Of a stretch of 64,000 nt of DNA, positions 1-64,000 are shown piece after piece (position 1 is the first letter of the stretch; every line of letters begins with the position of its first letter). The notes beneath the pieces are model-generated. The model worked only from the letters and a program-made list of their open reading frames with translations. It did no database searches and was not told where the DNA came from. Source of the DNA: Planctomycetia bacterium (lineage in GTDB: Bacteria; Planctomycetota; Planctomycetia; Pirellulales; Thermoguttaceae); contig JAUNSJ010000012.1 of NCBI GenBank assembly GCA_030539295.1, positions 1-64,000 on the forward strand. Direction: 5' to 3'. The position numbers and the translations under genes are program-made.

Positions 1-1004
1 TATTTTTCCGCGGTTATAACGGAAGTCATACCGCGTCCGGCAAGGGCGAGCTTCGCGTTGCGAAAGCCTGTCTTTTCCAGAAGGCGAACGACTTCCTCGA
101 CCGTGTAGACGCGGCCGCGTTCCGTTCGCACGAGCATATTGACCCCGAAGAAGGCGGCGTCTTGCGGACCTGTCCGTTCCTCATTAATGTAAATATCACG
201 AATGGCAATGCGTCCGCCTTCGACCAGAGCGTCTCGCGATTTGGCAAACATGGCTTCGGTCGCTTCTTCATCCTGCTGATGTATAATGGCACTTATCCAG
301 ACGAAATCGAAACCATCAGGCAGCGGATCTTGATAGAAGTCCCCTTGATGGAGCGTAATGCGTGATTCGAATTCTGTGCCTTGTATGAGTCGTCGGGCTT
401 CGTCCAGAGCAATAGGCAAGTCAAAAATGGTCGCTTTTGCGTTCCGGTTCCGCGTGAGAAAGGCACGTGCATAGGTTCCCGAGGCGCCGCCCAAGTCGAG
501 CATATTGCTAAAATCGAGGCACCCGGCCGCCGTCAACTGGTCGCACAGGGGCTCGACCACCTGTCCGGCAATAGAGTTCATAGCCTGAATGAACGCGCGG
601 GTATCGCCATTAGGGCCTTCCAGACCACAAATCACCGGTACGGGCGAGCCGGACTTAACGGCCCAGGCCAGTTGTGCCCAGCCTCGGGCACAGGACGCGG
701 AGTGCCGAACCATAGGCACAACCGAAGTTTGCGACCGAGAATCGAGTACCGCTTCGTACTCCGGGGCAACGCGAAACGTCCCGTCGGTTTTTTCGAGGAA
801 CTGCATTGCCGTTAGTGCGGACAAAAGCGTATCAACCGCGCGCTCATCGGCGTTCAAGAGTTTGGCAAGCTCCGCGGCCGTCGGCGCGGTCGGAGCAGCG
901 CTAATAGCGGAAAAAAGGTCCAGCTCACACGCCGCGGTTAGAATCATTGCCGACTGATACCCCTTGAGCAGAGCCATGATTTCTCCATACTGTTGCGATT
1001 GCAT
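1..1004 (-). CDS. SAM-dependent O-methyltransferase, 3' end cut by window edge
   Basis: I translated this frame directly: 334 codons plus the bases TA, so only the last base or so of the gene, probably the stop codon, lies outside the window. It starts at ATG 1004 after a good ribosome site (AGAAGGAGA). Residues 1-90 form a winged-helix dimerisation region (AAELAKLL, TDGTFRVAPE) and the second half is the Rossmann catalytic domain with the glycine-rich SAM loop DLGGASGTYA at about 170-179. This is the layout of the plant-type O-methyltransferase family (acetylserotonin and hydroxyneurosporene methyltransferases). The substrate cannot be told. It lies 82 bp downstream of zwf on the same strand and may be cotranscribed with it. 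Confidence 0.88.
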   Translation of the reverse strand, partial: MQSQQYGEIMALLKGYQSAMILTAACELDLFSAISAAPTAPTAAELAKLLNADERAVDTLLSALTAMQFLEKTDGTFRVAPEYEAVLDSRSQTSVVPMVRHSASCARGWAQLAWAVKSGSPVPVICGLEGPNGDTRAFIQAMNSIAGQVVEPLCDQLTAAGCLDFSNMLDLGGASGTYARAFLTRNRNAKATIFDLPIALDEARRLIQGTEFESRITLHQGDFYQDPLPDGFDFVWISAIIHQQDEEATEAMFAKSRDALVEGGRIAIRDIYINEERTGPQDAAFFGVNMLVRTERGRVYTVEEVVRLLEKTGFRNAKLALAGRGMTSVITAEK

Positions 1005-1086
1005 AACGGTCTCCTTCTAATCTGTTGGGTGCACACAACTTATCGTTCCGCACTGCCTTTACGCCAGACGAGTTCGGAACCAAACT

Positions 1087-2568
1087 TTAATGTCGAATCA
1101 CCGGACATGAATCCAACCAGTGCCGTTTGTCACGGTCCAGCCACCGGTTCGATTCCTCCGGACCCCAGTTGCCGACTGGATAAACAGGCGGCTTGTGCCC
1201 TGCCTTGGCCTGTTTGTCAAGCCAGACGTTAAACGGGTCAATAATATTCCAGGCGGCTTCCAGTTCGTCGCAGCGGGCGAAAAGTGACGCGTCCCCGGCA
1301 AAGGCGTCGAGCAGGAGGCGTTCATAAGCGTCCGCCGGTTGATTCGTCCCCTGCTCCTCGAAGGAGTAGGAAAGGACACTCTCACGAAGTTCCATCTCTG
1401 TTCCCGGGACTTTCGTCAGGAAGGTCAGACGAATTCCTTCCGCCGGCTGCAGTTGGAGAAGAAGCCGATTCACTTCCATCGCGCCCGGCGTTCCACACTC
1501 GTTAAAAATACAATGGGGCGGTTCCTTGTAGACAATGAGAATCTGGGTCGTCCGACAACTCATTCCCTTACCACTGCGGAGATAAAACGGAACATCTTTC
1601 CACCGCCAGTCGTCGATAAAAAGACGAATCGCGGAAAAGGTGGGTACACAGGACTCCGGGTCGACGCCACGCTCCTGGTGATACCCCTCATATTGACCCA
1701 CAACAATATTCTCCGGCACTTCCTCTTCCGAGAGACGGCGTACCGCACGCAAAACTTTGACTTTTTCGTCGCGGACCCGGTCGGCGTCGAAGTTCGAAGG
1801 CGGCTCCATGGTCGTTATCGCCAGAAGCTGAAGCAGATGGTTGGCAAACATATCGCGAAGCACGCCGGCCGTCTCATAGAACGCACCTCGATGACCCACC
1901 AAGACGGATTCGGCCGCCGTAATCTGCACATGGTCAATGTATTGACGGTTCCAGAGCGGCTCAAAAATCGTATTGCCAAAGCGAAGGGCAAAAATATTAT
2001 TGACCGTCTCCTTACCTAAATAGTGGTCAATTCGAAAGATACGTTCTTCCGGCAAAACTTCGTGCGTCAACTTATTCAAAGCGGCCGCCGACGCCTGGTC
2101 ATAGCCAAACGGCTTCTCAATCACAACGCAGAACCGACTCCCGTTCGTTTCGTTCGTTAGCCCGGACTCGCCCAAGCGTGCCAAAATCTCGGGATACAGG
2201 CGTGAGGACACGGCCAGATAACAGACACAATTGCTCTGGCCGGGGCAGCCGGCATCCATTTCCAGCTGGTCCATTTTGCTACGCACACTCTGAAACGTGG
2301 AGTCCTCCGTCGCGCTGCCTGGACAGTAGAAGAGGGACCGGGTAAATTCGTTCCACGCTTCTTCCCGACCGGGCGGGACGAGAGCCGATCCCCCTTCGGT
2401 CCGCAGGCGGTCCGCCCACTGCTGGTCCGTCATAACAGTCCTGGCAACTCCAATGAGCGCAAAAGGTTCCGGCAGCTTTCCCCTTATTTTAAGGCGAAAA
2501 AGTGCCGGAACAATCTTGCGCCAGGTCAAGTCGCCGGACGCACCTATAACGATCAGGATATTCAGCAT
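1087..2568 (-). CDS. zwf: Glucose-6-phosphate 1-dehydrogenase
   Basis: Oxidises glucose 6-phosphate to 6-phosphogluconolactone with NAD(P)+, the entry step of the oxidative pentose phosphate pathway, in the cytoplasm. The 493-residue protein has the nucleotide-binding GASGDLTWRKIVPALF at 8-23, EKPFG at 151-155 and the active-site signature RIDHYLGKE at 179-187. Length matches the family. The frame is open further upstream, but ATG 2568 is chosen because the family's N-terminus starts there and a GAGGAA ribosome site sits 10 nt before it, inside the last codons of the upstream lipoprotein gene. That arrangement implies translation coupled to the upstream gene. Confidence 0.96.
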   Translation of the reverse strand: MLNILIVIGASGDLTWRKIVPALFRLKIRGKLPEPFALIGVARTVMTDQQWADRLRTEGGSALVPPGREEAWNEFTRSLFYCPGSATEDSTFQSVRSKMDQLEMDAGCPGQSNCVCYLAVSSRLYPEILARLGESGLTNETNGSRFCVVIEKPFGYDQASAAALNKLTHEVLPEERIFRIDHYLGKETVNNIFALRFGNTIFEPLWNRQYIDHVQITAAESVLVGHRGAFYETAGVLRDMFANHLLQLLAITTMEPPSNFDADRVRDEKVKVLRAVRRLSEEEVPENIVVGQYEGYHQERGVDPESCVPTFSAIRLFIDDWRWKDVPFYLRSGKGMSCRTTQILIVYKEPPHCIFNECGTPGAMEVNRLLLQLQPAEGIRLTFLTKVPGTEMELRESVLSYSFEEQGTNQPADAYERLLLDAFAGDASLFARCDELEAAWNIIDPFNVWLDKQAKAGHKPPVYPVGNWGPEESNRWLDRDKRHWLDSCPVIRH

Positions 2569-2578
2569 AAAAACGCTC

Positions 2579-3850
2579 TCATTCCTCGTGTTCCTCTGGG
2601 GGACGCTCCGCAGCCGCCGGGACCGGGACCGTATTGGCCCCCTCATCCGATGCTTGCTCCGACTGCGCTGGCTCCCGAATACTGGTTTCAATGACGTGAC
2701 ATTGGTAATCCAGGTGACTGGCGTCGCCCATGGCCAGCGGGACGGACCGGTCAAAATTGAGTTCCGTAGTCAGAGTCCGTCCGGAAACCATATCGAATCG
2801 TGAGGTCCCCGTAAAGATTTTCTCCGCCAGTTGCCCCTCTAAAACAGGGTCGTTTACCACTGACAGAAGAATGGCACGAAAACTTATTGTTGCCAGGGAA
2901 TCCTGCACATTCTCCAGCGTAAATTTTTGTAGGGCCTGACAGGCACGAACCGTCTCGTCACGCCCCTTAAGATAAATGGTATAGGGAATGGTCCAGCTGT
3001 CGCCCACGGCGACCGGTTCCCGGGGAAACGGCACTAAAACCTTCGAGTCGGCCTCAAGCCCCTGAAATTCACGAACCAGTTTCTCCTTTTTGGTCATGAG
3101 TCCTTGTGGGTCAATTTCAAAACGCTCCAGGACAGGGCCAATTGTCTTGTCCGTGCCGAAAATAGCGAATACTTTCGGAACAACCAGGTCAGTTTCGCTG
3201 TTGTAGACAATGGGATCCTCGCCTTCGGTCCGTTGCTCAAGGATCATTTTTTCAATTTTGTGCTCACATTTAAATTTTCCGTTACCACAATCTTCTACTA
3301 TATGCCATTGTCGGACGATGCGCGAAAGCGTTTCTATGGCCTGTGTTTTCCCGGAATAGGTCACCTTCTTATTGATTCTGTGCGTGACGTCCCATTGCAT
3401 AATCTCTTGTGGCGTAAAGCGATAGGTCAGAGTATAGCGAGGTTTTGAATCAGTCGGCTCCGGGGACCCCGGAACACTTGTCGCGTCGGGAGCCGCCTCA
3501 ACGGTGGGCAGGAGCGTGGGGATGACTTGTTTGCGATATTCCTCTTGGAGTGCCTGGTCAACACTCAATTCGCGAAGTTCTCCATTTTGGCCATTCGCAT
3601 TATTTTCACTGTCTTCAAAAGTCTTGGCGAATTCATCAGTGGCAGGTCCCAAAAGTTCAGCAGTCCAATCGTCAACAGACGGTTGTTCTGTTTTTGGGGG
3701 TTGTGTCGGCTCGGGCCTGGCCACCTCCGGAGAAACCACCGACTTGTCCCTGTTCTTCTCGCCGTTGCAACCGTAAAATGGGAGAAACAGGACAATGGAA
3801 GAAAGAATACAGAGAAAATACACACCGTGGGTTATTTGGAATATCTTCAT
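2579..3850 (-). CDS. Predicted lipoprotein of unknown function
   Basis: Begins with a hydrophobic signal segment (residues 10-27) ending in a lipobox-like FYGC, so it is probably lipid-anchored. A Pro/Glu/Thr-rich low-complexity stretch (about 35-135) follows, then a globular region starting YTLTYRFTPQEIMQW, with beta-rich stretches typical of large periplasmic proteins that planctomycetes carry in numbers. It resembles the DUF6263-type proteins, but I cannot confirm this without a profile search. The stop codon lies 10 bp from the zwf start, so the two genes are almost certainly in one transcript. The ribosome site at the chosen ATG is weak. Confidence 0.72.
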   Translation of the reverse strand: MKIFQITHGVYFLCILSSIVLFLPFYGCNGEKNRDKSVVSPEVARPEPTQPPKTEQPSVDDWTAELLGPATDEFAKTFEDSENNANGQNGELRELSVDQALQEEYRKQVIPTLLPTVEAAPDATSVPGSPEPTDSKPRYTLTYRFTPQEIMQWDVTHRINKKVTYSGKTQAIETLSRIVRQWHIVEDCGNGKFKCEHKIEKMILEQRTEGEDPIVYNSETDLVVPKVFAIFGTDKTIGPVLERFEIDPQGLMTKKEKLVREFQGLEADSKVLVPFPREPVAVGDSWTIPYTIYLKGRDETVRACQALQKFTLENVQDSLATISFRAILLSVVNDPVLEGQLAEKIFTGTSRFDMVSGRTLTTELNFDRSVPLAMGDASHLDYQCHVIETSIREPAQSEQASDEGANTVPVPAAAERPPEEHEE

Positions 3851-4187
3851 AGGATATAGAGACCTTGACGTGGTTTTTTAGGGTATTTTAAAGCGATAGC
3901 ACCGAAACACTTCCTATCATACCCCATTTTGTGATGCCTGTCCAGAGCCGTTATCGGAAAGAAGCCGGTAAAACTTTCATCTTCCGAGAATTTTAAGAGA
4001 AAATTAGCGTGAATTGACCTGTTTGTTCTGGACGAAATTGGGAAGTTGTATAGAATAATAATAGTATGAATGAAGAAGTTCATAACGAAAAGAACCTCGC
4101 GTTCGCGAAAGACCTGGGTAGGAATCCGGTGAAGAGGAACGCGAATTACCGACTCATACAGTAGTCTTGAGAAAGAAGAAAGAAAAA
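3851..4187. promoter_or_regulatory. Divergent intergenic region between lipoprotein-zwf and clpC
   Basis: A 337-bp gap between two outward-facing genes, so it must hold promoters for both. A TATAGAAT-like -10 box at about 4049-4056 could serve clpC, but no convincing -35 box is spaced correctly before it. Short GC-rich inverted words (TTCGCG near 4102 and CGCGAA near 4140) flank the clpC leader. No CtsR or CIRCE-like heat-shock operator was recognised. Confidence 0.35.
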
Positions 4188-6797
4188 ATGCCTTACGAGC
4201 GATTTACCGAACGGGCCCGCAAAGTTATGCAACTGGCGAACCAGGAGGCCCAACGCTTTAATCATGAGTACGTTGGCACGGAACACATCCTTCTCGGCCT
4301 GGTCAAGGATGGCGGCGGTGTGGCGGCTAAAGTACTCCAGAGTATAGGAGTGGATCTGCGCAAGATCCGCATAGAAGTCGAAAAACTCGTGCGAAGTGGC
4401 CCGGATTTGGTCACCATGGGCCGTCTCCCGCAGACGCCCAAGGCCAAGAAGGTCATAGAATTTGCCATGAACGAGGCGAGGAATCTGAACCACAATTACG
4501 TGGGTACGGAACACCTCCTGCTTGGCTTGTTGCGGGAACCGGAAGGGATAGCTGCCCAAGTCCTCATGAATTTGGGTATTCAACTTGAGGATGTACGTCA
4601 GGAGATGCTGAATCTGCTGCGAGACCCGAATTCGGCGGACGAACCGGCCCCGCGCCCCAATCCGACCATAAACGTGGTCTCGAATGAGCAGCCGGAACGT
4701 CGCCCGGGCCGGTCGAAAACGCCTGCGCTGGACAGTTTCGGGCGCGACCTGACGGAATTGGCAAGGCAGAAGAAACTCGACCCGGTTATTGGTCGTGGTA
4801 ACGAAATTGAGCGAGCGATCCAGATTCTCTGCCGTCGCACCAAGAACAATCCGGTTCTCCTGGGCGAGGCTGGCGTTGGCAAGACGGCTATTGTCGAAGG
4901 CTTGGCGCAAAGGATCGTTGAAGGGGCTGTGCCAGACCTCCTGCTCGACCGGCGTATCGTGGTGCTTGACCTGGCCATGATGGTCGCCGGTACGAAATAT
5001 CGGGGGCAGTTTGAGGAACGCATCAAGTCGCTCATGACCGAAGTTTTGCGAGAGCAGAAAACGATTCTGTTCATTGACGAGTTGCATACCCTCGTTGGTG
5101 CCGGTGGGGCCGAAGGGGCCATTGACGCCGCCAACGTCCTCAAGCCGGCTCTCTCCCGTGGCGAACTGCAGTGTATTGGTGCTACCACGCTCGATGAATA
5201 CCGCAAATACATTGAGAAGGACCACGCTCTGGAACGACGGTTCCAGATGGTTATGGTGAATCCGACTTCTGTCCCGGAAACCGTGGAGATTCTCAAAGGA
5301 CTTCGCGCCCGTTATGAAGAGCATCACCATGTCTCCATAACGGACGAGGCACTCCAGGCCGCGGTTGACCTGTCGGAACGTTACATTACCGGTCGGTGCC
5401 TTCCGGACAAGGCCATTGACGTTATTGACGAGGCCGGTGCCCGCATTCATCTTCGCACGGTAACCCGTCCGCCTGACCTTCAGGATATAGACCATCAAGC
5501 GGCGGAACTACAGAAGATAAAAGACGTTGCGGTCGCGAACCAAGACTTTGAGCAGGCGGCGACGCTGCGAGATCAGATTGATCGCCTTTTACTCAAGAAG
5601 ACCAATCTTCAGAAGGAATGGCGTGAGAAGCAGCAGCAGACCAACGGAGTAGTCGACGACCAGGTCGTGGCCGAAGTCGTCTCCAAGATGACCGGAGTTC
5701 CGCTTACGCGCATGTCCACAGAAGACTCCAAGCGGTTAATCGAAATGGAAAATGAACTGCATAAGCGGGTCATAAGTCAGAACGAGGCCATTGAAGCGAT
5801 CTCGAAGGCCGTGCGCCGCAGTCGAAGCGGAATACAGGACCCGAAACGTCCCATTGGCTCCTTTATCTTTGCCGGACCGACCGGAGTCGGCAAGACCCTG
5901 CTGGCCAAAGCTCTGGCTGAATTCATGTTCGGCGACGAAGATGCCTTGGTCCAGGTCGATATGAGCGAATATATGGAGAAGCACAACGTAAGCCGGCTCG
6001 TGGGCGCCCCTCCCGGATATGTCGGCTACGATGAAGGCGGTCAGCTTACCGAGAAGATACGTCGTCGCCCCTACTCCGTCGTTCTGCTCGATGAAATCGA
6101 AAAGGCGCACCCGGATATTTTCAATGTCCTTTTACAGGTCTTGGAAGAAGGACGCCTGACCGACAGTTTCGGCCGTAATGTCGATTTTCGCAATACGATC
6201 CTCATTATGACGACCAATGCTGGCGCTGGTGCAATCAAGAACGAATCGGCGTTCGGTTTTCAAAAGGCCGATAACGACGCGTCCTATACGTCCATGAAGG
6301 AACGGGTCAATGAGCAGATCGAAAAGGTGTTCCGGCCGGAATTCCTCAATCGGTTTAACGATATCATTGTCTTCCGTCATTTGAACGAAACGGACCTGAA
6401 AGAAGTGGTTGACCTGGAGCTGACGAAATTGCGAGTCCGACTCAAGGAGCGTGATCTCTGCTTGCGTATCTCGGAAGAGGCGAAAGACCTCATCGTATCT
6501 CGCGGCAGTAATCTCGACTTCGGGGCACGTCCTCTTCGCCGCGCCATCGAAAGTAATATAGAAGACCCGCTTTCGGAAGAGTTGCTCAAAGGGGAATTCA
6601 ACGGTAAAGACGTCGTCTCTATCGAAGTTAAGATGGTGGGTGAACGTAAACAGCTCGTCTTTAAAGGGCTTTCGTTCTCCGACCTGACTCCGGAAGAACT
6701 CGAACTGGACGATATTAAAAAATATCGCCGTAATATTCTCGACGCAAAGTCGCAGGAGAAAGCCGAAACTCCGGTTGCGGCCAATACGCCTGCGTAA
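4188..6797 (+). CDS. clpC: ATP-dependent Clp protease ATPase subunit ClpC
   Basis: Hsp100 unfoldase that feeds substrates to the ClpP protease in the cytoplasm. The 869 residues run in the classical order: two Clp-N repeats ([11 protein letters not shown] and [11 protein letters not shown]), first AAA+ module with Walker [10 protein letters not shown] at about 226, a UVR-type middle region ([13 protein letters not shown]), second AAA+ module with Walker A GPTGVGKT near 563, and the ClpB D2-small C-terminal domain (GARPLRRAI). The UVR segment and double N-repeat separate it from ClpA and ClpB. Start is placed at ATG 4188, where the family N-terminus ([14 protein letters not shown]) begins after GAAAGAAGAAAG; an in-frame TTG at 4167 would add seven lysine-rich residues. 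No clpP or mcsB gene is adjacent. Confidence 0.97.
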
Positions 6798-6803
6798 ATG
6801 GTA

Positions 6804-6844
6804 AATGGGGAGACAGCTGCACAATTCGCGACTGTCTCCCCATT
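6804..6844 (+). terminator. Hairpin terminator after clpC
   Basis: A perfect 13-bp stem (AATGGGGAGACAG at 6804-6816 pairing with 6832-6844) with a 15-nt loop, followed by TCTCTTT, starts seven bases after the clpC stop codon. It faces the convergent GT25 gene. Confidence 0.85.
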
Positions 6845-6956
6845 CTCTTTGCCCGTGTGGTAATGTCCCGAGCCTGTTCTGTTGGTTCGGAGATTTTCTG
6901 ACGGCCTGACGAAGACTGCACCTTTAATGCATAATCTTTATTGCAACTTATTTGTG

Positions 6957-7751
6957 TTATCTGGAGAATATTTTATACCGGAGTAAGCGAAAGAGGATCA
7001 GAGGATACCGTTTACAACGCGAAGTCAGATGGAAGAAGGCAGAGGAAAGGGAAAAGAGAACAGAATCATCGTTGTAACGCTCTCCGACAATTGACGTACT
7101 ATTGCTCTCTTGGGATAACTCTATGGGAGACGGGCAAACTAAAAACTCGCGAATGCCAAGCCAGCCATGATGCAGAGCGAGGTCATAAGGCTCACGCACA
7201 GGAGTCAGCTTGCGAAGAAGACGACGAGCACCACGGCGACTAACCAAATAACATGCGGAACTGATTTTTCCACCAAAAGACATTCCAAGTCGATAGTCAT
7301 TGCGGAGGCCACAACACGGAATGGCTTTGTGACAACAGTAATGATGTAATCGGACGAATTCCCAAGCATACGACTGGGCTAGCAGATTCTCCAGAAGAGG
7401 TCCGAGTGACTTTTGTGGAATAATATCATCCTCACAAATCAAGGCGAATTCGCGGTCACTTTCGAGGAAACGCTGCAGGACCCCCAAATGACTTAAATAA
7501 CACCCCACCTCGCCCGGAAGAATCCGACGTCCAACGTGAAGACGATAGGAGAAGTCGTGAACGTTGTCGGGGTACTTTTCCAGACTGCGGCCCAAGACGG
7601 CAGGAAAACGCTCCATGTCAGGAAAAATCGCCGCAAAGTGCTCTTGCATCTGCTCCCAGCGCTCGTTTTTACTGTCCAGATTAATACAATAACATTGAAT
7701 ACGTTTCTGCAGCTCGACGTTGTTGTTATTATTTTGAGACGACATTAGCAT
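6957..7751 (-). CDS. Glycosyltransferase family 25 protein
   Basis: Transfers a sugar onto lipopolysaccharide or another surface glycan. The protein opens with CYCINLDSKNERW, the GT25 start motif, followed by GEVGCYLSHLGVLQRFL and the metal-binding acidic motif ICEDDI, all in the expected order; SACYLVSRRGARRLL then matches the middle of the family. At 264 residues it is a normal size. Start ATG 7751 lies four bases after the stop of the upstream glycosyltransferase; ATG 7745 is an equally plausible start. The AAAGGA before it is part of the upstream gene's last codons, pointing to coupled translation. Confidence 0.85.
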   Translation of the reverse strand: MLMSSQNNNNNVELQKRIQCYCINLDSKNERWEQMQEHFAAIFPDMERFPAVLGRSLEKYPDNVHDFSYRLHVGRRILPGEVGCYLSHLGVLQRFLESDREFALICEDDIIPQKSLGPLLENLLAQSYAWEFVRLHHYCCHKAIPCCGLRNDYRLGMSFGGKISSACYLVSRRGARRLLRKLTPVREPYDLALHHGWLGIREFLVCPSPIELSQESNSTSIVGERYNDDSVLFSLSSAFFHLTSRCKRYPLILFRLLRYKIFSR

Positions 7752-7755
7752 TCCA

Positions 7756-8955
7756 CTATGATTTTCCTTTATGCAGTACAGACCGCCAGACACAGTGTCG
7801 ACGCGTTAATGCAAGTAAAAAAAGTAACGGGCCGCTCATGGTGAACAAGGGATAGCAGAGGATGCCACGGGCGTAACGACGAAGCCGTCCGCCGCACATT
7901 CTCGTACTTAAAGCCGCCATGAGCAGAACGAAGGTCAACGCGGCCACCATAATAACCACGACGCCTATTACCATACGCGTGCCATTTTCGCAAGCCGAAA
8001 TCAAGGCCATCGTTAAAGCGATTGTCGTTGCAAGAGCACTTAAGGCACAAACGCCGACCAGGCATGTATTCCAGAGCAAATCCCAGCAGCGTAGCGGACT
8101 GACGAAAAGCCGGCACAAAATGGAAGGAATCAAACCAGTACACTGTTTCGCCCCGAACATCCAGCGATACATTTGAGACAGCCAGGTATTCCATTCCACC
8201 GGCTGCTCGTCATAAAAGACGGCGTCTGGCACATGAACAAAGCGGTGACCGGTCAAAACTTTGCGCACGGTAAATTCGAAATCTTCGGTCAACGCGGAAG
8301 TCTGCCAGCCGTCCGGGTCAAGACACGTCGCCTTGACGCAAAAACCTGTTCCCTGAATCACACACGAAAGCCCCAGTCGAACTCGGGGTAAATGATACAT
8401 GCGTGACATGACAAACCAGTGCACAGCAAGCATTTCGGAAACGAAGGATTCGTGCGGATTGACCGACTTTCGCATGCCGATTGCACCATCGACGTGCGGC
8501 TGCTGAAGTTGATCATTCATGATTTCTAGAAAATCAGGCTCCGCTGTATTATCCGCGTCGAAGACACAAAAAGCGTCAAAATCGTCTCTGCGCTCCGCGA
8601 GTATGCGTGATATCCCATAACGCAACGCATCTCCTTTGCATCTCTTGTCCGCCTGCACCAATTCCCAGACGATGGCTCCTGCCGCTTGTGCTGCGGCCGC
8701 GGTTCCATCGGTACAATGATGGGCAATGACAAATATCTGACGGTTCTCTTCCGGGTAGTCTTGCTCCTTAAGAGAACGAATCAGGTTTGCAATGACACGC
8801 TCCTCATTTCGGGCACAACATAAAATGGCAAAACGAAGTTTTTTCTCACAGGTGCCTTTTTCAGGCCGTGTTGGCAGAAGTCCCACAAGGAAAAGGACGA
8901 ACAGCCAAAAAATAAAAGGTGCCAGAACGAATTGCGCCACGAGGAATAATGTCAT
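7756..8955 (-). CDS. Membrane-bound family 2 glycosyltransferase
   Basis: Processive-type GT2 enzyme at the inner membrane. An N-terminal transmembrane segment (about 3-25) precedes the GT-A domain with CCARNEERVI at 46-55, the metal-binding DAD at 133-135, the TED motif (ALTEDFEF) and QMYRW, which is the QxxRW signature of cellulose/hyaluronan synthase-like enzymes. Hydrophobic C-terminal helices follow. ATG 8955 is preferred over an upstream in-frame ATG at 8997 because GGGGGG lies just ahead of it; 399 residues result. It is paired with the GT25 gene, so a surface polysaccharide or LPS role is likely. The substrate is unknown. Confidence 0.86.
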   Translation of the reverse strand: MTLFLVAQFVLAPFIFWLFVLFLVGLLPTRPEKGTCEKKLRFAILCCARNEERVIANLIRSLKEQDYPEENRQIFVIAHHCTDGTAAAAQAAGAIVWELVQADKRCKGDALRYGISRILAERRDDFDAFCVFDADNTAEPDFLEIMNDQLQQPHVDGAIGMRKSVNPHESFVSEMLAVHWFVMSRMYHLPRVRLGLSCVIQGTGFCVKATCLDPDGWQTSALTEDFEFTVRKVLTGHRFVHVPDAVFYDEQPVEWNTWLSQMYRWMFGAKQCTGLIPSILCRLFVSPLRCWDLLWNTCLVGVCALSALATTIALTMALISACENGTRMVIGVVVIMVAALTFVLLMAALSTRMCGGRLRRYARGILCYPLFTMSGPLLFLLALTRRHCVWRSVLHKGKS

Positions 8956-9323
8956 AAGCACCCCCCGGACAATGCTGTTTGAGGCAGACTTCCCCAATCG
9001 CCAAGAGCAGGCATCCCTTCGGCACCTTGCCGCCAGAGGGGACTACCGGCAAAAAGACGAAACGTTTCGAACGCGGAACAGCTCTTCTCAGGCACAGAGA
9101 GTTCCTCTCCATAAAGTAAAAAGACGGACAAAAAAAAGAGTAAAAAAGGAATGACACACATACGGTTTGACTTCCCCCCCTGGATACCGGCATTACTCCG
9201 TCCTTCACGCCGCGCGCCGCCCGACCGGGCGTGCCTGATTACAGAGTAAACAAGCAAGAGCGTAAAGAAACAGAGAGTTTCGGTGATCAAATAAAACGGA
9301 AAAACAGTTGTCACGCAGTTCAT
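8952..9323 (-). CDS. Possible small membrane protein upstream of the glycosyltransferases
   Basis: A 123-codon frame whose TGA overlaps the GT2 ATG in an ATGA arrangement, which is typical of translationally coupled neighbours. The predicted protein has two hydrophobic stretches (about 8-28 and 56-73) and no recognised motif. Against it: the ribosome site is poor (the nearest GGAGG is about 18 nt away), the region between the helices is arginine/glycine-rich, and composition is ordinary. If it is not real, 8956-9448 is an unexplained gap holding the promoter of the glycosyltransferase pair. Treat as tentative. Confidence 0.3.
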   Translation of the reverse strand: MNCVTTVFPFYLITETLCFFTLLLVYSVIRHARSGGARREGRSNAGIQGGKSNRMCVIPFLLFFLSVFLLYGEELSVPEKSCSAFETFRLFAGSPLWRQGAEGMPALGDWGSLPQTALSGGCL

Positions 9324-9448
9324 TCGCGGCCACCGGGAATACCTCCCCCATCGCTGTTGGCTACGCGTATTACCGCGGCCACCAGGCGGCAGAAAAAGGC
9401 CGGCTCCGGCGATGCCCGACCGCCGAAGCTGGAATACGAGTCTGAAAA

Positions 9449-9772
9449 TCAGCCGCGTTTCATAAGCTCAACGGCATAGCCATCGGCTTCAATAAAGGCG
9501 CACGTCAAATTCGGGCCGCCTTCAAAAGGCGCGACGATGACTTTTTCCCCTTGCAGCGCTTCGTCCAAATCGTCCACTTCATAGGCAACGTGGGCCGTCG
9601 TCTTAAGAATCTCGGGCAAGGGACTCCCCGGCTCGAATCGCAGCCATTCCACGTTGTATGCCTCGTCGGCAAAATTGTTCAAGTGGACTTTTATGCCTTC
9701 GGCGTAGATCGGAAGTTCACGATCCGCGGTCGGGATACCGATATGACTAAATCGAAGTTTCTCTTTATTCAT
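9449..9772 (-). CDS. VOC (glyoxalase/bleomycin resistance) superfamily protein
   Basis: A 107-residue single-domain VOC-fold protein: LRFSHIGIPT at the start, a central TAHVAYEVDDLDEAL, and FIEADGYAVELM at the end match the beta-alpha-beta-beta-beta halves with a metal ligand-type His and Glu. The substrate is not predictable. ATG 9772 follows a GAGG ribosome site at good spacing. The gene lies 8 bp after the stop of the exported cupin gene and is surely cotranscribed with it; the pairing of a cytoplasmic VOC protein and an exported cupin suggests a shared small-molecule (perhaps sugar) substrate, which is inference. Confidence 0.8.
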   Translation of the reverse strand: MNKEKLRFSHIGIPTADRELPIYAEGIKVHLNNFADEAYNVEWLRFEPGSPLPEILKTTAHVAYEVDDLDEALQGEKVIVAPFEGGPNLTCAFIEADGYAVELMKRG

Positions 9773-9780
9773 GTTATACC

Positions 9781-10494
9781 TCAAGCATGCGCCTTCTTAT
9801 TCGTGAAGCCCAGGCCCTTAAAGGAGTGCCACGACCCGTATTCCGTCACAATAGCACCATTAGGTCCGCCCATCATGAAGTGGGGGTCGCCCAGTCCGGA
9901 GAGCGCAGCGTAATCGCCGACTTTCATCTCGCGACAATCGAAACAGGTGATCGCATTGTCCGCAATTTGGCTCGGAGGCAGCAGCTTGACCAGTTCGTCC
10001 GTCTTCGTTCCGCCTTTACCACAGCAGTAGATACTGCCGTAGCGGACCTGCCAGGATTCATATTTCGCCGGCATGTCTTCGGCCGGAAGATGAAAATGTT
10101 CCGGAATCATCTGGTTCGGGAGCAGATAAATCTCGTGCGCAAAATAGTTGTGCTCTTTATCGTTAACCCAAAAGATTCCGCCCATACCGACTCGACCGAA
10201 ATCGCCAAGTCCAAAATCGGCAACCCAGAAGTCCTTATTGCCGCGGAGCGTATCGGTGAGAGAATAATTCAGTGCTTCGAACATTTCGAAAAACGCAGCG
10301 AAGGCCGCTTCCTGGTCCAAAACACCGTCTTTATAAAAATGAGAACTCGGGTATTGTTTCACTTTTCCATTCCTTTCGCATTTTGCATTGTTATCATCAG
10401 CCCAAACCGATGCGGCACCGAAACCAACAGTTCCGGCAAGAACAGCCCCTGCCGTTCCTCCGGCCAATACTTTGAGAACGTCTCGTCTTTCCAT
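9781..10494 (-). CDS. Tat-exported cupin-fold protein (D-lyxose isomerase-like)
   Basis: The N-terminus carries a twin-arginine signal (ERRDVLKVLAGG, then a hydrophobic stretch, ending VWADD near residue 34), so the folded protein is exported. The mature part has IPEHFHLP with two histidines, KYESWQVRYGSIYC and a later GDPHFMMGG, resembling the metal-binding cupin strands of the D-lyxose isomerase family. I cannot prove that activity. Start ATG 10494 has a strong GGAGGG site. It heads a two-gene unit with the VOC gene. Promoter elements in the gap to hemG (10495-10685) were not recognised. Confidence 0.75.
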   Translation of the reverse strand: MERRDVLKVLAGGTAGAVLAGTVGFGAASVWADDNNAKCERNGKVKQYPSSHFYKDGVLDQEAAFAAFFEMFEALNYSLTDTLRGNKDFWVADFGLGDFGRVGMGGIFWVNDKEHNYFAHEIYLLPNQMIPEHFHLPAEDMPAKYESWQVRYGSIYCCGKGGTKTDELVKLLPPSQIADNAITCFDCREMKVGDYAALSGLGDPHFMMGGPNGAIVTEYGSWHSFKGLGFTNKKAHA

Positions 10495-10685
10495 TATATT
10501 CCCTCCAGATTCTTGTCTATACAGTAAGTCGACTTCTCTGACACAAGAGAAATCGACGAAACATGCGGCGTATCATGACGTACAGCCCCTTCTTCTCCCC
10601 CACCTCTTCCTATTATCATCTTTTGCCCGCTGTTTGCAAGGGGGACGTTTCGTTTGCCGCAAAAAAACGTCTTTTTACACGAAAT

Positions 10686-12170
10686 TTACGGCCCGCTCGC
10701 TCTGGTAACCCGCTCCGCCGCCAGACGCCCACTGTGTATGCAGGACGGAATACCCACCCCGTAGAACGCGTTACCGGCCAACGCAAGCTCCGGGATACGC
10801 TCAAGCTCCCGCTCAAGTCGGGCAATGAGGTCGAGATGACCAATATTATACTGGGGCATAACATTCGGCCAGCGAGCAACATCGACGAAGAGGGGGTCCC
10901 CTCGCAGACCCAGAAGTGGTCGCAATTCCGCCAGGATACGTGGGACGAGAATATCATCGGGCTCCAGAGGAAGGTCAGGCATGCGTGACCCACCGGCAAA
11001 CAGTCGGAGCAGAACTGTTCCCTCCGGGGCACGATGCGGATATTTGTAACTACTGAAACTACCGGCGATAAGGCCAAGCCCCTCCTTTTCCGGCACGACG
11101 AAGCCCATGCCATTCATCGGACGCGTAATCTGGTCCGTTCTCAGGGCAACGGTAAGCACGGCCGCTCCTGAATGCTCAATCTGTCCGCAACAGGTGGCAA
11201 TTTCGGGCGAGATTTCAGCAAAAAGTTCCGCAACTTCCGGTGAGGGCAGCGCGCAAATGAGGGCGTCGCACTCCTGGGAGTTACCATGTATATCGGTCAC
11301 AATCCAGACGGGCGCACCGTCCTCTCGAGTTTTTCTGTGCAACGAGGCCGCTTCCCGAGAGGTTTGCAGCGTGCCCGGCGGAAGTCGGTCGGCTAACGTC
11401 GCGGCCATATTAGACAGGCCGGACCGCATGGCAACGAAAAAGCTGTAGCGAGCCCCACTTTCCGTCTCCTTTTTAAACGTTCGAGCCGCTTTCATCTGCT
11501 TCCTGACCGCCAGGATGAGGGAACGATGGTTGACCTCCATCTGCGGGAAACGCGGCAGAGTCGCCCAAACGGACAGCCGCTTGGAATCGCCTGCGTAGAT
11601 TCCACTGGCCAAGGGTTCCACAATGTTCTCGTAAACCTCGCGGCCTAAGCGTCGAGAGACGAAGTGCTCAATGGACTCGTCCTGCTTCTCGTGACGCGGC
11701 AGTAAAAGCTCAAGTCCAGCCCGAAGCTTGCCAAATGGACTCAGGAGCGGAGTCGTCGCTAACGGAAGCAGTCGCGTAGGGGCCATCATGAGAAAACCGT
11801 CCGGAAGCGGATACAATTTTCCGCGGTGTACAACGAACGTGCGCCGGAACTTCGTGTCAGTCGGGACAATATCGTTCCCAAGACCAATTTCTTTACACAG
11901 GTCTATGGCCCAAGGTTCGGTCGTTATGAAATTATCGGCACTTCTCTCAATCTGAAAGCCGTTGTTATGAACGGTCGTTAAGACCCCGCCTGGGGAAACG
12001 GATTTCTCCCAGACGGAAAGCTCGATTTCCGGCGACTCTTTTGCCAAATAATAAGCGGCAGACAGACCACTTATGCCCGCGCCCAAGACGATAACCCGAC
12101 GTCGAGGCGTCGGATGATTCGTGGAATGTTGCGTTACTGCCGTCTGCGTATTGGGTAATATGTTCGTCAT
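10686..12170 (-). CDS. hemG: Protoporphyrinogen/coproporphyrinogen oxidase (HemG/HemY type)
   Basis: FAD flavoenzyme of the late haem pathway. After a 24-residue leader the dinucleotide-binding motif VIVLGAGISGLSAAYYL appears, followed by the family's SPGG, RSADNFITTEPW and the substrate-side ASGIYAGDSKRLS. The C-terminal GNAFYGVGIPSCIHSG closes the FAD site as in PPOX proteins. At 494 residues it has full length. The gene starts 8 bp after the DUF1080 stop and has no clear ribosome site, so it may be read by coupling. Whether it acts on protoporphyrinogen or coproporphyrinogen cannot be read from sequence. No other hem gene is nearby. Confidence 0.92.
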   Translation of the reverse strand: MTNILPNTQTAVTQHSTNHPTPRRRVIVLGAGISGLSAAYYLAKESPEIELSVWEKSVSPGGVLTTVHNNGFQIERSADNFITTEPWAIDLCKEIGLGNDIVPTDTKFRRTFVVHRGKLYPLPDGFLMMAPTRLLPLATTPLLSPFGKLRAGLELLLPRHEKQDESIEHFVSRRLGREVYENIVEPLASGIYAGDSKRLSVWATLPRFPQMEVNHRSLILAVRKQMKAARTFKKETESGARYSFFVAMRSGLSNMAATLADRLPPGTLQTSREAASLHRKTREDGAPVWIVTDIHGNSQECDALICALPSPEVAELFAEISPEIATCCGQIEHSGAAVLTVALRTDQITRPMNGMGFVVPEKEGLGLIAGSFSSYKYPHRAPEGTVLLRLFAGGSRMPDLPLEPDDILVPRILAELRPLLGLRGDPLFVDVARWPNVMPQYNIGHLDLIARLERELERIPELALAGNAFYGVGIPSCIHSGRLAAERVTRASGP

Positions 12171-12178
12171 GCCGCAGC

Positions 12179-12991
12179 TTACTGGTTCGCGGGGTCATCC
12201 GCATAGTAAGGAAGGCGTCTGGGAACAGGAGTCACATTGGAATCCGGAATCTCACGCACCCAAATATTGCGGAATTGCATGCGGTTCCCGTGGTCCTGAA
12301 GCCGAATGGACTCTTTATCGGCATGCGGCTGGTATTTCGGCGGCACGTGATAAAAGGTATCGCCAGCAAGAGCGAAATGATTTTGTACGACAACGCCATT
12401 GAGCAGGGCGGTAATATAGGCCGGACGGATAACTTCCGTCACTTTCGCACTTTCCCCTTCCCCTTCAATTTTCAGAATCGGGCGTGTAAAAATGACGTCG
12501 TACGTCTGCCACTGCCCCGGCGCTTTACAAGGATTGACGTAGGGCGGGAATTGCTTGTAAAGAGATCCGCACTGACCGTCGAAATACGTCTTGCTCTCGA
12601 AACTATCGAGTATCTGAAGCTCATAATGGTTCATAAAGAACAGACCACTATTGCCACGCGCCTGCCCTTCTCCCTCGGCCGGTGGCGTCGCAAATTCCAG
12701 ATGTAGCTGGACGCTGCCGAATTTCTGTTTCGTGGCAATGTCTCCGGAACCAGGCTTAACCGTGAGGACACCATCAGCAACGTCCCAAGGGCCGCCCTCC
12801 CAAGCATCAAGATTGGTGCCGTCGAAGAGGACAATAGCGTCCGAAGGGGCATTGGCCGGAGTTTCACCTGACGTTACAACGGCCGGCTCGTTCCAGTCGA
12901 TACCTGTCCGGTAGTCGTAATACTGCTGTTGACCGAACGCTGTGGCGCCAAGGGTACAAAAGGTCAATAGGGCAAGACAAAAACGTTTCAT
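12179..12991 (-). CDS. Exported DUF1080 (3-keto-disaccharide hydrolase-like) protein
   Basis: A signal peptide (MKRFCLALLTFCTLGATAFG) is followed by a single beta-jelly-roll domain of the DUF1080 family: AIVLFDGTNLDAWEGG, DGVLTVKPGSGDI, QLHLEFATPP, GNSGLFFMNHYELQILDS and RLQDHGNRMQFRNIWVRE are its usual blocks. Members are secreted and some hydrolyse 3-keto-glycosides; family identity is secure, activity inferred. ATG 12991 is chosen because the signal peptide begins there and AAGGA precedes it. The gene lies between a LarA homologue and hemG with gaps of 38 and 8 bp, so the three probably form one transcript. Confidence 0.9.
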   Translation of the reverse strand: MKRFCLALLTFCTLGATAFGQQQYYDYRTGIDWNEPAVVTSGETPANAPSDAIVLFDGTNLDAWEGGPWDVADGVLTVKPGSGDIATKQKFGSVQLHLEFATPPAEGEGQARGNSGLFFMNHYELQILDSFESKTYFDGQCGSLYKQFPPYVNPCKAPGQWQTYDVIFTRPILKIEGEGESAKVTEVIRPAYITALLNGVVVQNHFALAGDTFYHVPPKYQPHADKESIRLQDHGNRMQFRNIWVREIPDSNVTPVPRRLPYYADDPANQ

Positions 12992-13029
12992 AACTCTGCA
13001 ATCCTTTCTGGGGTGGTTTGGGTGGGAAA

Positions 13030-14322
13030 TCAATCGTCGCGGCCGGCGAGTTTTTCGGCGGTCGACCACAAACCGGCGGACGGGGTACTAATATAATAGA
13101 CTTCCTCGCCGTCGGGCATTGTATTAAAACCATTCTTCATTTTCGCCGGGTCGTATCGCTTAAGCGTTTCCGCCAAGTCAGCATAACCGAAATTAACGGA
13201 TTCGATTTCAGCCTTCGTCAAATGCCCCGGCGCATAGGTAATCCGGAACCGGCCTTCGGAAGAGCCGTGAATAAGGTGGGCGGTGCCGTGGGTCAGGTCT
13301 TGAAGTACAGGCTCCGTCTTCCATAACTGCATAATACGTGGGGTTCCGGAATAACCGTATCGACGAATCAGTGCGTCCACGTCTTCCTGTTCTCCAAAGC
13401 GTTTCAGACCGGGCGCGACAATAAGGAGTTCGCCGCCGTCGGCCATGGCCATACGAGTACGATAAATGGCCTTATTGGCAACCCAGGTACTGTAAAATTC
13501 GTCCCCTTGCATGACCGCAATGACTTTCTTTAAGGGGGGAACGATCGTTATGTTCTGCTTACGCGACGCCTTGGCCGCAACGGTATAGGTCTCGACGTCG
13601 TCACCGACATAAAATCCGGTGTGGCCCAGGGTTCCTTGTTCGTCGTAGGCCATAACGACTTCGATAAAAAGGTCGGGAAGAAAGCCGAGATAGTCCGCCT
13701 CGGCCTTGTTATAGCACTGGCGCAGTGGAGTACACAAGCACCCCAAATTATTTTCAATACCACAACAGGCGGCCATCATGTGTGAGGCACAAATCATATC
13801 CTTGCCACCAAGCCCGATAAAATAGTTCTTGTTGTGGTTTGCAAAGCCGAGGACTTCGTGGGGGACAATGTGCCCCACGTTAATGACAAGGTCCCATTTT
13901 TCTTCCAGGAGCATGCGATTAAGGGCAACCGGAATGGCCCAGTCTGCCTTGCCGTGCGAGACTTCTTTGACAAACGAGGCCGGTACTTCACCAATAACTT
14001 TTGCCCCGGCCCGCCAGTCGTGGGCGTGGATCTTTTCTTCCGGGACACTGCCGAACATCCAGCGATTCTGCTCCGGTGTGTGGGGTACGTGCTGACCGAG
14101 CGTCGGAATGACGTGGACGTCTGCCCCTTCGTGTGTGAATTTTTTATAGAGCTGTTCCGTTATGGCACCGGCGCCGCTGTGCGCCCGCGTTATGTCGGGA
14201 GGCAGAAGAAGTACCTTGCGAGGATGGGAGCAGAGACGCTCCTGGGCCTCTAGTGCCGCCTGCTCCGTTAGTTGCGATATTGTTTCACGGGTGAGTCGTC
14301 CCTCTTTTGTAAACCAAGGCAT
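13030..14322 (-). CDS. LarA-family nickel-pincer racemase/epimerase
   Basis: Resembles lactate racemase LarA, which uses a nickel pincer nucleotide for hydride transfer at an alpha-hydroxy acid carbon. Visible blocks are LLLPPDITRAHSG (39-50), PTLGQHVPHT (73-82), and VGHIVPHEVLGF (149-160). His155, Lys165 and His181 have exactly the 10- and 26-residue spacing of LarA His174, Lys184 (cofactor attachment) and His200 (nickel ligand), and His78 may match His108. The 430-residue length fits. The true substrate of most relatives is not lactate; a sugar acid is plausible given the DUF1080 neighbour. The ribosome site is weak. No larB, larC or larE is in the window. Confidence 0.85.
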   Translation of the reverse strand: MPWFTKEGRLTRETISQLTEQAALEAQERLCSHPRKVLLLPPDITRAHSGAGAITEQLYKKFTHEGADVHVIPTLGQHVPHTPEQNRWMFGSVPEEKIHAHDWRAGAKVIGEVPASFVKEVSHGKADWAIPVALNRMLLEEKWDLVINVGHIVPHEVLGFANHNKNYFIGLGGKDMICASHMMAACCGIENNLGCLCTPLRQCYNKAEADYLGFLPDLFIEVVMAYDEQGTLGHTGFYVGDDVETYTVAAKASRKQNITIVPPLKKVIAVMQGDEFYSTWVANKAIYRTRMAMADGGELLIVAPGLKRFGEQEDVDALIRRYGYSGTPRIMQLWKTEPVLQDLTHGTAHLIHGSSEGRFRITYAPGHLTKAEIESVNFGYADLAETLKRYDPAKMKNGFNTMPDGEEVYYISTPSAGLWSTAEKLAGRDD

Positions 14323-14458
14323 AATTAGGCTTTCTGTCAGAATAATAACTTCAATGCGAACCGGCACAACGAAGATGGTCGACACAAACGCGTGCCAGAA
14401 GTCTCAATAACACAACCAATTATCCCTGATTTCCAAAATACGTCAAGCCCCTCAATCA

Positions 14459-14496
14459 CGCAATCGCTGCTGGCGGGGGTGCCAACGGCGATTGCG
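14459..14496 (-). terminator. Hairpin downstream of the minus-strand RND operon
   Basis: A 9-bp perfect stem (CGCAATCGC / GCGATTGCG) with an internal GGC/GCC pair starts 12 bases past the RND permease stop. There is no U-tract, so it may be a weak or factor-assisted terminator. The larA operon promoter must lie between it and 14322 but was not recognised. Confidence 0.5.
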
Positions 14497-14507
14497 CCCG
14501 GACGGGG

Positions 14508-17500
14508 TTAAGATTGTTTGCCTTTGCGCATATGTTGGAACATTTCGCGGGTACGCTGACACAGGGCGTAGAGGGCCGGAATGAAAGCAATGCCAACGAC
14601 GGTTGCGAGCAACATGCCGGAGAAGGTGGTAATGCCAATGGCACGTCGACTGCCGGCTCCGGCTCCGGTGGCAATAACGAGTGGGAAGACGCCCAGAATA
14701 AAGGACCAGGCGGTCATGAGAACGGCGCGAAATCGCATAGAAGCCGCGTTCAAGGCGGATTCCTCAATACTGACGCCCTTGGCACGCTCCTCCTTTGCGA
14801 ACTCGACCATAAGAATTGCGTTCTTACTGGCAAGTCCAATGAGCATGACCAGTCCGAGCTGCGCGTAGATACTAAGAGGCAAATGACAGCACATCAGGCC
14901 TAACAAGGCGCCGAGCGTTGCCACGGCGACCGAGAGCATAACGGGTACAGGTACGGTCCAGGATTCATACTGCGCGACCAGGAATAAATAGCCACAAATC
15001 AGAGCCAAGACTAAAAGGGTTAAAATCTGCCCCTGATTCTTCTGCTCCTGATAACTCATGCCAACCCACTCCACATGGCAATCTTTGGGTAGGACTTGTT
15101 GCCCCGTCTCCAAGATGCGTTTCATGAACGCGCCACTACTGGTCCCGTCTTTCGCCTCACCACTGAAGTCGGCAGCCATCTGCTGGTTGAATCGCGTAAT
15201 ACGTTGAGGCCCCACGGTAAACAGGACGGACCCGAGCGAACTGAATGGGACCATTTTCCCTTCATGATTCGGAATGTTCAGATTCGAAATATCGTCGATC
15301 AGACCACGGTCGGACCCCTCGGACTGTATTTTAACCTTGAAGGTGTAACCTGCCATATTAAAGTCATTTACGTAATAGGAGGCCAGTTTCGACTGCAAGG
15401 TTTGGAACAGAGTGGAGACCGGAACGCCGAGCATTTCCGCCTTGTCGCGGTCCAGGTCCAACTTTAACTGCGGAGTGTCGGCATTATAGGAGCTGAAACA
15501 GCGTTTCGTTTCCGGCATCTGGTTCAAAGCCCCGGTAAAGATTTGCGTTCGGGTCGCTAAATCCTCGGGAGAAACGTCGCCGCTGACACACAGATTGAAC
15601 GCGGCGCCCCCGGTTACACCCAGCCCCTGGATCGCCGGCGGGACAAAGGCAAAGACAACTGCCTCGGGGATACTGCCTCCGATCGCGGTCACTTTGTCCT
15701 TAATCGAATTCAGGTCAAGCCCGGGCTTCGTCCGGTCGTCCCAGTTATCCAGCTTAACAATGGCCGTTCCCTGATTCTCACCGGAACCGCCAATAAAGCT
15801 GAATCCGTTGATGGTCAAAACACTGTAGACGCCCTCCAGTTCACCCACACGTCGGTTGAACTCCTGAAGGACGTTCTCCGTTCGGTTACGCGTAGCGCCC
15901 GGGGGGAGTTCAATGTGGCAGAGTATGGCCCCACGGTCTTCATCGGGCAAGAAGGCGCCAGGCGTCTTCGTATACGCCGCATAGTTCGCGTATAAAATGA
16001 GTCCGAACAGGGCGACCGTTAGCAGACTGCGACGGACCAGCACGCCACTGACGCCCAGGAAGAGGCGACGGAATCCGCCCAAAAACGCGTTGAATGGGGC
16101 GAAAAACCAGCTCTTTTTCTTCTTCGGCTCCTGTAAAATAAGTACGCATAATGCCGGCGATAGCGTCAGTGCATTGATGCCCGAGAGCACAAGGGAAATA
16201 CACATCGTTACTGCAAACTGTGTATAGATGCGGCCGACCATACCGCCGTAAAAGCAGATCGGAACGTAAATGGCCACAGTTACAAGAGTGGTTGCGATAA
16301 TCGGACCGGTAATCTGTTTCATGCCTGCCCGGGTCGCCTCCTTGGGTGACATGCCTTCTTCCAGGTGCGTCATGACATTCTCGACGACGATAATTGCGTC
16401 GTCCACCAACGAACCGATCACGAGAATTAACCCGAACATCGTCAGAACGTTAATACTGAACCCCATGGCCAGGAGGAAGGGAAACGTACCCAAAAGCGAA
16501 ACCGGTATGGCAATAGCGGGAATAATCGTCGCACGCCAGTCCTGCAAGAAGAGCCAGGTCACCCCGACAACGAGCAGAAGGGCTTCGATTAACGTGGTGA
16601 CAATTTCACGCATGGAAATCAAAATGAATTCACTCGGATTGTATTCGACGTTATAAAAGACGCCTTCGGGCAAGCGGTCCTGCAAACTGTCAAGCGTGGC
16701 CACGATATTGTTAATGGTCTCAAGGGCGTTGGCACCGTCTGTGCGGAACGCGGCAAAACTAACACAGGGCCGGTCACCACTATGAGAGAGACCACCATAG
16801 GTTTCCGCGCCGAGCTCAACTTTTGCTATATCGCTTAATTTGACTATATTACCATGACCATCTGATCTTACGATAATATTACCGAACTCTTCGGCCGTTT
16901 TGAGTCGCCCTTGAACGTTAATTTTGAACTGGAGGTATTCGCTGGTGCCTTCATCGCCGACGGACCCGGCAGCGGCCTGGATATTCTGACTGCTTATGGC
17001 GGCGGTCACCTCCTGGGCGGAGATACCAATGGCCGACATGCGTAAAGAGTCGAGCCAAACGCGCATACTATAATCGCGGGTCCCGAAAACCTGGACCGTA
17101 CTGACGCCTGGCGTTCGGGCAACGACATCTTTGACTTCCGTCTTGACCAGATTGTACAGTTCCAGAATGGACATATCGGTCTTTTCCGGGTCGGTTTGGT
17201 AGGAAACCATACACAAGATGTCCGGCGACTGTTTGCGGGTCGTTATGCCGTACATTTTGACTTCCGTAGGCAGAACGGGTTCGGCCAATTTGACCGCATT
17301 TTGCACGTTTACCTGGGCTATATCGGCATCAACCCCATATTCGAACGTTATGTCGAGCTGATAGTTACCGTAATTATCGGAGGTCGATTGATAGTAGAGA
17401 ACGCCTTCAACGCCGTTCACCTGCTGCTCAATAGGGGACGCGATCGTATTGGCAATCACCTCGGCACTGGCTCCGGTGTACATGGTACGAACACGAACCT

Positions 17501-17627
17501 GAACCGGGGTAATTTCCGGGTATTCAGAAATGGGCAGCTTGGGGATACAGAAGATACCGGCAAGCAACATCAAAATACTGATAACAATGGCGAACTTGGG
17601 TCGGTCAATAAAAAACGATGATATCAT
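14508..17627 (-). CDS. RND efflux permease (HAE1/AcrB type)
   Basis: Inner-membrane proton-driven pump subunit of a tripartite drug or toxic-compound exporter. The 1039 residues show the duplicated RND layout: N-terminal [17 protein letters not shown] helix, large periplasmic loop, TM4 with the proton-relay pair [12 protein letters not shown], second periplasmic loop and a C-terminal set ending [17 protein letters not shown]. Length and motifs fit the hydrophobe/amphiphile subfamily. Its ATG overlaps the stop of the membrane fusion gene by four bases (ATGA), so the pair is translated together. No outer-membrane TolC partner is encoded nearby. The substrate is unknown. Confidence 0.95.
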
Positions 17628-19093
17628 TCCTGACCCCCTTTGACAGCGTCAGCGGCGTCCTCGGTATTGTCGACCGGCGTCAGCGAGAGCGGTCCGGTCT
17701 TGTCTGCACCGTTATCAACCGCAGTTTCTTCGCCAGCGACCGGAGGATTGACCGTTTTCGGAGCGTTTTCGCCTGCGGACGAGCCGCCTTCACCCACTGC
17801 AGCCGGTGTTGGTGTATAGGTTGTGCGTACCTTGACCGGCATGGGCTTGCCGTCTGGACCGGGTATGAAACGAATCTTGTGTGTTCCGTCGGTTATAACC
17901 ACCTCGTCGCCGTTAAGTCCGGAGACAATGGTCTGATAGACGCCGTCGGATGTGCCGGGCACAACGGTCCGCTTCTCAACAAGGTTATCGGGGCCGACAA
18001 TGTACACGGAGTGGGCGTGCCCGTCGAAGAGAATTGCCGATTCCTTAACGGCGGGAAACTGGCGATCTTCTTCTTTCTCCAGATAAACAGTAGCCACACC
18101 GCCGGGATTCAAAAATTCGTGACTGTTACGAAACGTTGCCCAAATATTAATGGTATTCGTTTCACTGGTCATTTTATTATCAATAAAGGAAATTTCGCCT
18201 TGCTCTTCATAAAAGGTACCGCCTGCAAGCTCGATTCGGATTTTTGCCTGGGCACGCAGATTATCCACATTGCCAAACATGGTCGTAAAATCTTTTTCCG
18301 ACATGGAAAAACGGAGATAAATCGGGTCGAGCTGGACAATCGTCACGAGCGGGCCGGAATTCGGCGTGACATAGTTTCCGACCGTGTAGTGGACGCGTCC
18401 GGCGCGCCCGGTAATCATGGCTCGAATTGTCGTGTGCTCCATATCATCGCCTGCCAGCTTGAGTTGCGCCTTGGCGGCATCAAGTTCGGCCCGGGCGGCC
18501 AGCTCCTCGGCGGCGATTGACGTCATTTCCGCTTTCAAGGCATCCAGCACACTGCGAATGTTCTCAACAGTGTCTTTGGTCACCAGATTACCGCCCTGTT
18601 TATACAGGGTTTCATTTCGGTCGTAGTTGCTCTGGGCATAAGTAATTTTCGCCTCGCACTGGACCTTTCTCGCGGCGATTGTGGCAATTCGAGCCTCGCC
18701 AGAGGCCACGCCTGCCTTGGCCGCTTCCAGAGCCGCCTCGTAACGAATCTTTTCCATCTCAAAGAGAACCGTATCGGCAGTGACCAGATTCCCCTCTTGG
18801 AATTTCTGCTCCTCAATGTTGCCTGTAATACGGGAAACAATCGCTACCTGCTGGATCGGTTCAAAGGACCCAACATGTTTCTTGCGTGTGACTTCCGGAC
18901 GCGTAACAACGTTCTCCACCAGCACAATCGGCAGTTGTGCGTCCGAGTCGGCCGCGGCCGTTCGCTCCGCTTCGACCTCGGTTTTGCCTTCGGCGTGGAT
19001 ATGGGAATCCATCGCCGAAATGGAGAAAAATATTGCCACAGCCGCAACCGCCAAGCCACCTAGTCCCACGGAAAACAGCGTTATACGTCTCAC
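17624..19093 (-). CDS. RND periplasmic adaptor (membrane fusion protein)
   Basis: Bridges the RND permease to an outer-membrane channel. An N-terminal anchor helix (about 7-28) precedes the half-motifs of a lipoyl domain ([19 protein letters not shown]), a long alpha-hairpin (about 125-220), and the beta-barrel strand [18 protein letters not shown]. The C-terminus after about 430 is Pro/Gly/Ala-rich low complexity, unusual for the family. The start is a GTG at 19093 with GAGGTGA just before it. At 489 residues it is longer than usual because of that tail. Confidence 0.92.
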
Positions 19094-19152
19094 TTCTCAC
19101 CTCTTTAATTCTCACTCGGGAGGGCATCGTGCCCCAATAGTAACGGCAACTG

Positions 19153-19203
19153 ATAGTTACCTATCCTTAACTATTATAGCACGAAAAGGAGCCGCGGCAA
19201 GAG
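19153..19203 (-). promoter_or_regulatory. Promoter and overlapping inverted repeat for the minus-strand RND operon
   Basis: On the minus strand a TATAAT box (plus 19173-19178) is preceded by TTGCCG at a 16-bp distance. The inverted repeat ATAGTTA (19153-19159) / TAACTAT (19168-19174) with an 8-nt spacer overlaps the -10 box and start region, the expected place for a repressor. The MarR gene of the neighbouring operon is the obvious candidate, by inference only. Confidence 0.55.
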
Positions 19204-19352
19204 GGGGCGTAAAAAGTGACGCGACAGAAAGGAAGGCTCACGGGCGGCGTGGAACGGTAAAAAGTAACCGCTTTGGACTTAAGGGGTTACGTGAACAAAT
19301 TTTACCGTAAAACGCTTATTGGGGGGCAAAATGCGGGCCTGATCTCATCCCC

Positions 19353-19408
19353 TTGACGATTCTCTTTTGTCTTTTATAATAAAACTCGTGAATTATAAAG
19401 TCACTTTA
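19353..19408 (+). promoter_or_regulatory. Promoter and 13-bp palindrome for the plus-strand RND operon
   Basis: TTGACG at 19353-19358 and TATAAT at 19375-19380 are separated by 16 bp. Just past the likely start site lies TAAAGTCACTTTA (19396-19408), a 13-bp palindrome of the size MarR dimers bind. The rest of the 339-bp divergent gap (19094-19432) holds nothing else recognised. Confidence 0.65.
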
Positions 19409-19432
19409 CTATCTTTGATAAGGGAAACTGTT

Positions 19433-20593
19433 ATGGGTGCTAAAAAATCGGGCCCGCCCCAGGTGGCGTCTATTTCGTCGTTCGCTCTCCTTCTCTTGGG
19501 ACTGCCGTTCCTTGCAGGGTGTGAACTGAAGGCGGAACCGAATCATTCCGCGGACAAGCCGGCCGCGTCCCCCAAGGTGGAAGTCTACACGGTGGTGAGC
19601 GAGGAAGTTCCGCTGATAAGTGAGCAGCCAGGGCGTACAAGTGCTTTTAACGTGGCGGAAGTGCGTCCGCAAGTCAACGGTATTGTTCTTAAGCGCAAGT
19701 TTGAAGAGGGGACAACGGTCAAGGAGGGGGACGAACTTTATGAGATCGATTCGGCAGTGTATCAGGCGAATTTTGATAAAGTAACGGCGAACTTGAACAA
19801 TCTGGAAAAGACCATGGAACGTGCGCAGGAGCTTCAGGCAACGCGAGCCATGAGCGTCCAGGAATATGAAGACGCGCTCTACGGCTGGCATCGCGCGAAG
19901 GCCGACGTCGAACTGGCTCGACTCGATCTGGTCTATTGCAAGGTAAAAGCCCCGCTGACCGGGCGCATCGGGTTCTCCAATATAACCGTGGGTGCTCTGG
20001 TGACCAACGGGCAGCCGCAGCCGCTGGCCGTCATTGAACAGATTGACCCTATCTATGTCGACCTGAATCCGTCGATTCCGCAATTGCTCTGCAGCACGTC
20101 GAACAAGAACGAATCGAACCATGAAGAGAATCTTCCGTTTTGGCAGAATGCGGAGGTCAAGCTTGTTTTGGAAGACGGTTCGCAGTACGAGCATACGGGC
20201 GTCGTCAAGGTCCTCGACAATCACGTTAATGAGGATACGGGGACAATCACATTGCGAGCGGAGTTCCCGAATCCGGACGGAACACTTCTGCCAGGCATGT
20301 TCGTTCGTGCCCTGGTCCGTGAGGGCGTGTGCAAAGAAGGCCATCTTATTCCGCAACAGGCCCTCTGTCGTGATATGAAAGGCCGGCCTTACGTTTGGGT
20401 TATTGACGAGGCGAACAAAGCGGAAATGCGTTTCGTCGTTGCGGAAAAAGCGATTGGAACTTCCTGGCTCATCGATCAAGGGTTGGATGCGGGCGAACGT
20501 ATTGTCGTCGAAGGACTGCAATATGTGTCGAGCGGGACCGAGGTTACGCCAAGCGAGTCGAAGAATTTCGCGTCAGCAGCAAAAGTCGAGTAA
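19433..20593 (+). CDS. RND periplasmic adaptor lipoprotein (AcrA/MexA-like)
   Basis: Adaptor of the second tripartite pump. The signal segment ends in the lipobox LAGC (residue 30 region), so unlike the adaptor on the other strand it is lipid-anchored. The lipoyl half-motifs VAEVRPQVNGIVLKRKFEEG and VKAPLTGRIG bracket a short alpha-hairpin, followed by the beta-barrel strand IEQIDPIYVDL and the membrane-proximal domain (LPGMFVRALV). ATG 19433 follows AAGGGAAA; an upstream frame opening is ignored because it lacks a signal peptide. Length 386 residues is typical of AcrA. Confidence 0.94.
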   Translation: MGAKKSGPPQVASISSFALLLLGLPFLAGCELKAEPNHSADKPAASPKVEVYTVVSEEVPLISEQPGRTSAFNVAEVRPQVNGIVLKRKFEEGTTVKEGDELYEIDSAVYQANFDKVTANLNNLEKTMERAQELQATRAMSVQEYEDALYGWHRAKADVELARLDLVYCKVKAPLTGRIGFSNITVGALVTNGQPQPLAVIEQIDPIYVDLNPSIPQLLCSTSNKNESNHEENLPFWQNAEVKLVLEDGSQYEHTGVVKVLDNHVNEDTGTITLRAEFPNPDGTLLPGMFVRALVREGVCKEGHLIPQQALCRDMKGRPYVWVIDEANKAEMRFVVAEKAIGTSWLIDQGLDAGERIVVEGLQYVSSGTEVTPSESKNFASAAKVE

Positions 20594-20606
20594 ATAAGGG
20601 GACCTC

Positions 20607-23600
20607 ATGTCGGCATTTTTCATTGAGCGGCCAATCTTTGCCTGGGTTATCGCCATTCTTATTATGCTTGCCGGAGCTATGGCACTGCTGACACTGCCGG
20701 TATCGCAGTATCCCGATGTTGCCCCGCCGGCTATTGCCATTTGGGGCAGCTATCCGGGCGCGTCGGCGCAAACGGTACAAGATACGGTAGTTCAGGTCAT
20801 TGAGCAGAATATGAACGGGCTGGACGGATATGAATACATGACCTCGTCCAGTACAGCCGACGGCAACTTATCCATTATCGTTACGTTTAAGCAGGGAACG
20901 GACCCTGACATTGCGCAGGTCCAGGTCCAAAACAAGCTTCAGCTGGCCATGCCGCTCCTGCCGCCGGAGGTACAGGCACAGGGGATGAGTGTCGTTAAGT
21001 ACCAGATAAACTACATGACGCAAGTTGCGCTGTACTGCGATGATGGCAGTCTGACCGAAAGTGACCTGGCGGACCTCATGAATTCGACGTTCAAAGACAC
21101 CCTGTCGCGCGTGAACGGGGTGGGCTACATCGAAGTGTGGGGCATGCAGTACGCGATGCGAATCTGGCTCAAGCCGGACCGGTTATACAGTTACAACCTT
21201 ATACCGCAAGATGTAATCGGCGCCATTCAGGAGCAGAACGTACAGGTATCCTCGGGGCAAATAGGAGGACTTCCGGCGGAACGGGGAATACAAATTAGTG
21301 CAACGATCGTCGCGAAAAGCCGGTTGACGACAGTCGACGAGTTCCGTGACATTCTAATCAAGGTCAATGAAAACGGGTCGCAAGTGCGACTGAAAGATGT
21401 GGCCGAGGTGGAAATTGGCAGTGAAATTTACTCTTTCTCCACGACACTGAACGGTTTCCCCGGGGTTGGAATGGGAATACGGCTGGCCAGTGGTGCCAAC
21501 GTACTGGAGACGACGAAGGCGGTTCATGCAGCGGTAGACGAACTTAAGCCACTACTGCCACCGGGTGCCAAGGTAGCTTACATTGCTGAAATTGCGCCTA
21601 CAGTTCGCTCTTCGATCGAATCGGTCATTCACACTCTGGTGGAAGCCATTATCCTCGTTTTTTGCGTGATGTGGCTCTTCCTGCAGCGGTTTCGTATTAC
21701 GCTGATTCCAACGCTGACGGTGCCGGTTGTACTCCTTGGTACCTTCGCCGTTCTTCACATCTTTAACTTTTCGGTAAATGTCATCACAATGTTTGCCATG
21801 GTTCTGGCGATTGGACTGCTGGTCGACGACGCTATTGTTGTGGTGGAAAATGTGGAACGTCTCATGGAAGAGGAGGGTCTGGACGCGAAAGCGGCGACGA
21901 AGAAATCGATGCAGCAGATACAGGGTGCGCTGGTCGGAATCGCCCTGGTTATAAGTGCTGTTTTTCTCCCCATGGCGTTTTTCGGGGGGTCGACCGGCGT
22001 GATTTACCGACAGTTCTCCGTTGCCATTATCTCTGCTATGACGCTCTCGGCGTTTATTGCGTTAACCTTTACTCCGGCGCTGTGTGCGTCCATGCTCGGC
22101 GGTGGTAAGCGACATCGCGTGCTGTTTGTCTTTCGCTGGTTCAATGCCCTTTTTGCTCTCATGACCGGAGGGTACGCCTGGTGCGTCGGGTATGCCGCGA
22201 AGCGTCGTTTCCGATTCCTGTTCCTTTACGCGGCTCTCATAGGTCTGATCGTTTATCTGTACCCGCAAATGCCGACGACGTTCCTGCCAACGGAAGATCA
22301 GGGGACTCTTTTCGTCATTGTCGATTTGCCACCGAATACCAGTATGGAACGAACGAAACGCATTCTGTCACGCGTGGCAAAGCATTTTCTGGAAGAGGAG
22401 AAAGAGACCGTCGAATCAATTATGTGTATTGGCGGGTTCAGTTTTTCCGGGATGAGTCAGAACTCCGGAATGGCTTTTATTACCTTAAAGCCCTTCGAGG
22501 AACGACTGGAGAAGGAGAAAGATGTTTTCGCCATTGTTGACCGTGCGAATCGTGCCTTTGCCGACGTGCATGAGGCGAAACTGACGCCTATTATACCACC
22601 GTCGATTTCGGAACTTGGTAACGTATCAGGCCTTGATTTCTTTCTACAGGACCGGGCTGGTCTGGGGCACAATCGAATGATAGAGATTCAGAACACGTTT
22701 CTGGACAAGGCGTACAAAAGCGGTATGTTCTCGGCGATCTGGCCCAGTTCCCTTCCGGACGAGCCACAATATCGGATTACCATTGACGAAGAAAAAGCGA
22801 GAACACTTTCCACCGCGCTGAGCGACGTGAATAATACCATGTCGATTGCCTGGGGGTCGGCTTATGTAAACGATTTTATCGACCGCGGACGCGTAAAAAA
22901 AGTTTATGTACAAGGTGAGGCCAAGTCAAGAACGACCCACGAAGATTTAAATAAATGGTATGTTCGGAATAAGATTGGTAATATGGTACCTTTTTCGGCA
23001 TTTTCGTCCGGGCAGTGGGTAACCGGACCGGCAAAGCTAGCCCGGTTCAATGGTTTTGAAGGTATAGAATTTCTCGGGGTAAGCGAAACCGGAGTCAGTA
23101 CAGGGACGGCCATGAATGCAATAGCCGATATTGTCAAGACGCTTCCGGAAGGTGTAGGCTTGAGCTATACGGGTCTTTCTTTTGAGGAGCGCAAGGCAGG
23201 GAATCAGGCGTTGTATTTGTACGTTTTATCGCTTGTTATAGTCTTTTTGTGTCTTGCGGCCCTGTATGAGAGCTGGTCGGTGCCGGCCGCGGTTCTCATG
23301 GTGGTGCCGTTTGGTGTCTTTGGAGCTATTGCGGCGGTCTTACTGCGTCATCTGTCCAACGATGTATACTTTCAGGTCGGTATGCTAACGGTTATGGGTC
23401 TTTCGGCGAAGAATGCAATTTTGATTATTGAATTTGCGAAGAATATGTACGAAAACGAGAAAAAGTCATTACTCCATGCGGTCGTCGAGGCGGCTCGCAT
23501 TCGCCTTCGGCCGATTATTATGACGTCGATGGCCTTTGTCCTTGGCGTACTTCCCATGACCTTTGCGCACGGTGCCAGCAGCGTGAGCCAGCATTCGCTC

Positions 23601-23714
23601 GGGACAAGTGTCATTGGCGGGACACTCGCGGCAACGTTTCTCGCAGTGTTTTTTGTCCCGGTCTTTTATGTTACCGTGGTTCGTTTCTTCTCCCATTCGA
23701 GACCATTGCAATAA
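20607..23714 (+). CDS. RND efflux permease (AcrB type)
   Basis: Proton-coupled multidrug permease of 1035 residues. SAFFIERPIFAWVIAIL starts the first helix, TM4 has LLVDDAIVVVENVERL with the paired aspartates, and GLSAKNAILIIEFAKN is the conserved TM10-11 segment. The periplasmic loops are full length. It starts 13 bp after the adaptor stop behind AAGGGGACC. With the downstream MarR gene it forms a three-gene regulated pump operon. It is only distantly similar to the permease on the other strand, so the two are separate systems rather than a recent duplication. Confidence 0.96.
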   Translation: MSAFFIERPIFAWVIAILIMLAGAMALLTLPVSQYPDVAPPAIAIWGSYPGASAQTVQDTVVQVIEQNMNGLDGYEYMTSSSTADGNLSIIVTFKQGTDPDIAQVQVQNKLQLAMPLLPPEVQAQGMSVVKYQINYMTQVALYCDDGSLTESDLADLMNSTFKDTLSRVNGVGYIEVWGMQYAMRIWLKPDRLYSYNLIPQDVIGAIQEQNVQVSSGQIGGLPAERGIQISATIVAKSRLTTVDEFRDILIKVNENGSQVRLKDVAEVEIGSEIYSFSTTLNGFPGVGMGIRLASGANVLETTKAVHAAVDELKPLLPPGAKVAYIAEIAPTVRSSIESVIHTLVEAIILVFCVMWLFLQRFRITLIPTLTVPVVLLGTFAVLHIFNFSVNVITMFAMVLAIGLLVDDAIVVVENVERLMEEEGLDAKAATKKSMQQIQGALVGIALVISAVFLPMAFFGGSTGVIYRQFSVAIISAMTLSAFIALTFTPALCASMLGGGKRHRVLFVFRWFNALFALMTGGYAWCVGYAAKRRFRFLFLYAALIGLIVYLYPQMPTTFLPTEDQGTLFVIVDLPPNTSMERTKRILSRVAKHFLEEEKETVESIMCIGGFSFSGMSQNSGMAFITLKPFEERLEKEKDVFAIVDRANRAFADVHEAKLTPIIPPSISELGNVSGLDFFLQDRAGLGHNRMIEIQNTFLDKAYKSGMFSAIWPSSLPDEPQYRITIDEEKARTLSTALSDVNNTMSIAWGSAYVNDFIDRGRVKKVYVQGEAKSRTTHEDLNKWYVRNKIGNMVPFSAFSSGQWVTGPAKLARFNGFEGIEFLGVSETGVSTGTAMNAIADIVKTLPEGVGLSYTGLSFEERKAGNQALYLYVLSLVIVFLCLAALYESWSVPAAVLMVVPFGVFGAIAAVLLRHLSNDVYFQVGMLTVMGLSAKNAILIIEFAKNMYENEKKSLLHAVVEAARIRLRPIIMTSMAFVLGVLPMTFAHGASSVSQHSLGTSVIGGTLAATFLAVFFVPVFYVTVVRFFSHSRPLQ

Positions 23715-23726
23715 AGGAATAGAGGC

Positions 23727-24164
23727 ATGCGAAACAGCAACGTGACTTCTTTTACCCGAACTGTCATGGAACTGGACAGAGCGATTAATAAATATTATTT
23801 CCAGATTTTCAAGCAGTGGGGCTTAACCGCCAACGGTTATCTTGCGCTCTACACGCTGCACAAGAGTCCCCGCGGAATGGAACCGGCGTGTCTGGCCGAT
23901 GAACTTGGTGTACAGCGTCAACTGGTCACGGCCCTGATCAATGATTTCGACCGACGTGGCTTTATTGTTAAGAAGGAAAACAACAAGGACCATCGTCGCA
24001 AATTCATTTCTCTGTCGCGCCGTGGCAAACTTTTTACAAAGGACGTGATGGACCATGTCCTGGCCGCAGACGCCGAGGCACTATCCGGCTTCTCTCAAGA
24101 GGAACTCGATCGCATGATGGATTTTTGCCGACGCTATTACGAGCGTCTGCCAAAAATACAATAA
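23727..24164 (+). CDS. MarR-family transcriptional regulator
   Basis: A 145-residue winged-helix dimer protein. The recognition helix region is ACLADELGVQRQLVTALINDFDRRG (in part), followed by the wing KKENNKDHRRKFISLSRRG with the family's DxRxxxxxLT-like pattern. Flanking helices form the dimerisation part. It is the last gene of the RND operon, 12 bp after the permease, and probably represses that operon, perhaps also the divergent pump; the palindromes in 19153-19408 are candidate sites. Confidence 0.9.
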   Translation: MRNSNVTSFTRTVMELDRAINKYYFQIFKQWGLTANGYLALYTLHKSPRGMEPACLADELGVQRQLVTALINDFDRRGFIVKKENNKDHRRKFISLSRRGKLFTKDVMDHVLAADAEALSGFSQEELDRMMDFCRRYYERLPKIQ

Positions 24165-24175
24165 ATGCGAATATC

Positions 24176-27055
24176 TTATTCCGGGCGTTCGTCCTCTTCA
24201 AGCTTTTTTTCCGCCTTGGCAACAAGTTCGACCGCCCAAATGCGATTGGAATAGAGTGCCACAATCGCGCGACGTATGGCACGGGCCTGCTGCGGATTGA
24301 CCGAATCGAGAGAGTCCGCATACTCAAGTCGGCCTTCCAGAAGGCGAAATTGTGCGGACTTTGACTGTTGGTAATCCTGGTTGATTTGTTCCAGTTGACG
24401 CTTTGCGAGAATGACACACTGTCCGTAGATAGTGCGGTCGAAGGACTCTCTTCGTTCACGAACGAGATCGGTATGAGGGTCGGAATCGGAGTTCGACGGC
24501 GAACCCGCAGTCTCGGCTGTCAGAGGGCCACTTGTACCGGCGTCGGCTTCCTGTCCCGCCGGTTTCTCATCAACGTTGTGTTCCGGAATCAGAGTTTGAA
24601 GACGTTCGTCGGTTGAGAAGAGTTCAATAAAAGCCTTCAGTTTTGGAATTCCCGCTTCCGGGTCCGCTTTCGCCGTTCGTATGGCTTCAATATAAATCGC
24701 TTCGACGGGGTCGAGATTTCTCGTTCTTGTTTTGCGTTCGATGAGACGTTCAAGCCGGCGCTCGAGATTCCCCAATTCGAGTTCGCCGGAATAGTCGAGT
24801 ATTTTCACCGCGCGAACATCGTTGGGATAAAGAGACAGAAAGGCACGCATGTCTTTTTCGGCACTGCGAAGTGTACTCAGATAGTCGTCGGGATCGGCAT
24901 CCTGAATTTTTCGGTCGATCCGGTCATAGAGAGTATCGGCACTGGGACTGCGAAGGGAATAGACAACCGTAGCGCCGATGAGAATAGAGATTATGCAGAA
25001 GAGCCAAATTTTAAGAGAGACATACTTCGAGTGCGGCTCAAGCTCGTGCGAGAGTCGGCCCAAGTCTTCTTCCTTAACGGGGGTAAAGTGGGAGGTCTTC
25101 GTATAGCTGTCAGAAGGAACGGTGCCAGACTTTGAGAAGACACTTCCAAGCAGCGCAGGTTCAAGCCCTAACGAGGACCCGGACTGCGGGGGCACGTCCA
25201 GACTTGAGGTCGCCAGAGCTGAAGGACACGTTTCGGCGAGTCCCTCGGGCACGCTCTTTACCGCGTTCAACGGCTCGGGCTTCTGCCGCGAGGGTGAAAC
25301 AGGAGGGGTGGAATTCTTTTCAATAGAGACTTCCGACTTGTCCCGGTCGCCAGCTTCCGGCAGACTTTCTTTGTCCTGTTGCGATGTGTGCGTGTCAGGC
25401 AGGTCAGGGGCAGAATTTCCCAAAGCCCCTGTCCATTGCGTTGGCATTTCGGAAAGGGACGAAGTTCCGGCAGGACTCGGTACAGAGGGTGCGGGAGAGG
25501 ATTCCTTTTTCGACAGGGCCTCGGTCGCGACATCGAGAATATGATAAGTAGGCTCACTGGGGATACCGAAATCTGTTTTTTCCGGCGTGCTGAAAGCGGG
25601 AGTCCCGACAGACTTGATGATCGGCTTGGGAAGTGACTTGGGGCCGGACGGTTCACTCGAGACAACGAGCTGGGCGCCTGTATCCGCGGCAAAAGTGCTG
25701 GAAGAAATCGTCTCGGCCACATCGGTCCGCATGGTGTCCGGCAAGACACACGATATCCCGGTTATACTTGCCAGGTTGTATTCCGACTGTCCTTCCCGCT
25801 GATTAAGGATAATACTTTCGTGGTCGACTCCGCGGGGAGTACCGGCGGTCTGGCCTGTCTCCTCCAGAAAATCGTAACGACTGTTGTCTGACTGACCTAA
25901 ATGGAGCAGGGACCCCGGTTCGTTGCCACTAGCGCGCACACGATCCTGTAGGGGGTCGTCGAACAGGAAGCTGTCTTTGCGAGGGCCTGTAGAGGCTGAA
26001 TCCTTGTCCAGCGATTGATAATTCTGGGGATAGCGAAGAGGTACGGACTTGTTAAGCTCGAAAAGGATATCGCCATTAAGCGTGTTCTGACTCGTATCAA
26101 AGGAGGCACTGGCGGGCAGTGCTGCAACTTCGGGCATATTCGCAGCCGGAGACGCATTTTCGGCCAAGAGCGAAGGAGGAATAATTTTATTCGGGTTCTC
26201 CGGGTCGAGAAAGGGATTCGGAAACTGCTGATTCCCGAGCGCCAGGCGAATCGCTTCCAGACGGCGCCCGATAATACGAGCATCGTTGGGCCGTTTATCG
26301 GGCTGAACGCGAAGGAGTTCGAGGATGAGCATATCGAGAACAGAAGGAACTTCCGGCCGATCAAAGCGGACGGATTCCGGGGGCCCGAACTTGTACTTTT
26401 GCAAAATTTCAGCGAGTGACTTGGCCACGTACGGGGGACGTCTGGCAATAAGGGCATAGAGGAGCGAGCCTAGTGAATAGATGTCGGACTTGGGAGTAAG
26501 AGGGCCTGCTTGGGCCTGTTCCGGCGACATATATTCTATGGTGCCAATAACCATATTGGCGGTTGTCAGCCGGGAATCGCCAAAGAAATGAGCAATTCCG
26601 TAATCGGAAACCTTGACCTGTCCGTCACTTAAAATAATAATGTTGGCCGGTTTAATATCACGGTGGATAATACCGCGGTCGTGGGCGTGCTTTAACGCTT
26701 TACAGACTTCAATCCCGATATGAACCACTTCCTCCCAGGAGAAGAAGCGTCCTGCCTTGAGAAGATTTTGCAAACTGGGCCCGTCGACGAACTCCATGGC
26801 GTAATAGAGCATACCGTCTTCCTGTCCGAAACCGAAGAGACGGACAATGTTCGGGTGCCGGAGCCGTTTAAGAGTTTCAATTTCCGCTTCAAACCGGGTG
26901 CGCAGCTCCTGGTCTTCATCGACATTTGTCATGAGAACCTTAACGGCTACATGCTCATTCGTCTCTTCGTGCAGGGCTTCGTAGACGGCCCCCATCCCGC
27001 CACGTCCAATAACGCGAAGGATGCGAAATGGCCCCAATTGAGTTGGCTGTTCCAT
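24176..27055 (-). CDS. Membrane Hanks-type serine/threonine protein kinase
   Basis: Residues 7-275 form a complete kinase: glycine loop GRGGMGAVYEA, ATP lysine in VAVKV (39), catalytic HRDIKPANI (131-139), DYG (151-153) in place of the usual DFG, and GTIEYMSPEQ. A Ser/Pro-rich linker of about 400 residues leads to one transmembrane helix (about 679-700), then a coiled, charged extracytoplasmic domain with TPR-like helices (LRSAEKDMRAFLSLYPND). ATG 27055 is chosen since the kinase starts there and GGAGAG precedes it; 959 residues. It is last in the TPR-ExbB-ExbD-ExbD run. Extracytoplasmic sensing coupled to that energised complex is plausible but unproven. Confidence 0.93.
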   Translation of the reverse strand: MEQPTQLGPFRILRVIGRGGMGAVYEALHEETNEHVAVKVLMTNVDEDQELRTRFEAEIETLKRLRHPNIVRLFGFGQEDGMLYYAMEFVDGPSLQNLLKAGRFFSWEEVVHIGIEVCKALKHAHDRGIIHRDIKPANIIILSDGQVKVSDYGIAHFFGDSRLTTANMVIGTIEYMSPEQAQAGPLTPKSDIYSLGSLLYALIARRPPYVAKSLAEILQKYKFGPPESVRFDRPEVPSVLDMLILELLRVQPDKRPNDARIIGRRLEAIRLALGNQQFPNPFLDPENPNKIIPPSLLAENASPAANMPEVAALPASASFDTSQNTLNGDILFELNKSVPLRYPQNYQSLDKDSASTGPRKDSFLFDDPLQDRVRASGNEPGSLLHLGQSDNSRYDFLEETGQTAGTPRGVDHESIILNQREGQSEYNLASITGISCVLPDTMRTDVAETISSSTFAADTGAQLVVSSEPSGPKSLPKPIIKSVGTPAFSTPEKTDFGIPSEPTYHILDVATEALSKKESSPAPSVPSPAGTSSLSEMPTQWTGALGNSAPDLPDTHTSQQDKESLPEAGDRDKSEVSIEKNSTPPVSPSRQKPEPLNAVKSVPEGLAETCPSALATSSLDVPPQSGSSLGLEPALLGSVFSKSGTVPSDSYTKTSHFTPVKEEDLGRLSHELEPHSKYVSLKIWLFCIISILIGATVVYSLRSPSADTLYDRIDRKIQDADPDDYLSTLRSAEKDMRAFLSLYPNDVRAVKILDYSGELELGNLERRLERLIERKTRTRNLDPVEAIYIEAIRTAKADPEAGIPKLKAFIELFSTDERLQTLIPEHNVDEKPAGQEADAGTSGPLTAETAGSPSNSDSDPHTDLVRERRESFDRTIYGQCVILAKRQLEQINQDYQQSKSAQFRLLEGRLEYADSLDSVNPQQARAIRRAIVALYSNRIWAVELVAKAEKKLEEDERPE

Positions 27056-27145
27056 GACTACTCTCCGAATCTTTCTGTATCCGATTCCGAAACGGGTGCC
27101 CCGAAGGGAAACGAGGAGCCGCCTGGCCAATCGCCAGCGATCGAC

Positions 27146-27667
27146 TTACTCCCGAGGGGCGGCGAATTTTACCTTCTCAACCAATTTTATAACCTGATTC
27201 TCCTGATTGAGATATCCGGTCACGGCTGTTATCGCTTGCACGACATATTTATATCGCAATTGCTCGTCGCAATCCAGCTCGATTTCCAGGTCGTCGCGAA
27301 ACCGCGGGGTTGCCTGGCCCTGGACAGCCGACTGATAGTCCACGGGGTCGCCCTGCTGTATGTACTGAAAAACCGCCATACGCAGTCGGGTCATATCGAC
27401 GCCGAGGCCGGAGTCCCCGAACCAGATGCCGGTAAGGTTCCCATCGTTATCGGCACGAAGTCGCACCGTTACCGGAACAATCTCATCCAGGGACGGCAAT
27501 CGATTCGACTGGACCGTCTGCGGCATGCGGATATTGAAATCGCCTTCGACCTCCGGGGTTTTATACGTTATGACGAAGAAGGAGAGTAAGAGAAAGACAA
27601 CGTCGATCATCGACGTCATCTGTAACTTGACCTCCCCGCCTTTTCCGCCCAGTTTTCGAATACTCAT
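27146..27667 (-). CDS. ExbD/TolR-family protein (second copy)
   Basis: Single-pass inner-membrane component of an ExbB/ExbD or TolQ/TolR proton-driven motor. A basic N-terminus leads to the transmembrane helix with the essential aspartate (QMTSMIDVVFLLLSFF, Asp22), then a 130-residue periplasmic domain of ExbD type. ATG 27667 overlaps the stop of the other exbD gene by four bases (ATGA). The two ExbD paralogues differ in sequence, suggesting a heteromeric complex. Confidence 0.92.
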   Translation of the reverse strand: MSIRKLGGKGGEVKLQMTSMIDVVFLLLSFFVITYKTPEVEGDFNIRMPQTVQSNRLPSLDEIVPVTVRLRADNDGNLTGIWFGDSGLGVDMTRLRMAVFQYIQQGDPVDYQSAVQGQATPRFRDDLEIELDCDEQLRYKYVVQAITAVTGYLNQENQVIKLVEKVKFAAPRE

Positions 27668-28140
27668 TCCGTTTTCCCCTGCCTTGCACGAAGAACGTAA
27701 CTTTCTATGCCCTGCTCCTGGCATGCCATAATGAGTCGCTCAACGAATCCGGCGGTCACGTTTTCATCCGCTCGAATAACGAGAGTTACGTCTTTTGGCA
27801 TGGTGCGGCTCACGCCCTCCAGGACGCGCAGTTCCGAATTCAGCGCCTTGGAAAACGGCGCTCGCGTCGTCGGTACGCCCATGGGCATGCTGTCGAGATA
27901 GCATGTGTGGGTACCCAAAAGGACCTCATAGCCGGCCGTAACCTGAACAGTAAACAGGTCGGCAGAGGCGGATTCTGGAGGTTGGGCCAGTTCGCTCAGC
28001 GGCAACATAACCCGTTCGTCCTGTTCCGCCTGGGAAAAGTTGATGACCAGGGTAAAGAACGTTATGAGCAGGAAGACGATGTCGATCATCGGCGTCATGT
28101 TCAGTTCAGCAGGAGTCAGGGATAAAGTTACGCGTCGCAT
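27664..28140 (-). CDS. ExbD/TolR-family protein (first copy)
   Basis: 158 residues with the ExbD layout: short cytoplasmic N-terminus, helix with LNMTPMIDIVFLLITFF (Asp20 is the proton-pathway residue), then the periplasmic fold ending VTLVIRADENVTAG. ATG 28140 is preferred because the family begins there; AGAAG lies 8 nt before. It sits between exbB (69 bp upstream) and the second exbD (4-bp overlap). Confidence 0.92.
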   Translation of the reverse strand: MRRVTLSLTPAELNMTPMIDIVFLLITFFTLVINFSQAEQDERVMLPLSELAQPPESASADLFTVQVTAGYEVLLGTHTCYLDSMPMGVPTTRAPFSKALNSELRVLEGVSRTMPKDVTLVIRADENVTAGFVERLIMACQEQGIESYVLRARQGKTE

Positions 28141-28209
28141 ATCTTTGGCTTCTAAATGGTAACGATACGGCTCCCGCGTCACAAGGGCAGCAGGAGCCGA
28201 GACAAAACT

Positions 28210-29121
28210 TTACTGTTTCTTGCCAGGCATACCCCCGGCAATACGGGCAATCAGATTGTCACTGATAATACCGATTTCCAGGAGGTATCGAGCGAGGCGA
28301 TTTTTGAAAACGTCGTAAACGGCCAGTGAGGGCAAAGCAATAGCGAGCCCAACCATGGTCGTAAATAGAGCAGTAGCAATACCTTCTGCGAGTTTTTGCG
28401 GGCTGGGCGCGGCACCGCCGGAGGCAATAACCTGGAAGGCGTCGATCATACCCACGACCGTACCGAACAGCCCAACCATGGGCGCCAGATTCCCGATCAG
28501 GGCAAGATACCCGATCTGGTGCTCCAGTTTCATGGTCTCTTCCTGCGCGACATCCTGCATGGCCTGCCCCGCCTTTTCACCACCGCTGTGCGCTCGCGAA
28601 AGACCAACGGCCAATACTTTGCCAAGCATGGACTCGTCCGTAGCGGCCAGCTGATACGCATCCTGATATTTCTGCTGTTCCAGCAAGGCGTCGAACTGAC
28701 GCACAAGCTCTTCTGGTACAAGTGAGGAACGACGAATGGAAAAAATGTTCATGACCATCAAGGCGACCATGGTCATGGACAGAAAGAGAAAGACAGGCGT
28801 AAAGAACCAGCCCAGCGAGCGAATCATCCAGACGAGATAGTTGTCGTGTCGCGCGGTGGGCGTGCTCTCGGCAGGAGCTTTGGCCGCAGGCGTATCGGCG
28901 GGAAACGCGTCTGGCTCGGGCGCGGCAGGGGCATCGGCCGCAGGTTCCGCAGGCGCTTCCGTGGCCGTTTCCGCAGGCGGGGAACTAAAAAGGTCTTCTT
29001 CCTGCCCTGACAATGAGCCAACCGCAAGGGCCGCTGTCATTAGGACGACCAGACATGCCCAGCGACGAACCGTCATCTGACGTCGTCTTTCATTTAAAGT
29101 CCATGAAACGTTCTTCATCAT
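28210..29121 (-). CDS. MotA/TolQ/ExbB proton channel family protein
   Basis: Proton-channel subunit partnering the two ExbD proteins. A signal-like first helix (about 20-38) is followed by an Ala/Pro-rich stretch (40-90), a second helix (about 100-125), and the MotA_ExbB domain (about 130-290) with GNLAPMVGLFGTVVGMIDAF and TALFTTMVGLAIALP, the conserved channel helices. The N-terminal periplasmic extension is frequent in planctomycete homologues. ATG codons occur at 29121 and 29118; GGAAG precedes both. It follows the TPR gene by 47 bp. Confidence 0.92.
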   Translation of the reverse strand: MMKNVSWTLNERRRQMTVRRWACLVVLMTAALAVGSLSGQEEDLFSSPPAETATEAPAEPAADAPAAPEPDAFPADTPAAKAPAESTPTARHDNYLVWMIRSLGWFFTPVFLFLSMTMVALMVMNIFSIRRSSLVPEELVRQFDALLEQQKYQDAYQLAATDESMLGKVLAVGLSRAHSGGEKAGQAMQDVAQEETMKLEHQIGYLALIGNLAPMVGLFGTVVGMIDAFQVIASGGAAPSPQKLAEGIATALFTTMVGLAIALPSLAVYDVFKNRLARYLLEIGIISDNLIARIAGGMPGKKQ

Positions 29122-29168
29122 ATTCTTCCGCGTTGTTGTTCCGGATATGGGGTTAAATTTAAAGTGAG

Positions 29169-30227
29169 TTACAGGTTGATTTTATACTTATTCTGCAAGG
29201 TGTGCAAGGCTTCCTCGGCCCGGTCCTGACGTCCCTTGGCCGTCCAGAGCCGATACAGTTCACGCAGTGCACGACTGTGCTCCTGCCCGCAAGAGCTGTA
29301 CAAAAGGTCAACGTGTAAGTAGGCAAGCAGTGCGTCCTGATTCCGACCGGCCGCTTGCGATACGGCGCCTATTGTATTATATAAACGAGCGGCGAGCGAC
29401 ACATTGCGGAGTGGATTCTCGTCGATAATGCGTCGCAACAGGGACAGGGCATCGTCGAATTTTTCCTGACCGGCAAGGGCCTGGGCAAGTCCGATTCTCG
29501 CGAAATCTTTCGCTTCATTAACCAAAGGCGAATTCTCCTGCGCGAAGTCGATCACGGCCTGGAATGCCTGGGCGGCTTCCTCCCACTTTTGCGTGGCAAG
29601 AAGGATTTCCGCCGAAGCGGTCATTCCGCGGAGTTTAACGTCGGACCAGGGGGCGTCCGCGAGACGGTCAAAGAACCCTTTCGCCTGGTCGTTCCGGCCA
29701 AGAGCCAAAAGAATTCTCCCGGTCGTTTCATAGACGTCGAACAGGTGCCAGCTTGCGGCGTACTTCTTCTGAAAGGCGACCAACTCCTTACCGGCCGCCG
29801 TTAAGGGGTCCCGCTCGCCCAGGGCCAAGGCCGATTGCGCTATGCAGGCCGCTTTGAGGTAGTCAAGTTCGGCGAGAACCGGCTCAGTGAGCGAGGCACG
29901 GTCCTTTTCACTCTTCGAAAGGTTCTCCAACGCTTCGTCATAGCGCGCGGCCAAAAACATTGTTCGGGCTGTCGTCAGGTCGATCGGCTCGTTCTCATAT
30001 TGAAGCCAGAGAATCGTATTACACGGAACCCCTTGCTGCGTACCAGCTTGCGTTAGAGATACTTCCGTTGTGGAGACGGATTCTATCTTGCCGGTGAGGG
30101 TCTCTTCCGACGCCACACGATTCTCGTCGATAACGCGTATACGTATCATGTCTTCCGCCACAAGCCGCATCGGGGCAAGCAGACTCAGAACACACAACAA
30201 AGTTAACAGTAACGCAACGCGTTTCAT
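29169..30227 (-). CDS. Exported tetratricopeptide-repeat protein
   Basis: Signal peptide (MKRVALLLTLLCVLSLL to about residue 25), a small N-terminal beta region (IRIRVIDENRVASEE) and then about seven helical-pair repeats with TPR-like spacing (RYDEALENLSKSE, GRNDQAKGFFDRLAD, KWEEAAQAFQAVID, KFDDALSLLRRIID, GRNQDALLAYLHVD). Probably periplasmic, like the TPR protein YbgF/CpoB next to Tol systems. ATG 30227 is chosen for the signal peptide; an ATG at 30242 has an overlapping ribosome site. It heads the run of TPR, ExbB, ExbD, ExbD and kinase. Confidence 0.85.
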   Translation of the reverse strand: MKRVALLLTLLCVLSLLAPMRLVAEDMIRIRVIDENRVASEETLTGKIESVSTTEVSLTQAGTQQGVPCNTILWLQYENEPIDLTTARTMFLAARYDEALENLSKSEKDRASLTEPVLAELDYLKAACIAQSALALGERDPLTAAGKELVAFQKKYAASWHLFDVYETTGRILLALGRNDQAKGFFDRLADAPWSDVKLRGMTASAEILLATQKWEEAAQAFQAVIDFAQENSPLVNEAKDFARIGLAQALAGQEKFDDALSLLRRIIDENPLRNVSLAARLYNTIGAVSQAAGRNQDALLAYLHVDLLYSSCGQEHSRALRELYRLWTAKGRQDRAEEALHTLQNKYKINL

Positions 30228-30334
30228 AATTCTCTTTCGCATTTCCTTGTCAATTCCATGAACAGCCCATTCCCCGGTCAAAATCGCGCGGCATGAGTTC
30301 TCACAACCGTCATAAGTTCTCACAAGCGTTGCCC

Positions 30335-31102
30335 TTAACGCCAGTTAACCGGAATATTATGGGCAGCGAGATAATCCTTCATTTGCTTAATGGTAAAGGT
30401 GCCAAAATGGGCAATTGAGGCAACCAGTAAAGCATCGGCATGGCCATCTGTAACGCCGAGTCGCAAATGCTCCAGACTTCCGGCACCCCCGGAGGCGATA
30501 ACAGGTATCTTAACAGCATCCGCTATGGCGCGTGTCATGGGCAAATCGTAGCCGGTCTGCTTACCGTCGGTGTCCATACTTGTTGGCAAAATGGCGCCGG
30601 CGCCAAGCGATTCCACGCGTTTCGCCCAAGCGACCGCGTCAAGGCCGGCTCCTTCAGTCCCGCCCCGGACGACAACTTCGTACCCGCTCGGGAGCGAGAG
30701 AGACTGACGCGTGTCGATTGCCACGGTTATCCGGTCGGAACCGAATCGTTTTGCGGCCTCTTCGACGAGTTCAGGGCGACGAACGGCGGCACTATTCATG
30801 GAAAGTCGGCTCACGCCCAAGTCGAGCATCTCTTGTATGTCGTCGCAGGTGCGTATGCCGCCGCCTACCGTTAATGGAATGGAAATAGCGGCCACGGTTC
30901 GCTTTACGGCGTCGATGAGCGTTTTACGCTCTTCAACGGTCGCGGTAATGTCCAAGAAGACGAGTTCATCGGCCCCGGCTTCATCGTAGGCCCGGGCGTT
31001 TTCGGCAGGGTCGCCTATCTCTTTTAAATTAACAAAATTCACACCCTTGACTAATTTGCCATTTTTAACATCCAAACAAGGGATAATTCGACGATAATTC
31101 AT
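30335..31102 (-). CDS. hisF: Imidazole glycerol phosphate synthase cyclase subunit HisF
   Basis: Forms imidazole glycerol phosphate and AICAR from PRFAR and ammonia in histidine synthesis, with HisH. A complete (beta/alpha)8 barrel of 255 residues with both catalytic aspartates in place: Asp11 (IPCLDVKNG) and Asp130 (VAIDTRQ), plus phosphate loops VGGGIR and ASGGAG. Start ATG 31102 has GGAGTG upstream. No other his gene is present, so the pathway genes are dispersed here. It lies 107 bp upstream of the TPR gene on the same strand. Confidence 0.97.
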   Translation of the reverse strand: MNYRRIIPCLDVKNGKLVKGVNFVNLKEIGDPAENARAYDEAGADELVFLDITATVEERKTLIDAVKRTVAAISIPLTVGGGIRTCDDIQEMLDLGVSRLSMNSAAVRRPELVEEAAKRFGSDRITVAIDTRQSLSLPSGYEVVVRGGTEGAGLDAVAWAKRVESLGAGAILPTSMDTDGKQTGYDLPMTRAIADAVKIPVIASGGAGSLEHLRLGVTDGHADALLVASIAHFGTFTIKQMKDYLAAHNIPVNWR

Positions 31103-31426
31103 AAAACACTCCGCATCGGTATTGCTGTTCGCAAGGGTCGTTCAGTTGCCGGCCGCACACGGTTTCGGGGCCAAGTGTCCTGATACTCTTGTTGTCTTCT
31201 CCTTACTCTTAAGGAGTCTATTCCTCTATTATACGTCAACTCCCGATTTGGGGAAATACCACCTTGGGGCAAAATCGCAATTTTTTTCTCTTTTCCGGAG
31301 ACTGTAGGAGGGGGTTGCGGGCCATTTTCCTCTGATCGTCACTTAGGTTCTTGAGAACGGAAAGAATTACCTTGAACGAACGTCTGAACGCTTTCGTTAC
31401 CTAAAATTGAGAGGACGGTTTTTTTC
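31103..31426 (-). promoter_or_regulatory. hisF leader region with candidate -10 box
   Basis: A minus-strand TATAAT at plus 31228-31233 lies 126 bp before hisF, without a good -35 box. The leader contains an inverted repeat CTCCTT-N6-AAGGAG (31199-31216), whose minus-strand transcript could fold. No histidine-rich leader peptide was found. Confidence 0.35.
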
Positions 31427-31477
31427 GATTAAATAGTTGATTAAATAGTTGACTTTTGCCGGGAAAAGATGTATAAT
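31427..31477 (+). promoter_or_regulatory. Promoter of the hydrogenase operon with tandem 12-bp repeat
   Basis: GATTAAATAGTT occurs twice head to tail (31427-31438 and 31439-31450). The second copy runs into TTGACT (31449-31454), which is 17 bp from TATAAT (31472-31477): a near-consensus housekeeping promoter about 60 bp before the HydS start. The repeats are placed like an activator or repressor site covering the -35 box. Confidence 0.75.
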
Positions 31478-31538
31478 AAGTTAATCGATAATTTTTTACT
31501 GGTATACGATAAATACACCCCTGCGAGGCATTTCTGTC

Positions 31539-33272
31539 ATGAATCATTCACGATACGGCAACAATGGAAATCCTGAAGCCATCTATCCGATATACACGGA
31601 AGCGACAGAATGCCACGATTGTTATAAATGTGTGCGTCAGTGCCCCGTCAAGGCGATACGGATAGAAAATGGAGTGGCGTCGGTTCTGTCGAACCGGTGC
31701 ATTGCGTGCGGTCACTGTGTCCAGGTCTGCCCAAGCCGGGCGAAGCGAGTGCGAAATGATCTTTCCAGGGCAGTCGATTTACTTGCGGGTGAGTCCAGGG
31801 TTTATGTCTCGCTGGCGCCAAGCTGGCGAGGTCTTTTCCCGGAATGGTCGGCGAGTTCCCTTGTGACGGCGTTAAAGACGTTGGGTGTGACAGAGGTCAG
31901 CGAGACGGCCTTGGGGGCACAGGAAGTGTCCGCGGCTGTGGCGGAACAAATCTCGCAGGAGGAGAAGGGCCTTTTTATCTCCAGTGCGTGCCCTGCCGTT
32001 GTCGATTACATTCGCCGGTATCATCCGTGGACCGCCAATCGAATTGTATCCCTGGCGTCCCCTGCCCTGACTCATTGCGCTATGTTGAGGAAACTTTTTG
32101 GCGAGGACATACGAGTTATTTTTATCGGGCCGTGCGTGGCGAAGAAGAACGAAGCGGATCGGCACCCGGAACTGCTGGACTGTGCCTTAACGTTCGAGGA
32201 ATTGCGTATTTTGCTCGACGACCAGAATCTTGTACCGTCGAAGTTCGCGGGCAGTCAGGAGCATTTTATCCCGGAAACGGCGGCCGAAGGCGCCATATAT
32301 CCGATCGAAGGGGGTATGCTTGAGACGATACGACGTTGTGACGTTGATTCGAAAGTGTTATTGCAATCGATCAGCGGAATTCCTTTGCTGGCGGAATCGC
32401 TGGATCATTTGCGTGAAATGCGTAGTGAGCGACCGATTTTTCTGGAGGCGTTGGCGTGTCCGGGTGGTTGTATAAATGGGCCGTTCGCGACGCGTGCCTC
32501 GCACCTGGCGGCAACGACAGGCATTCTTGAACAGGCGAACTATCGAGAGCGTGAAAAACGCTCGCCTGTGGTTCGGGTCGAGATGGAATATGAGCCACTA
32601 CGAGTTGAGGAGGAGGTGCCGGACGAGGCGAGTGTGAGAAAAGCTCTGTTGAGTTTGGGTAAGACGAGTCCTGCGGATGAGCTGAATTGCAGTGGTTGCG
32701 GCTATGAGTCGTGTCGGGAATTCGCGAAGGCATTGGTTCGGGGGGATGCGGAGCCTGAGCAGTGCGTTTCCCACATGCGGCGTGTGGCCACGCGTAAGGC
32801 GAATGCACTGTTGCGCTGTATTCCGGCCGGAATCGCGATCGTTGACAGTAATCTTCTTATTGTCGAATCGAACGAAGCGTTCAGTCGACTGTTTGGTGAG
32901 GAGATTATTCAGTTGTATCAGGATGTGCCTGGTCTGGAAGGCGCGGATATAACGACGCTGCTGCCCTGTGGCCCGCTCTTTGAGGCGGCCTTACGTCAGG
33001 GGGAAGATATCCGCCGGGAACATTATCCGGTCGGCGACCAATTACTGGACTTGACAATATTCACGATTGACCCCGGGAAGACAATCGGAGTTGTTGTTCA
33101 GGACGTAACCGAGACAGAACTTGGTCGGGAGCAGATAGCCGAGCGTGCCGATGAGGTTATTTCGCGTAATATCGCAATTGTGCAAGAGATAGCCAGTCGG
33201 TTAGGGGAACATATGGCGGATACGGAAATACTTTTGGACTCGATATCGCGAGGGTACAGGAAAAAGAAATGA
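31539..33272 (+). CDS. hydS: HydS-like sensory [FeFe]-hydrogenase with PAS domain
   Basis: Putative H2 sensor. Residues 24-64 hold two 4Fe-4S sites (CHDCYKCVRQC, CIACGHCVQVC). The H-cluster domain follows with L1 SSACP (148-152), L2 GPCVAK (197-202) and L3 CPGGC (307-311): all four cluster cysteines are kept, but the proton-transfer cysteine of the catalytic TSCCP motif is alanine. A further Fe-S motif (Cys384, 387, 392, 409) and a PAS-like domain (about 425-525) come next, then a short helical tail. This order is that of group C sensory hydrogenases. Signal output probably goes to the phosphatase encoded next, whose start overlaps by 4 bp. Confidence 0.9.
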   Translation: MNHSRYGNNGNPEAIYPIYTEATECHDCYKCVRQCPVKAIRIENGVASVLSNRCIACGHCVQVCPSRAKRVRNDLSRAVDLLAGESRVYVSLAPSWRGLFPEWSASSLVTALKTLGVTEVSETALGAQEVSAAVAEQISQEEKGLFISSACPAVVDYIRRYHPWTANRIVSLASPALTHCAMLRKLFGEDIRVIFIGPCVAKKNEADRHPELLDCALTFEELRILLDDQNLVPSKFAGSQEHFIPETAAEGAIYPIEGGMLETIRRCDVDSKVLLQSISGIPLLAESLDHLREMRSERPIFLEALACPGGCINGPFATRASHLAATTGILEQANYREREKRSPVVRVEMEYEPLRVEEEVPDEASVRKALLSLGKTSPADELNCSGCGYESCREFAKALVRGDAEPEQCVSHMRRVATRKANALLRCIPAGIAIVDSNLLIVESNEAFSRLFGEEIIQLYQDVPGLEGADITTLLPCGPLFEAALRQGEDIRREHYPVGDQLLDLTIFTIDPGKTIGVVVQDVTETELGREQIAERADEVISRNIAIVQEIASRLGEHMADTEILLDSISRGYRKKK

Positions 33273-34447
33273 ACGAAAGCCCATTGTTTATCGATGTCGA
33301 CAGTTATCAACGTCGCAAGCATACGGAACATGTGTGCGGGGACGCCTTTGTCTCGAAGCGAATGAGTGCCGAAGGACGACTGGTGGCCGTGCTTTCCGAT
33401 GGTCTTGGCAGTGGAATAAAGGCGAATATTCTTGCGCAAATGGCGGCGACGATGGCTGCGCGTTTTACGGAGCAGGGGCGTGATCCATTGCGTTCGGCGG
33501 AAATAATTATGGACGCGCTTCCTGTGTGCAAGATACGCAAAATAAGTTACGCGACCTTTTCCATAATCGATTGCTCCCTTTCGGGGCCTGTTCGCATTGT
33601 GGAAGAAGGGAATCCGGAATTTATTTTAATACGTAATGGAAGTGCCGTGAATATTAAGAAAGAGATACTCGTTTCCGGGAAGTGGCCGGACCGACATATA
33701 CAGGTCTCGCAGTTTACTCTTATTCCGGATGACAGGATAATTTTCTGCTCCGATGGAGTGACCCAGGCGGGGCTTGGGAGCGATACGTGGCCGCTGGGTT
33801 GGCGCCGAGAGGGACTCATTACGTTTGTTTGTAATCTGATAGAAGTCATGCCGGAAATTTCCAGTCGGAATCTGGCCCACGATATTGTTGAGGAAGCGGT
33901 GCGTAAGGAACCTGATTTGCTTTCGCACGACGACATATCAGCGGCAGTTTTTCATTTTCATCGACCGCGCAGATTGCTTGTTTGGACGGGTCCACCGTTT
34001 TATAAAGAGCGGGACCACGAATACGCATTGCAATTTTCGCAATTTCGTGGTAAGAAGGTGATCAGTGGTGGGACGACGGCCAATATCGCATCGCGTGAAC
34101 TAAGGCGTGAAATATCAATGGTGTCGCCGCAGCGAGGGAGTACGGTCCCCCAGCTTTCGCGTATGGGTGGTGTTGATTTGGTCACGGAAGGAGTACTGAC
34201 ATTGGCGAAAATGTTGGAATATTTGGAAGAGGAGAAGAAGCCTGGTGTGCGGGATCCGGCGCTGGAGTTGGCCGACCTCCTGCTGGAAAGTGACACGATA
34301 GAGTTTATGGTCGGAACGCGTATAAATGAGGCGCATCTCGACCCGCTACTGCCGGTGACACTGGGCTTTCGCCGTAATTTGGTGGAGCGTACGGCACGTG
34401 TTCTGCGTGAAAAATACCTTAAAGAAGTCACCATTGTTTACATTTAA
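33269..34447 (+). CDS. SpoIIE-type PP2C phosphatase with unknown C-terminal domain
   Basis: The first 230 residues are a PP2C/SpoIIE serine phosphatase: VLSDGLGSGIKA (42-51) and FCSDGVTQAGLG carry the metal-binding aspartates, and HDDISAAV is the third motif. Residues about 230-392 form a second domain (VISGGTTANIASREL, GGVDLVTEGVLTL) that I recognise only as a conserved companion of hydrogenase-linked phosphatases. The ATG overlaps the HydS stop (ATGA), so the two proteins are made together. Likely role: dephosphorylate a serine/threonine on a regulator when HydS senses H2; the target is unknown. Confidence 0.85.
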   Translation: MNESPLFIDVDSYQRRKHTEHVCGDAFVSKRMSAEGRLVAVLSDGLGSGIKANILAQMAATMAARFTEQGRDPLRSAEIIMDALPVCKIRKISYATFSIIDCSLSGPVRIVEEGNPEFILIRNGSAVNIKKEILVSGKWPDRHIQVSQFTLIPDDRIIFCSDGVTQAGLGSDTWPLGWRREGLITFVCNLIEVMPEISSRNLAHDIVEEAVRKEPDLLSHDDISAAVFHFHRPRRLLVWTGPPFYKERDHEYALQFSQFRGKKVISGGTTANIASRELRREISMVSPQRGSTVPQLSRMGGVDLVTEGVLTLAKMLEYLEEEKKPGVRDPALELADLLLESDTIEFMVGTRINEAHLDPLLPVTLGFRRNLVERTARVLREKYLKEVTIVYI

Positions 34448-34515
34448 TTTAAAAATGGTTTTGCGTACGGGGGACGCGACCGGACAATACAATTTAAGAT
34501 CACAAAGGAAACGTT

Positions 34516-34794
34516 ATGAACGAATCGGCAAAGAAATGTCAGGTTAAGATATGTCAGGGAACAGCCTGCTTTATTATGGGCGCGTCGCAGCTTCAGGATC
34601 TGGCGGAAGACCTTCCGGAAGAGTATCGAAGTTTTTTTGAGATTGTGTGCGTGCCCTGTCTGGAACTGTGTAACAAGCGTCAGGAGCTGGGGCAGATGCC
34701 CTACGTAACTGTCGACGGACAGCCTTACGCCGATATGACGCGAGAGAAACTTTTGCGTATTCTGCAACTGAAAGCGGAGTGTATGCTGCGCTAA
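34516..34794 (+). CDS. Thioredoxin-fold [2Fe-2S] ferredoxin (NuoE/HydC-like)
   Basis: A 92-residue protein equal to the C-terminal half of NuoE: VKICQGTACFIMGA supplies the first cysteine pair and CVPCLELCN the second, the 2Fe-2S ligand pattern. Such small proteins accompany hydrogenases as electron carriers or subunits. It lies 68 bp after the phosphatase and 53 bp before the second hydrogenase, within one operon. No NuoF-like flavoprotein partner is present. Confidence 0.87.
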   Translation: MNESAKKCQVKICQGTACFIMGASQLQDLAEDLPEEYRSFFEIVCVPCLELCNKRQELGQMPYVTVDGQPYADMTREKLLRILQLKAECMLR

Positions 34795-34847
34795 TTACTT
34801 TAATCTTTTTGCAAATAAATAATGATTTAATGAACGGAGAGACCACT

Positions 34848-36428
34848 ATGAATATATCGAGTGTTTCGCGTGAGAAGCCGGAGACAGAGCGTCACAACAA
34901 TGCGCAGTATCTCCGTCGAGAAGTACTCATACGGGTAGCCAGAGCCTATTTGCAGGGTGACCTTGAGGACCAGGTCAATCGCATTCCGTTCGCGATGAGA
35001 CCGAAGAAATCGGACGCGCCTTTTCGCTGCTGTATTTATAAAGAGCGAGCCATTTTGCGATTGCGAACCTTGGGTGCGTTGGGCTTTCCTGTGGAGGGGG
35101 ATGACGATTTTACGCCACTTTCAGAATACGCGAATCAGGCATTGCGGCGCAGCGGGCCCAACGAACCGGTTTTGACTGTTATTGATATAGCGTGTAAAGG
35201 ATGTGTATCTTCCCGATATTTTGTAACGGAATTATGTCAGGGGTGTCTGGCGAGGCCGTGCGCGGTAAATTGCAATTTTGGCGCTGTGTCCCTGGTGAAT
35301 GGTCGCGCTGTGATTGATCCATCGCGCTGCAAGAATTGCGGACGATGCATGACCTTGTGTCCTTATCAGGCGATAGTCAAGATACACGTTCCTTGTGAGG
35401 AGGCCTGTCCGGTCAACGCCATCCATAAAGGGGACGAAGGGCATGCCATTATTGATTTTGATAAGTGCACCAGCTGTGGTCGATGTATGCGTGCGTGTCC
35501 CTTTGGCGCGATTATGGAACGAAGTCAGATTATCGATATTTTGCGTGTTTTAGCGGCGTCGAGAAAGGACGGAAGAAAAGTTGTCGCTCTGGTCGCCCCG
35601 GCGATCGTCGGGCAGTTTCCCGTTCCGTTTGAAAAAATTGCCGGCGCCCTGATTGCCTTGGGGTTCGCCGATGTTGTCCCGGTTGCCGCAGGCGCCGATC
35701 TGACAACTTTGCATGAATCGGCCGAGTTTAGGACGCGTATGAAAAGTGGCAAGGGTTTTATGACGACGTCCTGCTGCCCTGCGTATGTTCAAACGGTGCG
35801 TAAACATATTCCAGAACTGCTTCCGTTCGTTTCGGATACGCCAACGCCCATGCATTACGCGGCGGAACTTGCCAGGAAGAAATATCCTGATTCGGTTACT
35901 GTTTTCATAGGCCCTTGTGTTGCCAAGCGTTCGGAAGGAATACACGATGAATTGATTGATTATGTCATGACGTTCGAAGAGACCGGCGCTCTCTTCGTTG
36001 CCGCGGAGATTGAGCCGGCGTCTGTGCCGGCTTGTGAAACGGAGTATAAGGCGTCGTGGCAAGGTCACGGCTTCGCGGTAACAGGAGGAGTTGCATCGGC
36101 TGTGGAGAGTCTTGTCAGACATACAGCGCCGGACTCGGAAGAGGACTCCCTTCTGGTAACACCGATTTCGGTCAATGGTCTCTCGCCTGCGGGGATAAAG
36201 CAACTGAAGAGCTTTGCTTGTGAGGGTTGCCCTGGCAATCTCGTTGAGGTTATGGCGTGTGAAGGCGGTTGTATTGGCGGCGCCGGAACAGTGGGTAATC
36301 CCAAAATTGCGGCCCGGGAAATCAAGTGCCTTGTTGCGAAATCCGCTTCCCTTGAGGACCTGACCAAACAGGACGTAGAATTCAGTCCGTGCGTGGTGCC
36401 CGAAAGAATTGAAACGGAAGACACTTAA
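34848..36428 (+). CDS. [FeFe]-hydrogenase, group B-like
   Basis: 526 residues. The N-terminus (1-110) is a conserved non-Fe-S region; then come many cysteines: CKGC (117-120), CQGCLARPC (130-138), CKNCGRCMTLC (161-171), CEEAC (183-187) and CTSCGRCMRAC (207-217), for three or so 4Fe-4S clusters. The catalytic domain has TSCCP (307-311), PCVAK (356-360) and CEGGC (471-475), so proton-transfer and cluster cysteines are all intact. This is expected to produce or consume H2 with ferredoxin. ATG 34848 follows GGAGAG; the longer frame is not used. HydEFG maturases are not in the window. Confidence 0.92.
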   Translation: MNISSVSREKPETERHNNAQYLRREVLIRVARAYLQGDLEDQVNRIPFAMRPKKSDAPFRCCIYKERAILRLRTLGALGFPVEGDDDFTPLSEYANQALRRSGPNEPVLTVIDIACKGCVSSRYFVTELCQGCLARPCAVNCNFGAVSLVNGRAVIDPSRCKNCGRCMTLCPYQAIVKIHVPCEEACPVNAIHKGDEGHAIIDFDKCTSCGRCMRACPFGAIMERSQIIDILRVLAASRKDGRKVVALVAPAIVGQFPVPFEKIAGALIALGFADVVPVAAGADLTTLHESAEFRTRMKSGKGFMTTSCCPAYVQTVRKHIPELLPFVSDTPTPMHYAAELARKKYPDSVTVFIGPCVAKRSEGIHDELIDYVMTFEETGALFVAAEIEPASVPACETEYKASWQGHGFAVTGGVASAVESLVRHTAPDSEEDSLLVTPISVNGLSPAGIKQLKSFACEGCPGNLVEVMACEGGCIGGAGTVGNPKIAAREIKCLVAKSASLEDLTKQDVEFSPCVVPERIETEDT

Positions 36429-36444
36429 GGAGTCACCGCGGGTC

Positions 36445-36472
36445 GTTCGCCCTCGTTTCGACTTGGGCGAAC
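36445..36472. terminator. Hairpin between convergent hydrogenase and regulator genes
   Basis: GTTCGCCC (36445-36452) and GGGCGAAC (36465-36472) form an 8-bp stem with a 12-nt loop, 17 bases after the hydrogenase stop. No U-run follows on either strand. Confidence 0.45.
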
Positions 36473-36581
36473 AGGAAAACGCAGCGTTCAAATTGTTACC
36501 GCCTGTTAGCTTTTTGTACCACCCGATCTTTGCAAGGCCGGGGGGTTCTATCAAGTCAAGGACGTGGTTTCGCCTTATGGA

Positions 36582-37856
36582 TTATTCCGGGTCCCCTTCT
36601 TTTGGGCTGAAAACACGATTGCGATGCCGGAATTCGGACATGGTCTGGTTGTATTTCTTTTTAAAGACCTTGCCCAGATAGCCTTCATTATCAAAACCAC
36701 ACAATGGGGCAATATCGGCAATACTCAGGTCGGATTCCAGGAGCAGAGCACATGCACGCTGAAGCTGCAGGCGATGAATCTCCTGCAAGACGGTTCGATG
36801 GAGTGATTTTTTGAATCTCATTTCCAACTGGCGTCTTGAAATTCCCAAAAATTTCACAACGTCGGCCACACCGATGTATTGGTCGGCGTGCAGGCGAATG
36901 TAGTCCAGGGCTTCCGCGACCCACTTATCGTTGACGCACAGGGAGTCGGACGACGTTCTGGCAATAATACAGCCGGCATTGTATGTTCGTTCGCGGTCAT
37001 CGAGAACAGAGCCATTCTGATGAGCGGTAATCATTTTTTTCAGTAATTCGGCGGCGAGGTACCCTGCCCTTTTGGTCTCCATCTGGATACTGGACAGGGG
37101 CGGATAGGTCGTACGGCACAGTGGTTCGTCATTATCGCAACCGAGGACAGCCACCTGATGAGGGACAGAAATACCTTCGGAGATACAGGCGTCGAGGACC
37201 TGCCGTGCCCGTACGTCCCGAGCAGCCATGACGGCCACCGGCTTGGGTAGATGGCGAAGCCAACGGCAGAGGCGTCGACTTTCCAGTTCCCGGTTTTCCC
37301 GCTCACGTGAGGTCAGGCCCGGATAGACTTCACATTCGAAGCCCGCGTGCTGAATCGTTTCGATAAAACCGTTGCGACGCCCGATGGACCAATTGAATTC
37401 TTTAACGTCACCCACCCAGGCAAAAGATCGAAACTGGCGCTCGAGAAAATGCTCTGCCCCGAGCACACCAACATTATAGGTCTGGCAATGAACTTCGCCC
37501 AGGAGATGCCGGTCCCACGTTTTGAATAGGGGCATGAATTCGTCGCTCGGGTCGATCAGGACGGACGGCACGCGTGCCGAATGAACGATGTTGGCGCTCT
37601 CGTGACTTTGCAAAAAGGCGATAATACCGAACGGCTCTTTGGAATTTTTCATGCGAACGAACTTTTGTTCGCCATACCAACCTTCAATAATATGGAGACG
37701 CCAAGGGCCGTAAAGGCGTTCAAATTCGATTACGCCGTCGAGCATATCGCGGCATACTTTTAGAGACGTCTGGAGAACAACAGCGATCTGAGGGAGACTC
37801 TTGTGAAGGAGTTCGAGTTTTGGCGCGGTTGTTTTTGCGATTTGCTGCTTGTACAT
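36582..37856 (-). CDS. XylR-like AraC-family sugar regulator
   Basis: A 424-residue regulator with a LacI/periplasmic-binding-like sensor (about 22-300: GIIAFLQS, VGVLGAEHFL, VAVLGCDNDEPLC, PPLSSIQMETKRAGYLAAELL) and a C-terminal AraC double helix-turn-helix (about 325-420: VADVVKFLGISRRQLEMRF, LSIADIAPLCGFDNEGYLGKVFKKKY). This is the E. coli XylR layout, normally a sugar-responsive activator. It is transcribed away from the DUF1559, lipoprotein and GH5-like cassette and is the obvious regulator of it. Its leader has a palindrome next to the start codon and no Shine-Dalgarno sequence. Confidence 0.92.
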   Translation of the reverse strand: MYKQQIAKTTAPKLELLHKSLPQIAVVLQTSLKVCRDMLDGVIEFERLYGPWRLHIIEGWYGEQKFVRMKNSKEPFGIIAFLQSHESANIVHSARVPSVLIDPSDEFMPLFKTWDRHLLGEVHCQTYNVGVLGAEHFLERQFRSFAWVGDVKEFNWSIGRRNGFIETIQHAGFECEVYPGLTSRERENRELESRRLCRWLRHLPKPVAVMAARDVRARQVLDACISEGISVPHQVAVLGCDNDEPLCRTTYPPLSSIQMETKRAGYLAAELLKKMITAHQNGSVLDDRERTYNAGCIIARTSSDSLCVNDKWVAEALDYIRLHADQYIGVADVVKFLGISRRQLEMRFKKSLHRTVLQEIHRLQLQRACALLLESDLSIADIAPLCGFDNEGYLGKVFKKKYNQTMSEFRHRNRVFSPKEGDPE

Positions 37857-37858
37857 TG

Positions 37859-37894
37859 CGGTGCACCGGAGTCACTTTCCGATTGGAAGGTGAC
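37859..37894 (-). promoter_or_regulatory. Palindromes in the regulator's leader
   Basis: CGGTGCACCG (37859-37868) is a perfect 10-bp palindrome three bases from the regulator's ATG. GTCACTTTCC (37871-37880) and GGAAGGTGAC (37885-37894) form a 10-bp stem with one mismatch and a 4-nt loop. In the transcript the two could fold around the start codon. Confidence 0.5.
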
Positions 37895-37905
37895 GGTTAT
37901 AAATT

Positions 37906-37983
37906 TGCGTAAAATTACAAAACGTTCTGCGTAAGATTACAAAAATATTTGCGCAACTTTACAAGTCGATTGCGCGATCTTAC
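37906..37983 (+). promoter_or_regulatory. Four-copy phased operator array TGCGY-N4-TTAC
   Basis: Direct repeats begin at 37906 (TGCGTAAAATTACAA), 37928 (TGCGTAAGATTACAA), 37950 (TGCGCAACTTTACAA) and 37971 (TGCGCGATCTTAC), at 22, 22 and 21 bp. That is two helical turns, so all sites face the same side of the DNA. The last copy touches the -35 box. Direct repeats with two-turn phasing immediately upstream of a promoter fit binding by AraC-type activators; the divergent XylR-like gene is the likely source. Confidence 0.85.
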
Positions 37984-37984
37984 G

Positions 37985-38013
37985 TTGACAAACCTTTTAC
38001 AGGGTGGTATAAT
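37985..38013 (+). promoter_or_regulatory. Consensus housekeeping promoter for the DUF1559/GH5 cassette
   Basis: TTGACA (37985-37990), 17-bp spacer, TATAAT (38008-38013): a perfect match to the sigma-70 consensus, about 190 bp before the DUF1559 start codon. Confidence 0.85.
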
Positions 38014-38035
38014 ACATAACGTGAGATAAAAAACT

Positions 38036-38073
38036 TGCGTTTACGTTTTTTCACCTCATGCGTTAATTTACAA
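38036..38073 (+). promoter_or_regulatory. Additional operator-like sites downstream of the promoter
   Basis: TGCGTTAATTTACAA (38059-38073) fits TGCGY-N4-TTAC exactly and lies about 40 bp after the likely start site. A partial site TGCGTTTACG begins at 38036. Downstream sites could add repression or looping with the upstream array. Confidence 0.55.
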
Positions 38074-38206
38074 TAGCACCTTGGCTTTAATAATAACGTG
38101 AAAGAGAAAAACGTCAATCCCTTGCTCAATACGTAGCAAGGGTAAAAGGAACGACCCACGTTTATTCGCAAGATCAGTAACAACACTAAACCAAAGGAGA
38201 TTCACA

Positions 38207-39322
38207 ATGAAAGATTTCTGGAAAACATGGACTTGTAGTGTATCTGCTAAATTTCAGGAGGAGAGAGATTTAGATCCTATAAGAAAAGATGTCGCGTTCA
38301 CACTCGTTGAGCTCTTGGTGGTCATAGCCATAATAGGCATTTTAATTGCGTTGCTCTTGCCGGCAGTACAGGCGGCACGGGAAGCGGCTCGGCGTATGTC
38401 GTGTACAAATAACATAAAGCAAATTGCATTGGCGACACACAACTATAACGATGTTAATAATTCGCTTGTACCGGCCGGATTTAGTTATGCCAATCATGGG
38501 CACTATGCCTCCTGGTACCAGCGGATTCTCCCCTTTGTGGAGCAGCAATCGCTTTACGAGGCGTTTGTAAATCTCGGTTCCGGATTTTCTCCTGCTCGCA
38601 ATTTCTGGACGTATACGGCTGGTTGTAATGAAGCGATAACAGAGGACACGCATAATCCGTTTTTGCAGATGTCCCCGAATTTCAACTGTCCCTCTATTGG
38701 CGGCATGCGTGGCAAGATGTATACGGACGCGGGAATCGTAAGGTATCGGGCTTATTATGGTTGCTACAGTGTCAATTTTGGTCCCACGAATTATAATGCG
38801 TTGGCAAATGCCGATTGGCCCTCGACGGACCCTTGGTGGCAATCGCGGGGAATTCCGTTCCGGATCGGTTTTGAAGAAAACGTTCAGAAGATGTTTGTGA
38901 CAATGGCGGCCGTGACCGATGGCTTGAGCAATACAGTGTTCTTTAGTGAAGTCACCCCCCCTTCGGTCGACCCAACAATACAAAATGATGGCGACACGAC
39001 CTATTCCGACTTTCAGCTTGTTGCCGGATGTGGTTTTAACGGCTACTTGACTCCGAACAGCCTTGGCCCTGATAATGTCTACCGGGTTTGGACCCCGAAT
39101 CCGGGTGCGGTCGGACGTGGTAATAACGCCTCTTGCTCAAACATCGGGGTAGGTAGTTTGGACCACATTCGCTATCAGTCGCTGACGGCGAGAAGTTATC
39201 ATAGTGGCGGCGTGAACGCGGCTCTGGGAGACGGCTCGGTGCGGTTTGTTTCGAATACGGTGGAACATAAAATATGGTGTTATTCGCTTATTGGTGCCGA
39301 CGGGCAGTCGGTGAACTTGTAG
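38207..39322 (+). CDS. DUF1559 prepilin-like protein
   Basis: Planctomycete surface or periplasmic protein of 371 residues. After a 30-residue leader the type IV prepilin motif [16 protein letters not shown] marks the cleavage and methylation site and hydrophobic helix; the DUF1559 domain follows ([19 protein letters not shown]) and ends with the H-x9-DG motif (YHSGGVNAALGDGSVRF). The family's function is unknown; the helix suggests assembly into pseudopilus-like structures. Ribosome site AAAGGAG. First gene under the operator array, upstream of a lipoprotein and a GH5-like enzyme. Confidence 0.93.
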   Translation: MKDFWKTWTCSVSAKFQEERDLDPIRKDVAFTLVELLVVIAIIGILIALLLPAVQAAREAARRMSCTNNIKQIALATHNYNDVNNSLVPAGFSYANHGHYASWYQRILPFVEQQSLYEAFVNLGSGFSPARNFWTYTAGCNEAITEDTHNPFLQMSPNFNCPSIGGMRGKMYTDAGIVRYRAYYGCYSVNFGPTNYNALANADWPSTDPWWQSRGIPFRIGFEENVQKMFVTMAAVTDGLSNTVFFSEVTPPSVDPTIQNDGDTTYSDFQLVAGCGFNGYLTPNSLGPDNVYRVWTPNPGAVGRGNNASCSNIGVGSLDHIRYQSLTARSYHSGGVNAALGDGSVRFVSNTVEHKIWCYSLIGADGQSVNL

Positions 39323-39378
39323 GCCTGAATGAGGCAACTACGACTTTATCTAACCTGAACAGAGCAAAGGGAGCCACC

Positions 39379-39828
39379 ATGTTTGTTCATTTGCACAAAA
39401 AATGTTTGTTTTATTCGGCAAGTTTACTGCTGATTTTCGTTGCCGGGTGCAGAAGTGAAATCTCCGTGTCCGGAAAGGCTGCCTACGACGGCCAACCCAT
39501 CGGGCGTGGTACCATTGTTTTCTGCGAAGCGAATCGAGGCGTCAACTATGATGGAATGATTAGTCAGGGAAGCTATAAGTTAAGGGCCCCGGCAGGAGAT
39601 TATCTTGTGCGTGTAAACGCGGTGCGTACCGAGAATGTAGAGAAACCGGGTGAGGTCTATCCCGGCGTGCCAGGTCCGTCGACCGTTGAAGTGTCTTATA
39701 TTCCTTCGACGTACAATACGCACACGACGCTCAAGGCAACTGTGTCGTCGAAAGAACGGGTCCACAATTTTGATATGGAACTCGTTGAGAACGACCCTTA
39801 TGCCCCGCCGTTTATGAGGAAAAAATAA
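39379..39828 (+). CDS. Small lipoprotein with carboxypeptidase-regulatory-like fold
   Basis: 149 residues starting at ATG 39379 behind AAAGGGAG. A signal peptide ends in the lipobox VAGC (about residue 24). The rest looks like one Ig-like beta-sandwich: ISVSGKAAYDGQPIGRGTIVF then GSYKLRAPAGDYLVRV. Such proteins routinely follow DUF1559 genes in planctomycetes; the function is unknown. A similar lipoprotein lies between the DUF1559 genes at 55077-57940. Confidence 0.85.
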   Translation: MFVHLHKKCLFYSASLLLIFVAGCRSEISVSGKAAYDGQPIGRGTIVFCEANRGVNYDGMISQGSYKLRAPAGDYLVRVNAVRTENVEKPGEVYPGVPGPSTVEVSYIPSTYNTHTTLKATVSSKERVHNFDMELVENDPYAPPFMRKK

Positions 39829-39873
39829 GTACCATTAAATTCAAAAAAACAATCGAAAGGGAATCAATTAAGC

Positions 39874-40887
39874 ATGACAAAACTGACGAAACGTGAATTT
39901 TTACAAGTGATGGCCGGGGGCTGTGCAACGTTGGCGCTCGGTGCGCTGTGGAGCAATCAGCAAGTACGAGCGGCGGAAGACGTTATTGTTCTGAACGACG
40001 ATTCTCTTTCGTGGGTTAAGGGTTTTAACTATCAGCCGAGCTACGCTACCCATGGTCTGGATGTCTGGGTTGATCTGAATACGAATCGAATTGATTATGA
40101 GCTTAAGAAGGCGAAAGAACTCTTTCCAGCCATGACAGCGATCCGCGTATGGCTCTCTCTGGACGCTTACTGGCAGAGGCGTGAGCAGATGCCGAAAAAT
40201 GTGGCGAAATTTCTGGAAATAGCGGCCTCGGCGGGTCTGAAGGTTTTGCCTTGTATGACCTCAGCCTGGCATGGCACGCCTGACTTCGGCGGCGTTTGCC
40301 CGGAAACGTTCAATCTGCATCCGGACGAATCGTTCTTCCCCTATTACGACGATGTAATCCTTTCTCAAAAAGATAATGAAACCGTAATCGGCTGGGACCT
40401 TTGCAACGAACCGTTTAATAATGGTGGCGGCGATGTCTTTATGCGATGGCTGACCGCGGTGAGAAACCATCTTAAGGAAAAATGTCCTGACTTGAAACTG
40501 ACCATTGCTTCTGCCAATTCCCTGGATCAGGCAAAAGTGTTGGAACCACTCTGCGATTTTATTACGGACCATCCGTACTTCGCAAGCCCTGAAAAGATGA
40601 ACGCGTTGACCGCGTTTGCCAATGAGGTCAAAAAACCGCTTCTGGCCACAGAAGTCTGCTGGGGTGCCCATGACGACGCGTCCCGAAGTGCCATGGTCGA
40701 AAACGACCTGACCCTGTTTAACGCGAGAAAAGTTGGCTTTATGATTCACGCATTGTGGCATTCGAACGTTGCCGACTTGCACCGCCCGGAATACGGACCG
40801 GTCGCGCCTGGCATAGGATACATGGGCTGCATTGAGCTTGATGGTACAATACGCCCGGGCCACGAAGTGATTAACAAGTATCTGTAA
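39874..40887 (+). CDS. Exported GH5-like glycoside hydrolase
   Basis: 337 residues with a Tat-like signal (TKREFLQVMAGG, Lys-Arg rather than Arg-Arg, cleaved near AAED at 34). The barrel shows WVKGFNYQP, AIRVWLSLDAYW, then GWDLCNEPF with the acid/base Glu179 of clan GH-A and PLLATEVCWG with the nucleophile Glu260. This pattern is close to GH5 mannanase or cellulase-like enzymes, but the exact family and substrate are uncertain. It closes the XylR-controlled cassette and so probably releases the sugar sensed by the regulator. Confidence 0.85.
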   Translation: MTKLTKREFLQVMAGGCATLALGALWSNQQVRAAEDVIVLNDDSLSWVKGFNYQPSYATHGLDVWVDLNTNRIDYELKKAKELFPAMTAIRVWLSLDAYWQRREQMPKNVAKFLEIAASAGLKVLPCMTSAWHGTPDFGGVCPETFNLHPDESFFPYYDDVILSQKDNETVIGWDLCNEPFNNGGGDVFMRWLTAVRNHLKEKCPDLKLTIASANSLDQAKVLEPLCDFITDHPYFASPEKMNALTAFANEVKKPLLATEVCWGAHDDASRSAMVENDLTLFNARKVGFMIHALWHSNVADLHRPEYGPVAPGIGYMGCIELDGTIRPGHEVINKYL

Positions 40888-40935
40888 ACAGAGATCGCGA
40901 AAGACTCGCAAGAGACAAACTTTTCAGTAAAACTG

Positions 40936-41006
40936 GGAGCGGCTGCAAGAAGGTCGCTCCGACATTCAACGTTGATTCGTCTCCCCCTTTAGGTTGCGGG
41001 GGAGAC
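40936..41006. terminator. Two hairpins between convergent genes
   Basis: GGAGCG (40936-40941) pairs with CGCTCC (40955-40960). GTCTCCCCC (40979-40987) pairs with GGGGGAGAC (40998-41006), a 9-bp perfect stem with a 10-nt loop. They lie between the GH5-like stop and the converging signalling gene. Neither has a long U-run. Confidence 0.55.
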
Positions 41007-41043
41007 TCGCTCCAAGTCAAATCGCCGCGGTAAAATCGTTGCA

Positions 41044-43452
41044 TTAGGAGGCGGTAAGTGGGTCGACGGATTTTTCTTTTGTCATAAAGATTTCATTACA
41101 GGCTTCATTGAACCAGACATGGGTCATAAAACCGCGAATGAGTAATATGCCGCGACCGGTGGGAATGGAAACGCGGTCCTCTTCGCGTGGGTCGGGGACC
41201 TGGCCTTCAACGAATCCTTCTCCCTCATCACGTATGGAGACAGAAATGGCCGTATTGGAGATACAGACGCCGATTCGCACTTTTTTGGAGGCGTCGAGCA
41301 TATTGCCGTGCTCCATGGCATTGTGAATTCCTTCGTTCAGGGCCAGTTCAACGGCGAAAATATCGCGGTCATTCCACTGCCGGTTGCGCAGTTCTTCGGT
41401 CACCTCTTCGATGAAGGGAGTCTCCTTGCCGTACATGGTATCAATGGCGACGTAGCGAGTCCAGCAGAGGTCGGTCTCGTCGGTCCGCTTGAGCATGAGC
41501 ATGGTCATATCGTCGGTTGGAACAGCGCCCTGAAAATTACACACGGCCTGTTGTATGTAGCCGATTAACTTTTCCGGGGGCGTTTTTGCAAGGTAAGAGA
41601 GAAGTTTTTTGAGACGTTTTTGGCCGAACTGCTCGCCGTCAGGGGCGGTCGCGTCGGTTACGCCGTCGGTGTACAGGAAAAGGGTTTCGCCCGGATTCAG
41701 ATGAATTTCGCAGGTCTCATATTTTATTCCACTCATAATGCCCATCACGCAATTTTCGGCATAAGGAAGGAATTTGACTTCCCCGTTCTCCTTGAGCAGG
41801 GCCGGCTGGTTGTGGCCTGCGTTGCAGTAGCGAACGAGTCCGGTCTCCGGATTATAAAAGGCGAGGAACAGGGTCACGAACATGTTCTTCTTATTCCGCT
41901 TGCGGAGTACCCAGTTGACCTCGGAGACGACGTTACCAGGGGTGGCCTCTTTTCCCGCGGCCTGTCGGATGAGCGTTGATGTGGCGACCATGACCATGGC
42001 GGCGGCAATTCCCTTGCCGGAAACGTCACCGATAACAAGCCCAATCTGGTTTTCCGTGACGCGCCAGAAGTCGAGGAAGTCGCCGGCGACGTACTTTGCG
42101 GGAATCAAATCGCCGGAAATAATATATCCTTTATCAGGAAAGAAGCGAGTGCGGTTCGCAGGGAGAAATGTGCGCTGCAATTCCTCTCCAATGAGCAATT
42201 CCTGTTCCAGATGAGAGCGGGTAATGGTTTCGTGCACCTCGCTTTCGATGTGCTTTTGCAAGTTGGAAACCATCGTATTATAGGAGCGAACCAGAGCGCC
42301 GACGCTACCGCCGCGATGCTCGTAGCGTTCGGGCACGGTACAGTTCAAATTGCCATTGGCGACCTGACTGGCAACGCGTGTCATGGCCTCGATGGGCGAG
42401 GTGGATCGCAAGAGGAGCACGAAAATAACAACGCAAATGCCAAAAGCACAGAGAAAAGCGGCGGCAATGAGGAATTGGAGACTTCGTCGGGCCTCGCCCA
42501 GCAAGCTGGCTTCCTGAAATTTACCAACGACGGTCCAGCAGTTGTCATCCTGCGTTTTGGCAAAGGCATAAAGAGATTTCCCATAGCCCGCTTCGTCCAG
42601 GAGTCCTCTAAGTTCGTAGGTGCCAAGTGAGTCGGCAATGGCCTTATCAATAATGGGATAGTAATTTTCAAGCTTCTTTTGAGCGGCGATCGCGTATAAA
42701 CTGTAGTGGGGCCAGTCGTTGGAAGAAGAGTCGTAGAGCAGAGTCCCACTTTCCGAGAGCACGAAAATATCGCTGCCTTGACTGTGCCGCTGCTGATATT
42801 GCTGCAAGAGCGACAAGTCGAAGAGGTCCTTAACGCGGACCAGACAGAGGACAACTCCGGCAAATTCACCGTTCCAGAAGAAAGGACAGCCGTAAGAAAT
42901 AATCCTGTTGCCGGTAACATGACCTTTGAAGGGGTCGGTCCAGGTACCGCGCATACTCAATTTTGGCGTCAGAAAGGCGTCGCGGGTTTCGTAATAATCG
43001 CCAATATTGTCGACCCCGTAGAGCGTGTTGTCGCTCTTGCGGTAGATGCCGGGTGCGTAATGATTTGGAACCGTCGTTAAGGGTGCCAAATCGGAGTCCG
43101 TAACGAAAGTATAGTCGGGATATTCACCGTTTCGAACCTTGGAGAGGAAATTGGGGTCGTAGGCAACGACGAGCGCCTGAACGCGTTCCGACTCCTCCAT
43201 CGTTTGCCGAAAGAGCGCCATCACGTTAAAGTCTTCTTTTAAGGTGAGAAGACGTGCGGAGACATCAACATTACGCGACAGAAGATTGGCATTCTGTACC
43301 ATGGAGTTGGCCAGCTCGTAAATTTCACCGCGGCACGTGGCAATGGCATCCTCCTTATACATCTTCATCTGCGACTCGTAGTAGAAGTAGGAAAGGGGGG
43401 TAAAAATAACGAACAGGGGCAGGAAAACGGTCAGGAAAATGCGTAATCTCAT
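41044..43452 (-). CDS. Cache-HAMP-PP2C(SpoIIE/RsbU)-HATPase signalling protein
   Basis: 802-residue membrane protein. A first helix (5-25), a Cache-type extracellular domain (about 30-330, with YRKSDNTLYGVDNIGDYYETRDAF in part), a second helix (about 335-360), HAMP (to about 420), a SpoIIE phosphatase (about 440-650: VAGDFLDFW, VIGDVSGKGIAAAMVMV, FLYTDGVTDA, TDDMTMLML) and a C-terminal HATPase (about 670-790: NEGIHNAMEHGN, RDEGEGF, GRGILLIRG). It thus joins an RsbU-like phosphatase to an RsbW-like anti-sigma kinase in one chain. Its start overlaps the binding protein's stop by 4 bp, so the binding protein likely feeds it signal. No anti-sigma antagonist gene is adjacent. Confidence 0.92.
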   Translation of the reverse strand: MRLRIFLTVFLPLFVIFTPLSYFYYESQMKMYKEDAIATCRGEIYELANSMVQNANLLSRNVDVSARLLTLKEDFNVMALFRQTMEESERVQALVVAYDPNFLSKVRNGEYPDYTFVTDSDLAPLTTVPNHYAPGIYRKSDNTLYGVDNIGDYYETRDAFLTPKLSMRGTWTDPFKGHVTGNRIISYGCPFFWNGEFAGVVLCLVRVKDLFDLSLLQQYQQRHSQGSDIFVLSESGTLLYDSSSNDWPHYSLYAIAAQKKLENYYPIIDKAIADSLGTYELRGLLDEAGYGKSLYAFAKTQDDNCWTVVGKFQEASLLGEARRSLQFLIAAAFLCAFGICVVIFVLLLRSTSPIEAMTRVASQVANGNLNCTVPERYEHRGGSVGALVRSYNTMVSNLQKHIESEVHETITRSHLEQELLIGEELQRTFLPANRTRFFPDKGYIISGDLIPAKYVAGDFLDFWRVTENQIGLVIGDVSGKGIAAAMVMVATSTLIRQAAGKEATPGNVVSEVNWVLRKRNKKNMFVTLFLAFYNPETGLVRYCNAGHNQPALLKENGEVKFLPYAENCVMGIMSGIKYETCEIHLNPGETLFLYTDGVTDATAPDGEQFGQKRLKKLLSYLAKTPPEKLIGYIQQAVCNFQGAVPTDDMTMLMLKRTDETDLCWTRYVAIDTMYGKETPFIEEVTEELRNRQWNDRDIFAVELALNEGIHNAMEHGNMLDASKKVRIGVCISNTAISVSIRDEGEGFVEGQVPDPREEDRVSIPTGRGILLIRGFMTHVWFNEACNEIFMTKEKSVDPLTAS

Positions 43453-44660
43453 TCGTTAAGGTCCCCTTCCCCCGGGTCGTTCGCCTCTGGCGGCTGCTCT
43501 GGCTCTTGTTGTTCTGGTTGAATACGTTGGATTCTCGCCCGGTCGTTTTCATTGAGGACGTTGAAGAAGAACTGGTCGTATGCGGGAGCCGCATCCGGGT
43601 CGAATTCTCGGGCAAGCACCAGTCCGGAAACGAGCTTTTCGTAGCTCTCCTGCGGACAGTTCCCATTTGACGTCAGCGGCTGCTTCAGTTTGAAACTGGC
43701 CAGCCAGCGTTTAAGCTGACTTTCGCCAATAAACTCATCGCACGGATGGTCGTATTTCTGGCAATACTCTTTCAGGATTTTTATGGCTTCTCTGGGTTGT
43801 TGCAGGGCCGTCTCCCACCCGCGATACATGGCGTGGACGATTTTTTGGCAGGAGTCGGCATTCTCCTTTAAGAAGGACTCGCGACAGAAGATTGTCGTTT
43901 CCGGATAATCCAGTTCAAGGTCTTTAAAGAAGAAGAGACGCACATCGTCGCGAAAGGACTTGAATTGCGTCTGGAGCGAGTTCGTTTCAAATCGGCCGAA
44001 CGAGGCCAGGGTCAGCCCGTCATTAAACAAGAGGTTGGATTCCTCACGCTGCACGACAAATTTAACCTGAATATCGAGCGCGGCAAAGAGCGCCCGTACC
44101 ATCTTCTCGTTATTGAACCAAATGGCAACGGTTTTCTCATTGAGACCGTGGATGCGGGTTAGTGCCGGGTCTAAATCGTTTCGGACCATGATACAAGCCG
44201 TTCCGGTCTCTGACAGGAGATTGACCGCCACGATGGGCTGCCCATCGGCCCGGGCACAAATCCCCTCGGCCATGGAGGAGACGAGTAACTCGAACTCGCC
44301 GTTGGCCAGTCTTTCCAGTTTATTCGCGGAATCAAAATCCCAGCGCAGGTCGAGGTCTGTCAGCCCTTCTTCGAGGAAATATCCCTTCTGTTCCGCAACG
44401 CAAAAGCCGAGCGAACGAATTTCCGGGTGCCCTTCGAGCACAATGCGGATGGGCTTGGTGGCCTGGTCGGACGGAGCGACAGGCGAAGGAGTTTCGGCCT
44501 TGGTCTCGAGTGGTTGCGTTGCCTCATCGCCTGCGGCAAAGCCGGTGAACGCGAAACAAAGCACAAGAAAAACGAGCTGGAATATCCTCGCAAGAAGCAA
44601 ATTTTCGCGTGATAAAGCGATGACTCCCTTTTGTTGTAGTGGAATCAACAAGTCGTTCAT
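43449..44660 (-). CDS. Exported NMT1/SsuA-like solute-binding protein
   Basis: 403 residues. A membrane or signal helix at about 26-44 is followed by a Thr/Pro-rich linker and a type 2 periplasmic binding fold: IRIVLEGHPEIRSLGFCVAEQKGYFLEEGL is in part the start seen in NMT1/THI5 and alkanesulfonate-binding proteins, then LANGEFELLVSSMAEG and ESFLKENADSCQKIVHAMYRGW. The C-terminus is rich in Gln, Glu and Pro. ATG 44660 has a strong GGAGG site. No ABC permease or ATPase gene is near; coupling (4-bp overlap) to the Cache phosphatase suggests a sensory, not transport, role. Confidence 0.83.
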   Translation of the reverse strand: MNDLLIPLQQKGVIALSRENLLLARIFQLVFLVLCFAFTGFAAGDEATQPLETKAETPSPVAPSDQATKPIRIVLEGHPEIRSLGFCVAEQKGYFLEEGLTDLDLRWDFDSANKLERLANGEFELLVSSMAEGICARADGQPIVAVNLLSETGTACIMVRNDLDPALTRIHGLNEKTVAIWFNNEKMVRALFAALDIQVKFVVQREESNLLFNDGLTLASFGRFETNSLQTQFKSFRDDVRLFFFKDLELDYPETTIFCRESFLKENADSCQKIVHAMYRGWETALQQPREAIKILKEYCQKYDHPCDEFIGESQLKRWLASFKLKQPLTSNGNCPQESYEKLVSGLVLAREFDPDAAPAYDQFFFNVLNENDRARIQRIQPEQQEPEQPPEANDPGEGDLNE

Positions 44661-44725
44661 CGGAACCTCCAATTACGGGCTGGGGTCGGCCGAGGGAACC
44701 AACCTCCATCGACTCAACCCTAAAT

Positions 44726-44754
44726 ATTATAAATAGAAAAGAGTCTTTTGTAAA
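44726..44754 (-). promoter_or_regulatory. Promoter of the binding protein/phosphatase operon
   Basis: Read on the minus strand: TTTACA (plus 44749-44754), 17-bp spacer, TATAAT (plus 44726-44731), about 66 bp before the ATG at 44660. The remaining part of the 304-bp gap (44755-44907) is AT-rich with nothing recognised. Confidence 0.75.
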
Positions 44755-44907
44755 GAGGCACCGGTAAAAGGAGCGTGAGATTCCTGGATTTAACACAAAT
44801 AAAATATTACAACAGAATTAAATAATCGAATTAAGAATGAATTCATGTAGTGATTCTATCAAAAGACGGGGGGTGAGAGGGATGGTGGCGTGCGCGTAAG
44901 AAGATAA

Positions 44908-44940
44908 CCGGTTTGCGCGGGACAGAACCGAGCAAACCGG
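44908..44940 (-). terminator. Terminator after the hsp20 gene
   Basis: CCGGTTTGC (44908-44916) and GCAAACCGG (44932-44940) form a perfect 9-bp stem with a 15-nt loop. On the minus strand it is followed by TTATCTTCTT. Confidence 0.75.
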
Positions 44941-44964
44941 GGAGCACAGGTCCTTGTCAGGACA

Positions 44965-45300
44965 CTATTGGCAAATCGGAGTGATTTCCAGAGTTTCGCT
45001 GTACTGAAGAGGACGGTCGGATTGCGTTTCCGACTTGGGGAGCCGGACAAACAGAGTACCGTTTTTGTACTCGGCGGTCATGCCTTCGACGTGAACGCCG
45101 CCTTCGATGGCCCAACTGTGAAGCGGCACGACGTGGGAAGCATCGCGAGGCAAAACGCCCAGGTTGAGCTGGCCGTTGGACAAGTCCAATTGAATATTTT
45201 GGCATTTATCACAGGGGATATTAGCCTCCAAAACGTATTCGGTCTTGCGATCGACCATTTGAAGCGACTGGCAAAGGTCGGTGGAAGCACAACAGGACAT
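44965..45300 (-). CDS. Small Hsp20/alpha-crystallin-like protein, cysteine-rich
   Basis: 111 residues starting at ATG 45300 with AAAGGAG. The alpha-crystallin blocks are recognisable: TEYVLEANIPCDKCQNIQLDL, GVHVEGMTAEYKNGTL (in parts) and the terminal strand FVRLPKSE. It is shorter than typical Hsp20 (about 140-150) because the N-terminal arm is reduced to MSCCASTDLCQSLQ. Six cysteines, including adjacent CC and a CDKC pair, are unusual and suggest redox or metal sensitivity. A 16-bp palindrome lies upstream. Holdase function is inferred. Confidence 0.75.
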   Translation of the reverse strand: MSCCASTDLCQSLQMVDRKTEYVLEANIPCDKCQNIQLDLSNGQLNLGVLPRDASHVVPLHSWAIEGGVHVEGMTAEYKNGTLFVRLPKSETQSDRPLQYSETLEITPICQ

Positions 45301-45669
45301 AATCATTCTCCTTTCGCGGCGTCCGTCAGTAAGTCCCAAATCAAGGCAGGGAGTCAGGTTACTATCGAACGCGTTCGATTTTTTTTGACAGGGTAACAAA
45401 GTTGAAGTTCGGCGTTGGGGTAAACCGTCCGTCTCCGCGACGGGAGCGGCGTCCCTGTACCGAACGAGCGCGTCCGTATGCCCTGGAGGATTCACGTTCC
45501 GCCTGCCGGCGTTGTGAAGATCCTTTTTTTCTGCCTTGTTGGGCGTCAGGCCGCGTTTTTTCTTCTGGGACAAGAGTAGCTTGCCGACGTAGGGGCAAGG
45601 GAGAAGGTGCAAAAAATACGGTTTTTGCCAAAAAATAGTGGGTTTTTGGGGCTTTTCGGCCGCCCTCTG
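45301..45669. other. Intergenic region with 16-bp palindrome
   Basis: ATCGAACGCGTTCGAT at 45364-45379 is a perfect 16-bp palindrome, 64 bp before the hsp20 ATG, followed on the plus strand by eight T residues. It is a candidate operator or hairpin. Further stems CTTGCC/GGCAAG near 45580-45600 and GCAAAAA/TTTTTGC (45609-45628) are weaker. No ORF of substance was found. Confidence 0.5.
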
Positions 45670-45698
45670 TTGACAAAAGGTCTTTTTTCTGTTAGATT
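45670..45698 (+). promoter_or_regulatory. Candidate promoter for the UroD-like gene
   Basis: TTGACA (45670-45675), 17-bp spacer, TAGATT (45693-45698), about 130 bp before the ATG at 45830. Confidence 0.5.
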
Positions 45699-45829
45699 TG
45701 GCAATATCGTTGGGGTATATCCGTGTTCTGCGCGAACAATTCCCTTGTTTTCCGTTCCCCGAGAGGTCTCACGAGACAGAGGGTTTACAGAAGTACTGTT
45801 TTCAATATAATGAGGAGTCGGTACACGTA

Positions 45830-46765
45830 ATGAGTCGAAAATCGGAAGTAGATCGAGCCATAGGTTTTCAAGGGCCCTCCCGGATACCGATCTGGGTTGA
45901 TGGTGGTAATCTTCGTAATAGTGACGTTCTGACGTATGATTTATCGATGGGAGATGAAGACAATCCGCGGTTGAGCGAGTGGGGCTTTGAACGTTTGCGT
46001 TCGCCGAGCGGCGACTGGCTCATCCCGAAAGCAGCGACGTTGCCGGAATGGCAGGATGTGGACGCGTATCAGGCACCGCCGATGAATTCTGCGCGACGTC
46101 TGGCCGGAATTGCTAAGGCGGCGACGGTCTGTGGTGACCGCTATAGAATAGCGTCTTTTGGCATGTCGGGATTCAGTATCTATCGCGCGCTGCGGGGCGC
46201 GGAATTGAGCGCCGTTGATTTCCTCATTGAGTCGGACCGATTCATTGAGCTTATGGAGCTTATTTTTGACTTTGAAGTTGCCTTTTTTGATCTGCTATCG
46301 CGTAAAGGCTTTCACGCGATCGAGTTCTGTGACGATTGGGGAGACCGTGCGACGTCGCGTGTGACCCTGTCGCTGTGGCGAACGATGCTTAAGGCCTATT
46401 ATGCGCGGCAGTTCCGGCGTGCGAAGGAGTCCGGTCTTCATGTCTGGTTCAGTACGCCGAGTCAGTGTGCCGAGTTTTTTGGTGATTTAAAGGAGATTGG
46501 TGCCGACGTGGTCCGCGTTGATGCACCGTACGATGTCGAATTGGCGTCGCTGGGTCGGGCCTTTCGCGGCAAGCTCTGTTTCGCGGTCCGACTCGACGAA
46601 ATTGTCGGCGAGACGAACGATGATCTAAGCCTGGTGCAGCATATCTATGAGTGTTTGGCGACGAAAGATGGCGGTTTTATCGCGACGGTTGCCGATGGTG
46701 TTAATGCCGACCGAATCAATAAAATTGTGCGGCTGGTTAATAAACTGACGCCTCCGATGATCTAA
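45830..46765 (+). CDS. Uroporphyrinogen decarboxylase-like (UROD/MtaA family) protein
   Basis: 311 residues with a UROD-type barrel: an N-terminal RIPIWVDGG, a central GFHAIEFCDDWGDRATSRVTLS-like metal/active region (in part), and a C-terminal ADVVRVDAPYDVELASLGRAF. The RQAGR motif of true uroporphyrinogen decarboxylase is missing, and the sequence is closer to the methyltransferase or uncharacterised UROD homologues common in planctomycetes. ATG 45830 is chosen; a GAGGAG lies 12 nt upstream, which is somewhat far. It stands alone between an Hsp20 gene and a sugar porter, so context gives no clue. Confidence 0.78.
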   Translation: MSRKSEVDRAIGFQGPSRIPIWVDGGNLRNSDVLTYDLSMGDEDNPRLSEWGFERLRSPSGDWLIPKAATLPEWQDVDAYQAPPMNSARRLAGIAKAATVCGDRYRIASFGMSGFSIYRALRGAELSAVDFLIESDRFIELMELIFDFEVAFFDLLSRKGFHAIEFCDDWGDRATSRVTLSLWRTMLKAYYARQFRRAKESGLHVWFSTPSQCAEFFGDLKEIGADVVRVDAPYDVELASLGRAFRGKLCFAVRLDEIVGETNDDLSLVQHIYECLATKDGGFIATVADGVNADRINKIVRLVNKLTPPMI

Positions 46766-46796
46766 CTGCTGCAGCTGTGCCGTCCTGCAACAATAC

Positions 46797-46831
46797 GGGA
46801 CAGGCCTTACCTTGTCGGTCGGGACTGTCCC
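46797..46831 (+). terminator. Hairpin terminator after the UroD-like gene
   Basis: GGGACAG (46797-46803) and CTGTCCC (46825-46831) form a 7-bp stem, followed by AAACGGATTCTTTTT, 32 bases past the stop. The rest of the 431-bp gap up to 47196 holds no recognised gene; the sugar porter promoter must be there but no box pair is convincing. Confidence 0.6.
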
Positions 46832-47196
46832 AAACGGATTCTTTTTGGACTTATCTCTCTTGGGCGAAGATGACTAAAAATCAAATAACTTATACCGAAA
46901 TTTCCATAGACAGTCGCAATAAACGTTGTTAGAATAGAAGAAGAATCTGATACAGTCCGTTTTCGGTGCGCGTTTTTTCCTTGTCTTTGCCTCGCGGCAG
47001 AGCAACGTGAGAGATTTTACCAGAGCACCAGACAGCGGGTTTTGTCAGTTTGTGTTTGTCTGCCAGCTTCTATTTTATCAAAATATCGTTCCGGAGCTTC
47101 AAAAGGGTTGTTGGCCCGTAGTGCGGAACGGTTGCGGGGTAAAATAGAGGCGAGGTAAAAGTCAATCGTCATCACGCAAAACGAAGGAACCCATTC

Positions 47197-48618
47197 ATGT
47201 CGTCATCAGCGCGTAAGTATTCGTTGCTCTATATAGTAATTGTCTCGGCCCTGGGAGGTCTTCTCTTCGGCTTCGATTCCGGAGTCATATCGGGGTGCGA
47301 AAAAGCCATACAGGCGGAATATTCGCTCAGTGACTTCAGTCATGGCTTCACGGTCTCAATCGCCTTAATAGGAACGCTCATTGGCGCATTTGGAATAGGT
47401 CGGCCTGCGGATATACTGGGCCGTAAGCAGACGCTGATCTGGATGGCCGTGATGTATTTTGTGTCCGCGGTGGGGTGTGCATTTGCCCCGAACTGGATTA
47501 CGCTGGTCCTGATGCGTGGCCTGGGCGGTATCGCGATAGGCGGGTCGTCTGTGGTGGTTCCGCTCTATATTGTTGAAGTAGCGCCGGGACATGTGCGCGG
47601 GCGACTGGTGGCCTTGAACCAACTCAATATCGTATTTGGCATTCTCGTTTCCTATATATCGAACTATTTCGTTGCCATAGCGATTGACCAGCAGAGTGTT
47701 TTATGGAGTTGGTGCGACCATTTTGCCAATTTGTTTGTGAGCGTGCCCATGGCGGCCGAGTCGATAAAATGGCGCCTTATGCTGGGCGTGGAAGCGGTTC
47801 CTGCCTTGGCGTTCTTCCTCCTGCTCTTCTCCATACCGGAGACACCGCGCTGGCTCGTTCGCGCGGGTCGAAAAGAGGAATCACTCGCTGTACTTGAAGG
47901 GATTGGCGACCCGACGCCGCAAGCGACCCTCGACGAAATCGCCGATACACTGCAAAATGCGTCACACGGCGAAAACGTTCCCCTGTTTCAGAAAATGTAT
48001 TTCATGCCCATCTTTCTGGCTTGGGCTGTTGCCATGTTCAATCAGCTTTCGGGCATTAACGCGATTAATTATTACGCGCCACGTATCTTCGAAATCTTTA
48101 TGGGAACGCAATCGGCCCTGGCCGCGACGATTGGACTGGGTTGCGTCAATCTCACCTTTACGATTCTGGCCCTGTTCTTTATTGACCGACTGGGGCGTCG
48201 TTTCCTCATGATGCTCGGAGCACTGGGTACAACGGTCATGCACTTTATCGCCGCGTGGCAGATTGGACTTGGCACAAATGCCAATCCGTATATTGTCATC
48301 CCGGCGATTCTCGGCTTTATTGCATTTTTTGCAATTTCGGAAGGAGCGGTAATCTGGGTCTTTATTGCGGAAATCTTTCCGAATGCCGTTCGTGCCAAAG
48401 GACAGGCATTGGGCAGTTTTACCCACTGGTTCATGTGCACGGTAATTTCGTGGGCCTTTCCGGTCATTGTCGGACTGTCGGATTCGTCGGGGTCGTATGC
48501 GTTCGGATTCTTTGGCTGTATGACTCTGTTGCAATTTTTCTTTGCTTGGAAAATTATGCCGGAGACCAAAGGCGGCACAATTGAGACGATCGAGAAGCGA
48601 TGGAGGAAATCAGCATGA
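47197..48618 (+). CDS. MFS sugar porter (XylE/GalP-like)
   Basis: Twelve-helix sugar:proton symporter of 473 residues. Signature pieces of the sugar porter family are all present: GRPADILGRKQ after TM2, an RGLGGIAIGG loop, PETPRWLVRAGR at the end of the first half, GRRFLMMLGALG after TM8 and PETKGGTIETIE at the C-terminus. It starts behind AAGGAA and its stop overlaps the glycyl radical enzyme start (ATGA), so the transported sugar or polyol is probably linked to that enzyme. Specificity is not predictable. Confidence 0.94.
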   Translation: MSSSARKYSLLYIVIVSALGGLLFGFDSGVISGCEKAIQAEYSLSDFSHGFTVSIALIGTLIGAFGIGRPADILGRKQTLIWMAVMYFVSAVGCAFAPNWITLVLMRGLGGIAIGGSSVVVPLYIVEVAPGHVRGRLVALNQLNIVFGILVSYISNYFVAIAIDQQSVLWSWCDHFANLFVSVPMAAESIKWRLMLGVEAVPALAFFLLLFSIPETPRWLVRAGRKEESLAVLEGIGDPTPQATLDEIADTLQNASHGENVPLFQKMYFMPIFLAWAVAMFNQLSGINAINYYAPRIFEIFMGTQSALAATIGLGCVNLTFTILALFFIDRLGRRFLMMLGALGTTVMHFIAAWQIGLGTNANPYIVIPAILGFIAFFAISEGAVIWVFIAEIFPNAVRAKGQALGSFTHWFMCTVISWAFPVIVGLSDSSGSYAFGFFGCMTLLQFFFAWKIMPETKGGTIETIEKRWRKSA

Positions 48619-50690
48619 GTACGCGTCTGGACAAACTGCGTGACACGATCGTCGAGCGGCGACAAGGGGCGTTGCGACGTGATGTCGATTGGAATCTGCT
48701 ACTACCGAAACGTGCGGAGTCGCGATGTGCCCGGGCCGCGGAAGGACTGCAAGCCGTTTTGCAAGAGGAATCCAAAACGCCGGTCTTTCTTCCCGGGGAA
48801 CGTATTTGTCTTACGCGCACATGCCGTAATCTGCCTGCAAGGTATTCCGAGTCGGAGATGGCGGCCCTGCGCAAGACGGCGTATTTTCACGAAATGGGCG
48901 TTGTCTTTAATATAAGTCCGAATTATGCGGAGACGATTGAGTGTGGACTTGAGGCACGCCGCGCGGAAGTCGAATCGCGTCTGGCGTGTGCGAAAGACGA
49001 GGGAGACGCGGAGGGAGTCGATTTTTTGCGCGCCGTACTCCAGTCGATGGACGCGGTTCTTCAGTTGACAGACGCCTATCGTGATGAGGCGGAGAGGCAG
49101 GGTCTGAAAGAACTGACAGCCCTTCTGAACCGCGTTCCGCGTCAGGGAGCACGCACGTTTCATGAGGCGTTGCAGTTCCTCCGCATACTGCATTATGTCC
49201 TCTGGTGCGAAGGGGACTACCACAACGGACTCGGCCGAGTGGACCAATATTTATATCCCTGGCTGGCGAGCGATCTTGCGGCAGGTCGCATTACGGAAGA
49301 GGAGGCCCTTGAGCTTTTGCAAGAGTTTTTTCTGGCGTGTAATCGCGATAGTGACCTTTATGTGGGGGTGCAGCAGGGAGATAACGGTCAGAGTCTCATG
49401 CTGGGCGGCTGCGATGCCTCGGGTAAAGACGCAACGAATCTTCTAACCTTATTGGCCCTGGAAGCGGCGAAGCGAAACCGACTCATAGACCCGAAAATTA
49501 ATTTGCGGGTTTCGTCGCAGACGGATCCAAAACTTTACGAAAAAGCGACGGAACTGACCCGGCTCGGACTCGGCTTTCCGCAATACGCCAATGACGATAT
49601 TGTCATCCCCGGTCTGGTCCAACTTGGCTATTCCCTTGAGGATGCGAGAGATTACACCGTGGCCGCATGCTGGGAGTTTATTATACCCGGTTGCGGTATG
49701 GATATTCCGAATATCGGCGCGGTCTCGTTCCCCGGGACCGTCGATACGGTCATGCGCCAGCCCGAGGCGAAGGAGTGCGAGTCGTTTAGCGCATTTCAAA
49801 AATTAGTGCGTCAGGAACTGTTTCTTCGGGCTGACCGGTTGCAGGAATCGCTTACGCGGGTCGATATGCTTCCCTGTCCGTTCATTTCATCTCTTTGTCA
49901 GGGACGTATTGCGGCGGCGCGGGACGTCTCGCTGGGGAATAAATACAATAATTTTGGCATTCACGGAACCGGACTGGCCACGGCGGTCGATTCTCTTGCG
50001 GTCATAAAAGAACTTGTTTTTGACCGTCGCGAAATGACCTTGCCGGAACTGGTTACGATCGTTGACCGCAATTTTGAAGGAGCGGACGCTCTCTACGCGA
50101 AAGTGCGCTATCATATTCCGAAAATGGGTAACGATGAGCAGGAGCCGGACGAGATCGCCGTATCGCTTTTGGCCGATTTTGCGGACTCCTGGGCCGGGCG
50201 GGTCAATAGTCGCGGCGGCTGTTTTCGAGCCGGGACTGGTTCGGCCATGTACTATCTGTGGCATGCAAATGAGCTGCCTGCCTCGCCGGACGGTCGCCTC
50301 CGGAATGAGCCTTTCCCGGCCAACTACGCGCCGTCGCTGGGTGTGAGCGTTAAGGGGCCCATAAGTGTCGTCGCGTCGTTTACGAAGCCGGACCTGAAGC
50401 GAACTGTTAATGGCGGTCCTCTGACGATAGAACTTCATGACAGCGTTTTTGCACAGAGCGACGGGCTGGAAAAAGTTGCCCGACTTGTGCAATTCTTTGT
50501 TGACCAAGGCGGTCATCAGTTGCAAATCAATACGATCAATCGCGATACCTTGCTCGACGCGCAGGAGCATCCGGAAAAATGGCGTCATTTGATCGTTCGC
50601 GTCTGGGGCTGGAGCGGTTACTTCGTTGAGCTTGACAAGCCGTATCAGGACCAGATCATCAAGCGGGCCGAAATGACCTTTACCCCGTAG
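48615..50690 (+). CDS. Glycyl radical enzyme (PFL/dehydratase superfamily), unknown substrate
   Basis: 691 residues. The thiyl-radical cysteine is in AACWEF (Cys352, with Glu354 two residues on, the CxE pattern of the eliminase/dehydratase group rather than the CC of pyruvate formate-lyase). The glycyl loop is VRVWGWSGYF near the end (Gly665, 27 residues from the C-terminus). NGQSLMLGG marks the central barrel. It is shorter than most PFL or dehydratase members (about 750-850). ATG 48615 has GGAGG in front and overlaps the porter stop. The activase follows. Substrate is likely derived from the imported sugar. No microcompartment genes are seen. Confidence 0.92.
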   Translation: MSTRLDKLRDTIVERRQGALRRDVDWNLLLPKRAESRCARAAEGLQAVLQEESKTPVFLPGERICLTRTCRNLPARYSESEMAALRKTAYFHEMGVVFNISPNYAETIECGLEARRAEVESRLACAKDEGDAEGVDFLRAVLQSMDAVLQLTDAYRDEAERQGLKELTALLNRVPRQGARTFHEALQFLRILHYVLWCEGDYHNGLGRVDQYLYPWLASDLAAGRITEEEALELLQEFFLACNRDSDLYVGVQQGDNGQSLMLGGCDASGKDATNLLTLLALEAAKRNRLIDPKINLRVSSQTDPKLYEKATELTRLGLGFPQYANDDIVIPGLVQLGYSLEDARDYTVAACWEFIIPGCGMDIPNIGAVSFPGTVDTVMRQPEAKECESFSAFQKLVRQELFLRADRLQESLTRVDMLPCPFISSLCQGRIAAARDVSLGNKYNNFGIHGTGLATAVDSLAVIKELVFDRREMTLPELVTIVDRNFEGADALYAKVRYHIPKMGNDEQEPDEIAVSLLADFADSWAGRVNSRGGCFRAGTGSAMYYLWHANELPASPDGRLRNEPFPANYAPSLGVSVKGPISVVASFTKPDLKRTVNGGPLTIELHDSVFAQSDGLEKVARLVQFFVDQGGHQLQINTINRDTLLDAQEHPEKWRHLIVRVWGWSGYFVELDKPYQDQIIKRAEMTFTP

Positions 50691-50715
50691 CCACACCCAG
50701 ACAGCAGTAATATTA

Positions 50716-51708
50716 ATGACAGACAGACCAGGAGCAGAGGTATCCAGCGCGGATCATGGCGGCCAGAGTCCGGCGAGCAGTGAGAGTCATGACGTGAGTC
50801 GCGGCGAGTCAAAACCTGTTCCGGGTACGATTTTTGAGATTCGCGAGTTCACACTGCATGACGGACCGGGGATACGGACAAGCGTTTTTTTCAAGGGGTG
50901 CCCGCTCCGCTGCCTGTGGTGTCATAATCCGGAAGGCCAGTCGCAACGGCCGGAACTGCTGGTCAATTCGAGTGTATGTACACATTGCGGGGGCTGTCGG
51001 AAGGTCTGCCCTGTTGGTACGGACCCGGACGCGTGTACGGTCTGTGGACGCTGTACCCAGGTCTGTCCTCAAAATGCAAGGCGTCTTTGCGGCGAAAGTA
51101 TAACAGGGCAGGAGTTGGTCGCGAAGCTGCTTCGGCGTCGTGACCTCTATACGCTGTCAGGAGGGGGTGTAACGCTTACCGGCGGTGAACCGTTAGCTCA
51201 ACCGGACTTCGCGGCAGACGTCGCACGGCGTCTGCGGGTGGCCGGGGTCCATGTGGCCTTGGAGACGTGCGGCTGGGCGGACCACGCCGCGTATCAAAAA
51301 CTCGTTCATGAAGTTCAACTGGTCTATCAAGACATAAAAGTCGTCGATCGCCAGCGACACCGGAAACTGACCGGTCGCGATAATACGCTCATTCTCGAAA
51401 ATCTTCACTGGCTTGAAAGAAGCGGAACGGCTTATGTCATTCGTGTCCCGCTGATTCCCGGCCTGAACGATTCGCAAGAGGACCTCAAGGCGGTCGCGGC
51501 ACGCCTGTCGCCGTCCCCTGGCCTGGTAGCGGTCGAACTGATCCCCTATAACATCGCCGCTGGAGCGAAATATCATCTCCTGCAGAAGGCATATCCGCTG
51601 CGGAATCTGACTTTTCCGCAGACCAAACAGGAGCAATGTGAGACAACGACGAGCGATCCGCTCCTAAAGCCCTTTATCGACCGCGGCATTACGGCCCGAC
51701 ACTATTAA
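50716..51708 (+). CDS. Glycyl radical enzyme activase (radical SAM)
   Basis: 330 residues; installs the glycyl radical on the enzyme encoded just upstream (25-bp gap). CPLRCLWC supplies the CxxxCxxC radical-SAM cluster. It is followed by a ferredoxin-like insert with CTHCGGCRKVC and CTVCGRCTQVC for two auxiliary 4Fe-4S clusters, typical of activases for non-PFL enzymes, then LTGGEPLAQPDF, the SAM-binding GGE motif. An unusual 35-residue Ser/Gly-rich leader precedes the conserved GTIFEIREFTLHDGPG; no clear ribosome site precedes the chosen ATG. Confidence 0.94.
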   Translation: MTDRPGAEVSSADHGGQSPASSESHDVSRGESKPVPGTIFEIREFTLHDGPGIRTSVFFKGCPLRCLWCHNPEGQSQRPELLVNSSVCTHCGGCRKVCPVGTDPDACTVCGRCTQVCPQNARRLCGESITGQELVAKLLRRRDLYTLSGGGVTLTGGEPLAQPDFAADVARRLRVAGVHVALETCGWADHAAYQKLVHEVQLVYQDIKVVDRQRHRKLTGRDNTLILENLHWLERSGTAYVIRVPLIPGLNDSQEDLKAVAARLSPSPGLVAVELIPYNIAAGAKYHLLQKAYPLRNLTFPQTKQEQCETTTSDPLLKPFIDRGITARHY

Positions 51709-51751
51709 GGTCACGAAGCATCGCGTAAGCAATTTTGCACCGCAGAACAAA

Positions 51752-51787
51752 AACGACCGGCGGGTTCCATGGAACCAGTCGGTCGTT
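51752..51787. terminator. Bidirectional hairpin terminator
   Basis: AACGACCG (51752-51759) pairs with CGGTCGTT (51780-51787), and inside lies GGTTCC/GGAACC. It sits between the converging activase and lpxA genes and has A-rich sequence on its left, T-containing on its right. Confidence 0.75.
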
Positions 51788-51823
51788 ATAAGTTAAAGTG
51801 GGAAAGAAACGCTTGGGAACGTC

Positions 51824-52720
51824 TTAACCCACAACGCGGCGCCGATAGGGAGAGGCAATGGCACTTTCCTCTTCTTCGGTAACGACGTGCAGATGAATGG
51901 CTTTTTCCTCGGGCATAACAATCGCGGGATGGCGGGCTGTATGCCGTTCCGGAGTAATACCGCGCGTCGTCGTACCAATAAAGCTGGCCATTTCCAGACC
52001 GGGACCACTGGTAAAGTCGCTCTGAATCTTATTGACAATCTCGCGCCAAGGCAGACTGCTCTGGTACAGTACGCGATAAACCGCTTTGATCTCTTTAATT
52101 TCGTCGGAGGAGAACCCGGCCCGGCGAAGACCAACGTTGTTAAGACCAACAATTTCACTGGTTAGTCCATCGACGAGCAGGAAGGGAGGAATGTCTTTGA
52201 CGATGTGCGACTGACCGCCCACCATGGCAAAGGCGCCAATGCGGCAGAACTGATGAACCCCCACGGCACCGGAGATAAAAGCCCGGCGGCCCACAGTAAC
52301 ATGACCGGCCAGCATGGTGTTATTGGCCATAATAACGTTGTCGGAGATGCGGCAATCGTGGGCAATGTGGGCATTGACCATGAACATGCAGTTGTCGCCG
52401 ATTTCCGTTGCGTCTGCTTCGCCCATGGCTCGATGGATGGTCACGTTCTCGCGAATCATGTTGCCGTTACCAATAACGACAGAACCACAAGTATCGCCAA
52501 TCCCGACACACTGGGGAAGGCCACCAATCGTCGCGCCTTCAAACAGATGGTTGTTCGTCCCCATAACGGTATCGCGATGAACCGTAACACGGGCTTCCAA
52601 ACAACAGCCGTCGCCGATTTCAACATTATCTTCTACAACACAAAAGGGACCAATTTGAACGTCTTGTCCGATTTTTGCTTTGGGACTAACCAAGGACTGG
52701 GGATGAATTCGCACTTCCAT
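51824..52720 (-). CDS. lpxA: Acyl-ACP--UDP-N-acetylglucosamine O-acyltransferase
   Basis: First step of lipid A synthesis, in the cytoplasm. The N-terminal two thirds is the left-handed beta helix with hexapeptide repeats (VSPKAKIGQDVQIGPFCVVE in parts, GNGNMIRENVTIHRA), and NAHIAHDC holds His121, matching catalytic His125 of E. coli LpxA. The C-terminal helical bundle begins NNVGLRRAGFS. At 298 residues it has a C-terminal extension of about 35 residues over E. coli. It is evidence for lipid A. AAAGG lies before ATG 52720, and a CGCAATTGCG palindrome (52731-52740) is just upstream. Confidence 0.95.
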   Translation of the reverse strand: MEVRIHPQSLVSPKAKIGQDVQIGPFCVVEDNVEIGDGCCLEARVTVHRDTVMGTNNHLFEGATIGGLPQCVGIGDTCGSVVIGNGNMIRENVTIHRAMGEADATEIGDNCMFMVNAHIAHDCRISDNVIMANNTMLAGHVTVGRRAFISGAVGVHQFCRIGAFAMVGGQSHIVKDIPPFLLVDGLTSEIVGLNNVGLRRAGFSSDEIKEIKAVYRVLYQSSLPWREIVNKIQSDFTSGPGLEMASFIGTTTRGITPERHTARHPAIVMPEEKAIHLHVVTEEEESAIASPYRRRVVG

Positions 52721-52740
52721 TGCCTTTCATCGCAATTGCG

Positions 52741-53108
52741 GAATACTGGGTTATGACGTCGTCAGGAACTACAAGGCCTGCGACGCCGTCTGTTACATAT
52801 AACACATAAAATAATCTTTTTTGCCTCTTTTGGGAAGGGCGATTTCCGTGTATTTTCCAAAATAGGCCAAAATTTTTCTTTTTTGTTTACTTTCGCTTGC
52901 TGACACGGCAAGTTTGGTAAAATGCGTAATGTTACACCTGCCCTCTATCCGCATTACTAAAACAGTTTCTAACTCCCTTTATCGTTCTTTTTCGTTGTCT
53001 TCGTCAATAAAACCGTTGTAATTGGTAAATTTTTCCTGTTTTATTTTTAAGGAAATGGCGGACAATTTGATTTCAACTTTAAATAATCTACCTACTTTAT
53101 TAATTGTG
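52741..53108. other. AT-rich intergenic region without recognised gene
   Basis: Lies between lpxA and the C_GCAxxG_C_C gene. It is AT-rich and must hold the lpxA promoter, for which no clear box pair stands out. It contains a short CTTGC-N7-GCAAG stem and one isolated TGCGTAATGTTACA at 52923, which fits the operator pattern seen near 37950 but may be chance. Confidence 0.4.
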
Positions 53109-53453
53109 TCATTCTTTATCCAATTTTACACCAGCCAATAGAGCCCCCAAGGCAACACAGTTGGCGCAAGGCGTTTTATTCGCACTCTTAATTTCTTTAC
53201 AGGTGAGTGCTCCTGCGGTGGCCGCGAACTCCTGTTTGATGCGTTCGTGCTCGGATTCCGGGGTAACGGCCAAGGCTCCATAGAGAGCCCCGCAAAGCCC
53301 GCCTTCGGCCCGCCCGCCCCCAAAGGCCTTGAACGGTGGGACCAAATCGTCGCGTCCAGCCAAAGAGACAACCGCTTGGGCACAGTTGTAATGGTTCGGA
53401 GCTTGATGAAAGACGGATTGTGCTGTATTTATCGCATTTTGTGTAAGTTCCAT
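53109..53453 (-). CDS. C_GCAxxG_C_C family redox-type protein
   Basis: 114 residues of a family named for its cysteine pattern: YNCAQAV near the start, GGGRAEGGLCGALYGAL in the middle, then CKEIK and CANCVALGALLAG. Some members are thought to be exported or to bind redox cofactors; the function is unknown. This one has no signal peptide. The upstream gap has a minus-strand TATAAT-like box at plus 53501-53506. It is separated from lpxA by 388 bp. Confidence 0.8.
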   Translation of the reverse strand: MELTQNAINTAQSVFHQAPNHYNCAQAVVSLAGRDDLVPPFKAFGGGRAEGGLCGALYGALAVTPESEHERIKQEFAATAGALTCKEIKSANKTPCANCVALGALLAGVKLDKE

Positions 53454-53776
53454 ATCTTCTCCTCCTGTGTTCTATTACGCCCTTGACGCGCTAGAGTAAT
53501 ATTATATAATGACGTTATCCCACAATTTTAACGATGTGACTATTATAATCCATCTTTGAGGAACGTCAAAGCCCCCTACACAATATTGCGAGGTATGGCG
53601 GTGCGTGCCAAACTATCTTGCGAAGTATATGGCATTCTTCAGGCGTTCATGTCCTACAATAAAACAGGGATATTGCCTTGCTGGAAAGCGAAGCAATATC
53701 CCGAATACAGTGCCGTTGGCGGCAGACGCTGCGAAGAAACGAGTTAAGCGTGACGTCTGCCGAAAGTAGAGTCCGA
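53454..53776. other. Intergenic region with two strong hairpins
   Basis: GGGATATTGC (53667-53676) pairs perfectly with GCAATATCCC (53693-53702), and on the minus strand TGTTTTATT follows: a terminator for the sialidase operon. Between it and the sialidase stop, GGCAGACG (53721-53728) pairs with CGTCTGCC (53754-53761). The rest holds the promoter of the C_GCAxxG_C_C gene. Confidence 0.65.
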
Positions 53777-54997
53777 CTATTGGCCCAGAGCCTTGTTGGC
53801 AACGATACCAGCTCTCGAACCATCGGCAACGAATTTCCCGGCCAAGATGTCCTCTTCGGTGAAACGTGCCATCATAATTTCCTTTTCGACGAAACGATCA
53901 CGGTCCCAGGCAACATAGATCGTGCCATCCTGGGCCTGTTGTCCGGTCGGATAGGATGCGTATGGTTTGCTGTCCAGGAGGAGTCCGCCCATCCATGTCT
54001 TACCGTCGTCGTCGGAAAGAAAGGCCATCAATCTCGTTCGCCCACAATTTTCCTGAATTTTTCCGTTTTTGACCAAGAGGAGTTTACCCGATTGCAGTCT
54101 GCGAATGATAAAACGACTGCATGTGTGGGAAACGCCAGGCATGGGAGCGGCGACGGACCAGGTTTTCCCTTGATCGAAAGAAAAGGATTCACCCATTCCA
54201 TACACAGTTCGAATGGCCATCCAGAGCGAGCCATCCTTCTTTTCAACGATATTATGCTCATCGTAATTGTAATCTTTTTTTGGAACTTCGGCACGCCCGA
54301 GGAAGTTGAAAGTCTTACCCTGGTCGTCAGAAGAGTAGACGAGGGCGCCTCGTTTTTCGGGTGGAATAAAGAATTTTGCGTCCATTTGAACGACGGAAAC
54401 GGGGAGCAGATAGCGGCCCTGTGAATCGCAAACAGGCTGATTGTTCATAATGCCATCACAAATGCGTCGTGGTTCGCTCCAAACGGCGTTTTCACCGAGT
54501 TCCGGATGGTCGCAAGTCATGCACCAGATACCGCCCCGGCCATCCCAGGCGAGCATAGGGGGGACACCTTGCTCCGCTTGTGCCCAGAAGTGCCACAGGC
54601 GTCCAGTGGGGTCCTGCCAAAGGGAGGAATCGTAGGCCCGGGCAATGCCAGGTGGGTCAATAACCATGATCGGCTTACTCCAATTTTCACCACGGTCGCC
54701 ACTGGTAGCCAGTAAGACAATGTTCTCGGCATTTTCGCCGTAGTCAGTTTCCTTTGAAGCCACGTTTGTGCCACTTGTCCAGCTAACCCACAATCGGTCG
54801 GGAGATGTGGGCTGGAGACTGGGGACGCCCTGAAACTTGCGGTTGGCGTCCAGGTATTCGTCGGGAAGTTCGAGCCATATTTTAGGAGGATCTAGAGAAG
54901 ACCCTTCACTATTGGTCTCTTGCTGCGCTTCGCAATTGGCACAAGGGGCGAACAATACACAAAGGAGCAAGCCGGTCAAAGCCTTCAATCTGTGCAT
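53777..54997 (-). CDS. Exported sialidase-like (BNR/Asp-box) protein
   Basis: 406 residues with a signal peptide (to about residue 24). The beta-propeller shows Asp-box repeats SGDRGENW, SDDQGKTF, SFDQGKTW and SDDDGKTW, spaced as in six-bladed sialidases. The N-terminal arginine motif and the YPTGQQAQDGTIYVAWD strand support the exo-alpha-sialidase family; some relatives hydrolyse other glycosides, so sialic acid specificity is uncertain. It is the last gene of a run starting with the ECF sigma factor at 60265, 79 bp after the second DUF1559 gene. Ribosome site AAAGGAAA. Confidence 0.85.
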   Translation of the reverse strand: MHRLKALTGLLLCVLFAPCANCEAQQETNSEGSSLDPPKIWLELPDEYLDANRKFQGVPSLQPTSPDRLWVSWTSGTNVASKETDYGENAENIVLLATSGDRGENWSKPIMVIDPPGIARAYDSSLWQDPTGRLWHFWAQAEQGVPPMLAWDGRGGIWCMTCDHPELGENAVWSEPRRICDGIMNNQPVCDSQGRYLLPVSVVQMDAKFFIPPEKRGALVYSSDDQGKTFNFLGRAEVPKKDYNYDEHNIVEKKDGSLWMAIRTVYGMGESFSFDQGKTWSVAAPMPGVSHTCSRFIIRRLQSGKLLLVKNGKIQENCGRTRLMAFLSDDDGKTWMGGLLLDSKPYASYPTGQQAQDGTIYVAWDRDRFVEKEIMMARFTEEDILAGKFVADGSRAGIVANKALGQ

Positions 54998-55076
54998 ATT
55001 TACAAATTTCCTTTCTTATTGGTTTTAAGACACTGTAAAAAACGGACAAACGCATCTGTTTTTTGTTCGGCATCAT

Positions 55077-56240
55077 TTACAAACTAGTAATTTCATTTCC
55101 ATCTTTGCTTCCCATGGCGCCCCAAACACCGTAGGGGGAGCTACCACTGGTAACAGGCGAGGCGTCCAAATCGCCGCAATCGATCGTATCGGAAATGAAA
55201 CGGACAGAGCCATCGGCCAAGGCTGCGTTGGCGCCTCCTGAATGATAACTGCTGGCGGTCATAATGGGATTGGAGCCATTAAAAGTGGATATAACAGGAG
55301 ATGTGTTTCGGGAATACTGATCTTCTGTAATACAGGACGGTGCGTTCGGAGGGAGAATTGTATTGAAGCCAGTGGCCCAAATCAATCCACTATGGAAGGC
55401 ACGTCCACACACGCCCCACACGCCATCGGAGTCGTTGCCAGAAGAGCCGGCAAGTCCGGTAAGCGTTCGGTCAGGTCCAAGCCGATTCATACACGGACGA
55501 GGTTTGCCTGTGGCGGAACTGCCAACGCCCGATTTAAAAGCAACGGCATTGACCGCATAAAGAGTGCCGTCTCCCTGTTCGCCTTTACCAATCCCCATCT
55601 CGGAGAGAATCACTGTATTACTCGTTCCGTCGACTATGGAACTCATATTGTAATAGGCGTAAGTACCATAGTTGCAATAGAAGAACAGGCCGCGCAAGTA
55701 TTTTGCGTTTGTAACCAGATTGTCAGCGTTCCAGATGTCGCCCGCGGATGCGCGATAGCTCATACGGCACGGTTCACCCAGAAAGAGTTTTCCCTGTGGG
55801 TCGGAAGGACACCAGTAGGCGGAAACACCAATGTGGTAACAGCCAAGATTTTTGTGAGCCGCGGCAACACCGGTCAAACCTTTTACCGAAGCAATAATGT
55901 TATCATAAGCGGCATTTTGTTCGATATAAGGAAGAAGCCAAACTCCCCAGCCGACTTTGCCATAAATGGAACGATCGGCAGCCGTATTGCCAGGATTATT
56001 GGCAAGATGATTTGGGCTGGCCCCGGCGGGAAACGACAGATTATTGTCATGGTAGTTTTGCATACCAAGTGCGAGTTGTTTGAGGTTATTGGTACAACTC
56101 ATTCTGCGAGCGGCTTCCCGGGCGGCCTGGACTGCTGGTAAGAGCAGGGCGACGAGAATTCCAATAATTGCAATTACGACAAGTAACTCAACGAGCGTAA
56201 AAGCGAGACGGCGTCGGTAATTTTGTAGACACACTTTCAT
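55077..56240 (-). CDS. DUF1559 prepilin-like protein
   Basis: 387 residues with the prepilin motif [16 protein letters not shown] near residue 14, DUF1559 start [19 protein letters not shown], and the H-x9-DG end [17 protein letters not shown]. It is a close paralogue of the gene at 56789-57940; 158 bp near the 3' part are identical between them. ATG 56240 follows AAAAGGAG. Same operon as the lipoprotein and sialidase. Confidence 0.93.
55234..55391 (-). repeat. 158-bp perfect repeat, copy 1
   Basis: Identical base for base to 56946-57103 (constant offset 1712), inside the DUF1559 paralogues, encoding the segment from SGLIWATGF to the H-x9-DG histidine region. Bases on both sides differ at many third codon positions. 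Confidence 0.9.
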
Positions 56241-56298
56241 CTTTATTCTCCTTTTAAATGTAGAGGGCGTTAACATCTTTAAGTTGGTACACACGGGG

Positions 56299-56769
56299 TT
56301 ATTTCGTCTTGCTCTTCAATTCGAAAACAAATGTATTGGGGCCTCCGGCAGTAATTTCGGCCTCAATATCGGTTGTTTTCGGGGAAGTATATTTAGCGGG
56401 CAAGAGGTCAATCAAAGGGATAAAAACCTTATCGTCGGGGTCTTTTTCGAACCGGGCCTTTTCCGCTTCGGTAGGCTCTCGTTCAGGGGCGAGCTTACTG
56501 AAAATGACTTTATACAAGCCAGGCTGGGTTCCGTCGCCACCTTTTCCCAAGGTGGAGGAGAGGAGGAATTTTCCTTCGGTATCGGTAGTTCCGCCGGCAC
56601 CGAGTCCGGTACCGGATTCGGCCGGGATAAAGGTTACAGAGACGTCCGCTTCCGGCTTGCCATCAATTAAGACTGTCCCTTGTGCGAAATGGAGATTATG
56701 TTCGTTTCCACACCCTGCGGCAAAAATTATGGAAACGATCAGCATACAAAACCAGTTAAACTTTTTCAT
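56299..56769 (-). CDS. Small lipoprotein between DUF1559 genes
   Basis: 156 residues with signal peptide and lipobox AAGC (about residue 20). The rest resembles one beta-sandwich of the carboxypeptidase-regulatory type: [22 protein letters not shown] (in part), then [15 protein letters not shown]. Counterpart of the lipoprotein at 39379-39828, placed directly after a DUF1559 gene in both cassettes. Function unknown. Confidence 0.83.
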
Positions 56770-56788
56770 ATTTCACCCTCTTTTATTT

Positions 56789-57940
56789 CTAAAGTGCTTG
56801 AGAATCGCGGCCGTCTTTACTACCCAATGCGCCCCACACGCCATAGGGCGATCTTCCACTGGTAACGGGCGAGGCGTCCAAGTCACCGCAGTCGATGGTA
56901 TCGGGTATAAATCGGACAGAGCCATCGGCCAGGGCCGCGTTGGCACCTCCTGAATGATAACTGCTGGCGGTCATAATGGGATTGGAGCCATTAAAAGTGG
57001 ATATAACAGGAGATGTGTTTCGGGAATACTGATCTTCTGTAATACAGGACGGTGCGTTCGGAGGGAGAATTGTATTGAAGCCAGTGGCCCAAATCAATCC
57101 ACTTTGGAATGCGCGTCCGCACACTCCCCAAAGGCCGTCGGAGTCATCGCCTTTTGAGCCGGCAAGTCCGGTAAGAGTCTTGTTCGTGCCCAGACGGTTC
57201 ATGCATGGACGAGGTGTGCTGGTGGCGGAACTGCCGACACCGGATTTGAAGGCGACGGAGTTTACCGCTTTTTGCGTGTCGGCCCCGTATTCGCCACTTC
57301 CGATTCCCGTCTCTGACAAAAGAACCGTATTGCTTGTACCGTCAATAATATCTTTCATATTATAATAAGCGTAAGCGCCAGTCAGACAGTAGAAGAACAG
57401 TCCGCGTAAGTATTTCGCGTTTGTAACCTGATTGTCAACATTCCAGATGTCGCCGGCAGAGGCGCGATAATTTATACGGCAGGATTCGTTTGTATTGTGC
57501 GTGGCATTAGGGTCGGAAGGGCACAAATAGGGAGGAACGGTAATATGATAACAAGCGAGGTCCTTGTGCGCGGGCGCAATGCCCGTCAACCCGTGCGTGG
57601 AAGCAATGATATTATCATAAGCGGGGCCTTGTTCGATATAGGGAAGAATCCAAACGGCCCAGCCTACTTTTCCGTAAATGGAACGTAAAGTTGTAGAATT
57701 TGAGGTGCGATTTGGACTGGCGCCGGCCGGAAAGGCGAGATTATTATCGTGGTAGTTGTGCATACCGAGCGCCAATTGTTTGAGGTTATTGGTGCACTGC
57801 ATGCGTCGTGCGGCTTCGCGAGCGGCCTGGACGGCGGGCAGGAGCAATGCGATTAAAATGCCGATAATCGCAATGACGACGAGGAGTTCGACGAGTGTGA
57901 ACCCGAGAACGCGACGGATGGTGGTCCATGTTTGTTTCAT
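56789..57940 (-). CDS. DUF1559 prepilin-like protein
   Basis: 383 residues: short leader, [16 protein letters not shown] at about 14-29, [19 protein letters not shown], and terminal H-x9-DG motif. It is paralogous to the gene at 55077-56240 along its whole length. GGAGA lies before ATG 57940. It starts 37 bp after the FecR/LamG stop, so the sigma factor unit and this cassette are probably one operon. Confidence 0.93.
   Translation of the reverse strand: MKQTWTTIRRVLGFTLVELLVVIAIIGILIALLLPAVQAAREAARRMQCTNNLKQLALGMHNYHDNNLAFPAGASPNRTSNSTTLRSIYGKVGWAVWILPYIEQGPAYDNIIASTHGLTGIAPAHKDLACYHITVPPYLCPSDPNATHNTNESCRINYRASAGDIWNVDNQVTNAKYLRGLFFYCLTGAYAYYNMKDIIDGTSNTVLLSETGIGSGEYGADTQKAVNSVAFKSGVGSSATSTPRPCMNRLGTNKTLTGLAGSKGDDSDGLWGVCGRAFQSGLIWATGFNTILPPNAPSCITEDQYSRNTSPVISTFNGSNPIMTASSYHSGGANAALADGSVRFIPDTIDCGDLDASPVTSGRSPYGVWGALGSKDGRDSQAL
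56946..57103 (-). repeat. 158-bp perfect repeat, copy 2
   Basis: Identical to 55234-55391. See that entry; the identical block suggests recent gene conversion between the paralogues. Confidence 0.9.
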
Positions 57941-57977
57941 GGTTGTGTCTCCTTAACTTGAAGGGTTGTTTTTCCTG

Positions 57978-59702
57978 TTACTTGTCTTTGGAGCCATCAA
58001 TTATGGTAAAGGTATCAATGGCGCCGGAGAAATAGCGGGAATGGTTCAATTTGGCCCCGGATGCGTTACCGAGCGACCCGCGGCCTATTGTAAGCGGAAG
58101 GGGTGTATCCCACTTCTTACGCGATACAAATTTATTGTCAATAAAGAAGGAAACAGAATTGTTCTGTCCGTTAATGATTATTTTGAGGGTAAACCAGCCG
58201 CCGAGGTCACGAGTGGAAAGGCAACGCTGGGAGGTAATCAGTTCACTCTTACCGGCGCCGTCGGCGACGAAGAGCGCGATTTTTCCAGAATTCTGGATCT
58301 GCCAGAGGAAGGACCCCGGCTGCTTGGGAAAGTCCTCGCTACTAAAAATGACACACCCTTGTTCGTTCCACGCATCGAGCTTCATGGTGCTGGTCAGGGT
58401 TAAGGTTTCATATTCGCCTGGCAGTTCGAAGAAAGCGGCGGAGTCGCCTGTTTTGAAGTCGATGGCTTCGGTCCCGTGGATAAATCCTTCTGTCTTCCCG
58501 CAACTGCGAATGGTAAGAGGTGAGTCGGCTTCCCGTCCGGGCGCGGAATTTATAATGGTCTCTTTTTGACGATTGGCGGTGTCGAATCGCACGAGTACAT
58601 TCGTCGTCGTGTTCTGGAGCGTTTCCGCTTTTTGCTTCTCCTCTTTCTGCCGGGCAACGTAGCTTTTCAGATGGGACTCGAATCGTGATGAGTTGTAATA
58701 ATCTTCCTGAAAATTATTACGGGGCGGACGCATGTTCAAGCCGTCGAATGCGGAACTCATTCCGGCCAGAAGGGTTTCGACGGCGTTCGACGTCTTGAAC
58801 TCAATAGCGCCTTCGATGGTATGGACGTCAATTCCTTTATCACCAACTTCAGCGAAGAAGCGTGTCCCGCGATCGACGACTTCGGCAAAAGGGGTTGCAA
58901 GTGTAAATCCGTGCGTGGACTTGGGAACATGGACACTAGCGCGTCCTCTATTGCAAAAGACCGTAAGTTCATCCCGGATCGACAGGTCGGCAGGCCCTTC
59001 CAGCACGAGTTCGGCCTGATTTTTAAAACGGAGTTTGACCAGTCCGCTGTCGATGGCAATATTACCGGCATTAATAAGCTGTCCGCGTCGCAACGTAGTT
59101 TGGCCTTCGACATATTCGACGTCGATCAGTTCGAGCACTTGAGCCGAGGCAAGCAGTTCCGGCCGCAACTGGGTATTTTTAAGCGAGCTTGCAATAACGT
59201 GCCATACGACCAGGCCGGTGACAATAGCACCGACAATAATCAGGGCCATTCGGGTCATCGGGTGGGTAACAGCGAGTAAGAATCGAGAGCGTTTTTTTGC
59301 GGTCGACGTTTCCCGGCCAACCCCGAAAAGTCGTCGCCAGAACGAAGGTTCCTCCGGATGGTATGTTATGGGGCAGACGATCGGTTTGGTTTCGCGGTCG
59401 GCGTTGAGGGCATGCGTAAAATCGTCGGAGTGGGTGGGAGGAATAATGCGGTCGATAACGGGTTTGCTGGCGGACGTTGTGGCTGGTGCCGGACTGGAGT
59501 CGAGAAGTTCCACGGCGGCGAGCCGGGCACGAAATTTTTCTTCGAGCCAGGCATGAGCGATCAGATTCCGTTTAAGGAACCGGAGCAGTTGAGGATTCCG
59601 CTTGACCTCGTTGAGCAGGAGCGCGGCCTGAGGGTCGGTGAGCGTGCCCTGAATGTACTTATCGACCAGGAGTAGCGGCGAAATACGATTCGAATCGCTC
59701 AT
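57978..59702 (-). CDS. FecR-type anti-sigma protein with LamG domain
   Basis: 574 residues. The cytoplasmic part (1-140) starts with a zinc-less anti-sigma-like helical segment (LLVDKYIQGTLTDPQAALLL). One transmembrane helix (about 150-172) leads to a FecR domain (about 190-320: QTTLRRGQLINAG, SHGFTLATPFAEVVDRGTRF in pieces) and a C-terminal concanavalin/LamG-like domain (about 400-570). This is the planctomycete anti-sigma layout. Its start overlaps the stop of the ECF sigma gene by 4 bp. The extracytoplasmic LamG may bind a glycan. Confidence 0.9.
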   Translation of the reverse strand: MSDSNRISPLLLVDKYIQGTLTDPQAALLLNEVKRNPQLLRFLKRNLIAHAWLEEKFRARLAAVELLDSSPAPATTSASKPVIDRIIPPTHSDDFTHALNADRETKPIVCPITYHPEEPSFWRRLFGVGRETSTAKKRSRFLLAVTHPMTRMALIIVGAIVTGLVVWHVIASSLKNTQLRPELLASAQVLELIDVEYVEGQTTLRRGQLINAGNIAIDSGLVKLRFKNQAELVLEGPADLSIRDELTVFCNRGRASVHVPKSTHGFTLATPFAEVVDRGTRFFAEVGDKGIDVHTIEGAIEFKTSNAVETLLAGMSSAFDGLNMRPPRNNFQEDYYNSSRFESHLKSYVARQKEEKQKAETLQNTTTNVLVRFDTANRQKETIINSAPGREADSPLTIRSCGKTEGFIHGTEAIDFKTGDSAAFFELPGEYETLTLTSTMKLDAWNEQGCVIFSSEDFPKQPGSFLWQIQNSGKIALFVADGAGKSELITSQRCLSTRDLGGWFTLKIIINGQNNSVSFFIDNKFVSRKKWDTPLPLTIGRGSLGNASGAKLNHSRYFSGAIDTFTIIDGSKDK

Positions 59703-60265
59703 GATTTAATCTCCAGCTTGAGCATGGTTTCGACGCACTCTTCCAAAAAGGCGCGAATACGTGATACTTGCTGGTAGACGGCGTTGGGTGACTTTCCGAG
59801 CATTTTTATAACTTCGGTGTATCCCTTGTCCGAGAGGTAGACGGCTTCAATGATTGCCCGCTGATCCTCTGGCAGTTTGGCGAGACAGCCTTCGAGAATG
59901 GCGAGTTTGTCGTCGAGCTGGTCGTAGGTGCCGCGGAAATTTGTGCCATCGTCGGGCGAGAGCTTGAGGAACTCGGCCAGTTCGCGCAGGTGCTCCGGCT
60001 GGTTGCGGAGGTAGACCTTCCAGGCTCGGTGTGCCATTTTTTCAGTTATGGAGCGGAGGAGAGCCTCAATTTTGGCTTCATCGAAGTCCCAAGTTTCCGC
60101 CTTTTCCGCGAAACAGACGTAGGCGTCGTGGGTTATGTCTTCGACGAGCGATTTCGACGGGGCATGCTCAAACGCGACCGCACGTACAAACCCGAAATAT
60201 TTCATAAACATTTCGCCTGCTTCTTCTCGCGTCAGTTTTCGTGTTGGATTCGCTGATTGGGCCAT
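59699..60265 (-). CDS. ECF sigma factor (planctomycete FecI-like type)
   Basis: 188 residues with sigma-70 region 2 (FVRAVAFEHAPSKSLVEDITHDAYVCF in pieces) and region 4 (LPEDQRAIIEAVYLSDKGYTEVIKMLGKSPNAVYQQVSRIR in pieces). The arrangement with an FecR/LamG protein is typical of Rhodopirellula-type ECF groups. It probably activates its own operon, including the DUF1559 pair and the sialidase. The ribosome site is weak. Short repeats lie just upstream. Confidence 0.92.
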   Translation of the reverse strand: MAQSANPTRKLTREEAGEMFMKYFGFVRAVAFEHAPSKSLVEDITHDAYVCFAEKAETWDFDEAKIEALLRSITEKMAHRAWKVYLRNQPEHLRELAEFLKLSPDDGTNFRGTYDQLDDKLAILEGCLAKLPEDQRAIIEAVYLSDKGYTEVIKMLGKSPNAVYQQVSRIRAFLEECVETMLKLEIKS

Positions 60266-60298
60266 GACTTGTCTCGTTCTGGTCTAAGGACATATTGG

Positions 60299-60332
60299 GT
60301 GCCTTAAAGGAACACCTGTTCGAAGTGCCTTA
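60299..60332 (-). promoter_or_regulatory. Repeats upstream of the ECF sigma gene
   Basis: GTGCCTTA occurs at 60299-60306 and 60325-60332, flanking GAACA-CC-TGTTC (60310-60321). Placed 34-67 bp before the sigma ATG, they may belong to an autoregulated promoter. Confidence 0.35.
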
Positions 60333-60436
60333 TAAGAGGTAATCATTTTCAATATATCAATCTTACGCGAAAAAATAAAAATTTCCGAAAAAAGAGGAAA
60401 AAGAAGAAAAAAAGTTCAAAAAAGCCCAAAAGAAAC

Positions 60437-60465
60437 TTGCCAGAAATGCGGATATAAGATAAAAT
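60437..60465 (+). promoter_or_regulatory. Candidate promoter for the LEPR-XLL protein
   Basis: TTGCCA (60437-60442), 17-bp spacer, TAAAAT (60460-60465), about 90 bp before the ATG. An A-rich purine tract (60363-60430) precedes it and may act as an UP element. Confidence 0.5.
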
Positions 60466-60555
60466 CAAGGGTAAGAGATACATGTTGCGGTTCAGGTTAC
60501 GGGAATATTTACATGCAACATATATCACGATATCGCACATTTAAGGAGTCGACGC

Positions 60556-63500
60556 ATGGGATTTGAAGGGTTCTGGCACTGGGGGGTTAGCCGGAGAGCG
60601 CGAGGTGTGTCCAGGAGGGACGCGAGCCAGGTAAAGTTACAACCCGTTACGAAGCGTGGACTTGCGTTTGAAACACTGGAAAACCGGTGCCTCCTGTCGG
60701 CAACGGCGGATCTTGATATTACGAATTTAAACTCTTTACCGGGTAGTAATAACGTCATTTATCTTGATTTTGACGGGCACACGACTTTAGGGACGGAATG
60801 GAATAGGACTTATTCGGATGGGGAGGAGATTACAACTCCTCGCTACGCTCTGGATGGCAATACGACAAAGACGTACTTTGACGATGTGGAAAAGGCGGCC
60901 ATTTACGAAATCTGGCAGCGGGTCAGTGAAGATTACGCTCCATTTAATGTCAATGTAACGACCGTTGAACCGGCGGCGGAGGTTTTTACGGCCGGGCGGG
61001 CCATTCGAATCTGTGTAGGCGGGTCGAACAAATCCGTGCCGGATCAATCAGGGGCCGGAGTGGGTTATGTCGGCTCCTTCTCGTGGGAGAATGACACGCC
61101 GTGCTTTGTGTTCTCGGATGACTGCCTTTCCGTAAAATACACGGCGGAGACGATAACCCATGAGGCAGGGCACACTCTTGGAATCGATAAGCACGATGGT
61201 ATCACTACCACAGCTGGCAGGTATGAATATTATAGCGGGGCAAACGGCTGGGCACCGATTATGGGGACGGCTGGGGACAGTATTCCGCTTTCCCAATGGA
61301 GTAAGGGAGAGTATGCCGGTGCGACGGACACGAAAACGGACGACCTTGCTGTGCTGGAAGAGACGTTTCGCGTTCAGGGGGGGTACGAGTCGGGCTATCG
61401 CGTTGTGGCTTCGGCGAGTGACTTTACCGAGGCGACCTCATTGGACATAACCGCCGGCCAAGGCATGGCTTCGAGTATCATTTTAACGAGCGATTCGGTT
61501 GATTACTACGCGTTTTCGAACGATGGGCGTGCGTTAGACTTCTGGGTCGGCGGGGTGGTCGGAATAACGAACCTCGACGCTCTGGTGACAATCTACAGCC
61601 AAAGCGATACGGCCACTGCTCTTAGCGTCTATGACCCGCAAGATACGCTGTATACAGAATTTACCTTTTCCGAAACAGGCGACTTTTATCTGACCGTTGA
61701 AGGAACGGGGAAAACGGTCGATGGCCTGGTATGGTGGACCGACTACGGCAGTATTGGCACGTACGATATTTTTGTGGGAACGCCGGACGTATTGACCGTA
61801 ACAACGACGGAGGACGCCATTGGCAGCGCCGGGCTTTCGCTGCGAGAAGCGGTGGTCCTCGCCAAGGAGAGAACGCAAATTGTCTTCGATTCCACGCTCG
61901 CCGGACAAACCATTACGGTCATACGGGCTTTTGACCTCGATAAGTCGGTATGGATCGACGGCTCCTCCATTTATAATAGCGAGACCGACACGCCGGGCAT
62001 GACGATCTGTCTGGACGGGCGCTATTCGGGACGACTGTTGAATCTGCATGAAAATGCCAATGTAACGCTGACCAAACTGACTCTGGAGAATGGTTATCTG
62101 ACAAGTGACGTGGGATATACGGATTTTTACGAACGAGAAAGTAATACGATCTGGACGCTCGGCGGCGGTAGTGGTGGAGCCATTTTTGTTTTCAAGAGTC
62201 ATTTGCAACTCGATGATTGTCTGATACAGGAGTGCTACACAAGTTCCAATGGCGGCGCGATTGTTAATCAGTACGGCAACGTAGAAATCAACGGCGGAAT
62301 GATTCGTAACTGCACAAGCGCCTCGAGTGCTGGCGCGATTTACAATAACCAAGGGATTCTTAACCTCAAAGGTCTGACCATAACACAATGCGAAGCGGGA
62401 GCGAATGGCGGTGGCATAAATAATTTGGAGGGCGAGGTCGCGCTGACAAATTGTGTTCTTTCGGACAACACGGCAGATACGAAAGGTGGAGGTTATTCTG
62501 GGGGCGCGATTTTTTTGGAAAGGGGTAAGTTAACCATAGACCAGTCGCGTTTTTTGGGGAACAGTGCCTATTCTGGAGGCGCGATTGGTGTACCCGAGGG
62601 GACTCTTGAGGTACGGAACTCCGCCTTTTGGAATAACACAAGTAGGAATACAGGTGGGGCCATAACGGCGTATTCGGCGGACAAAGACTCTGTTCTGACG
62701 CTGATAAACGTAACCATCGCGGGCAATATTTCGGAGTATGGAGGCGGACTCTGTCTGGGTACCAAAACCGAATTAACTTTGGTGAACTCGATTTTAACGG
62801 AGAATCATTCGACCCATTCCTCAAACTATGACAATCTCTACGACAATCAAGTCGAGGGGAGTATTCGGTTAAACAATCTCATCGGCGACGAGGCGGGGTT
62901 TGTTTGCGGACCGGTTTTCGGCACCGATGGCTTGCTCACGAATGCGGACGAGATAGATTTGCATCTGACGGAGACGTCGCCTGCCTGTGACGCGGGGAAT
63001 AATGGGTATGTGACGACGGAATATGATCTGGACGGCAATGCCCGAATCGCGGCGAAGGGCACGGGTGAGGAAGGCACGGTTGATCTCGGTGCGTGGGAAT
63101 ATACGCCGAATACAGAGCCGGAAAAATCGGCGGAACCGCTTGCCTTCTGCCTTAGTACAGACCGGATTCTGTTCAGTAACGAGCAGATTATCAAGATTCG
63201 CTTAACGGCGAGTTTCTTCGAGCCGACGGAAATTCTGTTCTGGCGTATCTATTGGGGCGAAAGTAATCAAACGGGGGAAGAAATCGTCGATCAGAAAAAT
63301 ATTTGCAGTAATGATTTTTACGCTACACATTATTATCTGAATACGACCCCGCAATGGTTTAGTATACGTGTCGAAATCGTGGACCAGAATTACCAGGGGT
63401 TCGAATGGCTGTATTATGTGGGGAGTCTTTATCTTACGGGCGCAAAAAATCTTGCTCTTGCCGCGGCGGCGCTGCCGGAGTCATGTGCGGGGGGGACTGA

Positions 63501-63828
63501 CTTGGCTACGAACGTGATGCAGTCCGAGGCGAGGCAGACGGTATTCGAGACGCTGCCGGTTACGGCTCTGGATGCGTCGATAGACGAACTTGGCGGAGAA
63601 ATTGCCGTAGAGCGAACGTCGTCAGCGTCGCTGCCCGTGGCGGTCCGGGGCATGACGTCGGAGGCGGAGGAAACCCGAACGATGGGTTTTCGTCATGCCT
63701 TGCGAAGTTTCTATGCCGATTACTGCCAAAAGCGGGACGCGAAACGACCGTTGTGGGGCGACTGGTGGGCGTTGACCGCCAGCGAGGCCTATGACGAACC
63801 GATTCGTATTGACCTTGGCGTGGAATAA
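60556..63828 (+). CDS. LEPR-XLL surface protein with metalloprotease and beta-helix domains
   Basis: 1090 residues. Near the start TLENRCLLSA (40-49) is the LEPR-XLL export or sorting motif of planctomycete giant surface proteins. Then comes a reprolysin-like zinc protease with HEAGHTLGIDKH (202-213; His, His and His ligands with catalytic Glu), a beta-sandwich (about 280-415), and a right-handed beta-helix (about 490-760) with repeated GGAI turns, as in polymorphic outer-membrane or Q-anchor proteins. The tail (about 860-1090) is unassigned. Ribosome site AAGGAG. Transcribed away from the ECF sigma gene. Adhesion or protein or glycan degradation is likely. Confidence 0.87.
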   Translation: MGFEGFWHWGVSRRARGVSRRDASQVKLQPVTKRGLAFETLENRCLLSATADLDITNLNSLPGSNNVIYLDFDGHTTLGTEWNRTYSDGEEITTPRYALDGNTTKTYFDDVEKAAIYEIWQRVSEDYAPFNVNVTTVEPAAEVFTAGRAIRICVGGSNKSVPDQSGAGVGYVGSFSWENDTPCFVFSDDCLSVKYTAETITHEAGHTLGIDKHDGITTTAGRYEYYSGANGWAPIMGTAGDSIPLSQWSKGEYAGATDTKTDDLAVLEETFRVQGGYESGYRVVASASDFTEATSLDITAGQGMASSIILTSDSVDYYAFSNDGRALDFWVGGVVGITNLDALVTIYSQSDTATALSVYDPQDTLYTEFTFSETGDFYLTVEGTGKTVDGLVWWTDYGSIGTYDIFVGTPDVLTVTTTEDAIGSAGLSLREAVVLAKERTQIVFDSTLAGQTITVIRAFDLDKSVWIDGSSIYNSETDTPGMTICLDGRYSGRLLNLHENANVTLTKLTLENGYLTSDVGYTDFYERESNTIWTLGGGSGGAIFVFKSHLQLDDCLIQECYTSSNGGAIVNQYGNVEINGGMIRNCTSASSAGAIYNNQGILNLKGLTITQCEAGANGGGINNLEGEVALTNCVLSDNTADTKGGGYSGGAIFLERGKLTIDQSRFLGNSAYSGGAIGVPEGTLEVRNSAFWNNTSRNTGGAITAYSADKDSVLTLINVTIAGNISEYGGGLCLGTKTELTLVNSILTENHSTHSSNYDNLYDNQVEGSIRLNNLIGDEAGFVCGPVFGTDGLLTNADEIDLHLTETSPACDAGNNGYVTTEYDLDGNARIAAKGTGEEGTVDLGAWEYTPNTEPEKSAEPLAFCLSTDRILFSNEQIIKIRLTASFFEPTEILFWRIYWGESNQTGEEIVDQKNICSNDFYATHYYLNTTPQWFSIRVEIVDQNYQGFEWLYYVGSLYLTGAKNLALAAAALPESCAGGTDLATNVMQSEARQTVFETLPVTALDASIDELGGEIAVERTSSASLPVAVRGMTSEAEETRTMGFRHALRSFYADYCQKRDAKRPLWGDWWALTASEAYDEPIRIDLGVE

Positions 63829-63882
63829 GTCACTTTGAGCGACCGAGTCAGGAAGAATTTCCCTTAAGAAAGCCGGTATATT

Positions 63883-64000
63883 ATGGAACGATGGATTAGT
63901 CTGGGCGGTCTTTTTATTATATTGGCACTTGCCTGGTGTTGCTCAAGTCACCGGAATCGGATGGACTGGCGACTGATTTTTTCCGGATTGCTGTTGCAAT
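63883..64000 (+). CDS. CNT-family nucleoside transporter, 5' part
   Basis: The frame opens at ATG 63883 with MERWISLGGLFIILALAWCC, then SSHRNRMDWRLIFSGLLLQ, which matches the conserved N-terminus of concentrative nucleoside transporters (NupC type). Only the first 39 codons are in the window. It follows the LEPR-XLL gene by 54 bp. The ribosome site AAGAAAG is modest. Confidence 0.72.
   Translation, partial: MERWISLGGLFIILALAWCCSSHRNRMDWRLIFSGLLLQ

Follow-up and report, generated by a model that had tools for sequence, protein, structure and literature searches.

A putative sensory hydrogenase, a PP2C phosphatase and a group B1 [FeFe]-hydrogenase in one planctomycete operon

Could a short series of genes in a Thermoguttaceae planctomycete encode a switch in which a sensory [FeFe]-hydrogenase acts through a phosphatase on the output of a second hydrogenase, and is this arrangement peculiar to its host? 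The genes in question occupy positions 31539-36428 of a 64,000-nucleotide stretch of DNA (the window) from contig JAUNSJ010000012.1 of assembly GCA_030539295.1. The original prediction, made from the sequence alone, placed an H2 sensor, a phosphatase, a ferredoxin and a group B-like hydrogenase in one operon. It also suggested a phylogeny of both hydrogenases and a search of the genome for the maturases.

Gene content of the operon

ORF calling within the window found four same-direction ORFs on the + strand, forming one operon. Pfam and NCBIfam identify their products as, in series, HydS, a SpoIIE/PP2C phosphatase, a thioredoxin-like [2Fe-2S] protein and a group B1 [FeFe]-hydrogenase. The features of the locus are:

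30335..31102, - strand: left flank, HisF (PF00977), divergent from the operon and outside it
31449..31477, + strand: sigma-70-like promoter, TTGACT-17 bp-TATAAT (consensus scan, 11/12 positions matched)
31484..31491, no strand assigned: the 8-mer ATCGATAA, just downstream of the -10 element (post hoc lead only)
31539..33272, + strand: HydS, putative sensory [FeFe]-hydrogenase, group C3-like, 577 aa (Pfam/NCBIfam, 57-homologue alignment, AlphaFold model, PDB matches)
31611..31730, + strand: two N-terminal [4Fe-4S] motifs of HydS, Cys 25, 28, 31, 35 and 54, 57, 60, 64
31797..32483, + strand: H-domain of HydS, with Cys151, 199, 307 and 311 kept (PF02906, residue counts)
31986-31988, + strand: Ala150 of HydS, replacing the proton-transfer Cys (residue counts in the alignment)
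32682..32768, + strand: linker FeS cluster domain PF04060 of HydS, Cys 384, 387, 392, 409 (Pfam and alignment)
32805..33107, + strand: PAS domain of HydS, then a long C-terminal helix (PAS_8 in homologues, model topology)
33269..34447, + strand: SpoIIE-type PP2C serine/threonine phosphatase (PF07228, 52.8 bits; model pLDDT 92.8)
34516..34794, + strand: thioredoxin-like [2Fe-2S] ferredoxin, 92 aa, CX4C...CX3C (PF01257, a weak match of 28.2 bits against a cutoff of 24.8)
34848..36428, + strand: group B1 monomeric [FeFe]-hydrogenase, 526 aa from ATG 34848 (TIGR04105, 533.8 bits against a cutoff of 450)
36582..37856, - strand: right flank, periplasmic-binding-protein-like/AraC (XylR-type) regulator (Peripla_BP_3 and HTH_18), convergent and outside the operon

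With HisF divergent on the left and the XylR-type regulator convergent on the right, the operon stands alone. The regulator was considered as a further member and ruled out by its convergent orientation. The same gene order on the same strand recurs in dozens of unrelated contigs, so the grouping is not a product of chance. The start codon of the PP2C gene overlaps the HydS stop codon as ATGA. Both the single operon and the translational coupling of HydS to the phosphatase had been predicted, and both are borne out.

HydS scores 144.7 bits against Fe_hyd_lg_C (PF02906) and 42.6 bits against PF04060, and contains two Fer4 motifs. Its H-cluster motifs are SSAC151P, GPC199VAKK and LAC307PGGC311. 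Across all 57 homologues in the alignment there is no change at the four H-cluster cysteines, at the Fe-S cysteines (eight N-terminal, four in the linker) or at Lys202/203. The position of CpI C299 is Ala in 48 homologues, Cys in eight and His in one, and is Ala150 in the window protein. The M353 position of CpI is Gly among the homologues (G197 in the window) and the M497 position is mostly Leu (L305 in the window). PAS_8 is matched in 48/57 homologues, while in window HydS alone it scores 18.3 bits, below the cutoff of 21.8. The AlphaFold model (pLDDT 91.0) shows a PAS-like domain of two strands, helices and three strands, followed by a helix of approximately 50 residues. In a PDB structure comparison with solved hydrogenases, the H-domain matched CbA5H (Z 34.6, 341 residues, rmsd 2.6). 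The retained H-cluster cysteines, the alanine at the proton-transfer position and the PAS domain, all claimed from the sequence at the outset, agree with these data. Altered second-sphere residues at the positions of CpI C299, M353 and M497 are known in sensory enzymes (PMC10055695). Together with the H-cluster cysteines, the PAS domain and a linked phosphatase gene, they are the features of the C3 sensory class present in HydS. We describe HydS as a putative sensor-type, group C3-like enzyme, a class drawn from sequence features and gene context.

The phosphatase model matches SpoIIE (5ucg) over residues 4-233 (Z 23.1, 213 residues, rmsd 2.8), and also matches the Sphaerobacter PP2C 3pu9 (Z 24.3). 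The metal-binding residues D25, D44, D162, D221 and D222 are invariant in 52/52 homologues, and the Asp/Gly motifs are kept. The C-terminal part of the protein (residues 235-392) is a conserved alpha/beta domain, present in all 52 aligned homologues, in which GPP is invariant and a GGTT motif nearly so; a Pfam search of this domain returned no matches.

The hydrogenase ORF opens mechanically at GTG 34779, though ATG 34848, with GGAG upstream, is the likelier start. Its motifs TSCCP (35766), GPCVAK (35910) and MACEGGC (36252) and its TIGR04105 score above the cutoff confirm the predicted group B-like enzyme with intact catalytic motifs.

As to control signals, ATCGATAA also occurs upstream of two further hydrogenase operons in the same genome and upstream of the HydS operons of two relatives, G001 and G022, in each case as a post hoc lead only. 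A Rex operator was sought upstream of the operons and not found: the best match covered 9/14 positions, and for the window it was equalled or passed in 165/200 shuffles. Rex is a sensor of NADH/NAD, and its gene lies on contig C27. The operon genes themselves encode neither a STAS protein nor an anti-sigma kinase or transcription factor.

Six H-domain proteins are encoded in the assembly, which is 88% complete at 4.13 Mb in 88 contigs; two of them lie in the window. A HydCBA trimer is encoded at 65.5-69.9 kb of C79, just beyond the window end, and contig C17 encodes a small-subunit-fused H-domain enzyme with a twin-arginine-like N-terminus. Contig C9 (locus L027) carries a second HydS-PP2C pair followed by HydCBA of the bifurcating type. 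Its HydS is 48% identical to that of the window and is likewise followed by a homologous PP2C, but a trimeric HydC, HydB and HydA then takes the place of the group B enzyme, and the two HydS proteins lie on separate branches of the HydS tree. The maturases HydG (497 bits, C72), HydF (519 bits, C27) and HydE (288 bits, C51) all exceed curated cutoffs and are encoded outside the operon, so the objection that maturases might be absent from the genome falls away. PFOR is encoded on C16 (1766 bits) and an AdhE-like frame of 895 aa on C83. Pairs of STAS and HATPase_c_2 (anti-sigma-type ATPase) genes are found at C83 and C16.

Distribution and origin

A scan of genome contigs gave 80 HydS loci, in which 76 HydS genes had room downstream. 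PP2C directly follows HydS in 69 of these 76 neighbourhoods, and in 61 the two genes overlap or lie no more than 15 bp apart. The order HydS, PP2C, group B hydrogenase is found in 39/76, the window included, and others run on to HydCBA. Hosts of the group B arrangement include Gastranaerophilales/Melainabacteria, Spirochaetota, Bacteroidota, Pseudomonadota, Desulfovibrio, Margulisiibacteriota, Lentisphaerota and Bacillota; in total, anaerobes of at least nine phyla, other planctomycetes among them, carry the same gene order. Genes for AdhE and Rex are frequent neighbours of HydS modules in relatives.

Within Planctomycetota, TIGR04105 is above cutoff in 9/392 genomes. HydS adjoins the group B gene in seven of the eight such genomes other than that of the window; the eighth, G379, has a contig that stops short of that point, and in G279 an antisense ORF call covers the phosphatase slot. 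Three of the at least seven other planctomycete genomes with the pairing are single-contig assemblies. These seven genomes rule out a planctomycete-only or first-in-phylum reading. The original prediction, which described pairings of group C and group B enzymes as known in Firmicutes and found here in a planctomycete, was correct about the pairing and too narrow about its range. That the operon is a widespread and already-known arrangement, to which the window adds one planctomycete example, is well supported by comparison of gene neighbourhoods.

The two hydrogenases gave different answers as to origin. In the HydS tree, built by a quick method, the window protein pairs with that of G022, which belongs to the same family, in a grouping with a planctomycete locus (L053) and a Gastranaerophilales set, apart from the group B-linked HydS of the family members G001 and G020. 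In the hydrogenase tree, the window enzyme is sister to a Gastranaerophilales-rich clade (support 96/83). A single hydrogenase clade of the window, G001 and G020 is rejected (AU p=1.16e-5), ruling out single vertical inheritance with these family members for the hydrogenase. A family-level HydS clade is not rejected (p=0.071). The suggested phylogenetic check thus goes against a family clade for the group B1 enzyme and leaves one standing for HydS.

In the genus-mate G001, the left flank (kinase-ExbD-ExbD-TolQ-TPR-HisF) is syntenic, and no hydrogenase genes lie beyond HisF at that site. The HisF flank is also syntenic in G003, where no hydrogenase genes were seen on a contig that ends approximately 0.9 kb past HisF; rearrangement affects the HisF site in G002 and others. 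Lateral gain of the operon, or gain with differential loss, looks to be the best fit, given that the hydrogenase does not group with that of the genus-mate and that the operon is absent from the genus-mate's site.

Proposed mechanism and alternatives

We propose that the locus is an hfs-type, H2-responsive operon in which signalling from HydS to PP2C controls the output of the group B1 hydrogenase, and we consider this likely. H2 would be bound, or slowly turned over, at the H-cluster of HydS. Counting against the model, Thermotoga maritima HydS (TmHydS) is measurably active even with alanine where CpI has C299 (PMC10055695), so that HydS may have a slow catalytic role. The ensuing redox change may pass through the Fe-S clusters of HydS to the PAS domain and long helix, altering the activity of the co-translated PP2C. 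The phosphatase would then dephosphorylate a protein encoded outside the operon, by analogy with SpoIIE and RsbU most likely a STAS anti-anti-sigma protein or similar partner. Once dephosphorylated, this partner would adjust how strongly the operon is transcribed, and probably other fermentation genes as well. The group B1 hydrogenase is expected to re-oxidise PFOR-reduced ferredoxin, as group B enzymes of Bacteroides do (PMC12578642), releasing H2, and a non-bifurcating enzyme of this sort would be useful at high H2.

The sign of control is suggested by better-studied relatives. Deletion of hfsB, the PAS hydrogenase gene of Thermoanaerobacterium, raises hydrogenase activity and adhE transcripts; adhE is not raised by deletion of hfsC or hfsD, and the high-ethanol effect requires both of these genes intact (PMC5707799). 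The hfsABCD deletions point to the PAS hydrogenase as a brake on an output that depends on hfsC and hfsD (PMC5707799, PMC11837493). In Ruminococcus albus, expression of a cluster encoding a group C hydrogenase, a phosphatase, a ferredoxin-only hydrogenase and an alcohol dehydrogenase drops 111-fold in H2-removing co-culture (PMC6776011). By analogy with both systems, HydS would restrain PP2C, and H2 would relieve that restraint, raising ferredoxin hydrogenase output.

HydS might instead read ferredoxin or redox state rather than H2, its Fe-S clusters taking electrons from ferredoxin, PAS-PP2C reporting over-reduction and the altered H-cluster site merely tuning potential or venting electrons. 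The invariance of the twelve N-terminal and linker Fe-S cysteines alongside loss of the proton-transfer cysteine in most homologues is consistent with such a role, as are the unusually positive potential of the [2Fe] subcluster in TmHydS (PMC10055695) and the Rex genes adjoining many HydS modules. However, the equally invariant H-cluster cysteines and Lys202/203 would be needless in a pure redox sensor, and expression in R. albus tracks H2 (PMC6776011), making this reading rather improbable. The activity retained by TmHydS (PMC10055695) and the sharing of one operon also invite the view that HydS is no sensor but works with the group B enzyme, either as a slow catalyst or by sharing electrons, with the phosphatase serving something else. 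We think this very unlikely: HydS has a PAS domain, its PP2C neighbour is near-obligate, elsewhere in this genome a HydS-PP2C pair accompanies HydCBA instead, and deletion of hfsB raises rather than lowers hydrogenase activity (PMC5707799). Finally, the genus-mate's site without the operon and its patchy occurrence in the phylum could mean a real operon that is silent or decaying in this lineage, yet intact reading frames and catalytic motifs, a strong promoter match and retained maturases make that scarcely credible.

Returning to the preferred reading of an H2-responsive operon, a speculative and on balance unlikely extension is that one cell holds two insulated H2-sensing channels. Their HydS-PP2C pairs, of different ancestry and attached to the group B and the bifurcating-type HydCBA enzymes, would meet at the shared ATCGATAA and choose the enzyme by H2 level, with the C-terminal domain of PP2C given over to contact with either HydS or the target. 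Where a genome has two paired modules, specificity is open to a natural test. H2 sensing by [FeFe]-proteins is still termed putative, and reviews use the same word for a sensory role of the group C enzymes (PMC8924675). Conservation across phyla of the module together with the enzyme it probably controls gives the sensor-phosphatase idea good support from comparison. Recent digester work on anaerobic Thermoguttaceae treats hydrogenases only in general terms (PMC11929135); the operon extends the picture of these bacteria to H2 formation during fermentation, probably under feedback from H2. Of modest interest are the presence of two sensor pairs in a single genome and the signs of transfer.

Comparison with known systems

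HydDB defines group C3 as "phosphatase-linked (putative)", enzymes that may sense H2 and act via serine/threonine phosphatases (PMC5037454). Window HydS, a sensor-type H-domain protein encoded beside such a phosphatase, showed no difference from this description. TmHydS likewise has the H-cluster cysteines, alanine at the CpI C299 position, a PAS domain and an operon shared with another hydrogenase (PMC10055695), but has Ser267 where window HydS has Leu305 (CpI M497); the operon in the window includes a group B enzyme.

The R. albus 7 hydS/hydA2 cluster also combines a PAS group C hydrogenase, a Ser/Thr phosphatase and a ferredoxin-only hydrogenase, and is H2-regulated (PMC6776011). Its ferredoxin-only enzyme is called group A1 (PMC6776011) whereas that of the window is group B1, and AdhE is encoded inside the R. 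albus cluster, the AdhE-like gene of the window genome being on another contig.

In hfsABCD of Thermoanaerobacterium saccharolyticum, the PAS sensor HfsB, the serine phosphatase HfsC and the group B enzyme HfsD are encoded in the same order as their window counterparts (PMC5707799, PMC11837493, PMC8924675). The first gene product, HfsA, is said to align poorly with known proteins, and in the window a gene for a small 2Fe-2S protein separates those for the phosphatase and the hydrogenase. This likeness is one of gene order and description, Bacillota HydS proteins from same-order loci being approximately 29-31% identical to window HydS. The window operon, with a sensor hydrogenase, a phosphatase and a group B hydrogenase in that order on one strand, belongs with the hfs-type operons.

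Additional hydrogenase operons and a shared upstream 8-mer

Contig C9 of the window genome encodes another HydS-PP2C pair, with bifurcating-type HydC, HydB and HydA genes next in order (locus L027, 10273-17773). In the HydS tree, the C9 and window HydS proteins occupy separate branches. A third hydrogenase operon, HydCBA, begins 1.5 kb beyond the window end (G000:C79:65509-69911; L026 3509-7911); 3' of it lie genes for a response regulator receiver protein and a RibBA-type protein. Contig C17 encodes an [FeFe]-hydrogenase with a fused small-subunit domain (L029 9748-11223), which is possibly exported, because its N-terminal sequence is twin-arginine-like (TRREVITAGLG).

The 8-mer ATCGATAA/TTATCGAT, noted post hoc, is found 5' of three hydrogenase operons of the window genome. 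It also precedes HydS operons of G001 (a genus-mate) and G022 (same family). Some 20 other sites occur in the ~370 kb examined. The upstream sites are:

window 31484-31491
L026 3194 (C79 HydCBA locus)
L027 9881 (C9 locus)
L030 9474 and 9553
L036 12093

Phosphatases and the left flank

The C-terminal domain of the HydS-linked phosphatase has no Pfam match and is kept in 52 aligned homologs (GPP, GGTT). Window features are:

33971-34444 (+), this C-terminal domain
41044-43452 (-), Cache-HAMP-SpoIIE-HATPase_c_2 protein, joining phosphatase and anti-sigma-type kinase domains in a single chain
24176-30323 (-), consecutive Ser/Thr kinase, two ExbD-like, TolQ-like and TPR genes, syntenic in genus-mates G001 and G003

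AdhE and Rex beside HydS modules

Rumen Gastranaerophilales-type genomes encode AdhE (~880 aa) and Rex 5' of HydS modules (L057, in which alone domains were checked, L048, and the similar L050, L052 and L103). This arrangement resembles the Ruminococcus albus 7 hydS/hydA2 cluster, AdhE included.
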